Shown here in pieces: positions 1 to 64,000 of a stretch of DNA of 64,000 nt. The DNA lies in the NCBI GenBank assembly GCA_030695565.1, contig JAUYRZ010000029.1, positions 62,001 through 126,000 on the forward strand, in the 5' to 3' direction. The stretch comes from Archangium sp. Lineage in GTDB: Bacteria > Myxococcota > Myxococcia > Myxococcales > Myxococcaceae. Every line of letters begins with the position of its first letter. The first letter of the stretch is position 1. The notes below the pieces were generated by a model. It saw only the letters and a program-made list of their open reading frames with translations. It had not been told where the DNA came from and did not search any database. The translations under genes were made by a program, and so were the position numbers.

Positions 1-533
1 GCGTCGCGATCGAGCCCCGTGACGAGCGGGAGATCGACGGCATCACCCGGTTTGATGCGCTTGAACGGTTCGGCCTCTTCGTTGACCAGGTACAGATCGC
101 CCAGGGTGAGCGTGGCGATCGCGCGGTGCTCCACCACTTCGATGGTCAGGTGTGACGGAAGGCGGCGGGTGACGCTGACCGACTTCACCCACGGGTGCGT
201 GGCGATCGATCGTTCCATCGCGCGCACGTCCATCGCGAGCAGGTTCTGGCCGAGCAGCACGCCGCCCAACCGCACCAGCTCGACGTCGGTCGATTCGGAC
301 TGGCCGGAGACCCGCACGTCGGCCAACGCGAACTGCCGCGCGGTGTGCGCCCACTTCCACGCTTCGTTGCCGCCCACCGCGATGAAGATGAAGCCGAGCG
401 CGAGCGCACAGAGCTTGAGCGCCACCGGGCCGTGGTTCTGAGCGGCGGCTTTGAGCTCGCCAGTCTTCTTCGCCAAATCGACTCGGCGGCGGTTTTTCTT
501 CGAACGGAACAAGGTGGCCTCGTCACGGTTCAA
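1..533 (-). CDS. ftsQ: Cell division protein FtsQ (3' end cut by window edge)
   Basis: FtsQ is a bitopic inner-membrane divisome protein that bridges early and late division proteins in the periplasm. The reading frame is open to the left edge, so only about 177 residues are visible. A basic cytoplasmic tail (FRSKKNRRRVDLAKKTGE) is followed by one hydrophobic segment (LKLCALALGFIFIAVGG). A POTRA-like domain follows, with FALADVRVSGQ and HPWVKSVSVTRRLPSHLTIEV. The start is a TTG at 533 preceded by GGAGG at 9-nt spacing; no ATG or GTG is available in frame upstream. It lies 84 nt after murB, the usual place for ftsQ before ftsA and ftsZ, which are presumably beyond the edge. Confidence 0.88.
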   Translation of the reverse strand, partial: MNRDEATLFRSKKNRRRVDLAKKTGELKAAAQNHGPVALKLCALALGFIFIAVGGNEAWKWAHTARQFALADVRVSGQSESTDVELVRLGGVLLGQNLLAMDVRAMERSIATHPWVKSVSVTRRLPSHLTIEVVEHRAIATLTLGDLYLVNEEAEPFKRIKPGDAVDLPLVTGLDRD

Positions 534-617
534 TCCGTGACGCCTCCATCGTGAGGGCGGGATCGTGGTCCCGCAATTTTTTGACCACAGAGACGTGGCT
601 GTAGCGGCTGCTGGCTC

Positions 618-1502
618 TCATGAGGTGAACCTGCCCAGGCGCTTCACTTCGGGGGTCAGGGTGACTCCGGTTTCGGCCAGCACGCGGCGTTGGGCTTCGG
701 CCATCAAGCCGGTCACGTCGGCAGCGGTCGCCCCCCCCAGATTCACGATCCAGTTCGCGTGCAAGGTAGAGATCTGGGCGTTGCCGATGCGGTGCCCTTT
801 GAGGCCGGTCTTTTCGATCAATGAGCCCGCGAAGTACCCGGAAGGATTGGTGAATACGCTTCCGAAGTTCGGCTGACTGAGGGGCTGGGTGCGCTTGCGG
901 TAGCCCAGATCGGCTTCCATCTTCGCGGCCGATTCGGCGAGGTCGCCTTGGCGGAGTTGGAACCGAACCCGGCTGACCACGGCGCCGGCCGGGAGGTCGG
1001 TGTGGCGGTAGCGGAAGGTGAGGCCGGTGACCCAGCCGATACCGTCGGGCGTTACCAACTCCACCGCCTCCACGATGGTCATGCACTCGCCGTTCTTGGT
1101 TCCGGCGTTCATCGCGGTCGCTCCGCCGAGCGTTCCGGGGATGCCGGCGAGGAACTCAGCGCCCACGAGCTGCTGCTGCTTCATGATCGTGACGATGCGG
1201 GCGATCGCCGAGCCGGCGTTGAGGGTGATGCGTTCGCCTTCGATCTGCTCGGGGAAATAGTCGTTGGCGAGTTTGAGGGTGATGCCGGGCACGCCGAGAT
1301 CGCCGACGAGCGTGTTCGCGCCGCCGCCGAGAAGGCTGAGGGCGAGACCCTCTTTGTGAGCGAACTGAAGAACCTTCTGAAGCGAATCCGCCGAAGCGGG
1401 TTTCACGAGGGCTTCGGCCGCACCACCGACGCGCACACTGGTCCACGGCGCAAGCGGCGCGTCGCGCTTCACCTCAGCGGGAGTCAGGTGGTCAGGAATC
1501 AT
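618..1502 (-). CDS. murB: UDP-N-acetylenolpyruvoylglucosamine reductase MurB
   Basis: MurB reduces UDP-GlcNAc-enolpyruvate to UDP-MurNAc with NADPH and FAD in the cytoplasm, the second committed step of peptidoglycan precursor synthesis. The 294-residue protein shows the FAD-binding segment VRVGGAAEALVKP, then LLGGGANTLVGD and GIPGTLGGATAMNAGT. The substrate-site segment PNFGSVFTNPSGYFAG contains the catalytic Ser, and EVKRLG near the C-terminus carries the conserved Glu. The frame is open further upstream, but I start at ATG 1502, where the FAD domain begins at the usual distance. The upstream extension would only translate the intergenic repeat. That repeat places GGGAGAGGGAGA directly before the ATG. 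Confidence 0.95.
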   Translation of the reverse strand: MIPDHLTPAEVKRDAPLAPWTSVRVGGAAEALVKPASADSLQKVLQFAHKEGLALSLLGGGANTLVGDLGVPGITLKLANDYFPEQIEGERITLNAGSAIARIVTIMKQQQLVGAEFLAGIPGTLGGATAMNAGTKNGECMTIVEAVELVTPDGIGWVTGLTFRYRHTDLPAGAVVSRVRFQLRQGDLAESAAKMEADLGYRKRTQPLSQPNFGSVFTNPSGYFAGSLIEKTGLKGHRIGNAQISTLHANWIVNLGGATAADVTGLMAEAQRRVLAETGVTLTPEVKRLGRFTS

Positions 1503-1618
1503 TCTCCCTCTCCCTGCGAAGCGGGGAGAGGGTCGGGGTGAGGGGCCCCATTGCACGCAGCAGAGCCCCACACCCGGCCTGCGGCCGACCTCTCCCCGCT
1601 GTCGCAAGGAGAGGTTTT
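1501..1618. repeat. Dispersed GGGAGAGG-type palindromic repeat, two units (murC-murB gap)
   Basis: Two units fill the murC-murB gap. One (1501-1546) reads as complementary TCCCTCTCCC and GGGGAGAGGG arms followed by TCGGGGTGAGGGG. The other (about 1571-1617) contains CCGGCCTGCGGCCGACCTC then TCTCCCCGC and AAGGAGAGG. The same words recur at eight other sites in this window. On the minus strand the first unit ends as GGGAGAGGGAGA immediately before the murB ATG, so it serves as its ribosome-binding site. Confidence 0.85.
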
Positions 1619-3027
1619 CAAGGGGTCCCCAGTGCAGCGAGCAGATCCGGCCCGGTGTTGGTGATGTCGCCGGCACCGAGCGTGAGCACGATGTCGCCCG
1701 GCTGCAGCTTCGACTGAATCGCCTTCACCAACTCCGTTCGCTTGCCGACCCAGGTCACATCGGGATGTCCGTGAGCACGCACCGCCTCAGCCAGCTTCTC
1801 GCTCGTAATCCCGGGGATCGGCTCCTCCCCTGCCCCGTAGATGTCGGTGAGGAACACGATGTCTGCGTCGTTGAACGCGCTGCAGAAATCCTCGAACAGA
1901 TCGTGCGTGCGCGTGTAGCGGTGCGGCTGAAACGCGACGATCAATCGACGGCCGAACGCCTTGCGAGCACCGGCCAACGTCGCCCTCACCTCGGCCGGGT
2001 GATGCCCGTAGTCGTCCACCACCGTGATGCCCTTCGCTTCACCCTTCACCGTGAAGCGCCGCTGCACGCCGCCGAAGTTCTCCAGCGCTGTGCGAACGGT
2101 ATCGAGCGGAATATCGAGCTCGTCGGAGACAGCGATCACCGACAGCGCGTTCATCGCGTTGTGCGCGCCGACCATCTGCACGGTGAACTCACCGAGATCC
2201 ACCTCGCGGCGGAACGCGCGGAACCTCGTCTTGAAACCGTCGAGCACGATGCCCTCGAGACGGTAGTCGGCCGCGTGCGAGCTGCCGTACGTGACGAAGC
2301 GCTTCTCGAGCAGCGGCAACAGCGCCTGCACGTTGGGGTGATCGAGGCACAACACGTTGAGCCCGTAGAACGGCACCCGATTGCAGAACTCGACGAACGC
2401 GTGCTTGAGCGCGTCGAGCGTCTGGTAGTGGTCCATGTGCTCGGGGTCGATGTTGGTGACCACGGCGATCGACGGGTGGAGGTGCAGGAAGCTGCCGTCG
2501 CTCTCGTCGGCCTCGACCACCATCAGCTCGCTCTTGCCGAGCTTGGCGTTGCTGCCGAGCACGTTCACCTTGCCGCCGACCACCGCGGTGGGATCGAGGC
2601 CGGCGGCGTTGAGCACGGTGGCGACCATCGAGGGGGTGGTGGTCTTGCCGTGCGAGCCGGCGATCGCCACGGCGTATTTGAGCCGCATCAACTCAGCGAG
2701 CATCTCGGCGCGGGGAATGACCGGGATTTTGCGCCGCTTGGCCGCGACGACCTCTGGGTTGTCCTTCTTCACGGCCGAGGAGATGACGACCACGTCGACT
2801 TCGGTGACGTTGTCTTCCTTGTGACCGGTTTGGATCTTGGCGCCCAGCTGCACCAGGCGGCGGGTGACGTCGGACTCTTTGAGGTCCGAGCCGCTGACCA
2901 GGTAGCCGAGGTTGAGCAGCACTTCGGCGATGCCAGACATGCCGATGCCGCCGATGCCCACGAAGTGAACTCGCGCGGCGTGGCGGGATTTGTAGCGGCT
3001 GGAAAGAGGTGAAGGCGTGAGGATCAC
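1618..3027 (-). CDS. murC: UDP-N-acetylmuramate--L-alanine ligase MurC
   Basis: MurC is the cytoplasmic ATP-dependent ligase that adds L-Ala to UDP-MurNAc. The N-terminal Rossmann segment [18 protein letters not shown] is typical of MurC. The ATP loop reads [12 protein letters not shown], slightly different from the common GTHGKTTT. Substrate and metal segments such as [24 protein letters not shown] and [12 protein letters not shown] follow. The open frame extends to 3207, but that part translates intergenic repeat. I choose GTG 3027, which gives 469 residues, the usual MurC length. It is preceded by GAGGGG at 6-nt spacing, supplied by the repeat. The gene lies between murG and murB in the dcw cluster. 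Confidence 0.93.
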
Positions 3028-3033
3028 TGGTGG

Positions 3034-3085
3034 CCCCTCACCCGGCCTGCGGCCGACCTCTCCCCGCGTTCGCAGGGAGAGGTTG
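3034..3085. repeat. Dispersed GGGAGAGG-type palindromic repeat (murG-murC gap)
   Basis: One unit with GGCCTGCGGCC, GACCTCTCCCCGC and a complementary GCAGGGAGAGG arm. On the minus strand its end reads GGGTGAGGGG, six bases before the chosen murC GTG start, so it supplies the Shine-Dalgarno motif. Confidence 0.85.
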
Positions 3086-3094
3086 AAAAGGTCG

Positions 3095-4246
3095 TCATGG
3101 TGTCTTCTCCGGAAGTTTGGGGCGCAGCGGCTCGCCCTGGCGTTTCTGCCCCGTGAGCGCGCCCCACTTGTCGAGGCACAGTTGCTGGAGCACCGCGGCG
3201 ATCTCACCCGACGCTTCGGGGCGGCCGAGCATGCCGGCTGCCTTTTCCATCTTGGCCAGGCGCGGCGGTTCGTTCTTCAGTTCGCGAATCGCCGCAGCGA
3301 GCTTCTCGCCGGTCAGGTCGGCCTCGCGGAACATGATGGCCGCGCCCGCATCGACCAGCGCCTTCGCGTTGACGGCCTGATGATCATCCGTCGCGTGCGG
3401 AAACGGCACGAGGATCGACGCCTTCTTGCAGACGGTCAGCTCAGCCAGCGTGGTGGCGCCCGCGCGGCAGAGCACCAGATCCGCGCCGAGGTACGCGCCC
3501 GCCATGTCGTCGATGAACTCGCGCACGTCGGCCGGGAACTCCTGATCGGCGTAACCCTTCTTCACCGTCTCGAGGTCGGCCTTGCCGGTCTGGTGGATGA
3601 CGTGAATCTCACCCTTCAGATCCTTCAAGAACGGCAACGCGTCGATCACCCGGCTGTTGATCCCGCGCGCACCGAGCGAGCCGCCGAAGATGAGCAGGGT
3701 GAAGCGTTCGTGCGCGATCGTCGAGCGCAGGAAGTTCTCCAGCAGCGCGCGGCGAATGGGGTTTCCCAACGCGTGCGCGCGCTTGTACGGAAAGAACGGA
3801 ATCGCGGCTTCGAAGCTCACGAAGATCGCGTCGACGAACTTCCCCAGCACCTTGTTGGTGAAGCCGGGCAGCGCGTTCTGTTCCTGAATCGCGGTGGGAA
3901 TGCGCAGCAGCCAGGCCATCAACACCACCGGCCCCGACGAGTAGCCACCCACGCCGACCACCACGTCGGGCTTGTATTTGCGCAGCAGGCCGATGGCCGA
4001 GAAGAAGCTGACCGGGAGCAGCAGCAGCCCCAGCAGCATCTTCACCACCCCCATGCCCTTGAGGCCGCGGCTCTTGATCGCTTCGAAGACGAAGCCGTTC
4101 TGCGGTACCACGCGCGCTTCGAGTCCGCGATCGGTGCCGACGAACACGACGTCATTCTTCGGATGGCGCGTGACGATCTCCTCTGCGAGCGCGATGCCCG
4201 GGAAGAGATGGCCACCCGTTCCGCCACCGGCGATCAGCACTCTCAC
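3095..4246 (-). CDS. murG: MurG, lipid II-forming N-acetylglucosaminyltransferase
   Basis: MurG is a membrane-associated GT28 glycosyltransferase that transfers GlcNAc from UDP-GlcNAc to lipid I, making lipid II on the inner face of the membrane. The 383-residue protein begins with the glycine-rich acceptor loop ([20 protein letters not shown]). It carries [29 protein letters not shown], the [11 protein letters not shown] loop and the UDP-GlcNAc site [12 protein letters not shown] with [11 protein letters not shown] much longer open frame exists upstream, but it is antiparallel to nothing and simply overlaps ftsW in another frame. The GTG at 4246 overlaps the ftsW stop (GTGA), indicating translational coupling. 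Confidence 0.95.
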
Positions 4247-5415
4247 GCGGTCGCCTCCATGCCCGTCGAGATGGACACCGAAGACGTCTTGCTGACCTTG
4301 CCCTTGCGGCGGGCGCCCGTCTCGGCAGTCGCGCTGATCGAGAGCAGCAGGCCGGCGGCGCCCATCAACATGATGAGCGAGCTGCCTCCGTAGGAGATGA
4401 ACGGGAGCGTGAGGCCCTTGGTCGGCACCACGCCCATCGCCACGGCCATGTTGGTGATGGCTTGAAATGCGATGAGCGAGACCACGCCGAGGCCGAGGTA
4501 GGTGCCGAACGCCTCCGAGGCGTTGAGCGCCGCGCGCAGGCCGCGCCAGATCACGATGCCGTAGAGACCGATGAGCAGCGCCACGCCGAGCAGGCCGAGC
4601 TCTTCGCCGATGATCGCGAAGATGAAGTCGGTGTGCGCTTCGGGGAGGAAGAACAGCTTCTGCCGCCCGTCGCCCAGGCCAAGGCCGGTGAGCCCTCCCG
4701 AGCCGATCGACATGAGCGACTCCGCCACCTGGTAGCCCGAACCCTGGCGGTTGGCCCAGGGGTCCAAGAACGCGGTGATGCGCTTCATGCGGTACGGGGA
4801 GGAAGCGATGGCCACGTACGCGAAGGGGATCGCGGCGAGCACCATGCCCAGGATGTACGAGAGCTTCGCGCCGGCGGCGAAGAGCATCACGAACATGAGG
4901 AAGAGCAACGCGACGGAGCTGCCGAAGTCGGGCTCCATCATGCAGAGCAGCACCAGCAACGCGGCGAGCCCGAGGTGCGGCACGAAGCCGATCGAGAAGT
5001 GCTTCACCTTGTCGCGCTTCTTCGCGAGTGAGTACGCGAGGTAGATCACCCAGGCGACCTTCGCGACCTCTGCGGGCTGCAGCGAGACGCCCGGCATTCG
5101 CAGCCACCGTTTCGCGCCGCCGACCGTGGTGCCCAGGCCGGGGATCAAGACGAGGATCAGCAAGACGATCGCGAGGACGAGCAACGGATAGGCAAGGCGC
5201 GCCATGCGGCGGTAGCCGAGCTTCATCGCGATCGCCATGCCGAACAGACCCAGACCTGCGGCGGCGGCCTGGCGCTTGAGGAAGAAGAACGAGTCACCGA
5301 GCTTGTCCTGCGCGGTGATCGCGCTCGCGCTGTAGACCATCACCAGGCCGAAGCCGACCAGGGTCAGCACGGCTGCGAGGAGCAGCGGATCGTAGGAGGG
5401 GCGGCGTTCAGTCAT
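4243..5415 (-). CDS. ftsW: FtsW, septal peptidoglycan glycosyltransferase (SEDS family)
   Basis: FtsW is the SEDS-family polytopic glycosyltransferase that polymerises lipid II at the division septum together with FtsI. The 390-residue protein is strongly hydrophobic with about ten membrane segments. It contains RWLRMPGVSLQPAEVAK, PDFGSSVALLF and the large extracytoplasmic loop with SPYRMKRITAFLDPW. The C-terminal SEDS signature is PTKGLTLPFISYGGSS. A cytoplasmic tail of about 30 residues follows. The ATG at 5415 follows GAGGGAG at 7-nt spacing, the end of the repeat filling the murD-ftsW gap. Its stop overlaps the murG start. Confidence 0.95.
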   Translation of the reverse strand: MTERRPSYDPLLLAAVLTLVGFGLVMVYSASAITAQDKLGDSFFFLKRQAAAAGLGLFGMAIAMKLGYRRMARLAYPLLVLAIVLLILVLIPGLGTTVGGAKRWLRMPGVSLQPAEVAKVAWVIYLAYSLAKKRDKVKHFSIGFVPHLGLAALLVLLCMMEPDFGSSVALLFLMFVMLFAAGAKLSYILGMVLAAIPFAYVAIASSPYRMKRITAFLDPWANRQGSGYQVAESLMSIGSGGLTGLGLGDGRQKLFFLPEAHTDFIFAIIGEELGLLGVALLIGLYGIVIWRGLRAALNASEAFGTYLGLGVVSLIAFQAITNMAVAMGVVPTKGLTLPFISYGGSSLIMLMGAAGLLLSISATAETGARRKGKVSKTSSVSISTGMEATA

Positions 5416-5420
5416 CGAAG

Positions 5421-5529
5421 TGCTCCCTCGCCCTGCGAACCGGGGAGAGGGCCGGGGTGAGGGGCCAATTCGAGCAAGCCCCTCACCCGGCCTGCGGCCG
5501 ACCTCTCCCCGCTGGCGCAGGGAGAGGTT
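5421..5529. repeat. Dispersed GGGAGAGG-type palindromic repeat, two units (murD-ftsW gap)
   Basis: Two opposed units occupy almost all of the murD-ftsW gap. One has GCGAACCGGGGAGAGG then GCCGGGGTGAGGGG. The other has CCCCTCACCCGG, CCTGCGGCCG, ACCTCTCCCC and GCGCAGGGAGAGG. On the minus strand the first ends in GCGAGGGAG, seven bases before the ftsW ATG. The arms could fold into a long hairpin within the dcw transcript. Confidence 0.85.
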
Positions 5530-5539
5530 TTTCCGGTGT

Positions 5540-6895
5540 TCATGAGAGCGCCCTCACCAACGTCTTGAAGACGTCGCCGCGGTGCTCGAAGTGTTTGAAC
5601 TGGTCGTACGAAGCGCACGCGGGAGAGAGCAACACGGTGTCGCCCCGCGTCGAGATTTCAGCCGCTTGCGCCACGGCCTTCTCGATGGTCCCGCAGTCAT
5701 GAATTGGACAGACGCCCGCGAACGCGGCAGCGATCAACGGCGCGTCTTTGCCGATGGTGAAGACCGCTTTCACCTTGCCCCGCGCCGCCTCGACCAGCGG
5801 TTCGTACGGCGCGCCTTTGCCTTTTCCGCCCGCGATCAGCAGCACGTCGCCCGCAAGCGCCTTCATCGCGACCAGTGACGAGTCGACGTTGGTGGCCTTG
5901 GAGTCGTTGATCCACTCCACCCCGCCCCGCTCCCGCACGAACTCGAGCCGGTGCGCGAGGCCGGGAAACGAATCGAGCCCCTTCTGAATCGCCGCGTCGG
6001 GAATGCCCGCCAGCCGCGCCATCAACGAGGCCGCCATCGCGTTCTGCAGGTTGTGAGCACCCCGCAACGCACGATTCGTCACGGTGAACACCGTGGGCGT
6101 ACCGAAGTTGAAGATGAACTTCTCCTTCGCGCCGACCGCCAGCCCCGTGAAGCCCGGGTTGGTGCGCGCACCGTCGAGCGTGAACGCGTAGACGGGCACC
6201 TTCGAGAGGCGCGAGAGCTTCACCACCTCGGCGTCATCCGCGTTCACCACCGCGAAGTCACCGGGCTGCTGGCCTTCGAAGATGCGCGCCTTGGCGAGGC
6301 CATACGCATCCTGGTTCGCGTAGCGGTCGATGTGATCGGCGGTGAGGTTGAGGATCGCAGCGACCTTGAAGCGCGCGTCCTTCACGCCTTCGAGTTGGAA
6401 GGACGAGAGCTCGATCACGTGCTGGTCGTAGGGCGGCTCCTCAGGGCTCTCGTACGCGAGGGTAAACGCGGTGCCGAGGTTGCCGCCCACGAACGTGCGC
6501 GGCACGTGGTGCTTCACCAACTCACCGAGCAGCGCCGTGGTGGTGCTCTTGCCGTTGGTGCCAGTGATGCCGAGCAGCGGCCCTGCCCCCTTCGGCATCG
6601 TGCGGTAGGCGAGCTCGATCTCGCCGTAGACGGGAACACCCGAGGCTTTGGCCGCCACCAGCTCAGGCTTCGAGAGCGGCACACCGGGGCTCACCACCAC
6701 CGCGGTCGCGCCCTTCCAGAACTCGGCAGGAAACGGCCCGGCCTTCAGCTCGAAGTTGGGGTCTTCGAACGGCTTGGTGGCCGCCGCGTTCTCATCGAGG
6801 GCCACCACGCGCGCACCACGGCGCAGGAGCAGCTTCGCGGCGCCAATGCCGCTCTTCCCCAGCCCGATGACGACGAACGTCTGCCCCGACAACAT
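5540..6895 (-). CDS. murD: UDP-N-acetylmuramoylalanine--D-glutamate ligase MurD
   Basis: MurD adds D-Glu to UDP-MurNAc-L-Ala using ATP in the cytoplasm. The 451-residue protein opens with a Rossmann loop (FVVIGLGKSGIGAAKLL). It carries the ATP loop GITGTNGKSTTTALLGELV, the central NLTADHIDRY segment and, in the C-terminal domain, HRLEFVRERGGVEWINDSK plus LSPACASYDQF. The length is normal for the family. The ATG at 6895 lies 3 nt after the mraY stop, so the two are probably co-translated. Confidence 0.95.
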   Translation of the reverse strand: MLSGQTFVVIGLGKSGIGAAKLLLRRGARVVALDENAAATKPFEDPNFELKAGPFPAEFWKGATAVVVSPGVPLSKPELVAAKASGVPVYGEIELAYRTMPKGAGPLLGITGTNGKSTTTALLGELVKHHVPRTFVGGNLGTAFTLAYESPEEPPYDQHVIELSSFQLEGVKDARFKVAAILNLTADHIDRYANQDAYGLAKARIFEGQQPGDFAVVNADDAEVVKLSRLSKVPVYAFTLDGARTNPGFTGLAVGAKEKFIFNFGTPTVFTVTNRALRGAHNLQNAMAASLMARLAGIPDAAIQKGLDSFPGLAHRLEFVRERGGVEWINDSKATNVDSSLVAMKALAGDVLLIAGGKGKGAPYEPLVEAARGKVKAVFTIGKDAPLIAAAFAGVCPIHDCGTIEKAVAQAAEISTRGDTVLLSPACASYDQFKHFEHRGDVFKTLVRALS

Positions 6896-6898
6896 GAA

Positions 6899-8062
6899 TT
6901 ACCTCAGCTTGAGTGACGCGAGCGCGATGCCGCCCAGGAGCACGGAGACGATCCAGAAACGAATGACGATCTTCGTCTCGCCCATGCCGAGCTTCTCGAA
7001 GTGGTGATGCAGCGGCGCCATCTTGAAGACCCGTTTGCCGGTGAGCTTGAAGCTCGCCACCTGGATCATCACGGAGAGGATCTCCGCCAGGAACACGCCG
7101 TGGATGATCGCGGAGAGCACCTCGTTCTTGCTCAGCATCGCCACCGTGCCGAGCGCCCCGCCCAGCGCGAGCGAGCCCACGTCGCCCATGAAGACGCTCG
7201 CGGGGTAGGCGTTGAACCAGAGGAAGCTGATGCCCGCGCCGATGATCGCCGCGCAGAAGACGGCCAGCTCCGCGCCGCCCTGCACCTTGGTGATGCCGAG
7301 GTATTCGTGCACCGGCACGCCAACCAACTGCCGCACGCCGTTGACCACCTCGACGTCGGCGATGGCCACCGAGGTACCCGCGACGTAACAAAGCACCGCG
7401 AACACCAACGACGAGATCATCGTGGGCGCGATCGCCAGGCCGTCGAGGCCGTCGGTCATGTTCACCGCGTTCGAAGTCCCCACCACCACGAACCACGCGA
7501 ACAGCACGTAGAGCCAACCCAGATCGGGGTTCGCGTAGCGCGTCGGCACGAAGGGCAGAATGAGGTGCGTCTCGATGAGCAGCTTCGGTCCGTGGCTCCA
7601 GTCGGTCAGCAGCCCGAAGACCGAGATGAGGAAGAAGGCCGTCTGCAGCACCATCTTGTAGCGGCCGGCCAGCCCCTTGGAGTTCTTCTTCGACAGCTTC
7701 AGGTAGTCATCGAGGAAACCGGTGAAGCCGTAGCCCGCGGTCATCAACAGCGCGACCCAGACCACCCGCTCCTTCAAGTCGGCGAAGAGCAGCGTGCCCA
7801 CGAAGATGCACAGCAGGATCAACGTGCCGCCGAGCGTGGGCGTACCCTTCTTCTTCTGGTGTGACTCGGGCGTGTCTTCGCGCACGTTGGAGATTCCGTG
7901 CTGCTTGAGGCGCAAGCGCGCGATGAGCCCCGGCCCCGCGATCATCCCGCACAACAGCGAAGAGACCGCCGCCGCGACGATGCGGAAGGTGGGGTAGCGC
8001 AGGAAGTTGAAATACTTCCCGAAGTCACCGTCTTTGAAGGATTCGTAGAGGAGATACAGCAT
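6899..8062 (-). CDS. mraY: MraY, phospho-N-acetylmuramoyl-pentapeptide-transferase
   Basis: MraY moves phospho-MurNAc-pentapeptide from UDP onto undecaprenyl phosphate, giving lipid I. It is an integral membrane enzyme with about ten helices. In the 387-residue product I see GTPTLGGTLIL near residue 75, the Asp-pair loop LDDYLKLSKKNSKGLAGRYK, NMTDGLDGLAIAPT, FMGDVGSLALGG and the MraY-specific histidine loop MAPLHHHFEKLG. A roughly 40-residue insertion around VPVHEYLG lies after NAVNMTDGLDG, as in other MraY proteins with an enlarged periplasmic loop. It begins 3 nt after murF. Confidence 0.96.
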   Translation of the reverse strand: MLYLLYESFKDGDFGKYFNFLRYPTFRIVAAAVSSLLCGMIAGPGLIARLRLKQHGISNVREDTPESHQKKKGTPTLGGTLILLCIFVGTLLFADLKERVVWVALLMTAGYGFTGFLDDYLKLSKKNSKGLAGRYKMVLQTAFFLISVFGLLTDWSHGPKLLIETHLILPFVPTRYANPDLGWLYVLFAWFVVVGTSNAVNMTDGLDGLAIAPTMISSLVFAVLCYVAGTSVAIADVEVVNGVRQLVGVPVHEYLGITKVQGGAELAVFCAAIIGAGISFLWFNAYPASVFMGDVGSLALGGALGTVAMLSKNEVLSAIIHGVFLAEILSVMIQVASFKLTGKRVFKMAPLHHHFEKLGMGETKIVIRFWIVSVLLGGIALASLKLR

Positions 8063-8065
8063 GGG

Positions 8066-9466
8066 TCAGTGGCCTCCGCCCTGGGTCGTTCCGGTGAGCG
8101 CTTCCACGACTCGTTCGAGCCGCATGCCGCGGCTCCCCTTCACCAGCACGTAGTCGTTGGGGAGCAGCTCTTGCCGGAGCCATGCCACCAACTCGCCGAC
8201 GTCTTCGAAGTGCTTCACCTTCGCGCCCAGCTTCTTCACCGCCTGCACGTGAGCCAGCTTTGTGCGCGGGCCGAACAGCGCCAGGAGCGCCACGCGATCT
8301 GACGCGGCGACGCCCAGCTGCGTGTGTTCGTGCGTCTCGGCGCTGCCCAGCTCGAGCATGTCGCCCAGCACAGCGACCGCGCGGCCTTCTGAAGCGAGCT
8401 CCGCCACGGTGCGCAGGGCGGCGTTCATCGAGGCGGGGTTGGCGTTGTAGCAGTCGTCGATCACCGTCACGCCGTTGGGCGCGTCGAGGATCTGCAGTCG
8501 CCGCGCGTGGGCTTGTGCGGCTTCCAGACCACGCACGCACTCCTCGGGCGAGTAGCCCAGGGCGATGGCGAGCGCGAAGGCGCCGGTGGCGTTCATCGCG
8601 TTGTGATCACCGACGAGGTGCAGCGCGGTGGAGTACTCCTTGCCGCCGGAGCCGATGCGCAGGGAGAGCCCGTCGCGGCCTTGCGGCTCGACCGAGAGCA
8701 ACCGCACGTCGGCTTCCGCGGCGCGGCCCCAGGTGAGCTTCTTGGCGCTCACGCTGGCGGCTTCGTGGGCGATGCGGTGGTCGTCGAGGTTCACCACGGC
8801 GATGCTCGAGCCGCTCAGGCCGTGAAAGAGCTCGGCTTTCGCTTTGGCCACGCCTTCGATGCTGCCCACGCCTTCGAGGTGTGCGGGCTGCACGATGGTG
8901 ATGAGGCCCGCGTCGGGCCTCGCGATCTCGGTGAGGCGGGCGATCTCACCGAGGTGGTTCATGCCCATCTCGATCACCGCGGCCACGTGGGTTTGATCGA
9001 GGCCGAACAAAGTCAGCGGCACGCCGATCTCGTTGTTGAGATTGCCGTGGGTCTTGAGGGTGGGGCCTCGCATCGAGAGGATGCTGGCCACGAGCTCTTT
9101 GGTGGTGGTCTTGCCGTTGCTGCCGGTCACCGCGCAGAGGGGGATGTTGAAGCGGTCGCGGTGGAACCGGGCGAGCTGACCCAGCGCAACCAGCGTGTCC
9201 TTCACTTCGTAGACGGTGACGTCTTCCGCCGAGAGTGAACCGGCGCGGCCTTCGTTCACGACCAGGCCTGCGGCTCCCGCTTTGACGGCTTCAGCCAGGA
9301 ACTCGTTCGCGTCGTAACGCTCACCCTTGAGGGCGACGAAGAGACAGCCTTCGGTCAGTTGGCGCGTGTCGGTGCAGACGGATTCGTACGACAGGGCTTT
9401 GCCCACGCGTGACTTCGTCGCGTTCGTGGCCTTGAGGACTTCCTGGTCGTTGAATCTGGCTGACAT
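8066..9466 (-). CDS. murF: UDP-MurNAc-tripeptide--D-Ala-D-Ala ligase MurF
   Basis: MurF adds D-Ala-D-Ala to the UDP-MurNAc-tripeptide, completing the cytoplasmic pentapeptide precursor. The 466-residue protein has the Mur ligase substrate domain (VCTDTRQLTEGCLFVALKGERYDANEF is represented by VALKGERYDANEF). The ATP loop is AVTGSNGKTTTKELVASIL. MurF-specific segments are IEMGMNHLGEIARL and DDCYNANPASMNAAL. The ATG at 9466 follows GAGGGG at 9-nt spacing, again part of the dispersed repeat. The stop is 3 nt before mraY. Confidence 0.95.
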   Translation of the reverse strand: MSARFNDQEVLKATNATKSRVGKALSYESVCTDTRQLTEGCLFVALKGERYDANEFLAEAVKAGAAGLVVNEGRAGSLSAEDVTVYEVKDTLVALGQLARFHRDRFNIPLCAVTGSNGKTTTKELVASILSMRGPTLKTHGNLNNEIGVPLTLFGLDQTHVAAVIEMGMNHLGEIARLTEIARPDAGLITIVQPAHLEGVGSIEGVAKAKAELFHGLSGSSIAVVNLDDHRIAHEAASVSAKKLTWGRAAEADVRLLSVEPQGRDGLSLRIGSGGKEYSTALHLVGDHNAMNATGAFALAIALGYSPEECVRGLEAAQAHARRLQILDAPNGVTVIDDCYNANPASMNAALRTVAELASEGRAVAVLGDMLELGSAETHEHTQLGVAASDRVALLALFGPRTKLAHVQAVKKLGAKVKHFEDVGELVAWLRQELLPNDYVLVKGSRGMRLERVVEALTGTTQGGGH

Positions 9467-9474
9467 GATTTTGA

Positions 9475-9514
9475 GCCCCTCACCCCGACCCTCTCCCGAG
9501 GGGAGAGGGAGAGA
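9475..9514. repeat. Dispersed GGGAGAGG-type palindromic repeat (murE-murF gap)
   Basis: One unit: CCCCTCACCCCGACC, then CTCTCCC, a GAG loop and GGGAGAGGGAG. On the minus strand it ends in GGGTGAGGGG upstream of the murF ATG, at a plausible Shine-Dalgarno distance. Confidence 0.85.
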
Positions 9515-9524
9515 GCGCGAGTGG

Positions 9525-11024
9525 TCAGACTCCCAGCGCCTTTCGCGCTTCTTCGAGATCGTCGAAGTGGGACTTCACGCCGTCGACCTCCTGGTAGGTC
9601 TCGTGGCCCTTGCCCGCGATGAGCACGGTGTCTCCCGGCTTGGCGAGGGAGAGGGCGAGCGCGATGGCGGCCTTGCGATCGGCTTCGACCAGGTAACCCT
9701 TCTCTCCCGTCTTGAACTTCGCCGGGCTCATGCGCCGCAGCTCGCCGCTCTTCTCGAGCCCCGGAATGATGTCCTGGATGATCTCGTCGGGATCTTCCGT
9801 GCGCGGGTTGTCTGAGGTGACGATGGGCAGATCGCACTGAGCAGCGACCTCGCCCATCAGCGGGCGCTTGCCTGCGTCGCGATCACCGCCGCAACCGAAG
9901 ACGACGATCAGCTTGCCCTTGGTGATCGCCCGCGCCGACTCGACCGCACGGGTGAGCGCGTCATCGGTGTGCGCGTAGTCGACCAGCGCGGTGATGCCGC
10001 CCTTCTCCACCCGTTCCATCCGCCCGGGCACCCGCACCACACGCTCGATGCCTTCCTGCACGTCTTTGCGTGACGCGCCCGCGGCCAGCGCGATGCCCGC
10101 GGCGCAGAGGATGTTGTCGAGGTTGTGCGCGCCGATGAGCGCGGACTTCACCACGATGTCGCCCGCCGGCGTCTTGAGCGTGGCCTTGATGCCGTTGCCC
10201 GTGAACTCCACGTTCGAGGCCGAGAGCTCGCCTGCACCTGCGCGCGAGAACTTCCACGACTGGCGCTTGAGCTGCCGCATCTCGTTGTAGACGCGGTTGG
10301 TGTACGTGTCGTCGGCGTTCACCACCGCCAGCCCACCGGGCGAGAGGTTCTCGGTGAAGAGCCGGCGCTTGGCCTGGAAGTAGGCCTCCATGTCCTTGTG
10401 GTAGTCGAGGTGATCGCGCGACAGGTTGGTGAAGCCCGCCGCCTTGAAGGTCAGGCCGTGCACGCGATCCTGCGACAGCGCGTGGCTGGAGACCTCCATC
10501 ACCGCGGTGTCCACGCCCGCATCCACCATCTCGCGGAGGATCTTGTGCAGCGAGATCGGGTCAGGCGTGGTGTGCGTCGCTTCACGGCTCTGGCCGGAGA
10601 AGCGAATGCCGATGGTCCCGAACAGCCCGACGCTGTTCATGCCGGCGAGCATGATGCTCTCCACCAACCAGGCGGTGGTGGTCTTGCCGTTGGTGCCGGT
10701 GATGCCCAGCAGCACCAGCTCACGCGCCGGGTTGCCGTAGAAGTTGCCCGCGACCAGCGCGAGCGCCTTCCGCGCCGACGGAGTGACGAAGAGCGGCACG
10801 GTCAGCCCGCTGATGGTCTTCTCGGACAACACGGCGACCGCGCCCCGCTGCACGGCCTCGTGGGCGTACTGCATGCCATCGGCCTTGGTGCCGGGCACCG
10901 CGATGAAGAGATCGCCCGCCTTGACCTGACGTGAATCGGCGCAAATGCCGGTGATATCGGCCTTCGCCTTCGTCGAGGCGACGGGTTCCGTTCCAACACC
11001 AGCAAGCAGCTCAGTGAGTTTCAT
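9525..11024 (-). CDS. murE: UDP-MurNAc-L-Ala-D-Glu--meso-diaminopimelate ligase MurE
   Basis: MurE adds the third stem-peptide residue to UDP-MurNAc-L-Ala-D-Glu. The 499-residue protein has ADSRQVKAGDLFIAVPG in the substrate domain, GITGTNGKTTTAWLVES as the ATP loop and TTPDPISLH. The DNPRTEDP segment contains the DNPR motif that marks meso-diaminopimelate specificity, as expected for a Gram-negative organism. The C-terminal GKGHETYQEVDG segment is typical of the family. The open frame runs to 11162 and into ftsI, so I start at ATG 11024, where the conserved N-terminal domain begins. The gap to ftsI is 34 nt. Confidence 0.95.
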   Translation of the reverse strand: MKLTELLAGVGTEPVASTKAKADITGICADSRQVKAGDLFIAVPGTKADGMQYAHEAVQRGAVAVLSEKTISGLTVPLFVTPSARKALALVAGNFYGNPARELVLLGITGTNGKTTTAWLVESIMLAGMNSVGLFGTIGIRFSGQSREATHTTPDPISLHKILREMVDAGVDTAVMEVSSHALSQDRVHGLTFKAAGFTNLSRDHLDYHKDMEAYFQAKRRLFTENLSPGGLAVVNADDTYTNRVYNEMRQLKRQSWKFSRAGAGELSASNVEFTGNGIKATLKTPAGDIVVKSALIGAHNLDNILCAAGIALAAGASRKDVQEGIERVVRVPGRMERVEKGGITALVDYAHTDDALTRAVESARAITKGKLIVVFGCGGDRDAGKRPLMGEVAAQCDLPIVTSDNPRTEDPDEIIQDIIPGLEKSGELRRMSPAKFKTGEKGYLVEADRKAAIALALSLAKPGDTVLIAGKGHETYQEVDGVKSHFDDLEEARKALGV

Positions 11025-11058
11025 GAAGCTGTGTCTTCCTGACCGCGCGAGGCGGCCT

Positions 11059-13086
11059 TCAACGAGGTGAAGCTGGCAAATGTCCTGCCAGCTCCACGGT
11101 GATGCGGGTTCCCTTGTCCACCAGGCTTCCCGCTGCGGGCTTCTGTGAAACGACACGTCCACTGCCCGCGAGATGCGGCTCGAGAGCCGCGGTCAACAAC
11201 TGTGCAACCGCAGCCCGGCCGGCGAGCCCTTTGACATCGGGAACCCGCACGGATCCTTCGGACACAACTTCTTCGGTGACCGTGTCCATCTGCTCCAACT
11301 TCTCCAACCCCAACACGACGACAGATTTGCCCTTCGGCTCCGGCCTGGCCGCCACCACCTTGACGGGCGGCGCTTCACGCGAGACCGGCGCGCCGAGGTG
11401 CGGCATGGCCTGCAGGGCGATCTCCTTGAAAGCGGGCGCAGCGACCAAACCGCCGTAGACGTCGGTCTTCGGCTCGTCGATCACGATGAGGATCACCGCG
11501 CGCGGATCTTCGGCCGGCACGATGCCCACGAAGCTGGCGATGCGCTTGTCGGAGTAGCCACGCGCGATCGGATCGACCTTCTGCGCGGTGCCCGTCTTGC
11601 CGGCCACCCGGTACTCCTCCATGCGCGCGCGGGGCGCGGTCCCCCCCTGCTCCACCACCGACTCCAGCATCGAGACCACGCTGCGCGCCGCCTTCACGCT
11701 GACGGCGCGGCGCACGGCGACCGGCTTGTTCTCCAGCAGCACCACGCCATCGGCGTCGACCACCTTCGAGACGAGGTACGGCTTCATCAACACGCCGTCG
11801 TTGGCCAGCGCCCCGTAGCCCGCGGCGATCTGCACCGCGGTGGCGCTGATGCCCTGGCCGAAGCTCTGGGTGGCCAGCGCAATCTCAGCGCGGGGAAACG
11901 GAATGGCGCCTTTGCCTTCCCCGGGCAGGCCGAGGCCGAACCGTTCACCGAAGCCGAAGCTCTTGTAGGTCTCCACCAGCTTGTCGCGGCCCATCTTCTG
12001 GGCGACCTTGGTGACGCCGATGTTCGAGCTGACCTGCAAGATGCCGCGCGGCTGCAGCAGGCCGTGAGGGTGCGTGTCGTGCACCACGTTGCGCCCGATG
12101 CGGAAGGAGCCCTTCTCGCAGTCGAACTCCGAGCTCTCGGAGATCACCTGGCGATCGAGCGCCGAGGCGATCACGAACGCCTTGAAGGTCGAGCCGGGCT
12201 CGAACGCATCGCTGGCCGCGCGGTTGCGAAAGGCATCGCTGTCGGAGCCGCGGGGCGAGTTGGGGTTGAAGCGGGGCCAGTTGGCCAGCGCGAGGATCTC
12301 GCCCGTGCGCGGGTCGAGCACCACCGCGGTACCCGCTGCGGCCTTCGCGTCGACGACCGCTTTTTCCAGCGCACGTTCCGTCACGTATTGGAGGGTCGAG
12401 TCGATCGTCAGGGTGAGGTTCGCGCCTTCGCTGCTCTGCGATTCATCGACGCCGTTGGTGAGCAGCTTGCGGCCCTTCGCGTCGCGGAACCCGGCCCGCT
12501 TCACGCGCTCGCCCGACAGCTCGTCTTCGAAGCTCAGCTCGAGGCCATCGAGGCCGTGGCTGTCGGTGCCCACCAGGCCCACCACGTGCGCGGCCAGCTC
12601 GCGCTGCGGGTAGAACCGGCGCGGCTCTTTCGCAAAACCGATGCCCGGCAACCCGAGCGCTTTGACCCGCGCGGCCTCACCGTCGGTGACCTGACGTTTG
12701 ACCCAGGCGAAGCGGCGGCCTTTCTCGAGGCGCTCCTGCAGCTCTTTGCCGTCGATGCCCAGCACCTTCGCGAGCTGGCGAGAGGCAGCGCGCACGTCGG
12801 GCAACATCGACGGGTCGCTCCACACCGAGTCGACCTCGACGGAGGAGGCCAGCTTCACGCCGCGGCGATCGACGATCTCACCACGCCGCGCGGGGATCTC
12901 CATCGCGCGCACGTATTGATCTTCGGCGTAGGCCTTGAGGCGATCCTTCTGGTTGACCTGAAGATTGGTGGCGCGCGCGAACACCCCCACCAGCAACGTG
13001 AAGAACACCGCCCCCAGGAGGAACACGCGCACGCGCATCCACCTGGTGGGGGGCTCCATCGGCTGCAGATTCTTCAGGTCACGCAT
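11059..13086 (-). CDS. ftsI: FtsI/PBP3, septal transpeptidase with PASTA domain
   Basis: FtsI is the class B penicillin-binding protein that crosslinks septal peptidoglycan as the partner of FtsW. The 675-residue protein has a short cytoplasmic tail, one membrane anchor (VFLLGAVFFTLLVGVFARA), a pedestal domain starting at RRGEIVDRRGVKLA, and a transpeptidase domain. The catalytic motifs are EPGSTFKAF (SxxK), VSSNIGV (SxN) and VAGKTGTAQ (KTG). The C-terminus (about 605-670) resembles a single PASTA domain, with VPDVKGLAGRAAVAQLL and VVSQKPAAGSLVDKGT. E. coli FtsI lacks a PASTA domain, but it is common in this phylum. The ATG at 13086 directly follows the ftsL stop. Confidence 0.95.
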   Translation of the reverse strand: MRDLKNLQPMEPPTRWMRVRVFLLGAVFFTLLVGVFARATNLQVNQKDRLKAYAEDQYVRAMEIPARRGEIVDRRGVKLASSVEVDSVWSDPSMLPDVRAASRQLAKVLGIDGKELQERLEKGRRFAWVKRQVTDGEAARVKALGLPGIGFAKEPRRFYPQRELAAHVVGLVGTDSHGLDGLELSFEDELSGERVKRAGFRDAKGRKLLTNGVDESQSSEGANLTLTIDSTLQYVTERALEKAVVDAKAAAGTAVVLDPRTGEILALANWPRFNPNSPRGSDSDAFRNRAASDAFEPGSTFKAFVIASALDRQVISESSEFDCEKGSFRIGRNVVHDTHPHGLLQPRGILQVSSNIGVTKVAQKMGRDKLVETYKSFGFGERFGLGLPGEGKGAIPFPRAEIALATQSFGQGISATAVQIAAGYGALANDGVLMKPYLVSKVVDADGVVLLENKPVAVRRAVSVKAARSVVSMLESVVEQGGTAPRARMEEYRVAGKTGTAQKVDPIARGYSDKRIASFVGIVPAEDPRAVILIVIDEPKTDVYGGLVAAPAFKEIALQAMPHLGAPVSREAPPVKVVAARPEPKGKSVVVLGLEKLEQMDTVTEEVVSEGSVRVPDVKGLAGRAAVAQLLTAALEPHLAGSGRVVSQKPAAGSLVDKGTRITVELAGHLPASPR

Positions 13087-13404
13087 TCAGTTCTTCTTCA
13101 CCGCGATGACCACCGTGGGCACCGTCATCTTGAGCTGCTCCCTGGCGAGCGGCGCGAGCTTGGCGGGCGAGGTGAGCGTGGCGAGCTCGACGGCCAGCGC
13201 GTCGTTCTCGCGCTGCAGCTCGTTGCTCTTCTGATCGAGCCGCGACAGCTCGTAGCCGAGCTTGACCACCATCACGCGCGAGGTGACGTGCACCACGCCG
13301 ACGGTGGAGATCAGCAAGACGGCCAGCGCCGCCGGGAGGATCTCCAGCAGGATGACGGAGAGAGACAGCCCGCCCTTGTTGCGCGCTTCGAGAACGACGC
13401 TCAT
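13087..13404 (-). CDS. ftsL: Cell division protein FtsL
   Basis: FtsL is a small bitopic divisome protein that works with FtsB and FtsQ to activate FtsWI. The 105-residue product has a short cytoplasmic N-terminus, one membrane helix (VILLEILPAALAVLLISTV) and a heptad-like periplasmic coiled coil (YELSRLDQKSNELQRENDAL). Sequence conservation in this family is low. The identification rests on size, topology and position between rsmH and ftsI. Its ATG overlaps the rsmH stop by 4 nt. Confidence 0.85.
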   Translation of the reverse strand: MSVVLEARNKGGLSLSVILLEILPAALAVLLISTVGVVHVTSRVMVVKLGYELSRLDQKSNELQRENDALAVELATLTSPAKLAPLAREQLKMTVPTVVIAVKKN

Positions 13405-14309
13405 GAGATCTTCTCCACGCCACGCAGCTTGGCGCTGCGGGATCGGGGGTTGGTTTCAGCCTCGGCTTCGGAGGCGACGATGGGTTTGCGGCTCAGCGCC
13501 TTGAAGTCGGCGCGCTGAACGCGGGTGATCGGCAGGCCTTTGGGGGTGTCATCGGGCGCCTCGCCACACAACGCGCGGAACGAGTGCTTCACGGCGCGAT
13601 CTTCGAGCGAGTGAAAGCTGATGATGGCGGCCCGGCCCCCCACCTTGAGCAGCGCAGGAATCGAGGCGAGCGCGTTCTCCAGCTGCTCCAGCTCACGATT
13701 GACCGCGATGCGCAGCGCCTGGAACGTGCGGGTGGCCACGTTGATGTCCTTGGGCCAGGCCTTGCGCGGCACGCCGGCCTTGACCGCGTCGACGGCTTCA
13801 CGCGTGGTCTGGGGCTTGCGCGCCTTGAGCTCACGCGCGACGCCACGGGAGTGCCGCTCGTCGGCGTATTGGTAGAGCACGTCGGCCAGCTCGTTCTCTG
13901 GCAGGCGCGCGATCAGCTCGGCGGCGGTCTCGCCGTCATCCGACATGCGCATGTCGAGAGGGCCGTCGTTCATGAAGCTGAAACCCCGCTCTGCCACGTC
14001 GAGCTGCGGAGAACTGACTCCGAGATCGAGGAGAAACCCATCGACCGGGCCGGGAACCAAGGAGGCCGCGTCACCGAACTCGCCGCGCACCGGCGTGAAC
14101 CGATCGCCGAACGGCGCCAGGCGAGCCGAGGCCGCCTCGAGCGCACGGGGATCCCGGTCGATGCCGAACACACGGGCGCCGCGCTGCAGGAGCGCCTCCG
14201 TGTGTCCACCACCACCCAGGGTTCCATCGATGATCACACGGCCCTCCGAGGGCTCGAGCAAGGCCACGGTCTCCGCCAGGAGCACCGTCTGGTGAACGAA
14301 CGCGCTCAC
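13401..14309 (-). CDS. rsmH: RsmH, 16S rRNA m4C1402 methyltransferase (MraW)
   Basis: RsmH methylates N4 of cytidine 1402 in the 16S rRNA decoding centre, using SAM. The 302-residue protein begins with HQTVLLAETVALL and has the SAM loop DGTLGGGGHTEALL. It continues with FGIDRDPRAL, the DLGVSSPQLD segment and RTFQALRIAVNRELEQL; SFHSLEDRAVKHSF lies near the C-terminus. The GTG start at 14309 overlaps the STAS gene stop (GTGA). The gene is normally directly behind mraZ; here a STAS gene sits between. Confidence 0.95.
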   Translation of the reverse strand: MSAFVHQTVLLAETVALLEPSEGRVIIDGTLGGGGHTEALLQRGARVFGIDRDPRALEAASARLAPFGDRFTPVRGEFGDAASLVPGPVDGFLLDLGVSSPQLDVAERGFSFMNDGPLDMRMSDDGETAAELIARLPENELADVLYQYADERHSRGVARELKARKPQTTREAVDAVKAGVPRKAWPKDINVATRTFQALRIAVNRELEQLENALASIPALLKVGGRAAIISFHSLEDRAVKHSFRALCGEAPDDTPKGLPITRVQRADFKALSRKPIVASEAEAETNPRSRSAKLRGVEKIS

Positions 14310-14695
14310 CCGTAGAGCAGGACACCGCGATCGAAGGAGCGCACGGCCTCTTCCGATTGCGAGAAGTAATCGAAGCTGTCGTGAGCGCCGGCGCTGCGGA
14401 AGATCGCGTGCAGGTAGGGCGACATGCCGGACAGCTTGATGTCGCCGCCCAGCTCGCGCAGCGTTTCGGCGCGGCGCACCAGGGGCTTCACGCCTCGGTA
14501 GTCGAAGTGCGTGACGTCTTCGAAGTCGATGACGATCTCCACGACGCCTTCGAGCGTTTTCCTCGCCAGCATGTCGGTGATGTCCTGGACGTCAGCTCGA
14601 TCGAGCTCACCCTCGAGCACCATGGTCATGATGCGCGACGTTTCTGTAGCGCGGTTCAACTGCTTCGTGACTGCCTGATTCGCCAGCTCGCTCAC
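14306..14695 (-). CDS. STAS-domain protein inside the dcw cluster
   Basis: A 129-residue single-domain protein resembling anti-sigma-factor antagonists (SpoIIAA-like STAS fold). It has MVLEGELDRADVQDITDML, IVIDFEDVTHFDYRGVKPL and GGDIKLSGMSPYLHAIFRSAG. In SpoIIAA the loop is D-S-S/T-G with a phosphorylated Ser. Here the equivalent positions (about 65-68) read DYRG, so the usual phosphorylation site is absent. The gene lies between mraZ and rsmH, overlapping rsmH by 4 nt. It is therefore in the division operon and may act by partner binding rather than by phosphorylation switching. No kinase-type partner is adjacent. The GTG start at 14695 matches the start of the conserved domain. Confidence 0.8.
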   Translation of the reverse strand: MSELANQAVTKQLNRATETSRIMTMVLEGELDRADVQDITDMLARKTLEGVVEIVIDFEDVTHFDYRGVKPLVRRAETLRELGGDIKLSGMSPYLHAIFRSAGAHDSFDYFSQSEEAVRSFDRGVLLYG

Positions 14696-14722
14696 TCGTT
14701 TCCCCTCTGAAAGTTTTGAAAA

Positions 14723-15175
14723 TCAGCCCTGCCGAAGCTCAGTCAGCACGCGCATCACGTCGGCCGAGTCGGCCTCCTGGCGCGCCTCTTCCTGGGCCCT
14801 GGCCCAACCGTCGCGTGACCACAGCTCGATCACCTTCACCATGCCGGCCCACACGAGATCCTTCTCGAGGCCCGCGTACGCACGCAGCTGCGGGGGAATG
14901 AGCACCCGCCCCAACTTGTCGAGCTGCAGCTCCTGGGCAGAGGCCACGTAGAGCCGGAGCAACGCCTTCACCCCGGGCTCCATGGGGTTGCGCCGGGCGA
15001 GCGCCGTCTCGAACTGCTCCCACTCGCGCACCGGGTAGCAGTGCAGACACTGATCGAGCGCCGTCGTGACGATCAACCGATCGTCGTAGCTGCCGACGAG
15101 GGTGTCGCGGAGCTTCACCGGGAAGCTCGTTCGCCCCTTGGCGTCGATCTGATGTTCGAAGACGCCACGGAACAC
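14723..15175 (-). CDS. mraZ: MraZ, transcriptional regulator of the dcw cluster
   Basis: MraZ is an AbrB/SpoVT-type DNA-binding protein that binds repeats in its own promoter and controls the dcw operon; in E. coli it represses. The 150-residue protein contains the two expected half-domains. The first is [20 protein letters not shown]. The second is [21 protein letters not shown]; both carry the D-x-KGR or DKLGR core. The GTG start at 15175 follows a GGAG stretch. It is the first gene of the cluster, and candidate operators lie at 15214-15249 and 15276-15293. Confidence 0.95.
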
Positions 15176-15213
15176 GTCTCGCTCGCTCCGTTTTCTTTGA
15201 ACGACTGCGCGGA

Positions 15214-15249
15214 AAAACCACCCGATCCACCCGTCTGCCCTGATCCACC
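15214..15249 (-). promoter_or_regulatory. MraZ-box-like direct repeats, group 2 (leader)
   Basis: On the minus strand three copies of GGTGG occur in a 9-base period: GGTGGATCA, a degenerate GGGCAGACG, GGTGGATCG and GGTGGTTTT. MraZ boxes are TGGG/GTGG-type direct repeats of about 10-base period upstream of mraZ. The spacing and position fit, although a 9-base period differs from the E. coli case. Confidence 0.55.
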
Positions 15250-15275
15250 ACCGCGAGGGATTTAGATCCGCTCGA

Positions 15276-15293
15276 TACCACTTTCTGCCACTT
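15276..15293 (-). promoter_or_regulatory. MraZ-box-like direct repeats, group 1 (at transcription start)
   Basis: On the minus strand AAGTGG occurs twice, 10 bases apart (AAGTGGCAGA then AAGTGGTA). The pair begins just 3' of the inferred -10 element, so a bound MraZ would cover the transcription start. This resembles published AAAGTGG-type MraZ sites. Confidence 0.6.
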
Positions 15294-15301
15294 GAGCCGC
15301 G

Positions 15302-15330
15302 AAAATAGGGGCACTTTTCAGAAGGGTCAA
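15302..15330 (-). promoter_or_regulatory. Sigma-70-like promoter of the dcw cluster
   Basis: On the minus strand TTGACC (15330-15325) and TATTTT (15307-15302) are separated by exactly 17 bases. They point at mraZ, whose start lies about 127 bases downstream, with MraZ-box-like repeats in between. Confidence 0.7.
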
Positions 15331-15374
15331 GAAAGCGGGATCAGGGCCCGGTGATCGCGTAAGAACTGGGGCTT

Positions 15375-16070
15375 GTGACGCCGGTTCGGCTCAAGGTCGC
15401 CTACAAGTCTCCGGAATCCCTATTAGGGGAGCTGACCAAGAGCGTCGGCCGGGGCGGGGTTCGGATCGAGACGAAGAAGGCTTTGCCGGTGGGGACGAAG
15501 TTCGTCTTCGAGCTCCGCTCACCCGGCGTAAGCGACCCAGTGGAGGTGCACGGCACGGTCTTGACCGTGAGCGAAACGGCCCCCGGGAGCTTCGTGCTGC
15601 ACATTCGCTACGAGGCGCCGAAGAACCGGTTGGGCCTCGATGGCGTGATCAAACGGATCTTCGAGACCTCGCAGTTCGACAAGAAGCGCAAGGCGCCCCG
15701 CATTCCCCTGCACGTGCGCGCCACCGAGAACCGGCCCGATGCGCCCACCTACCGGCTGCGCGACATCAGCGCGGGCGGCGTGGGCATCGACGTCGAAGCA
15801 GACACCCTGCCCCGCCACATCAAGGTCGGCGTCTCGTTCTTGATCCAGATGAAGCTGACCACCGGGGTGCTCAGCGTGCCCGGCCAGGTGGTGTGGGCCG
15901 TCTCGACGCGCGCCAGCGACACGATGCCGCCTCGGGTGGGCGTGGCCTTCGGCGCGTTGAACGCTCAGGTCTCGCAGCTGCTCACCGACTTGCTCACCCT
16001 CAAGGCGCTGCCCACCCCGCCATGGATCGCCCGCGTCACCTTCGGCGCTGATCTGAACACCACTCCTTGA
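15375..16070 (+). CDS. Tandem PilZ-domain protein (c-di-GMP-binding-like)
   Basis: A 231-residue cytoplasmic protein with two PilZ-like halves. The second half has the c-di-GMP motifs: KRKAPRIPLHV (RxxxR-like) and DISAGGVGIDVEAD (DxSxxG), then the beta strands VPGQVVWAVST and PPRVGVAFGAL. The first half (residues 1-95) has the matching SVGRGGVRIETKK and VEVHGTVLTVSE but no arginine motif. It is probably a non-binding or structural PilZ copy, as in the myxobacterial TIGR02266-type family. The GTG start at 15375 diverges from the mraZ promoter. Myxobacteria carry many such proteins; the target is unknown. Confidence 0.8.
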   Translation: MTPVRLKVAYKSPESLLGELTKSVGRGGVRIETKKALPVGTKFVFELRSPGVSDPVEVHGTVLTVSETAPGSFVLHIRYEAPKNRLGLDGVIKRIFETSQFDKKRKAPRIPLHVRATENRPDAPTYRLRDISAGGVGIDVEADTLPRHIKVGVSFLIQMKLTTGVLSVPGQVVWAVSTRASDTMPPRVGVAFGALNAQVSQLLTDLLTLKALPTPPWIARVTFGADLNTTP

Positions 16071-16315
16071 AAAGCCCTTCGCTCCACGCAGCCGCCGCCA
16101 ACCATCGCGCCCAGGTGCTTCGCAGCAGCCGGTGCGGTTGTTTTCATTGCCTGTCGATCTTCGAGCCGACCGCGATCACCAGTTGGGTCGACGACGACAC
16201 CACGGCGTTGTGCCCGGTCTGCGGCGTCAACGCGGTGGTGGGCTCCGACTCGGGCTCGTTCATCACCCGCGAGTTTCTCGAAGAGCTGAAGCGCCGCTGG
16301 TTCGACGGGCCGTGA
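16067..16315 (+). CDS. Small zinc-finger-like cytoplasmic protein
   Basis: Up to 82 residues, overlapping the previous stop by 4 nt through a TTG start; an in-frame GTG about 15 codons later is an alternative. The core has RCGCFHCLSIFEP, TAITSWVDDDTTALCPVCG and FITREFLEELKRRWF. The CxC...CPVC cysteines suggest a metal-binding ribbon. Proteins with this core are widespread and usually annotated only as cytoplasmic proteins; no function is known to me. Confidence 0.7.
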   Translation: MKSPSLHAAAANHRAQVLRSSRCGCFHCLSIFEPTAITSWVDDDTTALCPVCGVNAVVGSDSGSFITREFLEELKRRWFDGP

Positions 16316-16319
16316 GCCT

Positions 16320-17213
16320 TCACTCGATCCAGAGCTGACCTGCGGCGTGCCAGACCTTGCGCCCCAGCAGCCAGGTCTCGGCGTCAGCGGGCGCATAGCC
16401 GAGGGGAAAGAGCCGTTTGCGCCGCGCATCGCCCAGCCGCAAGGTGGCTTTGCCTTCCACGTCGCCTGACAACGTCTGCACCGTGCCGTTGGCGCCCTGC
16501 ACGTGGAGCTGCAGCCACGGCTCTTCGCGCGCCACGCCCATCACCTGCACGGCCGCGGCGATCTTCGGCACCACGTCACTGCCCCCTTTGGTCGAGGGAT
16601 GAGAAAGGAACGCGCGGGGCGTCAGCGTGTGGTTGGTCGTGGCGATGGAGAGGCGCTCTTTTTCGAAGGCGCCGTCGAGGGCCCGCCTGCGCACCGGCGC
16701 CGACGAGGCCTCCAGCCGGCCATGTTCGTAGACGTACTCGCGGCCGGTGAAGACGATCTGCCCGGCGTTCATCGCCCACTCCGTGAGCAACAACGTGCCC
16801 TGGGGCGTGAGCGCGTCGGGGCCCCAGTCTTGAACGAGCAGGTGCATCACCGTGTCGGTCTCGCCATCGACGATGGCCAGCTCCCAGTCGCGCACCGGCA
16901 TGCCGCTCGACTCCGAGGCCCGGCTGGCCACCAAAAGCTCGCTCCTGGCGTCACCGTCGAGATCGAGGCGCTGCACCACGAAGTCGGTCACCTCGCCGTT
17001 GAAGGCGCGTACGTCCCACTCCAGGTGGCGTTTGCCCGGGCCTTCGATCACCAGCCCCGGCCGCGCTTCACCGCTCGAAGGGACGCACTTGCAGATCTTC
17101 TGGCTGCCCTGCTGGGTGCACGCGGCGGCCTGGCACCCTTCGATCTCGACGGGCTGCGGGGCGGGCCACAGCGGAGCGGCGCACAGAATCAAGCTCAGCA
17201 ACATGAAGTGCAT
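16320..17213 (-). CDS. Secreted protein of unknown function
   Basis: A 297-residue protein with a signal peptide (MHFMLLSLILCAAPLWPAP) followed by a Cys-rich segment (EGCQAAACTQQGSQKICKC). The body is beta-rich and contains RLDLDGDARSELLVAS, a loop like those of FG-GAP or calcium-binding repeats, which usually describes quantities read from a structure. I recognise no enzyme motif. The start ATG 17213 is chosen because the signal peptide begins there; the open frame upstream overlaps the divergent gene. The 37-bp gap to the divergent gene must hold both promoters. Confidence 0.6.
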   Translation of the reverse strand: MHFMLLSLILCAAPLWPAPQPVEIEGCQAAACTQQGSQKICKCVPSSGEARPGLVIEGPGKRHLEWDVRAFNGEVTDFVVQRLDLDGDARSELLVASRASESSGMPVRDWELAIVDGETDTVMHLLVQDWGPDALTPQGTLLLTEWAMNAGQIVFTGREYVYEHGRLEASSAPVRRRALDGAFEKERLSIATTNHTLTPRAFLSHPSTKGGSDVVPKIAAAVQVMGVAREEPWLQLHVQGANGTVQTLSGDVEGKATLRLGDARRKRLFPLGYAPADAETWLLGRKVWHAAGQLWIE

Positions 17214-17250
17214 GTTGGCGCAGATGGAGGCGCAGTGCGAACGTCGGCCC

Positions 17251-17997
17251 ATGTCGACGGCCCTCACCACCCTCGAGCGTTTCGCCGCCAAGCAGGCCGG
17301 CCCCCATGAGGTGATGCGCGCGCTCGCTTCACACCCTGGCTACTTCGTGCCGATCGGCTTCGCCCCCACCCTCGGGCGCAGCGAGTTCGATCGCATCGTG
17401 ATGCTCAGCACCCAGGGCGGGCCGCCCGCGGGCGAGCTGTACGTCTTCACCGACGAGGCGTGTCTCGACCTGGTCAGTGCGCAACCCATGGGCAGCTTCG
17501 TCACGCCGGTCAGCGGCATCGAGCTGTTCTGCGCGTTGCCGACCAACCAGCCGCTCAAGTTGAAGGTGAACCCGGGCGGCACGCTGGAGCACTTCTGGTT
17601 CGTCAGCGCCGAGGCGATTTCGCTCGCACGGCTGTGGGGCCGGGCGATTCGGCTGGAGACCCTGCTCGCCAACCCCGCCTTGTCGAAAGACGGCCTGCAC
17701 GCCGCGTTGCGCACCTTCGAGGCCTTCACCATCCTGGTGCACCCGAACGACGCGGTGGCCACCGCACAGGGCCTGGGCGGCTACCAGAACCCCGCGATGG
17801 TCTTCACCTCGCCCGACAGCTTCGAGCGGGTGCTCGCGCAGGCGCCGGCCATGCGGGTGGAGCACCTGGGCGCGAAGGCGTTGTTCGAGCTGCTCCCGCG
17901 CGCGGGCGTCGATGGCATCGTCTTCAACCCGCTGGGGCCAGGGCCCAGGGCGTTCTTCCCGCTCAGCCTGGGCGTCAGCGTGTTGCAGCTCGCGTGA
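17251..17997 (+). CDS. SseB-like domain protein
   Basis: A 248-residue cytoplasmic protein. The N-terminal half resembles the SseB N-terminal domain (a family named after a serine-sensitivity enhancer): GYFVPIGFAPTLGRSEF, GELYVFTDEACLDLV, SGIELFCALP and KLKVNPGG in the expected order. The C-terminal half has a second, weaker copy (AMVFTSPDSFERVL and DGIVFNPLGPGPRAFFP). Function of the family is unclear; it is not a secretion effector in most bacteria. ATG 17251 is the first start in frame after the divergent gene. Confidence 0.65.
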   Translation: MSTALTTLERFAAKQAGPHEVMRALASHPGYFVPIGFAPTLGRSEFDRIVMLSTQGGPPAGELYVFTDEACLDLVSAQPMGSFVTPVSGIELFCALPTNQPLKLKVNPGGTLEHFWFVSAEAISLARLWGRAIRLETLLANPALSKDGLHAALRTFEAFTILVHPNDAVATAQGLGGYQNPAMVFTSPDSFERVLAQAPAMRVEHLGAKALFELLPRAGVDGIVFNPLGPGPRAFFPLSLGVSVLQLA

Positions 17998-18141
17998 GTG
18001 TGACCTGCGAGGCAACACCGCACTGAACGAAGTGTGGCCTGACTGGAGACACTGACGAGGGGCTTCGAGAGCGCGGGCGTCATGGCTCGTGCGGTGCACA
18101 CGGGGCGTGGGCATTCATCCCCACTCCCAAAGGAACACCCC

Positions 18142-19143
18142 ATGACGACGTCTTCAAGACGAACGACGAAACTGCTGGCCACGCTGCTCGGTGGACTGGT
18201 GCTGTTCGGTGCCTCCACCGCGCTGGCGCAGGTGAAGCTTCCGCTGATCACCTTCCACAGCCCGAGCCGTGGTGACTTCTTCACCACCAGCAACCCGGCG
18301 TGGACGTGCGCCTACTTCAACAACTGCCCCGCGGGCACCCCGACGCCGGCCGCGCACGGCTACGTGATCGTCGGCATTCAGGGCCACGTGTTCAACCCCG
18401 CCAACCCGCAGCCGGCCGGCACCAACAAGTTGCACCTGTGGTTCCACCCGGGTCGCGGCGACAACTTCCTCACCACGGATCCGAACTGGGCGGGCGCCCT
18501 GGGTGCCGTGCGCGACGGCTACACCCTGGCTCGTTTCGAGGGCTACATCCCGCAGACCGGCTCGATGCCGCTCAAGAGCTATTGGAGCGCGACCGAAGGT
18601 GACAACGCGGCGGTGACCAGCTTCCGGTGGTCCGTGCCGGCTGGCTACACCGAGTATCGCGTCGAAGGCCACCTGCTGCCGCCCGACAACGCGTCGTGCT
18701 CCGGCGCGCCGAGCACCTCCAGCGCGTTCGTGGTCCAGGCCAACGTGGTCTCGCGCTGGAACCAGCCGTCGTCGGACTTCATCGGTGGAGACCGCATCCG
18801 CTTCGCGGCGCCGGCCGATTGGTACACCTACGACTACTGGGGCCACACCTACCCCGTGCGCGGCTACTCATTCTCCAGCGCAGCCGCGGGCTACCCTGCC
18901 CCCGGCCGGCCGATCCTGTCGCTGCTCGCGCGCGTCACCACCGGCCGCATCCTCGTCGGCAACAATTGGTACGAGGCCGGCCAGTGGTTCCAGGCCCTCG
19001 GCAGCCAGGAAGACTTCAGCGGCCCGTGCGGCTTCTACGACTCGACGGGCGTCGCGCGCGGCGAGGTGGAGACGATGTTCAACGACCCCAACATCAGTGA
19101 CAACAGCGGCGGCACCACGGTGACCATTCAGCAGTGGTTCTGA
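18142..19143 (+). CDS. Secreted protein with three DUF5648-like repeats
   Basis: A 333-residue exported protein. The signal peptide (LLATLLGGLVLFGASTALAQ) is followed by three similar modules of about 60 residues. Each has an aromatic/GD or GDN turn and ends in a GY...GH pattern. The first is TFHSPSRGDFFTTSNPAW with GYVIVGIQGHVFNP. The second is LWFHPGRGDNFLTTDPNWAG with GYTLARFEGYIP. The third is SYWSATEGDNAAVTSFRWS with GYTEYRVEGHLLP. A fourth, diverged part with two Cys follows. This pattern recalls the DUF5648 carbohydrate-associated repeat; that link is inference. The start follows AAAGGAAC. A hairpin terminator follows at 19165. Confidence 0.65.
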   Translation: MTTSSRRTTKLLATLLGGLVLFGASTALAQVKLPLITFHSPSRGDFFTTSNPAWTCAYFNNCPAGTPTPAAHGYVIVGIQGHVFNPANPQPAGTNKLHLWFHPGRGDNFLTTDPNWAGALGAVRDGYTLARFEGYIPQTGSMPLKSYWSATEGDNAAVTSFRWSVPAGYTEYRVEGHLLPPDNASCSGAPSTSSAFVVQANVVSRWNQPSSDFIGGDRIRFAAPADWYTYDYWGHTYPVRGYSFSSAAAGYPAPGRPILSLLARVTTGRILVGNNWYEAGQWFQALGSQEDFSGPCGFYDSTGVARGEVETMFNDPNISDNSGGTTVTIQQWF

Positions 19144-19164
19144 GCACCGCGTGAAGTTCTCAGG

Positions 19165-19193
19165 GGGCCGTGCGGCGCTGTGCTGCACGGCCC
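19165..19193 (+). terminator. Hairpin terminator between convergent genes
   Basis: A perfect 9-bp stem, GGGCCGTGC paired with GCACGGCCC around an 11-base loop, followed by TCCTTG. It lies between the convergent secreted-repeat gene and the acyl-CoA dehydrogenase gene, so it may act in both directions. There is no strong T run. Confidence 0.6.
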
Positions 19194-19202
19194 TCCTTGC
19201 GA

Positions 19203-20903
<1,701 letters not shown>

Positions 20904-20924
20904 GAAACCGACTCTAATCGACCC

Positions 20925-21248
20925 ATGCGAATTCGACTGCTCACGTTCGTGATGTCTCTGGGCCTCTTCGCGTGTGGTCCCGTCATCGGAGACCCCTGCA
21001 CGGTCTCCAGCGACTGCGGTCCCGGGTTCTGCCTCAACGAGGCCTTCGCGCCCGGCGGGCTCTGCACCATCACCTGCACGGGGCTGGGCGGCGTCTGCCC
21101 TGCAGGCAGCGTCTGCATTCCCGACGCGATCGACGCGGACACCTCGGGGTGCCTGGCCAGCTGCACCAAAGACTCAGATTGCCGCAGCGGGTACACCTGC
21201 CGCACGGAGTACGGCAACCGCGTGTGCCTCGGCCCCGGCACTCTCTGA
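20925..21248 (+). CDS. Small Cys-rich lipoprotein
   Basis: A 107-residue lipoprotein. The lipobox LFAC follows a short hydrophobic signal (LLTFVMSLGLFACG). The mature part has 12 or more cysteines in repeats such as CTVSSDCGPGFC and CTKDSDCRSGYTC, the DxDC-x-GxxC pattern common in myxobacterial secreted proteins. It is divergent from the acyl-CoA dehydrogenase with only 21 bp between starts, and it ends at a strong hairpin. Function unknown. Confidence 0.7.
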   Translation: MRIRLLTFVMSLGLFACGPVIGDPCTVSSDCGPGFCLNEAFAPGGLCTITCTGLGGVCPAGSVCIPDAIDADTSGCLASCTKDSDCRSGYTCRTEYGNRVCLGPGTL

Positions 21249-21256
21249 GAAAGCAA

Positions 21257-21289
21257 AAGGGGCAAGGTCCACCGTGGACCCTGCCCCTT
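21257..21289. terminator. Strong bidirectional hairpin terminator
   Basis: The two arms pair as AAGGGGCA and TGCCCCTT outside, GGTCCA and TGGACC inside, with one A-C mismatch and a CCG loop. It is flanked by A-rich sequence on the left and T residues on the right. It separates the convergent Cys-rich lipoprotein gene and the 21321-21857 lipoprotein gene. Confidence 0.8.
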
Positions 21290-21320
21290 CGCGTTTGCGG
21301 ATTGAGCAGCGTCCGCTGAA

Positions 21321-21857
21321 TTACGGCATCGGGAAGCCGGTGAGGTGGATGTTCGAACCCGACATCGCCTTCAGGTTACGAACCTTGTCCGCGCGCTCCT
21401 GGCTGACTTCGCCGATGGGGTGCAGGCGAACGGCCTTGCCGATGACGCGCGCCGAGCGACGCGAGTAGAGGAAGATGTTGAACGAGTCGGTCTCGTGGTT
21501 GAGCACGAAGATGCCGTCCGTCTCCGTGGGAGCCGAGAGCACCGCGCCGGCGGCCGCCGCACGCACGAGCGGATCGGAAGGAGCCGACTGGCCGGTGAGC
21601 GCGCCGATGATGCCCGCGAAGGCGCTGCCGATGCCGCCGTCTTCGGCGCCCCAGCAGATGAAGTAGAACAAGCAGTTGATGGCCGCTTCACCCTGGATGC
21701 GCTCGCCCAGCGTGTAGCCGACTTCCTGAGGGCGCGACCACATGGCGGCGGGCTCGGGGTTCATGGAGGCGGTGGGGTCGATGTACGAGCGCTGGCCGTG
21801 GGCGCAGCCGACCGCGACAACCGCGAAGAGTGAAACAGCAATGAGGTTCTTGAACAT
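21321..21857 (-). CDS. Lipoprotein of unknown function
   Basis: A 178-residue lipoprotein. The signal peptide is LIAVSLFAVVAVGCAHG with Cys18 as the likely lipidation site. The mature part has a small hydrophobic central stretch (FAGIIGALTGQSAP) and a beta-rich C-terminal half (FVLNHETDSFNIFLYSRRSA and VRLHPIGEV). The start is ATG 21857, since the upstream extension is not signal-like. No family recognised. Confidence 0.65.
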   Translation of the reverse strand: MFKNLIAVSLFAVVAVGCAHGQRSYIDPTASMNPEPAAMWSRPQEVGYTLGERIQGEAAINCLFYFICWGAEDGGIGSAFAGIIGALTGQSAPSDPLVRAAAAGAVLSAPTETDGIFVLNHETDSFNIFLYSRRSARVIGKAVRLHPIGEVSQERADKVRNLKAMSGSNIHLTGFPMP

Positions 21858-21930
21858 GGTGTGGACTCCCTCCCTGTAATGGGGCCGCGAACCTACACAC
21901 GGAAGTGGGGGCTTCAAGTACGAAGTGGTC

Positions 21931-22293
21931 ATGGCAACCAGCGGCCTCGACCTCGTGTTGATGACAGCTGATCGAACCCAGAAGCGGGTGATCGCGAGCC
22001 TGCGGTGGCCCGCTGAACTCGACGATGAAGTGCGCGAATTTCTCCGCGACAACCTGTTGGCGGAGCGGCTGGGCGATGCACGGCGAGCCGCGGCGGCGTT
22101 GAAGCGAGGCCTCGTGCCGGCCAGCGAGCGCGTCGCGTTTCTGGCGGAGCGGCCGTTCTATCTGCCCGAGGTGTCGGAGACGTTGGCGAACGCGATCGAT
22201 CTGGAAGATCTGGTCGCGGTCTTCTCGACCGGCCTTCAGGCGCTGCGCACGGCAGACCCCGAGCTCGACCTGGTGTTCGAGTTCATCGACTGA
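21931..22293 (+). CDS. Hypothetical protein, helical
   Basis: A 120-residue soluble protein with no signal peptide (ATG 21931; a GTG at 21925 is also possible). It is acidic and mostly helical by composition, with RWPAELDDEVREFLRDNLLA and TLANAIDLEDLVAVFSTGLQAL. No motif or family is recognised. It is divergent from the 21321-21857 lipoprotein gene. Confidence 0.55.
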   Translation: MATSGLDLVLMTADRTQKRVIASLRWPAELDDEVREFLRDNLLAERLGDARRAAAALKRGLVPASERVAFLAERPFYLPEVSETLANAIDLEDLVAVFSTGLQALRTADPELDLVFEFID

Positions 22294-22355
22294 CGCATCA
22301 CCGTTGGCATCGAGCGCAGTCGAGATGCCGGCTCTGGTTCGTGCGGGGCGAACGG

Positions 22356-23084
22356 CTATTTCGCGGGAGGCCGCGGGTACACGAGGCAGGTCTGGGGAAA
22401 GTACGCCGACTCAGGCGAGACGTAGTTCACCGACATCGCCTGAGCGGTCTTCGCGAGCTCGGTGCCGAATGAAGGCACGAAGCACACGTCAGGCGCCGAC
22501 TTGAACTTGTTCTGGATGCGCTGAAAGCCCCGCTGCAGCGTGGTGAGATCCAGCTTGCCGCCGCGCAACGGCACGGTCGGGCCATTGGGATCGCCGCCGG
22601 GCAACTTGCCCAGGTTGGTCTGCAGCTCGAACCCATCGGCGCGCTGAATCACGCGCAACTTCCCCGGCACGGGCTCATCGATCCACGCCTGAAATTCGGG
22701 CGCATCCCGCAGCTTCAGCTTGAAGGCGATCGCCGCTTCGGGGTGTTGGAGCCACACCTCTTCTTTGGCATCAGCGAGCGTCGCCAGCAGCGCAGCGATC
22801 TGCGCGAGGTAGGTCTCCTCGTCGGGCACGAGCACCACCGGTCCGCTGCCCGCGGGCAGCACCGTCTTCTCACCGCTCAGCGTGACCAGCCGTGCACCCG
22901 AGGGCACCGCAGGACCGACCGGCGTGAACGGCACCACTTCATAGAGCGCGTCGCGGGCATCACCTGCGTCGACCACCACCCGCTCCAGCGGCTCGAGGGG
23001 TTTGGGCTGCGCGCGGGGAATCGGAGCGGCGGGCTTTGGCTCCTGACACGCCCCCAACAAGAGCAGTACGGGGAGCCACCTCAC
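22356..23084 (-). CDS. Lipoprotein with ExbD/TolR-like periplasmic domain
   Basis: A 242-residue lipoprotein. The lipobox LLLLGAC follows the GTG start at 23084, which overlaps the stop of the phosphatase gene (GTGA), so the two are probably co-translated. The middle part has VVLVPDEETYLAQIAALLATL and VWLQHPEAAIAFKLKL, resembling the periplasmic domain of ExbD/TolR proteins but without their membrane anchor. A second beta-rich part with two Cys follows. The ExbD link is by pattern only and should be regarded as weak. An alternative start at 23126 would lose the clean lipoprotein signal. Confidence 0.55.
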   Translation of the reverse strand: MRWLPVLLLLGACQEPKPAAPIPRAQPKPLEPLERVVVDAGDARDALYEVVPFTPVGPAVPSGARLVTLSGEKTVLPAGSGPVVLVPDEETYLAQIAALLATLADAKEEVWLQHPEAAIAFKLKLRDAPEFQAWIDEPVPGKLRVIQRADGFELQTNLGKLPGGDPNGPTVPLRGGKLDLTTLQRGFQRIQNKFKSAPDVCFVPSFGTELAKTAQAMSVNYVSPESAYFPQTCLVYPRPPAK

Positions 23085-24049
23085 TTCAGCACCGCGGTCG
23101 CTTCGGGAAACGCACGCGCCACGCACTGCGCCGAAGCGAGGCCTTTCGTCACCGCGTCGTAGGCTGCTTCCTTCGCGGTCTTGAAGAGCACCATGCCGGT
23201 GAAACGTTTCGGGTCATCCGCGCGGCCTGCATTGCGGATGTAGATCGACTTCACGCGATCGGGGAACTCGGCGCGCATCTGCGCGTAGACCTCAGGGTCG
23301 TGTTCGCCGGAGTCGCCGATCAACACCACCTGGTTGGGGAGCTCCTTCAGCAACGAGCGGATGACCGGCTGCTTGTAGTTCGAGAGCGTGGAGGGCCCGA
23401 GATCGCGCAGGTAGATGCCGAAGACGGGAAAGCCGTGGCCGTTCAAGAACGAGCGCACGCGGCTCAAGTACTGCGCGGGAGACCCGCTGACCAACGCGAA
23501 GCCCGGGCGCGCCGCCTTGTCTTCTTTCAGGCAGCCGTAGAACTCGGCCATGCCATCGACCACCGGTTGGTTGGTCTCGTCTTGCATCAGCGCGGCCTTC
23601 ACCAGCTTCGAGGTGCTCACCACGTTGGTCACCGCCAGCGTGTCGTCGAAGTCGGAGACCACGAAGAACTCAGCTTCCCGAGCGACGATGTCGACCGTGG
23701 CGATGCCCGCCTGGGCGCCCTTCACGAACGCTTCGGCGGTGGTGAGCCCGACCTCGAAGGGCTGCTTTTCCCCCGAGAGCGTCACGCTGAAGTTTCCATC
23801 ATGGCCGCTGGCCACCTCGACGCTCCGGCCGGCGTAGCGGAGCTCGACGGGGGCACCTTGCCAGTTGGGCGAGGTGAGCCGTCGCAGGTTCTTCGAGAAG
23901 GTCGAGCTGCCGGTCGAAGGCGCGTGTTTGAGCACCCGGCCGGAGAGCGTCACCTGCCCCGGCGTACCCACGGCAGGAAACAGGAGCACCGCCGCGTCGG
24001 CCCAGCACGTCGCCGAGAGCAGTACAGAAACCAGTGTCAGAGAACGCAT
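23081..24049 (-). CDS. Secreted App1-like phosphatidate phosphatase (HAD-type)
   Basis: A 322-residue exported protein related to App1 (DUF2183), which dephosphorylates phosphatidic acid using Mg2+. A signal peptide (LTLVSVLLSATCWADA) precedes a beta-rich N-terminal domain. The HAD motifs are FDDT in the VSDFDDTLAVTNV segment (nucleophile Asp133, second Asp135), LVSGSPAQYL (motif II Ser) and IGDSGEHDPEVYAQM (motif IV). The Lys motif is probably in SNYKQPVIRSLL. Yeast App1 acts on membranes from the cytosol; here the enzyme is predicted periplasmic or secreted, possibly acting on host, prey or self phospholipid. It forms an operon with the downstream lipoprotein. Confidence 0.78.
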   Translation of the reverse strand: MRSLTLVSVLLSATCWADAAVLLFPAVGTPGQVTLSGRVLKHAPSTGSSTFSKNLRRLTSPNWQGAPVELRYAGRSVEVASGHDGNFSVTLSGEKQPFEVGLTTAEAFVKGAQAGIATVDIVAREAEFFVVSDFDDTLAVTNVVSTSKLVKAALMQDETNQPVVDGMAEFYGCLKEDKAARPGFALVSGSPAQYLSRVRSFLNGHGFPVFGIYLRDLGPSTLSNYKQPVIRSLLKELPNQVVLIGDSGEHDPEVYAQMRAEFPDRVKSIYIRNAGRADDPKRFTGMVLFKTAKEAAYDAVTKGLASAQCVARAFPEATAVLK

Positions 24050-24119
24050 GAGCGCGGCAGCTTACCTTTCGTCTTGCGCAGGGGCACGCAGTCCCACTCG
24101 AACGGTCGGCCTCGAACAA

Positions 24120-26360
<2,241 letters not shown>

Positions 26361-26388
26361 CCCTTTCCCCCTCGGGGGAGAGGGAGCT
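26361..26388 (+). terminator. Hairpin from the dispersed repeat, after the kinase gene
   Basis: The arms CCCTTTCCCCC and GGGGGAGAGGG pair with one T-G wobble and a 2-base loop, directly after the kinase stop. It is a partial copy of the GGGAGAGG-type repeat. There is no T run, so termination is inferred from stem strength and position. Confidence 0.5.
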
Positions 26389-26449
26389 CACGGCGACAGT
26401 TACGTAGAATCCTGTAGCCGAAAAATTGATCAGTTCCGTGGTGCACCTA

Positions 26450-26479
26450 CTCTGTGTGTGCAGCTGCCCACACACGGAG
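26450..26479 (+). promoter_or_regulatory. 5' leader hairpin that buries the ribosome-binding site
   Basis: The arms CTCTGTGTGTG (26450-26460) and CACACACGGAG (26469-26479) pair over 11 bases with one T-G wobble, around the loop CAGCTGCC. The GGAG of the second arm is the only Shine-Dalgarno motif of the ATG at 26487, seven bases away. Translation should therefore depend on opening the stem. Whether it is a real riboregulator is inference. Confidence 0.5.
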
Positions 26480-26486
26480 AACGCCC

Positions 26487-26648
26487 ATGAAGAAGCTCAT
26501 TTTCGCAGTGATGACGGTGATGACGGTGGTCGTTGGTGGTGTGGCTGCCGCAGGGTCGATGAGCAAGCCCAGCGATCGCGAGGTCGAGCAGGCGATCGAC
26601 TCCCGGCTTCACGCGATGCTGGTGAAGCTGAACGCCACCAAGAAGTGA
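26487..26648 (+). CDS. Small exported peptide, 53 residues
   Basis: A very short ORF with a clear signal-peptide-like start (KKLIFAVMTVMTVVVGGVAA) and a mature part of about 30 residues (PSDREVEQAIDSRLHAMLVK). GGAG lies 7 bases upstream, inside a hairpin. The basic N-terminus, hydrophobic core and AAA/AAG-like cleavage site support a real gene. It is upstream of carD and in the same direction, with a 52-base gap. Function unknown. It is small enough that homology would be hard to detect. Confidence 0.55.
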   Translation: MKKLIFAVMTVMTVVVGGVAAAGSMSKPSDREVEQAIDSRLHAMLVKLNATKK

Positions 26649-26700
26649 CCTGCTTGGATAACGAGTGACTTCGCAAAACGGTCGTGGTGGAAGTCACACC

Positions 26701-27657
26701 ATGCCCGACATGACGTCGCTCTCCGTCGGCGACAGGCTGGTGTATCCGAACCAGGGCCTGTGCTCCGTCACCGAGATCAAGACCGAGGAGATCGCCGGTC
26801 AGAAGCTCACTTTCGTCAGCCTGGTCATCATCGAGACCGGCGCGAAGGTGAAGGTCCCCCGCGAGAAGCTCGAGAAGAACGGCGTGCGCCGTGTCTCGAC
26901 TGCCGACGACGTGAAGAAGGTCGTCGACTATCTCAAGGGTGCCTCTGACAAGGCGTCGCTCGATTGGAAGAAACGCGCCCGCGAGAACACCGCGCGCTTG
27001 TCCGAAGGCGGTCTGCTCGGGCTGGCTGAGGTGGTGAAGGGTCTTCAGGAACTCTCCGAGCTCCGGCCCCTGCCCCCCAAAGAACGCGATCTCTACAACG
27101 ACGCGCGCCACCTGTTCGTCGACGAGCTGTCGGCGGCGATGGGCGTGCCCGCGGCCGACGCGGAGGATGCGTTCGACATTCTCCTGTTCATTCCCGGCCG
27201 CGATCGGCCCAAGCGCACCGCCGAGGAGTTCGCGGGCCTGGGTGAAGAAGGCGACGAGCTCGGCATGGAGGGCGATCTCATCGGCATCGACGGGGGCGAA
27301 GAGGCCACCGAAGAATCGACCGAAGAGAAGGCCGAAGAGGGCGAGTCGGAAGAAGGCGGCGACGACGAAGAAGAAGGCGCCAAGAAGAAGCCGAAGGCGG
27401 CCGCCGCTGCGGCGCCTCCGAAGACGGCCAGGGGCAAGAAGACGCTCATCTCGGATGTCGAGGTGACCATGCCCGCGTCGCTGGCGCTCACCGAGAACCT
27501 GCCCAAGAAGCGGGGCCGCCCGCCCAAGCCGAAGCCCGAGGTGACGGAGCCGCCTCCGCCGCCGAAGAAGCGCGGCCGCCCGCCCAAGCCGAAGCCCGAA
27601 GTGACCGAGCCCCCTCCTCCGCCGAAGAAGCGCGGGCGTCCGCCCAAGGCCAAGTAA
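26701..27657 (+). CDS. carD: CarD, RNAP- and DNA-binding global regulator with AT-hooks
   Basis: CarD of Myxococcus xanthus controls light-induced carotenogenesis and starvation development by binding RNA polymerase and AT-rich DNA. The 318-residue product has the CarD/CdnL/TRCF RNAP-binding module at 1-75 (LSVGDRLVYPNQGLCSV and IAGQKLTFVSLVI) and a helical part to about 170. A long acidic stretch follows (about 173-226, many Glu), then a Lys/Ala linker and three AT-hooks, each KKRGRPPK, at residues 271, 291 and 311. The architecture and length closely match M. xanthus CarD (about 316 residues). ATG 26701 is the conserved start; GTG 26665 upstream would add 12 unlikely residues. Confidence 0.93.
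   Translation: MPDMTSLSVGDRLVYPNQGLCSVTEIKTEEIAGQKLTFVSLVIIETGAKVKVPREKLEKNGVRRVSTADDVKKVVDYLKGASDKASLDWKKRARENTARLSEGGLLGLAEVVKGLQELSELRPLPPKERDLYNDARHLFVDELSAAMGVPAADAEDAFDILLFIPGRDRPKRTAEEFAGLGEEGDELGMEGDLIGIDGGEEATEESTEEKAEEGESEEGGDDEEEGAKKKPKAAAAAAPPKTARGKKTLISDVEVTMPASLALTENLPKKRGRPPKPKPEVTEPPPPPKKRGRPPKPKPEVTEPPPPPKKRGRPPKAK
27500..27656 (+). repeat. 60-bp tandem repeat coding the CarD AT-hooks
   Basis: A near-identical 60-base unit occurs about 2.5 times. It codes for the hook KKRGRPPK followed by a PKPEVTEPPPPP linker. Hook number could vary by slippage between strains. Confidence 0.75.
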
Positions 27658-27672
27658 TTTCCGGAGATCATC

Positions 27673-28188
27673 GTGATCCGCATCTTCACGCTCGACGAGT
27701 TCGATCCAGCGCTTCTCAAGGCGCTCACCAAGTCGCTCTACACCGCGTTCGGCGTGGGCTCCGAACACAGCGGCGCCGTCACCGTGCCTCACGGGCAGCA
27801 GGAGCCCTACGACGCCAACAAGCTCCTCGACGCGATGCCCAAGGTGCACGCGCTGGCGGACGACAAGGTGCTGTTCCTCACCAGCCGCAAGCTCGCCCCA
27901 CGGAAGCTCGTGTCGGGTGAAGCGCCCACGTACGGGTTGTCGCGTTACGGGCAGCAGCGAGCGGTGGTCACCACCTCGACCATCAAGGGCCTCGCGCCCG
28001 ACAACGTGAAGCTGCTCGCGCGGTACGCGATGCAGGAGGTCGGTCACACCTACGGGCTGCACCACTGCCTCGATCCGCGCTGCGCGATGTACCCGCAGTG
28101 GACTCCGTCGTACGCGCTGGGTGAAGCGAGCTTCTGCACGTATTGCCGCGATTCGAGCGACGCGAAGATCCGCACGACGAAGTCGTGA
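27673..28188 (+). CDS. carG: CarG, archaemetzincin-like Zn-binding partner of CarD
   Basis: CarG forms a complex with CarD in M. xanthus and is needed for its activities; it is not a protease. The 171-residue product carries an archaemetzincin-like motif with the pattern Q121-E-V-G-H125-T-Y-G-L-H-H131-C132, then C137-A-M139 and C155-T-Y-C158. The first His of the HExxH zinc-protease motif is Gln here, while the Cys quartet is intact, consistent with a structural zinc role. The GTG start lies 15 bases after the carD stop, and the stop overlaps the next gene. The pair is a marker for Myxococcota. Confidence 0.9.
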   Translation: MIRIFTLDEFDPALLKALTKSLYTAFGVGSEHSGAVTVPHGQQEPYDANKLLDAMPKVHALADDKVLFLTSRKLAPRKLVSGEAPTYGLSRYGQQRAVVTTSTIKGLAPDNVKLLARYAMQEVGHTYGLHHCLDPRCAMYPQWTPSYALGEASFCTYCRDSSDAKIRTTKS

Positions 28189-29141
28189 AGGCCGACGCGA
28201 AATCGGAAGCAACAGCACCGGCGACAGCTCCCTCTCTTCGAGGGGGAGAGGGTCGGGGAGAGGGCGTTCTCCTCGTCGCAGTCGCGGTGCTTTGCCTGGG
28301 CTTCCAGCTCTGGCTACCCACGACGCACGTGGCCGAAAGCGACTACCAGGCAGTCGCGCAGCTCCTCGCTGCCGAACAACAACAAGGCGACGTGGTGCTG
28401 CTCGCCCCCTGGTGGACCGAACGCGCGCGCATCTTCGCGCCGGAAGGTCTCCCGGTCGTCGGCTACCAGGGCAGCGACGCCGATTCACTCGAACGCTACC
28501 CGCGCATCTGGGTGCTCGCCCAACCGCACCAGCCGAACGCCGGCATGGGTGATTTCGAGAAGGCCTTCTCCCCTTCCCGTACGGCCATCGGAGCAGAACG
28601 CCGCTTCGGAAATCTGTCTCTGCGGCTGTACCAGAACGGCCGGCATCGCCCGGTCGTGGTCGACGCCACGCAACTCGTCGGAGCAGGCCAGGCGCAGGTG
28701 TACCTCGAGTCACCCGACGGCAACCGCCAGCCCTGCAGCTTCACCGGCACCGCCTACCGCTGCGGCAACGGAAAGATCGTCGGCAAGGAATGGCACGAGG
28801 TGCACTTTGCTCCGTACAGCTGCGTGAAGCTCGAGGCGCCGGGTGGTGCGAACCGCGTGGTGGTCGAGTTCACCGCCTCGGCTGCCGACTCGAGCAGTCT
28901 GACCGCTGGGTACATCTGGGAGTACGGCGCGTACCGCGATGGCATCACCCCGACGAACGTGACGCTCGAGGTGAACGGCCAGGCGCAGTCGATGGAACTG
29001 CCGGTGGGCGATGAGCTGATGCACCGGCTCGAGGGGCCGGCGTTGACTGAAGGTGCCCGCGTGCGGATCTTTCTGAGCTCGCAGAACCCGTCGGCTCGCG
29101 TGGTGTGTGCGGTGATGACCGGATCGCGGAGGGCGCCATGA
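28185..29141 (+). CDS. Membrane-anchored protein paired with glycosyltransferase
   Basis: A 318-residue protein starting at GTG 28185 and overlapping the carG stop by 4 nt. Residues 1-27 include a translated copy of the dispersed repeat (APSLRGGEGRGEG). One membrane segment follows (VLLVAVAVLCLGFQLWLP). The outside part begins with AESDYQAVAQLLAAEQQQGD and DVVLLAPWWTERARIFAPEG, which resembles the soluble C-terminal region of PMT/ArnT glycosyltransferases. A beta-rich part with 4 Cys follows. It probably assists the glycosyltransferase encoded next, whose start overlaps its stop; that is inference from context. Confidence 0.6.
   Translation: MKADAKSEATAPATAPSLRGGEGRGEGVLLVAVAVLCLGFQLWLPTTHVAESDYQAVAQLLAAEQQQGDVVLLAPWWTERARIFAPEGLPVVGYQGSDADSLERYPRIWVLAQPHQPNAGMGDFEKAFSPSRTAIGAERRFGNLSLRLYQNGRHRPVVVDATQLVGAGQAQVYLESPDGNRQPCSFTGTAYRCGNGKIVGKEWHEVHFAPYSCVKLEAPGGANRVVVEFTASAADSSSLTAGYIWEYGAYRDGITPTNVTLEVNGQAQSMELPVGDELMHRLEGPALTEGARVRIFLSSQNPSARVVCAVMTGSRRAP
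28229..28266. repeat. Dispersed GGGAGAGG-type repeat inside a coding region
   Basis: TCCCTCTCTTCGAGGG, then GGAGAGGGTCGGGGAGAGGG, in frame within the N-terminal part of the 28185-29141 protein, just before its membrane helix. It encodes PSLRGGEGRGEG. Confidence 0.8.
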
Positions 29142-31015
29142 GTGAGCAGAAGGCGACCGCCCTCTCCCCGACCCTCTCCCCCTCGGGGAGAGGGAGCCTC
29201 TCGCGCTTCTCGAGTTCGTTGAGTTCGCTCACGGATCGGCGCATCGCGTGGATTCTGTTCTTCGCCGGCCTGCTGGTGCTGCTCGCGACCGAGAAGGACA
29301 TCGGCTTCGGGCGTGACGAGAGCGTCTACTTCCACGCGGCTGAAGCGCACGCGCGCTGGTTCCAGCTGTTGGTGAGCTCACCGACCGCGGCCGTCAAAGA
29401 CGCAGCGATCGTTCAGCACTTCGAGTTCAACCACGAGCACCCCGCGCTGATGAAGAACCTGTTCGGGATCTCGTACGTGGTGCTCCACGAGAAGCTGGGC
29501 CTGCTGCGCCCCGCTGGCGCCTTCCGCTTCCCGGCCTTCGTCTTCGCCGCGTGGATGCTCCCGTTGATCTTCGGGCTCTCGCGGCGGCTCTTCGGCCAGG
29601 GCGCGTCGATCTTCGCAGCCGTCTCGTTCTTGATCGTGCCGAGGCAGTTCTTCCACAGCCACCTCGCGTGCTTCGACGTGCCCATCGCCACGATGTGGGT
29701 GCTCACGGTCTACTGCTTCGTCGAGGCGCTCGAGAAGCCGCGCTGGTGGCTCTACACCGGCCTCGCGTTCGGAGCCGCGCTGGGCGCGAAGCACAACGCC
29801 TGGTTCATCCCCGTCACGCTGGTGCCGTTCATTCTCTGGCGCGGTTGGCAGCTCACGAAGCACGCACCAGAGGCGCGCAACCTCTTCTTCGGCATCAACG
29901 GCGTCTTCGTCTTCGGAGGCCTGCTCTACGGGGTGATGGTCGCCGCGATGGGGCCGCAGCGCATTCTCTCCACCTTCGAGTTCCAGAGCCCGCAGCTGGG
30001 GCTCTTCGTGATCGTCTGCGCGGCCGGCGCGTGGCTCACGTGGCAACTGCGCTCGGTGCACCTCGACGCGTTCCGCACGATCGCGCCGCTGGTGGCGATG
30101 GCGATCCTCGGGCCGATCGTCTTCTACCTGCACTGGCCCTACCTCTGGCACCACCCGGTGGATCGCGCGGCCTGGTACCTGTCCTTCCACCTGACCCACA
30201 ACCACTACACCTGGTACTACCTCGGAGAGCTGCTGCGAGCGCCGCCGTTCCCGCTGCTCTACGTGGTCAACCTCACCGCGCTCACCGTGCCCGCTTCGAT
30301 CTTCGTGCCGATGGTGCTCGGGTTCATCTGGGTCTTCGTGCGCGCGGCGCGCAACCAGGTGACCAACTTCGAGTGGATCGTGGTGGCCAACGCGGTGATG
30401 TCGATCGCGTTGATCAGCCATCCGAACGTGCCGCACTTCGGTGGCGTGAAGCACTGGTTCCCCTCGATGCCTTTCCTGGCGGTGCTCGCCGCGGGTTCGT
30501 TGGAGCGCGGCGCGCGCGGGCTCACCGCCTGGCTCGCCCCCAGGTGGAAGGCCGTTACGGAACCGCGCGTGCTGGCCCTGATGGCCGTGCTCCTTTGCGC
30601 TCCGGCGGTCATCGCCACCGCGCGCGTGTACGAGTTCGGCACCAGCGCCTACTCGGAGTTCGCGGGCGGCGTGCCGGGAGCAGCGTCACTGGGCATGCAG
30701 CGCCAGTACTGGGCGAACAACCTCACCGGCGTGCTGCCCTGGCTCAACGCGAACGCGAAGCAGGGCGAGCGGGTGTACTTCCACGAGAACCACGGCGGGC
30801 AGATCCGCGACAACCAGCGCAACGGCATGCTGCGCGCGGACCTCGTGGCGGTGAACTCACCGAACGAAGCGGAGCTCGCGATTTACCAGTACCACCAGGA
30901 ATTCCGGGAGCAGGAGTTCAACATCTGGCAGGTGTTCGGCACCACCCGGCCGGTGTTCGGGCTGTACCTCGATGAGACGCCGCAGATCGTCATCTACCGG
31001 CGTGGGCATCGCTAG
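29138..31015 (+). CDS. PMT/ArnT-type membrane glycosyltransferase (GT39-like)
   Basis: A 625-residue polytopic membrane protein. Its first loop carries GFGRDESVYFHAAEAHA, in which Asp60-Glu61 matches the conserved catalytic acidic pair of protein O-mannosyltransferase and ArnT-type enzymes that use polyprenyl-phosphate sugars. NHEHPALMKNLFG follows, then about ten membrane helices and a C-terminal extracytoplasmic domain. Residues 8-20 (ALSPTLSPSGRGS) are encoded by the dispersed repeat. ATG 29138 overlaps the previous stop (ATGA); a TTG near 29226 after the repeat is an alternative. It may glycosylate lipid or protein; the acceptor is unknown. Confidence 0.8.
   Translation: MSEQKATALSPTLSPSGRGSLSRFSSSLSSLTDRRIAWILFFAGLLVLLATEKDIGFGRDESVYFHAAEAHARWFQLLVSSPTAAVKDAAIVQHFEFNHEHPALMKNLFGISYVVLHEKLGLLRPAGAFRFPAFVFAAWMLPLIFGLSRRLFGQGASIFAAVSFLIVPRQFFHSHLACFDVPIATMWVLTVYCFVEALEKPRWWLYTGLAFGAALGAKHNAWFIPVTLVPFILWRGWQLTKHAPEARNLFFGINGVFVFGGLLYGVMVAAMGPQRILSTFEFQSPQLGLFVIVCAAGAWLTWQLRSVHLDAFRTIAPLVAMAILGPIVFYLHWPYLWHHPVDRAAWYLSFHLTHNHYTWYYLGELLRAPPFPLLYVVNLTALTVPASIFVPMVLGFIWVFVRAARNQVTNFEWIVVANAVMSIALISHPNVPHFGGVKHWFPSMPFLAVLAAGSLERGARGLTAWLAPRWKAVTEPRVLALMAVLLCAPAVIATARVYEFGTSAYSEFAGGVPGAASLGMQRQYWANNLTGVLPWLNANAKQGERVYFHENHGGQIRDNQRNGMLRADLVAVNSPNEAELAIYQYHQEFREQEFNIWQVFGTTRPVFGLYLDETPQIVIYRRGHR
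29157..29195. repeat. Dispersed GGGAGAGG-type repeat inside the glycosyltransferase gene
   Basis: CCCTCTCCCCGACC, then CTCTCCCCC, TCGGGGAGAGGGAG, in frame in the cytoplasmic N-terminal tail of the glycosyltransferase, where an insertion would be tolerated. Confidence 0.8.
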
Positions 31016-31051
31016 AAGACACTCAGCCGCAGACATGTGAAGGTCGGCCGC

Positions 31052-31555
31052 ATGCGTTCACTCCTCGTGGTTGGTCTCCTGATGGCGACCGCAGCCTGTG
31101 AGAAGTCTTCGTCCGCGACGTCGAGCAAACGTGCCTCCATCGCGCGCACGGGCGGAACGACGTTCGAGATCATCCCCGCGGAGGGCCAGCACGGCTACTG
31201 CCTCGCGTACACCGTCTCGCGCAGTGGGCTGACCCGCCAGCTGACGATGTCGCGCAGCAACCAGTCGTACGAGTGCGCCGCGGGCCGGCCCATCGGTGGC
31301 CACCCGTACAAGATGCCGCTCAACGAAGGCCCGGTGCGGGTGTTCGTGTTCTTCACCAGCCAGCCGGTGAACGCGGCTTCGGTCTCTCAGCAGATCCTCG
31401 ACGCGAACGATCGCCAGGCGCTCACGCTGATGAACATGCGGCTGCCCGGCCAGGCGCACCTCGAGGTGCTCGACTTCACGCCGGAAGAAGACGTCGCAGC
31501 GACCGTCGGTGCGCTGGTCGGGTTCGACGCGGGCGTGGATGGCGGTCAGCGCTAA
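31052..31555 (+). CDS. Lipoprotein of unknown function
   Basis: A 167-residue lipoprotein. ATG 31052 starts the signal peptide SLLVVGLLMATAACEK with Cys15 as lipidation site; GTG 31037 is possible upstream. The mature part begins with a Ser-rich linker (SSSATSSKRA). It then has a beta-rich domain with two Cys (GYCLAYTVSRSG and SYECAAGRP) that may form a disulfide, and an acidic tail. The next lipoprotein gene starts 4 nt after its stop, so both are probably made together. Confidence 0.65.
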   Translation: MRSLLVVGLLMATAACEKSSSATSSKRASIARTGGTTFEIIPAEGQHGYCLAYTVSRSGLTRQLTMSRSNQSYECAAGRPIGGHPYKMPLNEGPVRVFVFFTSQPVNAASVSQQILDANDRQALTLMNMRLPGQAHLEVLDFTPEEDVAATVGALVGFDAGVDGGQR

Positions 31556-31559
31556 CTCC

Positions 31560-32684
31560 ATGCGGCCTGCCTTGCTCGTCCTCGCCGCGCTCGCGCTGAG
31601 CGGGTGCCCGAAAGATCGGCTGCGGGAGAACGGCTGCCGGGAAGACTCCGACTGCGGCTCGCCCACCAGCGCGTTCCGCTGCGAGACCCAGACCGGGGTC
31701 TGCTACTGCCGCACCGATCAAGCGTGCCCGGGCGCGCAGTTCTGCAACACCGCCGGCTTCTGCCAGGACCGCTCGGGCTGCACCTCGAATCAGGAGTGCG
31801 CCGACTCGGCCACCTACTGCGACACCGGCAGCGGCCAGTGCGTGCCGTCGGGGCGCTGCACCTCTGACATTCAGTGCGAGCTGGGCCAGGTCTGCGAGAC
31901 CACGCGTGGAACCTGTCAGCCCGGCTGCCGGCGCGACGGTGACTGCCCGGGCTCGAGCTGCCGTTGCGGCGACGTGCCTTGCGCGTGCACCGGCACCACG
32001 CCCGAAGAGCTCGCGCGCTGCACCATCGGCACGTGCGATCAGAACTTCTGCAGCAACGAGACCTTCTGCCGCTACGGCGAGCTGTGCGGCATTCCCGAAG
32101 ACGCGGGCGTCACGCGCAACCAATGTTTCAGCGACTACGACTTCGATCGCCGCCCGTACTGCGCGCGCTGCACTTCAGGCGGCGGCGTCGACACGTGTGG
32201 CCGCGGCCCGAACTTCTGCATCACCGACACCCGCACGGCTTCCACCTACTGCGGCGCCGATTGCAGCGCAGGTCAGCAGTGCCCGCGGGGGTACGGCTGC
32301 CGCGACATCCGCGTGGTGTTCACCCGGTGGCAGTGCAACGCGAACATCGCCTGCCCGGGCGACCCGTCACTTCCCTGCGGCGCCGACAGTGACTGCCAGC
32401 GGGGCGGCACCTGCGTGAAGCCCGCTGGCCAGACGACCGGCTCGTGCGCAGGTCAGTGCATCCTGCGTGAAGGCAGCGCCTTCGGATTCTGCAGCTGCCA
32501 GGTGAACGAAGACTGCGCGACCGAGAGCTGCAGCATGGGCGAGTGCACCATCACCCGGCGTCCCTGCGTGAATGACGATCAATGCCGCACCATTCGCTGC
32601 GTCGACTTCGAAGGCATCGGGGCGTGTCTCATCGGCCAAAACTGCACTCCTTCCAATGGGTTGACCTGCGTCGAGGTGCAGTAG
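31560..32684 (+). CDS. Large Cys-rich lipoprotein
   Basis: A 374-residue lipoprotein with lipobox LSGC after ALLVLAALALSGC. The mature protein has more than 40 cysteines. They form repeated units of the type CREDSDCGSPTSAFRC, CRTDQACPGAQFC, CTSNQECADSATYC and CTSDIQCELGQVC, each about 20 to 40 residues. Such proteins are common on myxobacterial outer membranes and presumably form a disulfide-stabilised rod. The start is ATG 31560 just after the previous gene. Function unknown. Confidence 0.75.
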   Translation: MRPALLVLAALALSGCPKDRLRENGCREDSDCGSPTSAFRCETQTGVCYCRTDQACPGAQFCNTAGFCQDRSGCTSNQECADSATYCDTGSGQCVPSGRCTSDIQCELGQVCETTRGTCQPGCRRDGDCPGSSCRCGDVPCACTGTTPEELARCTIGTCDQNFCSNETFCRYGELCGIPEDAGVTRNQCFSDYDFDRRPYCARCTSGGGVDTCGRGPNFCITDTRTASTYCGADCSAGQQCPRGYGCRDIRVVFTRWQCNANIACPGDPSLPCGADSDCQRGGTCVKPAGQTTGSCAGQCILREGSAFGFCSCQVNEDCATESCSMGECTITRRPCVNDDQCRTIRCVDFEGIGACLIGQNCTPSNGLTCVEVQ

Positions 32685-32750
32685 CCGACCCTGGTTTTCT
32701 CGACTGTTGAGAAGCTCGCAACCTGAAGTTCCCAGGTGCGACAATGGAGC

Positions 32751-33587
32751 ATGCCCGCAATCGACCGCAGCTCCTTCGCCCGCTCTCTGGCCAATGGCAT
32801 CAACCTCAACGCTCCCGGCGTGAAGCAGAAGCTGGAAGCCGCGGGAATCGACGTCGCCGCGCTCGACGCCGACAAGGACGGGTGGATCAAGGGCAGCGCC
32901 GAGCTGGCCAAGGCCTTCACGATGAACGACGGCTTCGACCGCAACGGCTCGTCGGCCAGCTTCAACAACTCGGGCAAGGCCGGCCAGGTGTTCCAGGCGC
33001 TCGTCTCGGCCGCGGGCGGCAAGATGCCCACCAGCGAAGGCAAGTTCGCCACGCAGATCCTCAGCGCCGCCGCGGACCGCGCCGCCAAGCAGAGCACCGC
33101 TTACGGCTACGACAACGCGCCCACCAGCCCGCTCAAGGGCCTGTCGGGCAACAAGAACCCGGGCGTCTCGCAGCCGGGTTGGCTCAAGAACAATTGGAAG
33201 TGCAACCAGTTCGTCGGCGACGCGCTCACCCAGGCCGGCGTGAAGGCGCCCACCTGGGCGATGGCCGACGGCACGGTGCACTACGCGAGCGCCGAGAAGT
33301 GGCCGAGCTTCACCAACCTCTTCGAGCGCATCACCGACCCCTCGCAGATGAAGCCGGGCGACATCGTGGTGCGCGACTACCCGGCCTCGGGCGACGCCAC
33401 CGCGCACGTGGAGATCGTCACCAGCGTCGAGCCCTTCAAGTCCATCGGCGCGCACCGCGACGCGGCCTACGAAGCGGAAACCCCGAGCTGGGTCGAAGGC
33501 GGCACGTACAACCCCGCCAAGCGGAACTTCGAAGTCGGCGGCAACGAGGTCTACATCCTCCGCCCGAAGGCCGCGCTCACCCCGTAG
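32751..33587 (+). CDS. CHAP/NlpC-P60-like protein with EF-hand-like loop
   Basis: A 278-residue protein with no obvious signal peptide. The N-terminal part has an EF-hand-like loop, DADKDGWIKGSAE (about 39-51); the acidic residue lies at loop position 13 instead of 12, so it is non-canonical. The C-terminal part has KNNWKCNQFVGDALTQAG with a likely catalytic Cys151, MKPGDIVVRDYP, and HVEIVTS with His219. This is the Cys-His arrangement of CHAP or NlpC/P60 peptidoglycan amidases. Without a signal peptide it could be a toxin, a lysin, or exported by another route. The assignment is by pattern. Confidence 0.65.
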   Translation: MPAIDRSSFARSLANGINLNAPGVKQKLEAAGIDVAALDADKDGWIKGSAELAKAFTMNDGFDRNGSSASFNNSGKAGQVFQALVSAAGGKMPTSEGKFATQILSAAADRAAKQSTAYGYDNAPTSPLKGLSGNKNPGVSQPGWLKNNWKCNQFVGDALTQAGVKAPTWAMADGTVHYASAEKWPSFTNLFERITDPSQMKPGDIVVRDYPASGDATAHVEIVTSVEPFKSIGAHRDAAYEAETPSWVEGGTYNPAKRNFEVGGNEVYILRPKAALTP

Positions 33588-33630
33588 TCCAAGCCGCGAA
33601 TCGTTTTCGGCCGCACTGGCTCTCAGCTGC

Positions 33631-33981
33631 ATGTGCAGACAAACCAGGTGCGAAAAGTGCGGGAAGACGACGTGGGCGGGCTGCGGAGCGCACGTCGATG
33701 CGGTGATGGCCGGGGTTCCTGCTGACCGCAGGTGCCAGTGCTCTCGAACCACCCCGGGCGCCAGCGCTGGTGGGACCCCGAGCAACATGGGTCGGGTCGA
33801 TCGGCTGTTGCGCACCGTCATCGGGCTCGTGGCGATCTCCCTGGTGTTCCTCGGCCCGCAGACGGGCTGGGGCTGGCTGGGGCTCATTCCGCTGGTGACC
33901 GCGACGATCGGCTTCTGCCCGCTCTATCGGCTGTTCGGACTGTCGACTGCGCCCAGGGTGCCCGATGTCAGACGCACGTGA
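33631..33981 (+). CDS. Fusion of CxxC small protein and DUF2892 membrane segment
   Basis: A 116-residue protein in one continuous frame. Residues 1-37 resemble small widespread proteins with RCEKCGKTTWAGCGAH and CQC, a Cys-rich probable metal-binding pattern. Residues from about 52 (MGRVDRLLRTVIGLVAISL) form a DUF2892 type domain with two membrane helices around GLIPLVTATIGFCPLYRLFG. The two parts usually occur as separate genes. A frameshift is not apparent. The next gene, OsmC, overlaps it by 17 nt in another frame. Confidence 0.7.
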   Translation: MCRQTRCEKCGKTTWAGCGAHVDAVMAGVPADRRCQCSRTTPGASAGGTPSNMGRVDRLLRTVIGLVAISLVFLGPQTGWGWLGLIPLVTATIGFCPLYRLFGLSTAPRVPDVRRT

Positions 33982-34369
33982 ATTGGAGATCACCCTGCCC
34001 GGTGGCCGGCGCGTCGACGCGCGCATCGGGCACCACGTGATTCACACCGATCAACCCCTCGACAACGGGGGCAGCGACACCGCGGCCTCACCGTTCGAGA
34101 TGTTCCTGGCCTCGATCGGAACCTGCGCGGGCATCTTCGTGCAGGGCTTCTGCGCGGCGAGGAAGATCCCCTTCGAGAACATTCGCATTCGCGAGCGCGT
34201 GCAGCTCGACGAACACGGCGCGCTGCAGGGGGTGGCGCTGGACATCGAACTGCCCCCTGATTTTCCAGCGCGCTACCGGGAGGCCGTGGTGCAGGTGGTC
34301 GAGCAGTGCTCCGTCAAGAAGGCGATCGCCGCGCAGCCGAAGTTCACCGTGCGCACCGTCACGCCGTGA
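33965..34369 (+). CDS. OsmC-family peroxiredoxin
   Basis: A 134-residue OsmC/Ohr-type protein. These reduce organic hydroperoxides with two Cys; here [17 protein letters not shown] and [18 protein letters not shown] carry the peroxidatic and resolving Cys positions in their usual spacing. The N-terminal beta sheet ([16 protein letters not shown]) is intact. It overlaps the CxxC-DUF2892 gene by 17 nt, so they are probably co-expressed in sulfur or peroxide metabolism; DUF2892 genes often sit next to such functions. Its tail overlaps the convergent aldo-keto reductase gene by 11 nt. Confidence 0.85.
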
Positions 34370-35321
34370 TCGGAAACAACGCTTCGAGGCGCTTCATCAG
34401 CTCGGGCGTGAGCTTCTCCACCACGGCCAGCGCCTTCATGTTTTCGGTCACCTGCTCCGGCTTCGTCGCGCCGGTGATCACCGTGGAGACGTTGGGGTTC
34501 TTGAGGCACCAGGCGAGCGCGAGCTGCGCGCGGGTGACGCCGAGCTCCTTCGCGATGGGCTCGAGCTGCTTGACCTGGTCGATGATCGCCTTGGTGACCA
34601 TCTTGTCTTTGAGCCACGCGTAGCTCTGCTGCGCGAAGCGCGAACCTTCGGGCACGCCGGCGTCGTACTTGCCGGACAACACGCCTGAAGCGAGCGGGCT
34701 CCAGATGGTCGAGCCGTAGCCGTACTCAGCGAACACCTTCTGGTACTCGACCTCGAAGCGCGAGCGGGCGAGCAGGCTGTACTGCGGCTGCTCCATCACC
34801 GGCGGGGTGAGGCCGTGTTCACGGGCGACCTTGATGGCGGTGATGATCTCGGCCGCGCTCCACTCGCTGGTGCCCCAGTAGAAGAGCTTGCCCTGCTTGA
34901 TGAGGATGTCGAACGCGCGCACGGTCTCTTCGATGGGCGTGTTGGGGTCGGGGCGATGGCAGAACGCGAGGTCGAGGTAGTCGACCTGCCAACGCTTCAA
35001 GGCGGCGTGGAAACCTTCCATCACGTGTTTGTGCGAGAGGCCCACGTCGTTGGGCCCTTCCCCGCCCCAGAAGATCTTGGTGGAGAGCACCAACGATTCG
35101 CGGCGCCAGCCCACCTGCTTGAGCACCCGGCCCATCGAACGTTCGGCTTCGCCCTTCGCGTACACCTCGGCGCCGTCGAAGAAGTTCACGCCCGCTTCGT
35201 ACGCGGCCACCATGCAGACCTTCGCCGCCTCGTCGCCGACCTGCCCGCCGTACGTCACCCACGAGCCCAGGGAGAGTTCGCTGACCTTGAGACCTGTCTT
35301 GCCCAAACGCCTGTAGTTCAT
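34359..35321 (-). CDS. Aldo-keto reductase, Kv-beta-like (AKR6/AKR superfamily)
   Basis: An NADPH-dependent oxidoreductase of about 320 residues with a TIM-barrel fold. Typical segments are [37 protein letters not shown] (catalytic Tyr), [12 protein letters not shown] (Lys), [17 protein letters not shown] and the NADPH-binding [17 protein letters not shown]. It resembles voltage-gated potassium channel beta subunits and bacterial relatives; the substrate is unknown. ATG 35321 matches the conserved family start, with ATG 35330 three codons upstream. It is divergent from the thioesterase gene. Confidence 0.9.
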
Positions 35322-35329
35322 GCGACCCA

Positions 35330-35335
35330 TATAAT
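35330..35335 (+). promoter_or_regulatory. Perfect -10 TATAAT before the thioesterase gene
   Basis: TATAAT lies 11 bases before the GTG start of the thioesterase gene at 35347. A transcript would start at about 35342, so it would be almost leaderless. No good -35 box is seen at the proper distance. Confidence 0.35.
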
Positions 35336-35346
35336 AGAGCCGCGGC

Positions 35347-35811
35347 GTGCCGCCCCCGAGACCGACGCAGGAACAGCTCGCCCGCTACTGCGAGGCGTTC
35401 AACCAGAGCGCGACGCTGGGGCATTTCGGAATGAAGGTGGGGTTTCCCGACCTCGAGACGGTGGAGGTCGTGCTCGATCCGGTGAGGCCCGAACAACGCG
35501 GCGGCATGGGCAGCGACGCGGTCAATGGGGGTGTGTTGGCGGCGATGTTCGACCTGGTGATCGGCTGCGCGCCGGCGTTGATCGATCCCACCCGGCGTTC
35601 GGCGACGGTGCAGCTGTCGATCCACTTCATGAATGGCGTGCGAGGTGATCGCATCACGGCGCGCGCTCGCGTGACCCGCGCGGGGGAAAAGCTGGTGTTC
35701 GCGGCGGCCAGCATCTTCGACGGCACCGGCCAGGAGTGTGCGTCGGCCACCGGTCTTTCCCGGCTCTCTTCGATTCCCTGGGCCTCGAGCGGCACTCCCG
35801 CAGTGAACTGA
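35347..35811 (+). CDS. PaaI-like hotdog thioesterase
   Basis: A 154-residue hotdog-fold protein. The active-site helix segment AVNGGVLAAMFDLVIGCAP matches the PaaI type (HGG replaced by NGG), with TVQLSIHFMNGVRGDRITARARV following. Family members hydrolyse acyl-CoA thioesters; the substrate here is unknown. It precedes the SNF2 gene by 4 nt, implying co-transcription, without an obvious functional link. The GTG start is the first in frame after a perfect TATAAT; a later ATG is possible. Confidence 0.8.
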   Translation: MPPPRPTQEQLARYCEAFNQSATLGHFGMKVGFPDLETVEVVLDPVRPEQRGGMGSDAVNGGVLAAMFDLVIGCAPALIDPTRRSATVQLSIHFMNGVRGDRITARARVTRAGEKLVFAAASIFDGTGQECASATGLSRLSSIPWASSGTPAVN

Positions 35812-35815
35812 GCCG

Positions 35816-38800
35816 ATGACCTTCGAGACGCGCGCAGCGCTGTTCGCGTGGCTCGAGGCGCACGGCCTGACGCACGTCGCGCGGTTCAATCTCGAGGCGG
35901 TCGCGCCGGGCATCGATCCTTCGTTGTGGAAGCAGCTGCGTGCGCTCGGTGCGCGCCGCCGGCTGACGGATCTCGGCTGCGAGGAGTCGATCGCGCGCTC
36001 GAAGGAGTGGCTGGCGCCTTCGCCGCTCAGGGACGTGTTGCCGGGGGTGGTGGCCGCGTTCATCGAGAACGAGAAGGTCGCCGCTGAACGCGCGCGCACG
36101 GAGGTGGCTGAGCGAATCGCGCTCCCGACCTCACTCGGGGGGAACGGTGTGCACGCGCGGCTGCTCGAGCTGCGCCAACGCGTTCCCGATTCGGTCGCGC
36201 CTCGGGTGAACGAAGCGCTGCGGGTCGAGGACCTCACACTCGAACGCGCCCTGCCCGGCTTCCGTTTCAAAGACCTGCTCCCCACCGAGCAGGCGCTGCG
36301 ATCGGGTGGCGGCTTCGGGCGCGCCGAAGTGAAGCTCACGCTGCTCGACGGTGCCCTGCGCTTCGACTGCACGTGCGGCATGAGTCCGTGCGTGCACGTG
36401 CTCGCGGCGATCGACACGGCGCTGGTGTGGCTGCGCTCTGCTCCCGCCAAAGATCTCGAAGAGCTCGCCCGCCCGGCCTGGCAACGGACGCTGGCGAAGC
36501 TCGATGCAGCGCTCGCCACCAGCACACCCGTGGTTACCGGCGCTGAGGTGCAGTGGCGCCTGCAAATCACCGAAGAGATCCGGGTCTGCGCGTGGGTCGG
36601 TGACCGCGCGGTCACCCGCAAGGAGCTGCTGCACTTCGCGCTGCCGCTCCTCGACTCGCACCTGGCGCCGCTGCTGCCGGATGACGACGAGCCGGCCTCT
36701 CGTGCGCTGCTGGAGGGGCTCATCGATCATCCCCGCGCCGTGCTGGACCGCGCACCTGAGCTCGCCGTGCGCATCGAGCGGGCGCAGGTCGGGCTGGTCG
36801 CAGAAGAGCGGCTGGGCTCGGTGAGGGTGAGTGCGGGGCTGGAAGGTGCTGCGCTCCCGCCGTACCTCGCAGATCGCGTTCGCCGCGCTGAACCCGAGGA
36901 GCTGATCTTTCTCTGGGATGAAGGGCCACGCCAGCTGACCCTGCTCGACGTGAAGCCAGAGCTGCGTGAGCTGCTCGGCGTGCTGCAGAAGGAAAACGCG
37001 GTCTTCCCGCCCGAGAGTCACGGCGCGTTGCTCGAGTCGCTCTCCAAGTGGGCGCAGCGGCTGCCCGTCGCGATGCCGCGCAGCGTGCTCGGTGAGTCGG
37101 TGCCTCCCACCCTGCTCGCGGTGCTCCGGCTCGAGGCGCGGCCCAAAGGCGCGGTCGAGCTCGAGGTGCGGATTCGTGCACTGCCCGATGCGGCCGCGAT
37201 GCTGCCGGGCAGCGGGCCTCGTGACGTGCATCTGCGCCGCGGGGAGAAGGCGGTGCATGCGGTTCGTGATCTCAAAGCCGAGGTCGCCTTCGCAGAAGCG
37301 CTCTGCAACGAGCTGCCGCTGTCGAAGGCAGAAGTGCTCGAGGACTTCCCGTTTCACTTCCGCTTCGAGCACGCCGAAGACGCATTGACGCTGGTCGATG
37401 CGTCTGCACGCCGAAGCATCGCTCCCGAGTTGGAGTGGGTAGGCACGCCGCTGCGCAGTCTGGGCGGCACCGGGCCGCGTGCGCTCAAGGTGACGGTGAA
37501 GAATGACCTCGAGTGGTTCGGGGTGTTGGGTTCGCTCAGCGTCGAAGGTGAACGGGTCGAGCTCGCGCGGCTGCTCGATGCGGCGCGCAGGAAGTCGCGT
37601 TGGGTGCAGGTCGAGGCGCACACGTACGTCGAGCTGAACGAAGTGCTCCGGCGTCACCTCGAGCGGGTGGCGGATCACGTGCACGTGACGAAGCAGGGGC
37701 TGCTGGTCGGCCCTGCTGCGACGGAAGCGCTCAAGTCGCTCGAGGCGGCAGGCGCCACGCTCGAGGCGGACGCTGCGTGGGAGAAGCTGGCTGATCGCAT
37801 CGAGGGTGCACGCAAGCTCGAGCCGAAGCTCCCGCGCGGGCTCAAGGCGAAGCTGCGGCCGTACCAGCTCGAGGGCTACCAGTGGCTCTCGCGCCTGGCG
37901 GCGATGGGTGCAGGCGCCGTGCTGGCCGACGACATGGGCCTGGGCAAGACGGTGCAGGCGCTGACGTTGTTGCTCTCTCGCGCCTCGGAGGGCCCTGCGC
38001 TCGTGGTGGCGCCCACGTCGGTCGCCTTCAACTGGAAAGAAGAGGCCGAGCGGTTTGCGCCCTCGTTGAAGCTGCACCTCTACGCCGACCTCGACGATCG
38101 CGCGCAGAGGCTGGGGCCTGGTGACGTGCTGGTGATGAGCTACGGGTTGCTGGTGCGCGACGCGAAGCAGCTGGCGAGCCGCCAGTTCGCCACCGTCGTC
38201 TTCGACGAAGCGCAGAACCTCAAGAACGCACACACGCAGCGGTTCCTCGCCGCGAAGGCGCTCAAGGCCGAGTTCCGCGTAGCGCTCTCAGGCACGCCCA
38301 TCGAGAACCACCTGGGTGAACTCTGGGCGCTCTTCGCGTTGGTCTTCCCTCCGCTGCTCTCGAACTGGGAATCGTTCCGCGCGCGTTTCGCCATTCCCAT
38401 CGAGACGCAGACCGATCCGACGGCTGCGCCCGCGCTCGGCCGCATTCTCGAGCCGTTCCTCTTGCGGCGGACGAAAGCAGAGGTCGAGACCGAGCTGCCG
38501 TTGCGTACCGAGGTGCGCGTGCCGGTGGTGCTCTCCACCCCCGAATGGGAGCTGTACGAAGACACCCGCCTGGCTGCGCTGTCCGATCTCGAGACTCCAA
38601 AGAGAGTGATGAAGGATCAGGAGCGCCGGGTGCAGGTGCTCGCGCTCCTCACGCGGCTTCGCCTGGTCGCCTCCCATCCGCGGCTGCACGTGGAGAACTC
38701 GCAGATCGTCTCCTCGAAGCTGAGCCGGCTGCTCGAGCTCATCGACGAGCTGCGCGCAGAAGGTCAGCGGGCGTTGGTGTTCAGTCAGTTCACCTCGCAC

Positions 38801-39238
38801 CTCGCGCTGGTGCGGGAAGCACTCGACGAACGCCGCATCGGCTACGTGGAGCTCGACGGCAGCACGCCGCGCAAGGTGCGCACGGAGCGCGTGCGCGAGT
38901 TTCAGGACGGCAATGCGCCGATCTTCCTGCTCTCGCTCAAGGCGGGCGGCGTGGGGTTGAACCTCACCGCGGCGACGAACGTGATCCACCTCGACCCCTG
39001 GTGGAATCCGGCCGTGGAAGATCAAGCCTCCGATCGCGCTCACCGGCTCGGGCAGAAACGGCCGGTCACCATCTACCGGCTGATCGCGATGGGTACCGTC
39101 GAGGAGCAGATGCTCACGCTGCACGAGCGCAAGCGCGCGCTGATCGCCGGCGTGCTGAGCGGCAAGAGCCAGGCAGGCAAGCTGGGTACCGATCAGCTCA
39201 TCGCCTTGTTGCGCGCTTCTCCAGCCACGAGCGAATGA
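35816..39238 (+). CDS. SNF2-family ATPase with SWIM zinc finger
   Basis: A 1140-residue DNA-dependent ATPase of the SNF2/Rad54-like type. A SWIM domain (CTCGMSPCVHVLAAID, about residues 183-198) is followed by a long middle region. The helicase core then shows ADDMGLGKTVQALTLLL (Walker A, about 702), VFDEAQNLKNA (DEAx, about 796), LSGTPIENHLGELW, and in the second lobe VFSQFTSHLALVREAL and ASDRAHRLGQKRPVTIYR. Bacterial relatives are of uncertain role in transcription or repair. The C-terminus overlaps the convergent doxX gene by 41 nt. Confidence 0.9.
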   Translation: MTFETRAALFAWLEAHGLTHVARFNLEAVAPGIDPSLWKQLRALGARRRLTDLGCEESIARSKEWLAPSPLRDVLPGVVAAFIENEKVAAERARTEVAERIALPTSLGGNGVHARLLELRQRVPDSVAPRVNEALRVEDLTLERALPGFRFKDLLPTEQALRSGGGFGRAEVKLTLLDGALRFDCTCGMSPCVHVLAAIDTALVWLRSAPAKDLEELARPAWQRTLAKLDAALATSTPVVTGAEVQWRLQITEEIRVCAWVGDRAVTRKELLHFALPLLDSHLAPLLPDDDEPASRALLEGLIDHPRAVLDRAPELAVRIERAQVGLVAEERLGSVRVSAGLEGAALPPYLADRVRRAEPEELIFLWDEGPRQLTLLDVKPELRELLGVLQKENAVFPPESHGALLESLSKWAQRLPVAMPRSVLGESVPPTLLAVLRLEARPKGAVELEVRIRALPDAAAMLPGSGPRDVHLRRGEKAVHAVRDLKAEVAFAEALCNELPLSKAEVLEDFPFHFRFEHAEDALTLVDASARRSIAPELEWVGTPLRSLGGTGPRALKVTVKNDLEWFGVLGSLSVEGERVELARLLDAARRKSRWVQVEAHTYVELNEVLRRHLERVADHVHVTKQGLLVGPAATEALKSLEAAGATLEADAAWEKLADRIEGARKLEPKLPRGLKAKLRPYQLEGYQWLSRLAAMGAGAVLADDMGLGKTVQALTLLLSRASEGPALVVAPTSVAFNWKEEAERFAPSLKLHLYADLDDRAQRLGPGDVLVMSYGLLVRDAKQLASRQFATVVFDEAQNLKNAHTQRFLAAKALKAEFRVALSGTPIENHLGELWALFALVFPPLLSNWESFRARFAIPIETQTDPTAAPALGRILEPFLLRRTKAEVETELPLRTEVRVPVVLSTPEWELYEDTRLAALSDLETPKRVMKDQERRVQVLALLTRLRLVASHPRLHVENSQIVSSKLSRLLELIDELRAEGQRALVFSQFTSHLALVREALDERRIGYVELDGSTPRKVRTERVREFQDGNAPIFLLSLKAGGVGLNLTAATNVIHLDPWWNPAVEDQASDRAHRLGQKRPVTIYRLIAMGTVEEQMLTLHERKRALIAGVLSGKSQAGKLGTDQLIALLRASPATSE

Positions 39239-39632
39239 GCGCGTCGATCGAGAGCCGCCCCGGTCCACCCAACAACACCAGCACCGAGATGCAGCAGTAG
39301 AGCGCGGCGAGCTCCCACTTTCCGAACGGGTCTCCCTTCGACACGTGGAACTGCACCGCGACCAGCATGGTGCAGATGATGCCGAACGAGGCGATCACGG
39401 AGAGCAGACCGACCGCCAGGCCCAGCCCACCGAAGAACTCGGCGAAGGCCGCGAGGAACTGGAAGATCGCAGGCGGCGGGTTCTCGGCCTTGTCGAGCCA
39501 GTGAAACGGATCCTGGATCTTGCCCCAGCCGTGGCTGGCCATCGAGAGGCCGGCAAAGACGCGCAACAGCAGCAGGCCCACCGAGGCCGGCGTGGTGGGA
39601 GGTGGTGGAAAAATCATCGTGCTGAAATTCAT
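39198..39632 (-). CDS. DoxX-family membrane protein
   Basis: A 144-residue integral membrane protein with four predicted helices. It has GLLLLRVFAGLSMASHGWGK, FQFLAAFAEFFGGLGLAVGL, the MLVAVQFHVSKGDPFGKWE loop and ALYCCISVLVLLGGPGRLSID. This is the DoxX/DoxD-like pattern, often linked to thiol or quinone redox. ATG 39632 is preferred, as the longer frame has a non-hydrophobic extension. The 3' end overlaps the SNF2 gene tail in antisense. Confidence 0.85.
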   Translation of the reverse strand: MNFSTMIFPPPPTTPASVGLLLLRVFAGLSMASHGWGKIQDPFHWLDKAENPPPAIFQFLAAFAEFFGGLGLAVGLLSVIASFGIICTMLVAVQFHVSKGDPFGKWELAALYCCISVLVLLGGPGRLSIDALIRSWLEKRATRR

Positions 39633-39719
39633 GAGCGCCGCTCTTACTCGGCGTTCTGCCCCGATGCCCTGCCCACTCGGTTGAGACGGGGCCCACGCGC
39701 GGTGGCATCCTCCGGGGCG

Positions 39720-40610
39720 ATGAGCGACACCCTGTCGGACACGCTGCAACACGAGGTGGCGAAGAAGCCTGCTTCAGCGGAGCAGCCCCAGGCGACGGTG
39801 GTGGTGGTGCAGGGCTCTGAGGCCGACCTCGGGGCACACGCGCGGGTGCTGGCACGTGCCGTCATCGGGCGCGATCCCGCAGCTGAGCTGTCGCTGACGG
39901 ATCCCAGCGCTTCGAAGCAGCACGCGGCGATCGAGGCCCTCGATGACGGCACCTACCTGTTGCACGACCTCGGCTCGAAGAACGGCACCCTGGTCGACGG
40001 CAAGCCGGTGAGCACCCCGTTCCCACTTCGTGATGGCGACAAGATCGCGATCGCCGGCACCGTGTGCCGCTTCGTGCTGGCCGACGCGATCGACGCTGCT
40101 TTTCACGCGCAGGTCGACGCGATGCTCTCGACCGATGCGCTCACCGGCCTGCTCGCGTATCGCCGCTTCGATGCCGCGCTCGATGAAGCGCTCCGCACCG
40201 CGCAGGCCACCGGCACGCCGCTGACCTTGCTGGTGCTCGACCTCGATGGGCTCAAGGCGATCAACGACGCGCATGGGCACGCGATGGGGGCGTTCACCAT
40301 CGGCCGCGTGGGGCGCTTGTTGGCCGAGGTGCTGGGCGCGGCTGGTGTGGCGACGCGTTTTGGCGGCGATGAGTTCGTCGCGTTTCTGCCGGGGCTCCCA
40401 CGCGACGCGGGCCTGATGCTCGCGGAGGAGCTTCGGTCACGCGTCGAAAGAGAGAAGTTCCTGCGGGCGGGACGCACGGCCGACGTGACGGTCAGCATCG
40501 GCGTCGCCTGCTATCCCGAGCGGGCCCGGGAGCGGAAGGCGCTCTTCGAGGCTGCGGATCGCGCGCTGTATCGGGCCAAGGCCAGAGGGAAGAACCAGGT
40601 CGCCTCGTGA
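39720..40610 (+). CDS. FHA-GGDEF diguanylate cyclase
   Basis: A 296-residue soluble protein. The N-terminal FHA domain (about 48-115) has VIGRDPAAELSLTDPSASKQH and LHDLGSKNGTLVDGK, which bind phosphothreonine. The C-terminal GGDEF domain (about 135-296) has LDLDGLKAINDAHGHAMG and RFGGDEFVAFL, intact for c-di-GMP synthesis. The RxxD inhibitory site normally just before GGDEF is absent, so there should be no product feedback. FHA suggests control by a Ser/Thr kinase; a PEGA kinase lies about 14 kb away but no direct link is shown. Confidence 0.88.
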   Translation: MSDTLSDTLQHEVAKKPASAEQPQATVVVVQGSEADLGAHARVLARAVIGRDPAAELSLTDPSASKQHAAIEALDDGTYLLHDLGSKNGTLVDGKPVSTPFPLRDGDKIAIAGTVCRFVLADAIDAAFHAQVDAMLSTDALTGLLAYRRFDAALDEALRTAQATGTPLTLLVLDLDGLKAINDAHGHAMGAFTIGRVGRLLAEVLGAAGVATRFGGDEFVAFLPGLPRDAGLMLAEELRSRVEREKFLRAGRTADVTVSIGVACYPERARERKALFEAADRALYRAKARGKNQVAS

Positions 40611-40677
40611 CCTCGAGATGAACGGTCAGTGAGTGTTCTCTCGACTTCGCCCGGGATGAACGGTGGAGTGAGCCACG

Positions 40678-42324
40678 ATGTTGAAAGTGATTCCCCTCGG
40701 GGGCCTGGGCGAAGTCGGCATGAACACCATGGTCCTCGAGCACGCAGGTGAACGCGTGCTGATCGACTGCGGCCTGATGTTCCCCCGCGGAGACCAGCCC
40801 GGTGTCGATGTGGTGCTCCCTGACTTCACGTGGCTCAAGGCCGCCGCCGACTCGCTCAAGGCGATCGTGCTCACGCACGCGCACGAAGATCACATCGGCG
40901 CGCTCCAGTGGCTGCTGCGTGAAGTGAACGTGCCGGTGTACGGCACCGGCTTCACGCTCGCGATGGCCCGGCACCGGCTCACCGAAGCGGGCATCACCGG
41001 CGACCTGCGCGAGATGGCGCCGCGCTCGCAGTTCAAGGTGGGCGAGTCGTTCACCATCGAGCCGCTGCGGGTCTCTCACTCCGTGCCCGATGCGGTGGGC
41101 TTGATGGTGAAGACGCCCGTGGCCACGGCGATCCACACCGGCGACTTCAAGCTCGACGGCATGCCCATCGACGGCGAGCTCACCGATCTCGAGCGCATGG
41201 GCGAGCTCGGAGAAGAAGGCGTGTCGGTGCTGCTCTCCGACTCCACCAACTCGGAGGTTCCAGGGTGGACGGGCAGCGAGCGCGTGGTGAAGGAGACCTT
41301 CGAGCGGCTCTTCGGCAACATCAAGGGCCGCATCGTGATCGCCATGTTCGGCTCGCACCTGCACCGGGTGCGTCACGCCATCGAGCTCGCGCGTCAGTTC
41401 GGGCGCCGCGTCTTGCTGCTGGGGCGCAGTCTTCAGCGCAACGTGGAGCTGGCGCAGTCGGTCGGCATTCTCGAGCAGTACAAAGACGTGCTGGTGCCCT
41501 TCGAGGCGGCCGCGATGATCCCCGGCTCGCAGCTGCTGATCCTCTGCACCGGTGCGCAGGCAGAACCCCGCGCTGCGCTCCAGATGATGCTCAACCCCGA
41601 GCCCGGCCCGCTGCGGCTCGAGCCGACGGACACGGTCATCTTGAGTTCGCGCACCATTCCGGGAAACGAGTCAGGGGTGAGCGGGCTCATCAACCGGCTG
41701 CTCGCGCGTGGGGTGCGGGTGATCACCGCCACGCAGGAGCCGGGCATTCACGTCTCCGGCCACGCCTCACGCGATGAACAGCGGCGCGTGCTCGAGGTGG
41801 TGAAGCCGAAGCACTTCGTGCCGATTCACGGTGAGCTGCGTCACCTGCACGGCCACCTCGCGCTGGCGAAAGAGGTCGGGCTCAAAGACGACCAGCTCTT
41901 CCTCGCGGCCGATGGTGACGTGATCGGCTTCGACGAGTCGGGCGCGCGCACCATGGGCCGGGTGCCCGCGGGCCGGCACCTGATGCGTCGTGAAGGCGTG
42001 GCGCCGGTGAGCGAGGCCGCGCTGCAAGAGCGGCGGTATCTGGCCGAGTCGGGCCTGGTCATCGCGGTGGTGGTGCTCCAGCTGGGCTCGGGGCGGATCC
42101 TCAACGGGCCGGTGCTTCAGCCGCAGGCGCTGCAGGGCGATGAGCTGGCAGCGCTGCCTCTGGCGACCGAGAACGCGCGCACCGTTCTCAATCAACTCTC
42201 CGAAGCGATGCGTTGTGATGACGCCCGCGTGCGGGAAGAGATCGTTCGCGGGGTGCGGCGCGTCTTCAAACAACTGCTGGGTACCCGCCCTACGGTGGTG
42301 CCCATCGTGGTTCGCCTGCCCTGA
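40678..42324 (+). CDS. rnj: Ribonuclease J
   Basis: A metallo-beta-lactamase-fold 5'-to-3' exo- and endoribonuclease central to mRNA decay and rRNA maturation in many bacteria. The 548-residue product has LTHAHEDHIGALQW (the His motif, about 66-72), then VSHSVPDAVGL, HTGDFKLDG, SDSTNSEVPGWT and GRSLQRNVE in the beta-CASP part. It also has LSSRTIPGNESGV, HVSGHASRDEQR and PKHFVPIHGELRHL. RNase J is typical of myxobacteria, which also have RNase E. The start ATG 40678 lies after a short leader; no partner gene is in the same operon. Confidence 0.92.
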   Translation: MLKVIPLGGLGEVGMNTMVLEHAGERVLIDCGLMFPRGDQPGVDVVLPDFTWLKAAADSLKAIVLTHAHEDHIGALQWLLREVNVPVYGTGFTLAMARHRLTEAGITGDLREMAPRSQFKVGESFTIEPLRVSHSVPDAVGLMVKTPVATAIHTGDFKLDGMPIDGELTDLERMGELGEEGVSVLLSDSTNSEVPGWTGSERVVKETFERLFGNIKGRIVIAMFGSHLHRVRHAIELARQFGRRVLLLGRSLQRNVELAQSVGILEQYKDVLVPFEAAAMIPGSQLLILCTGAQAEPRAALQMMLNPEPGPLRLEPTDTVILSSRTIPGNESGVSGLINRLLARGVRVITATQEPGIHVSGHASRDEQRRVLEVVKPKHFVPIHGELRHLHGHLALAKEVGLKDDQLFLAADGDVIGFDESGARTMGRVPAGRHLMRREGVAPVSEAALQERRYLAESGLVIAVVVLQLGSGRILNGPVLQPQALQGDELAALPLATENARTVLNQLSEAMRCDDARVREEIVRGVRRVFKQLLGTRPTVVPIVVRLP

Positions 42325-42393
42325 CCGCAACTTCTGCCGGGGTGGCCTTGCCTGCGTATGGGCAGTGCGGCGCCACCGACGGCGGGCCGTAGG

Positions 42394-45300
42394 TCACGAG
42401 CGTTTGCGGCGCCGCAGCAGCACCCACACCACCATCGGCAGCAGCCCTTCGATGGGCACCGCAGCGCACGACGCACCACCACCCCTGAAGAACAACGAGT
42501 AGTCCGCCTTCACCAGCCACGTGGAGCTCGTCTCCGTCACGTTGCCCGCTGAGTCGGTGCCCCGAACGACGACCGTGTGTTCCCCCGGCGGCAGGCCGTT
42601 CAAGCTGAGCGGGTTGGTGCACGACACGAACGCTCCGCCATCCACGCTGCACTCGTAGGTGGTGTTCGGCTCGATCGGCCACGTCACGGTGGTGTTGGGC
42701 GTGTCGTTCTCCGGCTCCGGCTGGACGACCGGCGGCGTCGTATCGATGGTGACCTGGTGCGGCGCCGAGCGCGGGCTCTCCACGCCGCCATCGCTCGAGG
42801 TCGCGGTGAACGAGTGCACACCTTCGCTCAGTGAGCTCGCCTCGCACGACCAGGCGCCGCTCGCGTCAGCCACGGCGCGGCAGATCACCACTTCACCTTC
42901 ACGCACCACGATCGCCGAGCCCGGCTGTGCGGTGCCCGTGATGGTGGGCGTGGCATCCGAGAGCGCCACGCTCGACGACGGCCCGGTGATGACCGGCGCT
43001 GGCGGCGTCATCGCGATGACCGTGAACGTGCTCACCGGTGACGACGGCGAGACATTGCCCGCGGGGTCCGTCGCGGTGGCCGTGACCTGGTGCATGCCGC
43101 GGGGCAACGACGTCGTCGCCTCGCAGGAGTAGGCGCCCGCGCTGTTGGCGACGGCCACGCAGACCACCATGCCATCGACGCTCACCGTGACCGTGCTCCC
43201 CGGTTCGGCGCTGCCCTCGAAACGCGGCGTGGTGTCGGTGCTGCTGCTGCCGTTGGCCGGCCCCGTGACGCTGGGCGCGGGAGGCGGCGTGCGGTCGACC
43301 GTGAACGGCACCGGCGCGCTGGGCTGCGACACGTTGCCAGCCACATCGGTCGCGATCGCGGTCACCTGGTGAGCGCCCATGCTCAACGGTGCAGGCGGCA
43401 CGCAGCTCCACTGACCTGCCGCGTTCGCGAGGGTCACGCAGACGGCAGCGCCATCGACCTTCACCTCGACGCGCGCGCCCGGTTCGGCCGTGCCGCTGAG
43501 GGTGGGCAGAACACCGGTGAGCGCGTTCGGAGCCGGCGTCACGATGACCGGACTTGCCGGAGCGACGGTGTCGACGATGAACGAGACCGGCGTCGCAGTG
43601 GTGTTCGAGCCCTGCTCCCGAGCGGTCACGGCGTGTGGGCCCTCGGGGAGCGGCGTTCCCGGAGCGCAGCTCCACGCGCCACTGGCGGTCGCGGTCGCCG
43701 TGCAAACGACGGCGCCATCGACGAGCACTTCGACGGTCGCGCCCGGCGTGCTGGTGCCGGAGATGAGCGGCGTCGCGTCGTTCGTGCTCGAGCCCGGCGC
43801 CGGCGTGAGCACACTGGGCGTGTTGCTGGGCCCGGTGATGGTGAAGTTCGACGCGGCCGAAGGCGCCGAGGTATTGCCCGCGCGATCCGTCGAGGTCGCG
43901 GTCACCACGTGCATGCTCAGCGTGAGCGGCGAGGTCGGCGTGAAGCTCCACCGGCCGTCGACATCGACCGCTGCCGTACCTGCCTGCAGGCCATCGATGA
44001 ACACCGCGACCGTGGAGAGCGGCTCGGCCGTGCCGCTGACTTCCGGCCGGGTCTCCGAGGTCGAGCTGCCATCCACCGGGCGGCTCACCACCGGGCTCGA
44101 AGGCGCGATGGTGTCGACGCGGAACGAGCTGGTGTTCGAGGTGTTGCCGGTAGTCTGCGCCACAGCGGCGTGAGGGCCGTCGGTCAGTGAAGTGGCGGCG
44201 GTGCAAGCCCAGGCGCCGCTCGAATTGGCGGTGGCCACACAGACCGGAGCGCCATCGACGAGCACGGTGACGCTGTCGCCCGGAGCTGCCGTACCCGTGA
44301 AGGTCGGCCGCGCGGTGGAGAGCGCAGCGTTGTCACCCGGCGTGCTGAGCACCGGCGTGGAGGCGGTCGCGGTGATGACGGTGAAGGTGTTGGTGTTCGA
44401 TGGCAACGACACGTTGCCCGCGGCATCGGTGCTGCGCGCGCTGACGACATGAGAACCCACGCTCAAGGGCGTGGTGGAGGTGAAGGTCCAGCTCCCGTCG
44501 GCAGCGACGGTGGTGGTGCCGATGACCTGGCCATCCACGGTGATGCTCACCGTCGCGCCCGGCTCGCCCGTGCCGGTGATTACCGGCGTGGTGTCCGTGG
44601 TGGTGCTCGCGTTCGCGGGACCGGCCAGCGTGGGCGTGAGCGGCGCGCGGCCGTCGATGGTGAAGCGCGTCGGTGCACTCTCAGGAGAAGTGCCACCCAC
44701 GTTCGAGGCCGAGACGGTCGCGGTGCGCTGACCATCGGTGAGCGGTGATGACGGCGTGCACGAGAAGTCGCCCGCAGCCGTCGCGGTCGTGGTGCACACC
44801 ACGTTGCCATCCACTCGCACCGTCACGGTGCTGAGCGGCTCGGCGGTGCCGGTGAAGGCCGGCGTGGTGTCGGCGGTGAGGCTGCCCTGGGCCGGAGCGG
44901 TCAGGCTCGGCGCCGCGGGAACGAAGGGGAGCACGGTGAAGTCGTTGGTCGCCGAGGCGACCGAGCTGTTGCCCGAGGCATCGGTCGCCCGCGCGGAGAC
45001 GGTGTGCGCGCCGAGGCTGAGCATGGAGGCATCGAAGCTCCAGTCACCCGTGGCGCTCGCCGTGGCAGTACCGACCTGAGCGCCGTCGATGAACACCGCG
45101 ATGGTGGCCAACGGCTCGGCCGTCCCCGTGATGGTGGGCGTGACGTCGGTGGTGCTCGACTGAGGTGCCGGCGCGCTCACGGAAGGCGCGGAAGGCGCGG
45201 TGGTGTCGACGGTGAAGCTCGAGGTGCTCGAGCTGCCAGAAGAATTGTTCGCCGCGTCGGTCGCCGTCGCGCGGACGGTGTGCGCGCCGTCGGCGAGCGT

Positions 45301-48300
45301 GCTCGAGGGGAAGCTCCATGCGCCGCTCGCGTTCGCGGTGACGGTGCCGACCTGCACGCCGTCGACGAAGACGGCCACGATTGCGTTGGCCTCGGCGGTG
45401 CCGGTGATCAGCGGCGTGTCGTCGCCGGTCGTCGAGCCCGCGGCCGGAGCGGTCACCACCGGCGCAGACGGCGCATCGGCGTCGATGGTGAAGCTGTTGG
45501 TGTTGGAGCTGACCGAGACGTTGCCCACGGCGTCGGTCGCCGTGGCGCTCGTGGTGTGCATGCCGTCGATGAGCGTGACGGGCGCGTCGAAGCTCCACGC
45601 GCCGCTGGCATCCGCGACGGTGGTGCCGGCTGCGACGCCGTCGATGAAGACGGTGACCGTGGCATTCGCTTCGGCGGTACCGCTGAAGGTGGGCGTGTTG
45701 TCAGAGACGAGCGAACCATTCGCGGGGCTCGCGACCACCGGCGCCACGGGAGCGGCGGTGTCGACGGTGAAGGCGTTCGTGTTGGAGCTCGCCGACACGT
45801 TGCCGGACGCATCGGTCGCGGTGACGTACACGGTGTGCGCGCCATCGGTGAGGCTCAGCGGCGCGTCCAGCGTCCAGGCGCCAGAAGCATCCGTCGTGGT
45901 GGTGCCGACAGAAGCGCCGTCGATGAAGACGGTGACCGTCGAGTTCGCCTCGGCCGTGCCGGTGACGGTCGGCGTGTTGTCGCCCGTGCGCGACCCGTCG
46001 GCAGGAGCGACGACGAGGGGCGCTGCCGGCGCGGTGGTGTCGACGGTGAAGGTGTTGGTGTTCGAGTCAACCGATGCGTTGCCCACAGCGTCGGTGGCGA
46101 TCACTCGTACGGTGTGAGCGCCATCAGCCAGCGTCGTGCTGGTGAACGTCCACACACCCGCGGCATCGGCCGTGGTGGTGCCAGCAGCGACGCCGTCGAT
46201 GAAGACGGTGATCGTCGAGTTGGCCTCAGCCGTGCCGGAAACCGAAGGCGTGCTGCTCGCCGTGCGCGAGCCGTTCGCGGGCGCCGTCACCACGGGAGCC
46301 GCGGGCGGCACCGTATCGACGGTGAAGGTGTTGGTGTTCGAGTTCACCGAGACGTTGCCCACCGAATCCCTCGCGGTGACACGCACGGTGTGAGCACCGT
46401 CAGCGAGCGCGGCGGTCGTGAAGCTCCAATTACCCGACGCATCAGCGGTGACCGTGCCGACAACGACGCCGTCGATCGAGACCGTGACGGTCGCGTTCGC
46501 TTCGGCCGTGCCGGAGACGGTCGGCGTGTTGTCGCCCGTGCGCGAGCCGTTGGCCGGAGCCGTGACGATGGCCGCTGCAGGAGGCGTGGTGTCGATGGTG
46601 AACGTGTTGGTGTTCGAGTTCACCGACACGTTGCCCACCGCGTCCGTCGCAGTCGCGAGCACGGCGTGAGCGCCATCAGCAAGCGAGGCGGTCGTGAACG
46701 CCCAGTTGCCAGCGCTATCGGCCATCGTGGTGCCTGCCGAAACGCCGTCGATGAAGACGGTGATCGTCACGTTCGCATCGGAGACGCCCGTGACCCTGGC
46801 CGTATTGGTGGCGATGCGTGCGCCGTTCGCCGGAGTGATGATGGCCGGGGCGACGGGAGCGCTGGTGTCGATGCTGAAGCTGTTTGTGTTCGAGTTCACC
46901 GAGACATTGCCGACGGCGTCCGTCGCCGTCGCACGTGCGGTGTGCACACCATCGGCGAGCAGAGCGCTGGTGAACGTCCACGTACCCGACGCGTTGGCTG
47001 TCGTGGTCCCCGCGGAGACACCATCGATGATGACGGTGACCGTCGAGTTGGCCTCAGCCGTGCCGGAGATCGACGGCGTGCTGTTCGCCGTGCTCGAGCC
47101 GTTCGCGGGCGCCGTCACCACGGGAGCCGCGGGCGGCACCGTATCGACGGTGAAGGTGTTGGTGTTCGAGTTCACCGAGACGTTGCCCACCGAATCCGTC
47201 GCGGTGACGCGCACGGTGTGAGCACCCTCAGCGAGCGCGGCGGTCGTAAAGCTCCAATTGCCCGACGCATCGGCGGTGACCGTGCCGGCAACGACGCCGT
47301 CGATCGAGACCGTGACGGTCGCGTTCGCTTCGGACGTGCCGGAGACGGTCGGGGTGTTGTCGCCCGTGCGCGAGCCGTTGGCCGGAGTGGCAACGATGGG
47401 CGCAGCGGGTGGCGTGGTGTCGACGGTGAAGCTGTTGGTGTTCGAGTTCACCGACACGTTGCCCACCGAGTCCGTCGCGGTCGCACGCGTCGTGTGAGCG
47501 CCATCAGCCAACTGAGCGCTGGTGAAGGTCCACGCGCCCGAGGCGTTCGCCGTCGTGGTGCCCACCGAGACGCCATCGACGAAGACGGTGATGGTCGCGT
47601 TCGCCTCGGCCGTGCCCGTGATGCTCGGTGTGTTGCTGCCGATGCGTGAGCCGTTGCCCGGCGTCACCACCACGGGAGCTGCCGGCGCGGTCGTATCGAC
47701 AGTGAAGGTGTTGGTGTTCGAGCTCACCGACACGTTGCCCACCGCGTCCGTCGCCGTTGCGCGTGCAGCATGTGCACCATCGGAAAGAAGAGGACTGGTG
47801 AACGTCCACGCACCCGAAGCATTGGCCGCGGCAGTGCCCACCGCGACGCCATCGATGATGACGGTGATCGTCGAGTTGGCCTCAGCCGTGCCGGAGATCG
47901 ACGGCGTGTTGCTCGAAGTCCGTGAACCATTCGCAGGAGTGATCACCACCGGCGCCGCGGGCGGCACCGTATCGACGGTGAAGGTGTTGGTGTTGGAGCT
48001 CACCGAGACGTTGCCCGCCGAGTCCGTCGCGGTGGCACGCACGGTGTGTGAGGCCTCGCTCAACGCGGAAGTGGTGAAGGTCCAGCTGCCCGAGCCGTTC
48101 GCCGTGGTGGTGCCCACGGAGACGCCGTCGATGAACACGGTGACGGTGGCGTTCGCCTCTGCCGTGCCCGTGATGGAAGGCGTGGCGGTCGCGACGCGCG
48201 AGCCGTTGGCCGGAGTGGAGACCACCGGAGCCGCGGGCGCTGTGGTGTCGACGGTGAAGGTGTTGGCGGCCGAGTTGATCGACACGTTGCCGGCGGCGTC

Positions 48301-49674
48301 GGTCGCTGCGGCCACCACGGTGTGGCTGCCATCACTCAGTGCCACGACCGCTGTGAAAGACCAGGCGCCCGCGCCGTTGGTGGTCGCAGTGCCGATGAGA
48401 AAGCCGTCGACCATCACGCTCACCGTGCTGTTCGCCTCGGCGGTGCCCGTGAAGACAGGCCTGTTGTTGCTGGTGCTCGAGCCGCTCGCGGGCGTGCTCA
48501 CCACCGGCGCTGCCGGAGCGATCGAGTCGACCGTGAAGGTGTTGGTCGCCGACGCCGCCGAGGTGACCCCGCCCACCGTGGCCGTCGCAGAGACCGTGTG
48601 GCTGCCCTGGGTGAGCGCAGTCGACGCGCGGCTCCAGGCGCCTGAGGCGTTCGCGGTGGTGGTGCCGATGGAGACGCCATCGACGAAGAGGGTGATGGTC
48701 GCGTTGGCCGGCGACGTGCCGCTGATGGTGGGCGTGGTGCTGCTCGTCCGTGAGCCGTTGGCCGGACTGACCACCGTGGGGACCGTCGAGGGCGAGCAGG
48801 TGCCTTCAGCCGACGTCGCCGAGCTGCAGACGTTGCCCACACTGCAGGTGTTGCCGCCCGTTCCGCGGCAGCCATCGACGCAGGTTCCCGAGCTGCAGAT
48901 GCGCCCCGAGGTGGCGCCGCCGCAGGTTGAGTCCGTCGAGCACAACAGCTGCGGCACCGACACCGTGCCCGCGAGCGTGCCAGGCCCCGGTGAAGCGCCC
49001 GTGCCGCCCAGGTCGACCTGGATCTGGCGCGACGAGTTCGAGACCCCGACCCAGAAGCGGATGATCGTCGAGGGGCTGAAGTTCAGGTACGCGCCCCCAT
49101 CAGGGTTGGTGCCGTAGAAGGTGCTCAGCGGCACGGCCACGTCGAGAAAGTAGTCTTCGTTGCCGCTGAAGCCGGCCGCGCCCACACCGATGGTGCTGAT
49201 GGCGACGTTCTGCGTGGCGCCTGCGTACGACGTGGGCACCGAGTTCAGCAGCTGGTCGGCGAGCTCGGTGGGATCACCCGCGAGCGTCTTGGCCGTCTTC
49301 CGGCTGTAGTCGACGCTCTCGCCGGTGCCGTTGAGCATCAGCGCGTAGTCGTAGTCGCGGATGTCTCCGTCAGCGTCGATGAGAATGCCCCAACCGTACG
49401 AGCTCAGGCCGCCGGGCCCCGCCGGATCGGTGTCGATCCGCATGCGGAAGAAGAAGTGGGTCGAGTCGCTCGCCGTGTAGAAAGCCGGCCGCGCGTTGTC
49501 GCCCACGATGTTGCGGCCGTTGTTCGAGCCGTCGTTGATGGGGTCGCCCAGGTTCACCACGCCGCCGTCGGCGTCGTTGATGGCCACGGGGCGCCACGAG
49601 GTGGGAAAGGTGGCAGCGCTCGCGGAGAGCGAAGCGAGCGTGAGCGACACGGCCACGAGGTTCGAGAGGCGCAT
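42394..49674 (-). CDS. Giant Ig-repeat surface protein with MYXO-CTERM-like tail
   Basis: A 2426-residue secreted protein. A signal peptide (LVAVSLTLASLSASAA) precedes an N-terminal domain of about 220 residues (WRPVAINDADGGVVNLGD and YGWGILIDADGDIRDYDYA), which resembles a DOMON- or hydrolase-accessory-like beta sandwich. A Cys-rich unit follows (about 230-300). Then come 22 bacterial Ig-like (Big_13-type) repeats of about 92 residues, each with a GTAEANATVTVFIDGV-like start and a DGAHTVRATATD-like end. A final domain (CSVDGGAFVSC) follows. The C-terminus has GGGASCA, a short hydrophobic stretch and RRRKRS, the layout of a MYXO-CTERM sorting signal. Repeats 3-12 are very similar; repeats 15, 17 and 19-22 carry a Cys pair. 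Confidence 0.85.
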   Translation of the reverse strand: MRLSNLVAVSLTLASLSASAATFPTSWRPVAINDADGGVVNLGDPINDGSNNGRNIVGDNARPAFYTASDSTHFFFRMRIDTDPAGPGGLSSYGWGILIDADGDIRDYDYALMLNGTGESVDYSRKTAKTLAGDPTELADQLLNSVPTSYAGATQNVAISTIGVGAAGFSGNEDYFLDVAVPLSTFYGTNPDGGAYLNFSPSTIIRFWVGVSNSSRQIQVDLGGTGASPGPGTLAGTVSVPQLLCSTDSTCGGATSGRICSSGTCVDGCRGTGGNTCSVGNVCSSATSAEGTCSPSTVPTVVSPANGSRTSSTTPTISGTSPANATITLFVDGVSIGTTTANASGAWSRASTALTQGSHTVSATATVGGVTSAASATNTFTVDSIAPAAPVVSTPASGSSTSNNRPVFTGTAEANSTVSVMVDGFLIGTATTNGAGAWSFTAVVALSDGSHTVVAAATDAAGNVSINSAANTFTVDTTAPAAPVVSTPANGSRVATATPSITGTAEANATVTVFIDGVSVGTTTANGSGSWTFTTSALSEASHTVRATATDSAGNVSVSSNTNTFTVDTVPPAAPVVITPANGSRTSSNTPSISGTAEANSTITVIIDGVAVGTAAANASGAWTFTSPLLSDGAHAARATATDAVGNVSVSSNTNTFTVDTTAPAAPVVVTPGNGSRIGSNTPSITGTAEANATITVFVDGVSVGTTTANASGAWTFTSAQLADGAHTTRATATDSVGNVSVNSNTNSFTVDTTPPAAPIVATPANGSRTGDNTPTVSGTSEANATVTVSIDGVVAGTVTADASGNWSFTTAALAEGAHTVRVTATDSVGNVSVNSNTNTFTVDTVPPAAPVVTAPANGSSTANSTPSISGTAEANSTVTVIIDGVSAGTTTANASGTWTFTSALLADGVHTARATATDAVGNVSVNSNTNSFSIDTSAPVAPAIITPANGARIATNTARVTGVSDANVTITVFIDGVSAGTTMADSAGNWAFTTASLADGAHAVLATATDAVGNVSVNSNTNTFTIDTTPPAAAIVTAPANGSRTGDNTPTVSGTAEANATVTVSIDGVVVGTVTADASGNWSFTTAALADGAHTVRVTARDSVGNVSVNSNTNTFTVDTVPPAAPVVTAPANGSRTASSTPSVSGTAEANSTITVFIDGVAAGTTTADAAGVWTFTSTTLADGAHTVRVIATDAVGNASVDSNTNTFTVDTTAPAAPLVVAPADGSRTGDNTPTVTGTAEANSTVTVFIDGASVGTTTTDASGAWTLDAPLSLTDGAHTVYVTATDASGNVSASSNTNAFTVDTAAPVAPVVASPANGSLVSDNTPTFSGTAEANATVTVFIDGVAAGTTVADASGAWSFDAPVTLIDGMHTTSATATDAVGNVSVSSNTNSFTIDADAPSAPVVTAPAAGSTTGDDTPLITGTAEANAIVAVFVDGVQVGTVTANASGAWSFPSSTLADGAHTVRATATDAANNSSGSSSTSSFTVDTTAPSAPSVSAPAPQSSTTDVTPTITGTAEPLATIAVFIDGAQVGTATASATGDWSFDASMLSLGAHTVSARATDASGNSSVASATNDFTVLPFVPAAPSLTAPAQGSLTADTTPAFTGTAEPLSTVTVRVDGNVVCTTTATAAGDFSCTPSSPLTDGQRTATVSASNVGGTSPESAPTRFTIDGRAPLTPTLAGPANASTTTDTTPVITGTGEPGATVSITVDGQVIGTTTVAADGSWTFTSTTPLSVGSHVVSARSTDAAGNVSLPSNTNTFTVITATASTPVLSTPGDNAALSTARPTFTGTAAPGDSVTVLVDGAPVCVATANSSGAWACTAATSLTDGPHAAVAQTTGNTSNTSSFRVDTIAPSSPVVSRPVDGSSTSETRPEVSGTAEPLSTVAVFIDGLQAGTAAVDVDGRWSFTPTSPLTLSMHVVTATSTDRAGNTSAPSAASNFTITGPSNTPSVLTPAPGSSTNDATPLISGTSTPGATVEVLVDGAVVCTATATASGAWSCAPGTPLPEGPHAVTAREQGSNTTATPVSFIVDTVAPASPVIVTPAPNALTGVLPTLSGTAEPGARVEVKVDGAAVCVTLANAAGQWSCVPPAPLSMGAHQVTAIATDVAGNVSQPSAPVPFTVDRTPPPAPSVTGPANGSSSTDTTPRFEGSAEPGSTVTVSVDGMVVCVAVANSAGAYSCEATTSLPRGMHQVTATATDPAGNVSPSSPVSTFTVIAMTPPAPVITGPSSSVALSDATPTITGTAQPGSAIVVREGEVVICRAVADASGAWSCEASSLSEGVHSFTATSSDGGVESPRSAPHQVTIDTTPPVVQPEPENDTPNTTVTWPIEPNTTYECSVDGGAFVSCTNPLSLNGLPPGEHTVVVRGTDSAGNVTETSSTWLVKADYSLFFRGGGASCAAVPIEGLLPMVVWVLLRRRKRS
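42740..48786 (-). repeat. Array of about 22 Ig-domain coding repeats, unit about 275 bp
   Basis: Consecutive units of 270-280 bases, read on the minus strand, each coding one Ig-like domain. Units 3 to 12 (roughly 45,700-48,300) are almost identical over long blocks, as expected from recent duplication or gene conversion. The units are purely coding and explain all the periodicity seen here. Confidence 0.85.
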
Positions 49675-49863
49675 CACTGGGTATCCTGAGGTTTGGAGTG
49701 ACCGCGAAAGCCGAGCCTGACCCACCCCGCGCCCCGGGCCTGCAATGCCCATGGCCTGAAAAAGAGCCGTGTTGCGCTGCGGCCGGGGATCATGTCCACC
49801 CTTTGTGCAAGGAGGGTGCACGGTCGCTGCGTCAGAACACTGACGCGTCGTAGGGTGACGCAC

Positions 49864-50184
49864 ATGAAACGGCACCTGCTCACGCTCGCGGCGCTCGAAG
49901 GGCTGGTGATGGCCAGCGCAGTGCTTCGCCTCGCCATCCCCGGGCTGGGCATCGACTTCGCCGATCAACGCCAGATCATCTGGCTGGTGCTGACCCTGTT
50001 CATCGCGGCGAGTTCGGTGGCTTACTTCGTGATGCGCACGGCGCGGCTGGGTCCGAAAGTGGCCGCGGGCGAGCAGGTGGAGGACGAGCGCAAGCAGATC
50101 CTCACGGTCTCATTGGCGATTCTGGCGGCGGCCGGGCTGCTCTCCCTGGCCGGTCCCCAGGCGTTCGCGCGCCTGGTCGGATAG
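49864..50184 (+). CDS. Small membrane protein
   Basis: A 106-residue protein with three probable membrane segments: LTLAALEGLVMASAVLRLAI, IIWLVLTLFIAASSVAYFVM and a C-terminal LTVSLAILAAAGLLSL. A charged stretch (GEQVEDERKQI) lies before the third. No family is recognised. The start ATG 49864 is preferred over the upstream GTG, which would add a non-hydrophobic extension. It diverges from the giant surface protein. Confidence 0.6.
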   Translation: MKRHLLTLAALEGLVMASAVLRLAIPGLGIDFADQRQIIWLVLTLFIAASSVAYFVMRTARLGPKVAAGEQVEDERKQILTVSLAILAAAGLLSLAGPQAFARLVG

Positions 50185-50233
50185 TGGGCCTGAGTCGCAA
50201 CCGGCCGCCGGCCTGTGCTAGGGCCGCCGGACG

Positions 50234-51331
50234 ATGTTTCTGACCACTCTCCTGTCGGCCCTGCTGGCTGCCCCTGCCGCTCCGAACGCCGAGAAGCCCA
50301 TCAAGCCGCTGCCCACTCTGGGCAAAGAGCCGAAGGTCGACGGTGAGCTCAAAGACCTCGCGCCTTCGCTGGATTTCAAGATGCCCGAGTCGGCCATCGG
50401 CTCGTCGTCGAGCGTCGGTCTCAAGGCGGCCTTCAAGAAAGACACGCTGTTCCTGGGCGTGACCGTCAACGACGACAAGCTGCTGGGCGGCGATCAGCTC
50501 GACGTGACGCTCTACTTCCCTGACTCCGGCACCACCTCGAAGGGCGTGGTGTACCGCTTCGGCGCCGACGGCCTGCGTGACGCGCCGGCCGACATCGGAG
50601 CGCCCGCCTTCGCGCAGGCGTTGGTGAAGGCCGCCGCGGTGCCGAGCAAGACGGGCTACGTGCTGGAGATCGCCGTGCCCGCGCGCGCCTTGCCCCGCTT
50701 CCAGGCGTTCAAGCAGCTCGCCCTGTCGATCTGCGTCGACTACGCCGACGTCGACATGGAAGGCGGCGAGGCCTCGAAGATCACCAGCTGCCCCACGGGC
50801 GAGATGGCGAGCGGGCCGACGCGCATTCCTGATGAGCTGCGCAAGACGCTCAAGCTCACCCCCACCGCCGACGTGGAAGGCATCGAAGCGCGCGAGAAGG
50901 GCTGGCTGGGGTTCTCCAAGCTGCACTACCCGACCTGGGCGCAAGGCGACGAGACCTTCACCCAGGAGTCGCTCGCCGCGCTGATCGCCGGTGACACCGC
51001 CATTCCGCCCGCGTCGGTCGCCCTGCCCGCGGTCAAGCTGGTACTCAACGACAACCGGCCGATCTTCACGATTCTCACGGGCAAGAACCCGTACGTGAAG
51101 GAGAAGTGCATCTCGGAGAACGAGCTGCGCATGGCGATGTACGTGACGAAGGATCGCACGGCGAGCCGGGTGCTGGAGTGGCCGGCGGCGACTTGCAAAC
51201 TGGGCCGGGCGATGCGCCTCGAGCTCGGCGCGGAAGGCTCACTCGAGATTGGTTACACCACGGGCACCACCCACCACTTCTCGTGGACGGTGGATCACTT
51301 CGAACGCAGCGAGCTGGGGATGAAGCAGTGA
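50234..51331 (+). CDS. Secreted protein with CBM9/DOMON-like domain
   Basis: A 365-residue exported protein. The short signal peptide ([15 protein letters not shown]) is followed by a domain of the carbohydrate-binding CBM9/DOMON type: [35 protein letters not shown] and [12 protein letters not shown], with [15 protein letters not shown]. The C-terminal part (about 250-365) is beta-rich with two Cys and is not recognised. The stop overlaps the rimO GTG by 4 nt, so it is co-translated with a ribosome modification gene; no direct functional link is evident. Confidence 0.65.
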
Positions 51332-52785
51332 AGAAAGCAAACGTGGCGAAGAAGTCTTCGAAGAAGAACCTCTACATGATGACGCTGGGGTGCCCGAAGA
51401 ACCGGGTCGACAGCGAGGTGATGCTCGGCTCGCTCCAGCACAAGGGCTACACCCTGGTGCAGGAGCCCGAGGGCGCCGACGTGATCGTGGTGAACACCTG
51501 CGCGTTCCTGAAGGCCGCCGAGAAGGAGTCGGTCGACAGCATTCTGGAGATGGCCGAATACAAGAAGGCCGGCAAGTGCAGCACCCTGGTGGTCACCGGC
51601 TGCCTGGTGCAGCGCCACGGCGACGCGCTGCTCAAGGAGCTGCCCGAGGTCGATCACTTCCTGGGCACCAGCGCCTACTTCCAGATCGGCGATCTGCTCG
51701 CGGCCGAAGCCAGCCCGCGTCAGGTGATCCCCGACCCCGAGTACATCCACTCGGCCTCGGTGCCGAAGGTGAACTCGATGCCCGGGTACACCGCGTACCT
51801 GAAGATCTCGGAAGGCTGCGACAACAAGTGCGCGTTCTGCATCATCCCCAAGCTGCGCGGCCTGCAGCGTTCGCGCACCATCGAAGACATCGTGAAGGAA
51901 GCGCACCAGCTGGCTGACTCCGGCGTGATGGAGCTCAACCTGGTGGCGCAGGATCTCACCGCGTACGGCCACGATCTGCCGGGCAAGCCGAAGCTGCACG
52001 ACCTCTTGAAGGAGCTCGTGAAGGTCGACGTGCACTGGATCCGCCTGCACTACGCGTATCCGCGCGTGTTCCCCGATGAGCTGATCGAAGTGATGGCGAA
52101 GGAGAAGAAGATCGCCAAGTACCTCGACATGCCGCTGCAACACGCCAGCGATCGGCTGCTGCGCTCGATGAAGCGTGGCCGTGAGTCGATGTTCCTGAAG
52201 GAGCTGGTCGCGAAGATCCGCGCGCGGGTGGGCGGGTTGTCCTTCCGCACTTCGATGATCGTGGGGCTGCCGGGCGAGACCGAAGAAGACTTCGAGATCT
52301 TGAAAGACTTCGTGAAGGAGCAGCGCTTCGAGCGGCTCGGCGTCTTCCAGTACTCCGATGAAGAAGGCACGCCCGCCTTCGAGATGGAGAACAAGGTGCC
52401 CAAGCGCACCATCGAGCGCCGGTGGCGCGAGATCATGGCCATCCAGAAGAAGATCAGCCGTGAGCAGAACAAGAAGCTCGTGGGCACCACGATGGAGGTC
52501 CTGGTGGAAGGCCGCAGCCCCGAGACCGACCTGCTGCTGGTCGGCCGTCACCAGGGCCAGGCGCCGGAGATCGACGGCAACGTCTACATCAACGACGGCA
52601 TGGCGTACCCGGGTGAGTTGGTGACCATCGAGGTCACTGAAGCGCACGACTACGACCTGGTCGGCAAGGTGATCGCCCGTCACGATCCCAAGCAGCGCAA
52701 GCACACCGCCCGCGACGAAGTGCCGGCTCACGTGCGAGGCGGCGAAAAGATCGTCAGCCCGCCGACCTGGCTGGCGCCGCGCTGA
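51328..52785 (+). CDS. rimO: RimO, ribosomal protein S12 methylthiotransferase
   Basis: A radical-SAM enzyme that adds a methylthio group to an Asp of ribosomal protein S12. The 485-residue product has an N-terminal UPF0004 domain with its three Cys ([27 protein letters not shown]). The radical SAM motif [11 protein letters not shown] provides the second Fe-S cluster. [13 protein letters not shown] and the C-terminal TRAM-like part ([13 protein letters not shown]) follow. It belongs to the MiaB/RimO group; the LGCPKN start motif is the RimO variant. The start GTG 51328 overlaps the upstream stop. Confidence 0.92.
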
Positions 52786-52811
52786 ACTTCAAAGACGAAC
52801 GACGAAACAAG

Positions 52812-52858
52812 CTCCCCTCTCCCACCGGGCCCACCGGGAGAGGGTCAGGGTGAGGGCC
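52812..52858. terminator. Dispersed-repeat hairpin between rimO and the XRE-cupin gene
   Basis: CCCTCTCCC (52815-52823) pairs with GGGAGAGGG (52836-52844) around a loop that itself contains CCGGGCCCACC. GTCAGGGTGAGGGCC follows. It lies between convergent genes, so it probably stops both. It is a copy of the dispersed repeat. Confidence 0.65.
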
Positions 52859-52870
52859 TAACCAACAGGC

Positions 52871-53491
52871 CTAACCAACCTGCTCTGCATACGTCATCAC
52901 CAGATACAGCACGGCCTCACCACCACCGGCGTTCCGGTACACGTGAGGCTGATCTGCCTCGAACAAGATCGCATCACCGGCCTCGAGCTTGTGCACCTCG
53001 GCCCCCATCAGAATCTCCACGCTGCCCCTGGCGACCACCAGATTCTCGGTGGTCCCCGGCGCATGCGCCTCGGCCTTCTCCACGCCCTTCGCGGTCAGCT
53101 TGAGCTCGTAGAACTCCACCCGCCGCGGCTCGTCGTAGGGAAACAACGCCCGCGACTGAAACGAACCGTCGCTCGACATGAGCCGCTTGGCCGCCTCGCT
53201 GCGCATCACCTTCGCGCCGCTGGTCTGGTTGCTGGCGATCAGCGCCGAGAACGGCACGTCGAGCGCACGCGCCATCTTCCACAACACGTTGATGGTCGGT
53301 GCGCTCTGGCCGAGCTCGACCTGGCCCAACATCGCGCGTGAAACGCCGGAGGACTGCGCGAGGCGCTCGAGGGAGAGACCTCGTTCAGTGCGCAGGCGCT
53401 TGAGGTTCTTTCCCACCACGGGCGCCAGATCCGTCGACGGCTCGGTGGATTCGGTTTCTGCGGGCTTCTTGGGCTTGGGGGGGCGCGCCAT
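52871..53491 (-). CDS. XRE-cupin transcriptional regulator
   Basis: A 206-residue regulator. An N-terminal HTH_3 domain (LKRLRTERGLSLERLAQSSG, then GVSRAMLGQVELGQSAP) is followed by a cupin domain (about 110-200) with ENLVVARGSVEILMGAEVHK and LEAGDAILFEADQPHVYRN, which would bind a small ligand. This architecture is typical of repressors controlling amino acid or sulfur metabolism genes, but the target is unknown. A basic tail (PPKPKKPAET) precedes the HTH. It is convergent with rimO. Confidence 0.88.
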   Translation of the reverse strand: MARPPKPKKPAETESTEPSTDLAPVVGKNLKRLRTERGLSLERLAQSSGVSRAMLGQVELGQSAPTINVLWKMARALDVPFSALIASNQTSGAKVMRSEAAKRLMSSDGSFQSRALFPYDEPRRVEFYELKLTAKGVEKAEAHAPGTTENLVVARGSVEILMGAEVHKLEAGDAILFEADQPHVYRNAGGGEAVLYLVMTYAEQVG

Positions 53492-53571
53492 GCGGTGGAC
53501 TCTCGCAGGGCGTCGTGAAGCGTCAAGGCCGGCAAGGATGCTCGGCCCTCACGAAGGGAGAGGGGAACGTG

Positions 53572-54312
53572 TCAGAAGCCGATTCCCAGACAGCCCCCCA
53601 GCGTGATGCCCCTTGTGGCGTTGCTCACGGGGATCGCCTCGATGAAGGCGGCCCCGAACAAGGTCACCCCGGTGAACGTCGCCCGCGCCGCTTCGCTGGT
53701 GAAGTGCAGCCCGAGGCGAAGCCGGGTGAGCAACTCCCAGGTGTTCACGCCCGGAGCCAGCGGCGCCGACTCGATGTCGTAGTTCGAAGCCAACACGTCG
53801 AGCTGCCCGAAGTACATCGTCTGCGCCCGCGCCACCCCATCGCGCACGTTGGGCAGCCCCCGCGCCCAGCCGCCTTTCAACGCCACCCCGCCCGCGCCCC
53901 GCTTCGCGCAGAACGTGGTGCCCTGACACAGCGGTCCACCGACCCAGCCGTAGACGCCTTCGACGCCGGCTTGAAACAGAAACCCTTCGACCTCACCTGG
54001 CACCGTGGGCGAGTGCTCCAGAGAGCTCACCACCAGCACCAGCAACGCGAGCTCGATGCTGAACGAGTAGCTCTGCAGCCCTGAAAACAACACCGACGTC
54101 GCGCCACCCAGCCGCGCCCAACTCGGAGCCGGCGGGGGCTTCGGCGGTCCCGGCGGCGGTGCGACGGTGGCCAACGGAGGCAACGGTGGTGCCGAAGGAT
54201 CCGGCAAGCCGGCATCCGGCGCCTGCTCCTGAAATGCAGGAAGACTGAACTCCTCGCTCTGCGCGAAGGCCGCCCCCGAAAACACCATCAGCACGACCAG
54301 CAATCGTCTCAC
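53572..54312 (-). CDS. Exported protein, beta-rich, possible outer membrane protein
   Basis: A 246-residue protein. The signal peptide (RRLLVVLMVFSGAAFAQS) starts at GTG 54312. A Pro-rich segment (PPLPPLATVAPPPGPPK) follows. The rest is hydrophobic, Gly-rich and beta-prone, with LRLGLHFTSEAARATFTGV near the end and a terminal GF, as in a beta-barrel. The pattern suggests an outer membrane protein, but I recognise no family. It is divergent from hsp20 with 134 bp between starts. Confidence 0.6.
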   Translation of the reverse strand: MRRLLVVLMVFSGAAFAQSEEFSLPAFQEQAPDAGLPDPSAPPLPPLATVAPPPGPPKPPPAPSWARLGGATSVLFSGLQSYSFSIELALLVLVVSSLEHSPTVPGEVEGFLFQAGVEGVYGWVGGPLCQGTTFCAKRGAGGVALKGGWARGLPNVRDGVARAQTMYFGQLDVLASNYDIESAPLAPGVNTWELLTRLRLGLHFTSEAARATFTGVTLFGAAFIEAIPVSNATRGITLGGCLGIGF

Positions 54313-54365
54313 GCGCCCCCATCTCCTAGCAGACGCCGCCCTGCCCGCCCGCGCCTGGCCGAGTC

Positions 54366-54371
54366 TTGACA
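54366..54371 (+). promoter_or_regulatory. Possible -35 element of the hsp20 gene
   Basis: A perfect TTGACA lies 75 bases before the hsp20 ATG. No convincing -10 hexamer occurs 16-18 bases downstream, so this may be a -35 box for another sigma factor or coincidence. Confidence 0.25.
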
Positions 54372-54446
54372 CCGAAAGATCCTGTTTGACCTTTGCGCTG
54401 TCCCGGTGACCCCGGACTGAACCAACCACCACGCGAGGAGAACACC

Positions 54447-54872
54447 ATGTCGCTTGCCCGTTTTGCCTTCAGCCCCCGCTTCCCCACCAACACCTTCTGG
54501 CGCGATGTCGACGAGCTCTTCCACACCGCGGCGCCCACCAGCCTCACCCCGGCTGCCGACGTGCTGGAGACCGACAAGACCGTGGAGCTCCACCTCGACA
54601 TGCCCGGCGTCGCCCCTGAGGCGATCGACGTGAAGCTCGAAGGCAACCAGCTCACCATCACCGCCGAGCGCAAAGACGACAAGCGCGCCGAAGAGAAGGG
54701 CTGGATCCGCCGGGAGCGCAGCCGCGGCATGTTCAGCCGCACCTTCACGCTCACCGACGCGCTCGACGGCACGCAGCCCGAAGCGACGTACCGGCACGGC
54801 GTGCTGGTGGTCACCGTACCCAAGCGTGAAGCCGCGCAGCCCCGATCCCTCAAGGTGAAGGTCGAGGCCTGA
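54447..54872 (+). CDS. Hsp20 small heat shock protein
   Basis: A 141-residue alpha-crystallin-type chaperone that holds unfolding proteins. The N-terminus (SLARFAFSPRFPTNTFWRDV) is followed by the ACD with LTPAADVLETDKTVELHLDMPG, the conserved VKLEGNQLTITAERK and GMFSRTFTLTDALD. The C-terminal HGVLVVTVPKREAAQPR lacks a clear I-x-I/V motif. Myxobacteria use Hsp20 proteins in development and stress. ATG 54447 has GAGGAGAACACC upstream. Confidence 0.9.
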   Translation: MSLARFAFSPRFPTNTFWRDVDELFHTAAPTSLTPAADVLETDKTVELHLDMPGVAPEAIDVKLEGNQLTITAERKDDKRAEEKGWIRRERSRGMFSRTFTLTDALDGTQPEATYRHGVLVVTVPKREAAQPRSLKVKVEA

Positions 54873-54913
54873 CGTCATCACCCATGCCCGGCGGTTGAGG
54901 CACACTGCCGGGC

Positions 54914-56350
54914 ATGCAGCTCGCACGGAAGATCACCCTCCCGCTCGCTCTCTCCGCGTTCCTGGCGCTGGGCTTTTCGGCATGGCTCTCGGTGCGCGAA
55001 GCGGTCGAGCTTCACCACGCCGACATCGAGCGTGATCAAAGTGTGGCCGGCCGCGTGCTGCTCGCCGCGCTCGAGCGGGAGCGCCAGGCCGGCACCGCGC
55101 AGGCCGGAGCCGATGCGCTGCTGGCGGTGGCCAACCGCGACGCCGCGTCGACGCAGATGCGGCTGGTGCCGCTCACCCAGCTCGGCCTGAACGAGACCCA
55201 GCGCGAAGCCCTCGCGCGCGGCGAGCCGGTGTTCGTGCTCGACGTGTGGCACACCGCAGAGACCCTGCTGGCCACCGCGTTGCCCGATGGCAGCCCCGGC
55301 GTGCTCTGGGTGCAGGAGACGCTCGGCGCAGAACGCGACACCGTCGCGCGGATCGTCAAGAGCCACGTCTTCAACTTCGGCACGCTGGCCATGTTGTGGG
55401 CGGTGGTGGCCATCGGCCTGGGCGCGGTGGTGGTGGGCCGCCCGATGCGCTCGCTGGCCGAGAAGGCGCGCCGGGTGAGCAAAGGCGACTACTCCGGCCC
55501 CCTGGCCATCGTGCAGCGCGACGAGATTGGGCAGCTGGCCACCGAGATGAATCACATGTGCGACGAGCTGCTGCGCGCCAGCGATCGGCTGCAGCAAGAG
55601 GTCACCGCGCGCAACACCGCGCAGGACGCGCTGCGCCACGCCGACCGGCTCACCACGGTGGGCATTCTCGCCGCGGGCATCGCGCACGAGCTGGGCACCC
55701 CGCTCAACGTGGTCTCCATGCGCGCCCGCATGATCTCCACCGGCGAGGTGCAGGGCGACGAGGCGAAGAAGAACGCGGAGATCATCCACCAGCAGACGGG
55801 GCAGATGACCCGCATCATCCGCCAGCTGCTCGACTTCGCCCGGCGCGAGACGCCCAGGATGACGCGGTTCTCGCTCGCGCAAGTGGCCACCGAGGCAGTG
55901 GCCATGCTCCACCCGCTGGTGGAAAAAGGCGGCTGCACCCTCGCGGTGGAGCCCTCGGAGAGCGTCGAGGTCGACGGCGATCCCCGCCAGCTGCAGCAGG
56001 TGATCGCCAACCTGGTGATCAACAGCGTGCAGGCCATGCCGCAGGGGGGCCCGGTCACCCTCTCGGTGAAGAAGGTGCGCGCCACGCCCCCGCCCGATCT
56101 CGGTGGCCCGGAGCGCGCTTACGCCCGCCTCGACGTGCACGACCGAGGCACCGGCATCACCGAAGAGGTCTTTCCCCGGATCTTCGAGCCGTTCTTCACC
56201 ACCAAGGCGGTGGGTGATGGCAACGGCCTGGGGCTGCCGGTGGCCTGGGGCATCCTCAAAGACCACCACGGGTGGATCAGTGTCGACTCCCGGCCCGGAG
56301 TCGGCACAACCTTCTCCCTCTTTCTCCCCTTGGAGCACGAAGCCGCATGA
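54914..56350 (+). CDS. Sensor histidine kinase (NtrB-like)
   Basis: A 478-residue membrane kinase. Membrane segments at about 7-25 and 156-176 flank a periplasmic sensor of about 130 residues. A HAMP-like segment (GRPMRSLAEKARRVSKGDY) and coiled coil lead to the HisKA box IAHELGTPLNVVS (His258), then NLVINSVQAM (N box), DVHDRGTGI, FEPFFTTKAVGDGNGLGLP and GVGTTFSLFLPL. It is an intact kinase of the NtrB group. Its stop overlaps the response regulator start, so they form a cognate pair. Confidence 0.9.
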   Translation: MQLARKITLPLALSAFLALGFSAWLSVREAVELHHADIERDQSVAGRVLLAALERERQAGTAQAGADALLAVANRDAASTQMRLVPLTQLGLNETQREALARGEPVFVLDVWHTAETLLATALPDGSPGVLWVQETLGAERDTVARIVKSHVFNFGTLAMLWAVVAIGLGAVVVGRPMRSLAEKARRVSKGDYSGPLAIVQRDEIGQLATEMNHMCDELLRASDRLQQEVTARNTAQDALRHADRLTTVGILAAGIAHELGTPLNVVSMRARMISTGEVQGDEAKKNAEIIHQQTGQMTRIIRQLLDFARRETPRMTRFSLAQVATEAVAMLHPLVEKGGCTLAVEPSESVEVDGDPRQLQQVIANLVINSVQAMPQGGPVTLSVKKVRATPPPDLGGPERAYARLDVHDRGTGITEEVFPRIFEPFFTTKAVGDGNGLGLPVAWGILKDHHGWISVDSRPGVGTTFSLFLPLEHEAA

Positions 56351-57744
56351 ATCACCCACTCCTCATCGTCGAAGACGATCTCGCCATGGCGCAGCTGCTC
56401 GTCGAAGGGCTCACCCGCCGGGGGTACCAGCCGTTCGCGGTGCACAGCGGTGAAGCCGCCCTGGCCCTGCTGCAGCAACGAGACGTCGAAGCAGTGGTCA
56501 CCGACGTGAACATGAAGGGCCTCGATGGCCTGAGCCTGTGCGAGCGCATCGTGGCCGGTCACCCGGGGCTCCCGGTGCTGGTGATCACCGCGTTCGGCAG
56601 CATGGACACGGCGATCAAGGCGATCCGGGTGGGGGCGTACGATTTTCTCACCAAGCCCTTCGAGCTCGAGACGCTCACCCTGGCCCTCGCGCGCGCGGTT
56701 CAGCACAAACAGCTGCGCGAAGAGGTCAAGCGGCTGCGGGAAGAAGCGGGGGTGCGCAAGGTCACCTCGACGCTGCTGGGCGAGAGCAACGGCATGCGCG
56801 AGCTGTTCAACCAGATCAACCGCATGGCCGACAGCGACTCCACGGTGCTGGTCAGCGGTGAGCGCGGCACCCGGAAAGAAGCCGTGGCTCGGGCGATCCA
56901 CGAGGTGAGCCGCCGGCGGGCCGGGCCCTTCGTGGCGATCAGCTGCGGCGCGGTGCCCGACGAGCTGCTCGCAGTCGAGCTGTTCGGGGTCGCCAAAGGC
57001 GTGGCGCCCGCAAAGCCCGGGGCTTTCGTGCGCGCGCAAGGTGGCACCGTGTTCCTCGACGGGGTGGGTGAACTCTCGGGCGAGCTGCAGCAGAAGGTGC
57101 TGCGGGCGATCAAGGAGAAGAAGGTGATCCCCGTCGGAGGAGACAGTGAGGTGGCCTTCGACGCGCGGTTGATCGCCGCCACGCATCGAGATCTGGAGAC
57201 CGCGGTCGAAGAGAGCCGCTTCCGCGAAGATCTCTACTTCCACATCAACGTGATCAACCTGCACGTGCCCCCGCTGCGCATGCGTGGCAACGACGTGCTG
57301 CTGCTCGCGCAACAGTTCGTGCGCGCCTCGGCAGAAAAGTCCGGCAAGGAGGTCACCGGCATCGCCACCTCGGCCGCCGAGAAGCTCCTGGCCTATGCGT
57401 GGCCAGGCAACGTGTACGAGTTGGAGAACGTGATCGAACGCGCGGTGGCCTTGACCCGCTACACGCAGCTCACCAGCGAAGACCTGCCCGAGAAGGTGCT
57501 CCACCCCAGCCACGCGAACAGCGCCGCCGACGCCGACGAAGCGTCTTTGTTGCCGATGGAAGACATCGAGCGGCAACACATTTTGCGGGTGCTGCGCGCC
57601 GTGGGGGGCCACCGCACCCAGGCGGCCAGGCTGCTCGGCCTCGATCGCAAGACGCTGTACCGGAAGCTCGAAGGCTACGGAGAGGAAGAGGTCGAAGCCG
57701 CCTTGCGAGATGCGCCTCCGCGGCACATCGGCAGCGACACCTGA
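56347..57744 (+). CDS. NtrC-like response regulator with degenerate AAA+ domain
   Basis: A 465-residue protein with the full bEBP layout. The receiver domain has EDD at 9-11, Asp53 in VVTDVNM, and Lys103 in LTKPF, so it looks phosphorylatable. The AAA+ domain is badly altered. The Walker A reads GERGTRK (171-177) instead of GESGTGK. The Walker B reads VFLDG (235-239) instead of LFLDE, losing the catalytic Glu. The GAFTGA sigma-54-contact loop is replaced by ELFGVAKGVAPAKPGAFVRA. The arginine finger segment RFREDLYFHINV is kept, and a FIS HTH (about 410-442) is intact. It probably does not drive sigma-54 open complex formation. ATG 56347 overlaps the kinase stop by 4 nt. Confidence 0.88.
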   Translation: MNHPLLIVEDDLAMAQLLVEGLTRRGYQPFAVHSGEAALALLQQRDVEAVVTDVNMKGLDGLSLCERIVAGHPGLPVLVITAFGSMDTAIKAIRVGAYDFLTKPFELETLTLALARAVQHKQLREEVKRLREEAGVRKVTSTLLGESNGMRELFNQINRMADSDSTVLVSGERGTRKEAVARAIHEVSRRRAGPFVAISCGAVPDELLAVELFGVAKGVAPAKPGAFVRAQGGTVFLDGVGELSGELQQKVLRAIKEKKVIPVGGDSEVAFDARLIAATHRDLETAVEESRFREDLYFHINVINLHVPPLRMRGNDVLLLAQQFVRASAEKSGKEVTGIATSAAEKLLAYAWPGNVYELENVIERAVALTRYTQLTSEDLPEKVLHPSHANSAADADEASLLPMEDIERQHILRVLRAVGGHRTQAARLLGLDRKTLYRKLEGYGEEEVEAALRDAPPRHIGSDT

Positions 57745-57808
57745 TTCTTTTGACAGGCGACCGGTCCAGTCGCACGCTCCGCGCTTTCACCCACGGAGAA
57801 GCAAACCA

Positions 57809-58348
57809 ATGCGCACGTCATCGCTGATGCTGGCACTCATGTTGAGCGGTTGTGGCGGTACCTCACCTGAGGTGTACCAGCTGCTCGTCGACTACTTCAC
57901 GCTGCCCGACAGTTGTTACACGAGCATGATGCAGCCCTCGACGGTGACCACCACCGCGCCCCCGGCGCCGCTCGCGGTGCAGGTCTGGGATGGTCCGGAC
58001 AACACGGCGTTCCTGCAGATCGAGTCGGCTGCGATCTCCGTCGACATGGGCGCTGCGCCGAACGTCACCGTGGGCGGCATCTTCACGGGCAAGAAGGTCG
58101 ACAAGGGTTGGACGTTCTCCAGCGACGGCGTGCAGAAGCAGACCCTGCCGGGCAACAACGTGGTGACCACCACCACGCACGCGGAGATCACCTTCGAGCG
58201 CAACAACACCTTCAAGGGTACGGGCCTGCTGAGCTCGTCGAGCAACTGCGTGGGCGCTCAGTGCCCCGGCACGAACCCGAGCTGCACGGTGAGCGGCCTG
58301 GTGTTGACCGGCACGCGCGTCGCCGTCGAGTACCAGCGCGCGCCGTAA
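57809..58348 (+). CDS. Lipoprotein of unknown function
   Basis: A 179-residue lipoprotein with lipobox LSGC (SSLMLALMLSGCGG). The mature part has four or more Cys, a Thr/Pro-rich segment (TVTTTAPPAPLAVQVWDG) and beta-rich sequence. No family is recognised. It follows the two-component pair by 64 bp in the same direction and might be in its operon. The next gene is convergent, separated by the dispersed repeat. Confidence 0.65.
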   Translation: MRTSSLMLALMLSGCGGTSPEVYQLLVDYFTLPDSCYTSMMQPSTVTTTAPPAPLAVQVWDGPDNTAFLQIESAAISVDMGAAPNVTVGGIFTGKKVDKGWTFSSDGVQKQTLPGNNVVTTTTHAEITFERNNTFKGTGLLSSSSNCVGAQCPGTNPSCTVSGLVLTGTRVAVEYQRAP

Positions 58349-58351
58349 GGA

Positions 58352-58468
58352 AAACCTCGCCCTGCGAAGCGGGGAGAGGTCGGCCGCAGGCCGGGTGAGG
58401 GGCCCGGCTCCGGAGCTTCGACGGCCCCTCTCCCCGCTTCGCACGCTTCGCAGGGAGAGGGAGTTTCT
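58352..58468. repeat. Dispersed GGGAGAGG-type repeat, two units, between convergent genes
   Basis: Unit one: GCGAAGCGGGGAGAGG then TCGGCCGCAGGCCGGG and TGAGGGG. Unit two: CCCCTCTCCCCGCTTCGC then GCTTCGCAGGGAGAGGGAG. Opposed copies can form a long hairpin. It lies between convergent genes, where it may end transcription. Confidence 0.8.
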
Positions 58469-61400
58469 AGACTCTGAGAATGACTCCACGCGCTTTCAGC
58501 CCCGTGGCCGCGCCGATCGCCCGCACGTACGCCTGAGTCTGGGCTTCGTACTGCGGGCGATTCTCTTCGATCACCAGGTCGGTCTTGAACTCGACGATCT
58601 GCCACACGCCATCGAGCTCGTACGCGAGGTCGATCACGCCTTCGATGATCGTCCCGTCCTCCAGATGGTCGACGAGCGAAACCTCCCGCCGCACCTCACC
58701 TGATCGCCGAGCCGCGCTCACCACAGGGTGCGCCAGGGCCGCGACCACCGCCTCGGCAGCCGCCTTCACCTCGCGCGCAGGCGCCTGAAGCGATCGCCCC
58801 ATCACCTCGGCGATGCCCTCGACCGCGTCCTGCGTCGCCGTGAGCGGCACCACCGCCAGGCACGCATGCACCAGCTCGCCAAACCGACGCCCGGCCACGG
58901 TGCGCTTGACCCCGGTGTCTTCGAGCTGAATGGTCCCCGCGACGAGCACGGGGGGCAGCTCCCGAGGCGTGACGATCTGCACGCTGGGCACCATCCCCAC
59001 TCCGATCGCCATCGACCGCCCATCGCGCCACTGATCGAACGCGGCGATGCTCTTCGGCCCCTCGACCTCATCCTCCTGAAGTGCATCGGCCGCCTCGAGG
59101 CCCGCGCGCTCTTCCCGCGCCAGCTCGAGCGCCTTCGGATCCCACCACACCACGCCATTCTTCATTGTCGCCGCGCGATGAAGCCCCGGCAGCGGCACTT
59201 CGTTGGGCACCCCACCATCGCGATCGAGAATCGAGTCACGCCCGAACGGAGGGCACCCTGGCGCCGGCCGCGGTTCATGCTCGAAGCCCAGCTGCGGATA
59301 GAGCGCGGGGTAGAGCACCTCGGTCCAGGTGTCCTTCCACTGGCGCTCACTGCACACCGGCACCACCAGCACGTCGCGAGCGCGCGTCGCCGCCACGTAG
59401 GTGAGCCGCAGCGCCTCTTCTTGGTCACGTGCGAGCACCTCATGCTCGTGATCACGCAGCTCCACCGGCACGCAGTTCGCGAGCGAGTGCACCCACAACC
59501 CACGCTCCGGATCGACCCAGTGCGAAGGCTCCTGGCGCGACGAGCTCGCCGTGGGCTCGGCGAGGATCACCACCGGAAACTCGAGCCCCTTGGCCGCGTG
59601 CACCGTCATCATGCGCACGCCTTCGGTGCCCTCCTCCACGATGGGCGCTTCCGGAGCCTCGCCGTCATCCGCTTCTTCCTGCAGCGCCTCCACCACGTCG
59701 CGGAACGAGCTGGCCCTGCGTTCATGTCTGCGTGACAGCTCAGCGAGCTGGAGCACGTTGGCGAGCGCCTGAGCACCGGCGGCCCAGAACGCGACGCCGG
59801 CATGCGCGCGGGTCAGCTCGAGCAGCTCATGCACGGTGGCCGACACCGGGCGGCGATTGCGTTTCACGTGCAGCTCACGAAGCGCCGACAACGCGTCGAT
59901 CACCTCACGCGCGCTGAGGGAGATCTCCTCCGCGCCCGGCTCACCCGACGCCGGAAACGGCCGCAGCGGGTGCAGCTTCCCCTGCTCGTGTTTGAACGAG
60001 AACAGCTGCTCATCGGTGAACGCGAAGAAGGGCCCGCGCAACGTGGCGTAGACCGAATACTCGTCATCGGGCCGGTCCACCGCGAACAGCGCCGTGCGCA
60101 GCGCCATCACCTCTTCGCGCTGATGAAACGAGCGGCCCCCGACGAGCACGTGCGGCACGCGCCGGGCCTCGAGCGCCTGCGCATAGGGCCGCGGAACATC
60201 CACCCCGCCCCACCGCCGCAGCCGCTTGAACAAGATGCACACATGCCGCGGTTGCACCTTCACGCGTGCACCGTCTTCTTCCACGGTCCAGGTGCTCTTG
60301 TTCACCAGCCAGTCGATGAACGCGCCGACGGCCTCGGGGAGACTCGTCTCGATGGCGTCTTTGGTGACCCGACCCTTCTCGTTCAACGGCCGCGGAGCCG
60401 GCAGCGCGATCAACGACGGCTGCTCCTTGTTGGGCTCACGCCAGGGACCCAGGTGCACGTACTTCGCCTGGTGTTCACCGGTCATCACGGTGGAGAACGC
60501 GGCGTTCACCGCGGCCTGAATGCCCGGCGTGCTGCGGAAGCTGGTGGAGAGGTAGACCACCTCGGCGCCACACGACATCAGGTGCTGCTTGACGCGCTCG
60601 TAGAGGAGGATGTCGGCGCGGCGGAAGCGGTAGATGCTCTGCTTCGGATCTCCGACGACGAACAACTTGCCCGGCACCGGCCGCGTGGCGAACGGGGCAC
60701 TCACCGCCGGATCATCGGAGGCCAGCAGCAAGACGATCTCGCTCTGCAACGGATCGGTGTCCTGGAACTCGTCGACGAAGACGCGCTTGAACCGGTGTTG
60801 CAGCGACGCACGCGCCGCCTGGTGATCGCGCAGCAGGTTGCGGGTCAGCAGGAGCAGGTCGACGAAATCGAGCACGCCACGGCGTGATTTCTCGACCTCG
60901 TAGCCATCGACGATCGGCCTCAGCTCTTCGTGGAGCCGTGCCGCGAGATCCGCGTCAGCCAGCCGGTTGAAGTTCTTGAGCGCGTTCCACACCGCGTCAC
61001 GATCGGCCACGGCCTGCACTTCGGTGAGCCCACCGCTGAAGTTGAGACCCCAGGCCTTGGCGGTCCAGCGGTACTGATTGCCGCCCAGCTCCTTCAGCTG
61101 CGCTTCGAGCCCGTCGTAGTCGCGAACCGAGACCGACTCGCGGTGCGAGAGATCGTCCAGGAAGCGTTTGGCGAACTCGAGGCTCTCCAGGAACTCACTG
61201 CGGTCTCTGCGCAACTTCACGTTCGGAAGGCGTGACGCGAGCGTCTCGAGCAACGGCAAGAGCGCGTCGATCGCCTCCTCCCGATGAAAGGGATCACGCC
61301 GCCAGGGCGCGGCGAAGTCGCGGTGCTCCACCAACTGCTGCACGGCCGAGAACAACGTCTTGCGAGGCGGCTCGGCATCAGGCCCGCGCTGGCGTCTTCG

Positions 61401-61883
61401 CAACGCGCGCCGAACGCCCTCCGGCTGCGTCTGGAGCAGATCCTGAAAGCGGCGATGAAACGCAGCCGACAACAAGGCCTCGGCGTCACCTTCAGCGGCG
61501 ACCTCGAAGAGGGGATCGACGCCAGCCTCGACCGGGTACTCGCGGAGCAGATCCGCGCAGAGGCCGTGAATCGTGCCGATGCGCGCGACCTCGAGCTCTT
61601 CGAGCGCGGTGGTGAGCAGGTCACGCTCGAGCTCCGAGGTGACCTCTTCCCGAACACGTTCGAGCTTGGTGCGCAGGCGCAGCTTCATCTCGCCCGCGGC
61701 CTTCTCGGTGAAGGTGACCGAGATGATCTCGCTGAGCCGAGCACGGCCCTTGCGCACCATCATCACGATGCGCTCGACCAACACGGTGGTCTTACCGGTA
61801 CCGGCCGCCGCTTCGACCACGAAGGTCGTGTCGAGCTCGTCGAGCAACTGCGTGCGGGTGGATTGATCGCCTGGAACGTTCAC
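58467..61883 (-). CDS. AddA/UvrD-like helicase-nuclease
   Basis: A 1138-residue SF1 helicase-nuclease resembling AddA or RecB. It has VVEAAAGTGKTTVLVERI (Walker A, about 22-39), SVTFTEKAAGEMKLRLR, VFVDEFQDTDPLQSEIVLLL (DExx), VVGDPKQSIYRFRRAD, LSTSFRSTPGIQ, VMTVHAAKGLEFPVVILAEP and LTYVAATRARDVLVV. The C-terminal nuclease domain has the PD-(D/E)xK pattern GVIDLAYELDGVWQIVEFKTD followed by QYEAQTQAYVRAIG. It is the first half of an AddAB-like recombination system for double-strand break repair, coupled to the next gene by a 4-nt overlap. A RecB-like name is equally possible. Confidence 0.85.
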   Translation of the reverse strand: MNVPGDQSTRTQLLDELDTTFVVEAAAGTGKTTVLVERIVMMVRKGRARLSEIISVTFTEKAAGEMKLRLRTKLERVREEVTSELERDLLTTALEELEVARIGTIHGLCADLLREYPVEAGVDPLFEVAAEGDAEALLSAAFHRRFQDLLQTQPEGVRRALRRRQRGPDAEPPRKTLFSAVQQLVEHRDFAAPWRRDPFHREEAIDALLPLLETLASRLPNVKLRRDRSEFLESLEFAKRFLDDLSHRESVSVRDYDGLEAQLKELGGNQYRWTAKAWGLNFSGGLTEVQAVADRDAVWNALKNFNRLADADLAARLHEELRPIVDGYEVEKSRRGVLDFVDLLLLTRNLLRDHQAARASLQHRFKRVFVDEFQDTDPLQSEIVLLLASDDPAVSAPFATRPVPGKLFVVGDPKQSIYRFRRADILLYERVKQHLMSCGAEVVYLSTSFRSTPGIQAAVNAAFSTVMTGEHQAKYVHLGPWREPNKEQPSLIALPAPRPLNEKGRVTKDAIETSLPEAVGAFIDWLVNKSTWTVEEDGARVKVQPRHVCILFKRLRRWGGVDVPRPYAQALEARRVPHVLVGGRSFHQREEVMALRTALFAVDRPDDEYSVYATLRGPFFAFTDEQLFSFKHEQGKLHPLRPFPASGEPGAEEISLSAREVIDALSALRELHVKRNRRPVSATVHELLELTRAHAGVAFWAAGAQALANVLQLAELSRRHERRASSFRDVVEALQEEADDGEAPEAPIVEEGTEGVRMMTVHAAKGLEFPVVILAEPTASSSRQEPSHWVDPERGLWVHSLANCVPVELRDHEHEVLARDQEEALRLTYVAATRARDVLVVPVCSERQWKDTWTEVLYPALYPQLGFEHEPRPAPGCPPFGRDSILDRDGGVPNEVPLPGLHRAATMKNGVVWWDPKALELAREERAGLEAADALQEDEVEGPKSIAAFDQWRDGRSMAIGVGMVPSVQIVTPRELPPVLVAGTIQLEDTGVKRTVAGRRFGELVHACLAVVPLTATQDAVEGIAEVMGRSLQAPAREVKAAAEAVVAALAHPVVSAARRSGEVRREVSLVDHLEDGTIIEGVIDLAYELDGVWQIVEFKTDLVIEENRPQYEAQTQAYVRAIGAATGLKARGVILRV

Positions 61884-64000
61884 GGCATGCCTCGCAACGT
61901 CCGCAGATCCTTCAGCTCAGCTCGAACGCCCTTGCGCGTGCGCACCAGGCGCCGCTCTTCATCCGGGCCGCAGAGCGAACGGTAGTTGCAGTACTTGCAC
62001 TCGCCGTCATCGGGCGCCGCCGGAAAGAAGCCCGTCTCGAGCGCGCCGCGCAGGGTGCGAGCCACCAGCCCGAACGCCTCCCGGCTCGCGGCGTTCAGCT
62101 CGGTGGGCACCGACAAGAAGCCACCAATCTGCGTCGTGTAGAACAGCCGTCCGCCCTTCACCGTCGCGCCAGGGAAGATCTTCTCCAGCACCAGCGCATA
62201 GAGCACCGGCTGCAGATGCCGCCCGCCGCCGATGATGTTGCCCGGCTCGCCACGCGCTCGGCCCGTCTTGTAGTCAGTGGCACGCAGCGCCCCGCTGGCG
62301 CTCTTCTCCACGAGATCGATCGACCCACGCACCTGCAGGCCTTCGGTCAACGTGACCGCGTGCGGTGAGCTGGCTGGATCCTGCTGATCGACGTCTCGGC
62401 CCGGCAAGCCGAACGAGAGCTCGAAGTGCGCCGGCTTCCACTCGGAGTCCTGGGCCACGCGGCGCACCCACTCACGCAGGTCGGCCTCGAGCGTCTGCAC
62501 CCCGTCTTCCCACACGCGTTCGATGGCCGGCTTGAACTGATCGAACACCGACTGTGACACGCTCACGATCGTCTGATGCAGGCGCACCAACACCGCGTCG
62601 ATGGTGGCGGCGGTGATCTCCACCCCGTCTTTCCTCAGCGCCGAGAGCAGCTCGTAATGCACCTGGTGCGCCATCGAGCCCTTCTCCAGCGGGCCGAGCT
62701 CTTCCATCTCACCGGGGATCTCCATCGGCTGCAGCCGGGCGATCGCCGACAGATAGAACCGGTAGGGACACGCTGCGTACTGCTCGAGGGCGGTGGGAGA
62801 GAACGGGCGCGCGGTGGGTTGATGCGACTCGAGCGCTGCCCGGCCGAGCGCACCGGGTTTCACCAAACCGTCGTGCGCAGTCCACGTGCTCTGTTGCCAA
62901 CGCGCGTAACGGGAGCGCAGCGCCCGGGCGAGATGCGCGTTGGTGGTGACCAGGTACCGGCCGTGCCCCTTCACCGGCTCACGCGAGCGCAAGATGCGAT
63001 CGAGCATCGCCAGATCGAACTCGGTGTCATCGATCGCCCGATGCGGTTCATCGGGAGCAGGCCACGCAAGCCGGGTGCGCGACGACGACTCCGCCTGACG
63101 CTGGAGCGCTTCGAAACCAGGCAACGTGCCTTGCACCGCGCGTGCAGCCTCGAGCGCGTAGAACGACGGCACCCGGGGGCGGGCATGTTCCGCGTCGACG
63201 CGCGGGTACGAGAGGATCGCCCTGGTGCGCGCTGCACCGACGGCCAGCTGCAGCGCCAGACGCTCCGAGGCAATGCGAGCCCGGGAGACCTCGAGCGACG
63301 CCGACACCTTCACGCGCGTGCTGTCAGGCAGCAGCGGGTCTTCGCGGATCTTCTGGGGAAACACCCGCTCGGCCAGCCCGGGAATGAAGACGATGCTGAA
63401 CGACATGCCCCGTGCCGCCTCGACGGGCGCAATCAGCACGTGCCCGTGCCGCCGACCTTCCGGTGGTTCGGTCACCTCCGAGAGCCGCTGACTCAACACC
63501 GCGCGCACCTCGGGCAACTCGAGCGGGCCAATCGGCGCCATCGGAGCGAGCTCGTTCAGCACCGCCAGCACCCGCTGCGGATACTTGAGCGCCCGCGTCG
63601 CCAACGCACCGAGCTGATCGAGCCAGTCCTTCCACGTGGCGGCCTTCGGGAGCTCCGTCAGCGCGTCGAGCAACGGCAAGGCGAAGTGTTCGAGCGCATC
63701 GAGGTCGGCGAGATCGCGTTCGACGCGTTGTTGCTGCGCTTCGCTGGCGGTGGGGTTCTGCCGTTCTTTCCGCTTCTTCTCGCGCAGACCCGACAGCCTT
63801 CTCTTCCACCGATCCGTGCCGCCGATCACCGCGGCGTCGATGATCAACTTCTCCCAGCGTCGCGGCGAACGCAGCTGACCCAACACCGCGGGCGCTTCCA
63901 CGTCACCAATCGCCTCGGCCGCCTGAGGCACTGCCGGCGCACGCGACGAGAGCGGCAGCATCGTCTCGCTCGCATCGGGCCTGACGAACCGATCCGCCGA
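61880..64000 (-). CDS. AddB/RecC-like nuclease subunit (5' end cut by window edge)
   Basis: At least 706 residues are visible and the frame is open to the right edge, so the N-terminus is missing. The visible part has VLIAPVEAARGMSFSIVFIPGLAERVFP, a helicase-like region of AddB/Cas4-type proteins. A C-terminal PD-(D/E)xK nuclease carries GSIDLVEKS and ATDYKTGRARG. The Cys of AACPYRFY with the later CKYCNYRSLC gives a four-Cys set as in the Fe-S nuclease of AddB. Its stop overlaps the AddA-like start (ATGA), so it is the 5' gene of the pair. Confidence 0.82.
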   Translation of the reverse strand, partial: SADRFVRPDASETMLPLSSRAPAVPQAAEAIGDVEAPAVLGQLRSPRRWEKLIIDAAVIGGTDRWKRRLSGLREKKRKERQNPTASEAQQQRVERDLADLDALEHFALPLLDALTELPKAATWKDWLDQLGALATRALKYPQRVLAVLNELAPMAPIGPLELPEVRAVLSQRLSEVTEPPEGRRHGHVLIAPVEAARGMSFSIVFIPGLAERVFPQKIREDPLLPDSTRVKVSASLEVSRARIASERLALQLAVGAARTRAILSYPRVDAEHARPRVPSFYALEAARAVQGTLPGFEALQRQAESSSRTRLAWPAPDEPHRAIDDTEFDLAMLDRILRSREPVKGHGRYLVTTNAHLARALRSRYARWQQSTWTAHDGLVKPGALGRAALESHQPTARPFSPTALEQYAACPYRFYLSAIARLQPMEIPGEMEELGPLEKGSMAHQVHYELLSALRKDGVEITAATIDAVLVRLHQTIVSVSQSVFDQFKPAIERVWEDGVQTLEADLREWVRRVAQDSEWKPAHFELSFGLPGRDVDQQDPASSPHAVTLTEGLQVRGSIDLVEKSASGALRATDYKTGRARGEPGNIIGGGRHLQPVLYALVLEKIFPGATVKGGRLFYTTQIGGFLSVPTELNAASREAFGLVARTLRGALETGFFPAAPDDGECKYCNYRSLCGPDEERRLVRTRKGVRAELKDLRTLRGMP

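What the first reader, a model, noticed from the sequence alone, without database searches (positions are those of the whole stretch)
26450..26648. Tiny exported peptide with its ribosome-binding site locked in a hairpin
An 11-bp stem contains the only Shine-Dalgarno motif of a 53-residue signal-peptide ORF upstream of carD. This is a candidate RNA thermometer or ligand-controlled leader, and the peptide is of a size commonly missed.
Basis: partly seen in the sequence, partly recalled or inferred. Interest (0 to 1): 0.5.

Follow-up and report, generated by a model that had tools for sequence, protein, structure and literature searches.

The report
Small secreted protein, read-through-locked hairpin
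A tiny, probably secreted protein found next to the regulator gene carD in many myxobacteria is read from its own strongly conserved promoter, and the hairpin that would hide its ribosome-binding site can form only in longer messages that run in from the gene before it.

Summary
The stem and the ORF are real. The stem has 11 pairs (26450-26460 with 26469-26479) and contains the only Shine-Dalgarno (SD) motif of a 53-codon ORF (26487-26648). The ORF is a genuine gene: 77 of 96 genomes of the family have a full-length homolog, usually just upstream of carD, and 68 of 68 compared pairs have dN/dS below 1.

The thermometer or riboswitch reading fails. In 70 of 71 homologous loci the gene follows a promoter-like block: a -35 (TTGATC in 69), exactly 16 variable bases, then TACNNT. 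In the window the -10 (26448-26453) overlaps the stem's 5' arm. A message from this promoter (start near 26459-26462) lacks the arm; its SD is predicted about half open. Only RNA reading through from the upstream kinase gene holds the whole stem; there the SD is predicted 0.1-1.4% open from 20 to 55 C.

The two segments match better within a genome than between genera (p=0.0008, 14 genera). Six of 14 genera with long leaders carry the pairing; Myxococcus and Corallococcus (21-22-nt leaders) do not.

Best reading: a conserved small exported-protein gene whose translation is blocked in read-through RNA in some lineages, as recalled for IS10 transposase. The lock is inferred; the protein's role is unknown.

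The parts
24216..26360 (+). Upstream serine/threonine kinase gene with PEGA domain (start codon uncertain), the source of possible read-through RNA
   Evidence: Pfam Pkinase and PEGA; a hit to it lies upstream on the same strand in 63 of 71 loci
26399..26418 (.). Imperfect dyad GTTACGT-N6-CTGTAGC upstream of the -35 (GCTACAG-N12-CTGTAGC in Corallococcus-type genomes); possible regulator site
   Evidence: Read from the sequences; not tested statistically
26414..26425 (+). Conserved block GTAGCCGAAAAA just before the -35
   Evidence: Mean 1.41 bits per column over 17 genera
26426..26431 (+). -35 element TTGATC
   Evidence: TTGATC in 69 and TTGCCA in 1 of 70 loci
26448..26453 (+). -10 element TACTCT, exactly 16 nt after the -35; overlaps the stem's 5' arm
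   Evidence: TACNNT at spacing 16 in 70 of 71 loci
26459..26462 (+). Expected start of transcription
   Evidence: Inferred from the -10; not measured
26450..26460 (+). 5' arm of the stem
26469..26479 (+). 3' arm of the stem; its last four bases GGAG (26476-26479) are the SD
26487..26648 (+). Small ORF, 53 codons, probable signal peptide (about residues 1-22) and a helical mature part
   Evidence: Homologs, dN/dS and model:
26665..26697 (+). Second stem, GTGACTTC 26665-26672 with GAAGTCAC 26690-26697, over the carD ribosome-binding region
   Evidence: Both arms in 5 of 6 own-genus genomes (read); isolated fold not exceptional
26701..27657 (+). carD
   Evidence: Pfam; on the same strand within 32-123 nt of the small ORF in 63 of 71 loci
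27673..28188 (+). carG
   Evidence: Pfam Peptidase_M54; carD-carG order as in PMC8156234 (passages)

Best explanation
The window holds a conserved small gene for an exported, mostly helical protein. It is transcribed from its own sigma-A-type promoter (TTGATC-N16-TACTCT) between a kinase gene and carD-carG. The promoter's own message starts at about the end of the 5' arm of the hairpin, so it cannot form the hairpin and its SD is usable. Only RNA reading in from the kinase gene carries both arms; there the SD is shut. In this genus and a few others the stem therefore most likely works as a read-through lock, which ties translation of the protein to its own promoter. Shown here: ORF conservation, the conserved promoter block, the overlap of -10 and arm, predicted energies, and the match between the two segments across genera. 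Inferred: the start of transcription, the existence of read-through RNA, and the block in translation.
For: ORF: 77 of 96 family genomes, 63 of 71 beside carD, dN/dS below 1 in 68 of 68 pairs. Promoter: -35 and TACNNT exactly 16 nt apart in 70 of 71 loci with a variable spacer (0.57 bits against 1.84 and 1.67); TTGACC-N16-TAGCGT in two genomes outside the family. Hairpin absent from own RNA: SD open 0.47-0.54 with starts at 26459-26462, against 0.001-0.014 in RNA from 26361; opening the SD costs 6.9-8.2 kcal/mol in read-through RNA and 1.3-2.5 in own RNA for G000, G003, G004. Pairing: cognate segments match better than swapped ones, p 0.0008 for 14 genera, median 0.0032 over random representatives.
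Against: Eight of 14 genera with long leaders do not show the pairing, and within the own genus G002 and G001 have lost it. G005 has a mismatch in the stem. In 40 of 70 loci the leader is too short for it. The genera are related, the test was designed after looking at the data, and with some representatives p reaches 0.058. Scrambling the 5' arm changes the opening energy little in g15 and most g16 loci. No transcript data were available; a 10-pair hairpin after the kinase stop codon (26361-26384) might already limit read-through.
Confidence: 0.55

Rival explanations
1. The stem has no function: -10 elements rich in CCCT/CTCT and SD motifs rich in GGAG pair by composition, and a GTGTG/CACAC stretch extended the match in this genus by chance. 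The gene and its promoter are as above.
For: Eight of 14 long-leader genera and all short leaders but one nominal case lack the excess; in a 91-nt context the fold is not exceptional.
Against: Cognate against swapped segments, p 0.0008, with -10 and SD present in both; different letters pair in g1 and in g15/g16.
Confidence: 0.3
2. The inverted repeat is a DNA operator: a repressor dimer binds TGTGTG/CACACA over the -10 and start region.
For: Its position from -10 to about +20 is typical for repressor sites (general knowledge); near-identical arms in G000, G003, G004 and G018.
Against: The arms change together to unrelated letters (GTCGCGC/GCGCGAC in G019), which a fixed binding site does not predict; no candidate repressor found or sought.
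Confidence: 0.12
3. RNA thermometer or ligand-controlled leader.
For: The SD is inside a stable stem in any RNA that starts upstream of 26451.
Against: -10 overlap with the 5' arm; SD opening 0.001-0.014 from 20 to 55 C, so no switch; no Rfam match; stem missing in most of the family.
Confidence: 0.03
4. In the own genus the small ORF also acts as a translational leader for carD: ribosomes ending at its stop codon open a second hairpin (GTGACTTC/GAAGTCAC) over the carD ribosome-binding region.
For: Both arms in 5 of 6 own-genus genomes; in G002, G004 and G005 the stop codon itself is part of the 5' arm; intergenic distance only 32-64 nt.
Against: The isolated fold is not exceptional (z -1.5) and a longer piece prefers another fold. 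In the window the stop codon lies 16 nt before the arm. The g8 and g12 genomes inspected lack the small gene and keep a conserved block before carD. It does not exclude the main reading.
Confidence: 0.15

Closest known systems
Fold-back protection of IS10/Tn10 transposase mRNA against outside promoters (recalled, no paper on it read here)
   Same: SD paired with sequence upstream of the gene's own start, so that only read-through RNA is shut
   Different: Here a chromosomal gene in its own genus context, no transposon; function not tested
T4 late genes such as e and soc, whose early read-through RNA hides the SD (recalled; the T4 review PMC2988021, passages, does not treat it)
   Same: Promoter within or beside the hairpin, so that the own message escapes the lock
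   Different: Cellular gene, sigma-A-type promoter
ISPpu9 transposase 5'-UTR structure (PMC8450116, passages)
   Same: Structure burying the ribosome-binding site lowers translation; weakening it raised reporter activity 26-fold
   Different: That structure is in the gene's own 5'-UTR and works with small RNAs
M. xanthus carD-carG locus (PMC8156234 and PMC9304148, passages)
   Same: carD followed by carG, CarD with AT-hook-like C-terminus; restricted to related myxobacteria
   Different: The passages read do not mention a small gene upstream of carD

Membership tests
RNA thermometer | SD-containing stem present in the gene's own mRNA | tested here: not met
   5' arm overlaps the conserved -10; the start itself was not measured
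RNA thermometer | Stem melts in the physiological temperature range | tested here: not met
   Predicted SD opening 0.001-0.014 from 20 to 55 C; prediction only
Known RNA family (Rfam) | Match at the curated gathering score | tested here: not met
   0 matches in the window
Sigma-70/sigma-A promoter | Two conserved hexamers with fixed spacing and variable spacer | tested here: met
   70 of 71 loci, spacing 16; a strict consensus scan found 0 sites
Sigma-70/sigma-A promoter | Transcription starts 5-9 nt after the -10 | not testable with these tools
   No transcript data
Read-through (fold-back) translation lock | SD paired only in RNA that starts upstream of the gene's own promoter start | tested here: met
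   Predicted for the window; G003 and G004 alike
Read-through (fold-back) translation lock | Pairing kept by compensating changes | tested here: inconclusive
   p 0.0008 for one choice of representatives, median 0.0032, up to 0.058; absent in 8 of 14 genera
Read-through (fold-back) translation lock | Reduced translation of read-through RNA | not testable with these tools
   Needs reporters
PhrK-type pheromone (NF038040) | Score above the curated cut-off | tested here: not met
   22.6 bits against 35, residues 1-28, mostly the signal peptide

The most novel reading that the evidence does not exclude
Several myxobacterial lineages keep, and have re-made with different letters, a stem between the -10/start region and the SD of the same chromosomal gene. 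The promoter sequence thus doubles as an antisense to the gene's own ribosome-binding site, so that a small secreted protein encoded beside the global regulator CarD can be made only from its own promoter and never from read-through RNA.
Probability: 0.35. Interest if true: 0.5.

Novelty: new member of a known kind. Interest (0 to 1): 0.36.

Why it matters
It adds a small secreted protein family, without a curated Pfam or NCBIfam model above cut-off, linked to carD across Myxococcaceae and reaching other families of the order. Its promoter is strikingly conserved. If the lock is real, it shows that a chromosomal gene can use its own -10 region as an antisense arm against read-through translation. 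More generally, a hairpin over an SD must be checked against the start of transcription before it is called a thermometer.

Tried and rejected
Thermometer or riboswitch: rejected on the -10 overlap, the flat temperature response and the lack of an Rfam match. Family-wide conserved stem: rejected, because 40 of 70 promoter-bearing loci have leaders under 30 nt without it (for the count, for the test). Known protein family: no Pfam or NCBIfam model above cut-off; no PDB fold match. Amphipathic secreted helix: hydrophobic moment not above shuffles in three sequences. Generic promoter and terminator scan of 26300-26800: 0 sites. Regulon of the promoter block: GAAAAATTGATC and TTGATC-N16-TACNNT each occur once in the own genome, so no regulon there. 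Paper searches by a recalled locus tag, by small proteins and by start sites in M. xanthus gave nothing on this gene (listings only).

Full report
Observation. The stem and the ORF are in the sequence as described. The arms are 26450-26460 and 26469-26479, 11 pairs with one G-U, -17.2 kcal/mol. For the 40-nt piece 0 of 200 dinucleotide shuffles fold as well; for a 91-nt piece 21 of 200 do. GGAG 26476-26479 is the SD of ATG 26487. An in-frame GTG at 26454 could extend the ORF, but relatives do not share that extension.

The small gene is real. With the window protein as query, 144 relative genomes gave strong hits in the own genus and family. With an alignment of 29 homologs, 77 of 96 genomes of the family have a full-length match at E<=2e-7, and one more (G029) has a partial match beside carD; this count leaves out weak partial hits to signal peptides of longer proteins. 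The other 18 family genomes, of genera g8 (6), g12 (4), g20 (3), g7 (2), g13, g21 and one of g5, have no full-length match. In the order, three genomes outside the family have strong matches (G087, G093, G106), two of them beside carD. I examined 71 loci in detail; five Corallococcus-type genomes (G071, G073, G081, G083, G085) and G013, which also match, were not in that set. In 63 of 71, carD follows on the same strand within 32-123 nt. In the other eight (six g5, one g3, one g19) it is not adjacent; for G009 and G007 carD lies further along the same contig. A hit to the window's kinase lies upstream on the same strand in 63 of 71; some of these hits are weak. Pairwise dN/dS is below 1 in 68 of 68 pairs from four genera (0.08-0.94). 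Conserved features are the MKK start, a hydrophobic stretch, an A-x-A-like site and I/L/V-D-x-R in the mature part. AlphaFold2 gives two helices, 2-23 and 30-52, mean pLDDT 78. No curated family reaches its cut-off.

The promoter. Upstream of the gene, 70 of 71 loci have a -35 (TTGATC in 69, TTGCCA in 1) and TACNNT exactly 16 nt later; G010 lacks it. In choosing the -10 my script preferred spacing 16 where TA stood there, which it did in all 70. In one genome per genus (17 genera) the hexamers carry 1.84 and 1.67 bits per column, the preceding GTAGCCGAAAAA 1.41, the spacer 0.57, and the rest of the stem's 5' arm beyond the -10 only 0.63. Outside the family, G087 and G106 have TTGACC-N16-TAGCGT. 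TTGATC-N16-TACNNT occurs once in the 8.5-Mb own genome. A pattern scan of 84,980 species found the block in 36 stretches, 34 of them in records with myxobacterial names; two carry other labels. PMC8156234 (passages) reports an M. xanthus sigma-A promoter with TTGACA and TACCTC, so such -10s are used there. Fixed spacing with a variable spacer is what a promoter predicts and what a structured RNA element does not.

Consequence for the hairpin. The -10 (26448-26453) overlaps the first four bases of the 5' arm, and the expected start (about 26459-26462, inferred) is at the arm's end. The predicted mean SD open probability is 0.001-0.014 in RNA starting at 26361 and 0.47-0.54 in RNA starting at 26459, 26460 or 26462, almost independent of temperature from 20 to 55 C; at 30 C all starts from 26452 on leave it at about 0.4-0.6. 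In the genomes with the perfect stem (G000, G003, G004) the SD costs 6.9-8.2 kcal/mol to open in read-through RNA, 1.3-2.5 in own RNA and 2.8-3.6 when the 5' arm is scrambled; most other genera show no such excess (31 of 70 loci given).

Is the pairing selected? Against shuffled leaders, the -10-to-SD stem is in excess (p below 0.05) in four of six own-genus loci, five of six g5, the single loci of g14, g15 and g18, and two of seven g16; it is not in g2, g3, g4, g10, g11, g17, g19, g22, g24 or g26, nor, one nominal case of 27 apart, in g23 (all 70 loci). The letters differ: CTCTGTGTGTG/CACACACGGAG here, CCTGTCGCGC/GCGCGACGGG in G019. Swapping 3' segments between genera lowers the match: cognate mean 15.1 against 11.2, p 0.0008 for 14 genera; over 40 random choices of representatives the median p is 0.0032, range 0.0003-0.058; all 30 long leaders give p 0.0001, which ignores relatedness. 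The genera are not independent, and the test was designed after looking at the data. I take it as moderate support.

Names. By equal contig length, own-genus loci correspond to records labelled Archangium sp. (for example L128 and G005, 26,726 bases), g23 to Myxococcus (L139, M. xanthus AM003, and G078) and g16 to Hyalangium (L159 and G065); this is a match by length only.

Mechanism. The most likely account is a small exported-protein gene with its own promoter, plus, in some lineages, a hairpin that shuts its SD in RNA coming from the kinase gene. This works like the fold-back protection of IS10 transposase mRNA and the T4 late genes (both recalled). Translation data are missing, so the lock is inferred. 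That a buried ribosome-binding site lowers expression has precedent: weakening such a structure raised a reporter 26-fold in ISPpu9 (PMC8450116, passages).

CarD. The seven g8 and g12 loci inspected have no small gene but keep a conserved block before carD (GTCGTGGCATC ... TGNTACGA, 3 of 6 g8 and 4 of 4 g12 genomes). A similar block stands between the small gene and carD in Myxococcus and Corallococcus. So carD there probably has its own promoter, and the small gene is not an obligatory leader. In the own genus this block is gone and a short hairpin covers the carD ribosome-binding region instead.

Noticed in passing
window 26665-26672 and 26690-26697: A second inverted repeat, GTGACTTC/GAAGTCAC, covers the carD ribosome-binding region; both arms are present in 5 of 6 own-genus genomes, and in three of them the small ORF's stop codon is part of the arm.
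   Followed up: partly
window 26399-26418: A dyad before the -35, GTTACGT-N6-CTGTAGC; in Corallococcus- and Myxococcus-type genomes GCTACAG-N12-CTGTAGC or CTGTTGC. Half-sites 6 or 12 apart suggest a regulator site.
   Followed up: no
window 26361-26384, 29172, 9489, 1506: Palindromic CCCTYTCCC...GGGAGAGGG sequences, four in the window, one directly after the kinase stop codon; possibly a dispersed intergenic repeat.
   Followed up: no
L173, L175, L176, L177, L180, L182, L184, upstream of carD: A conserved block GTCGTGGCATC ... TGNTACGA that looks like carD's own promoter in genomes without the small gene.
   Followed up: partly
L180, L182, L184: In g8 genomes a relic-like CTGTAGCGGAAA without the following TTGATC stands upstream of carD, as if the small gene and its promoter had decayed.
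   Followed up: no
L149 (BNCN01000001.1) and L147 (CAMDBH010000005.1): Records labelled Comamonas sp. and Klebsiella pneumoniae MAG carry the myxobacterial promoter block; L149's contig length equals that of G044 contig 1, placed in the Myxococcus-type genus g23, so that label is probably wrong.
   Followed up: no
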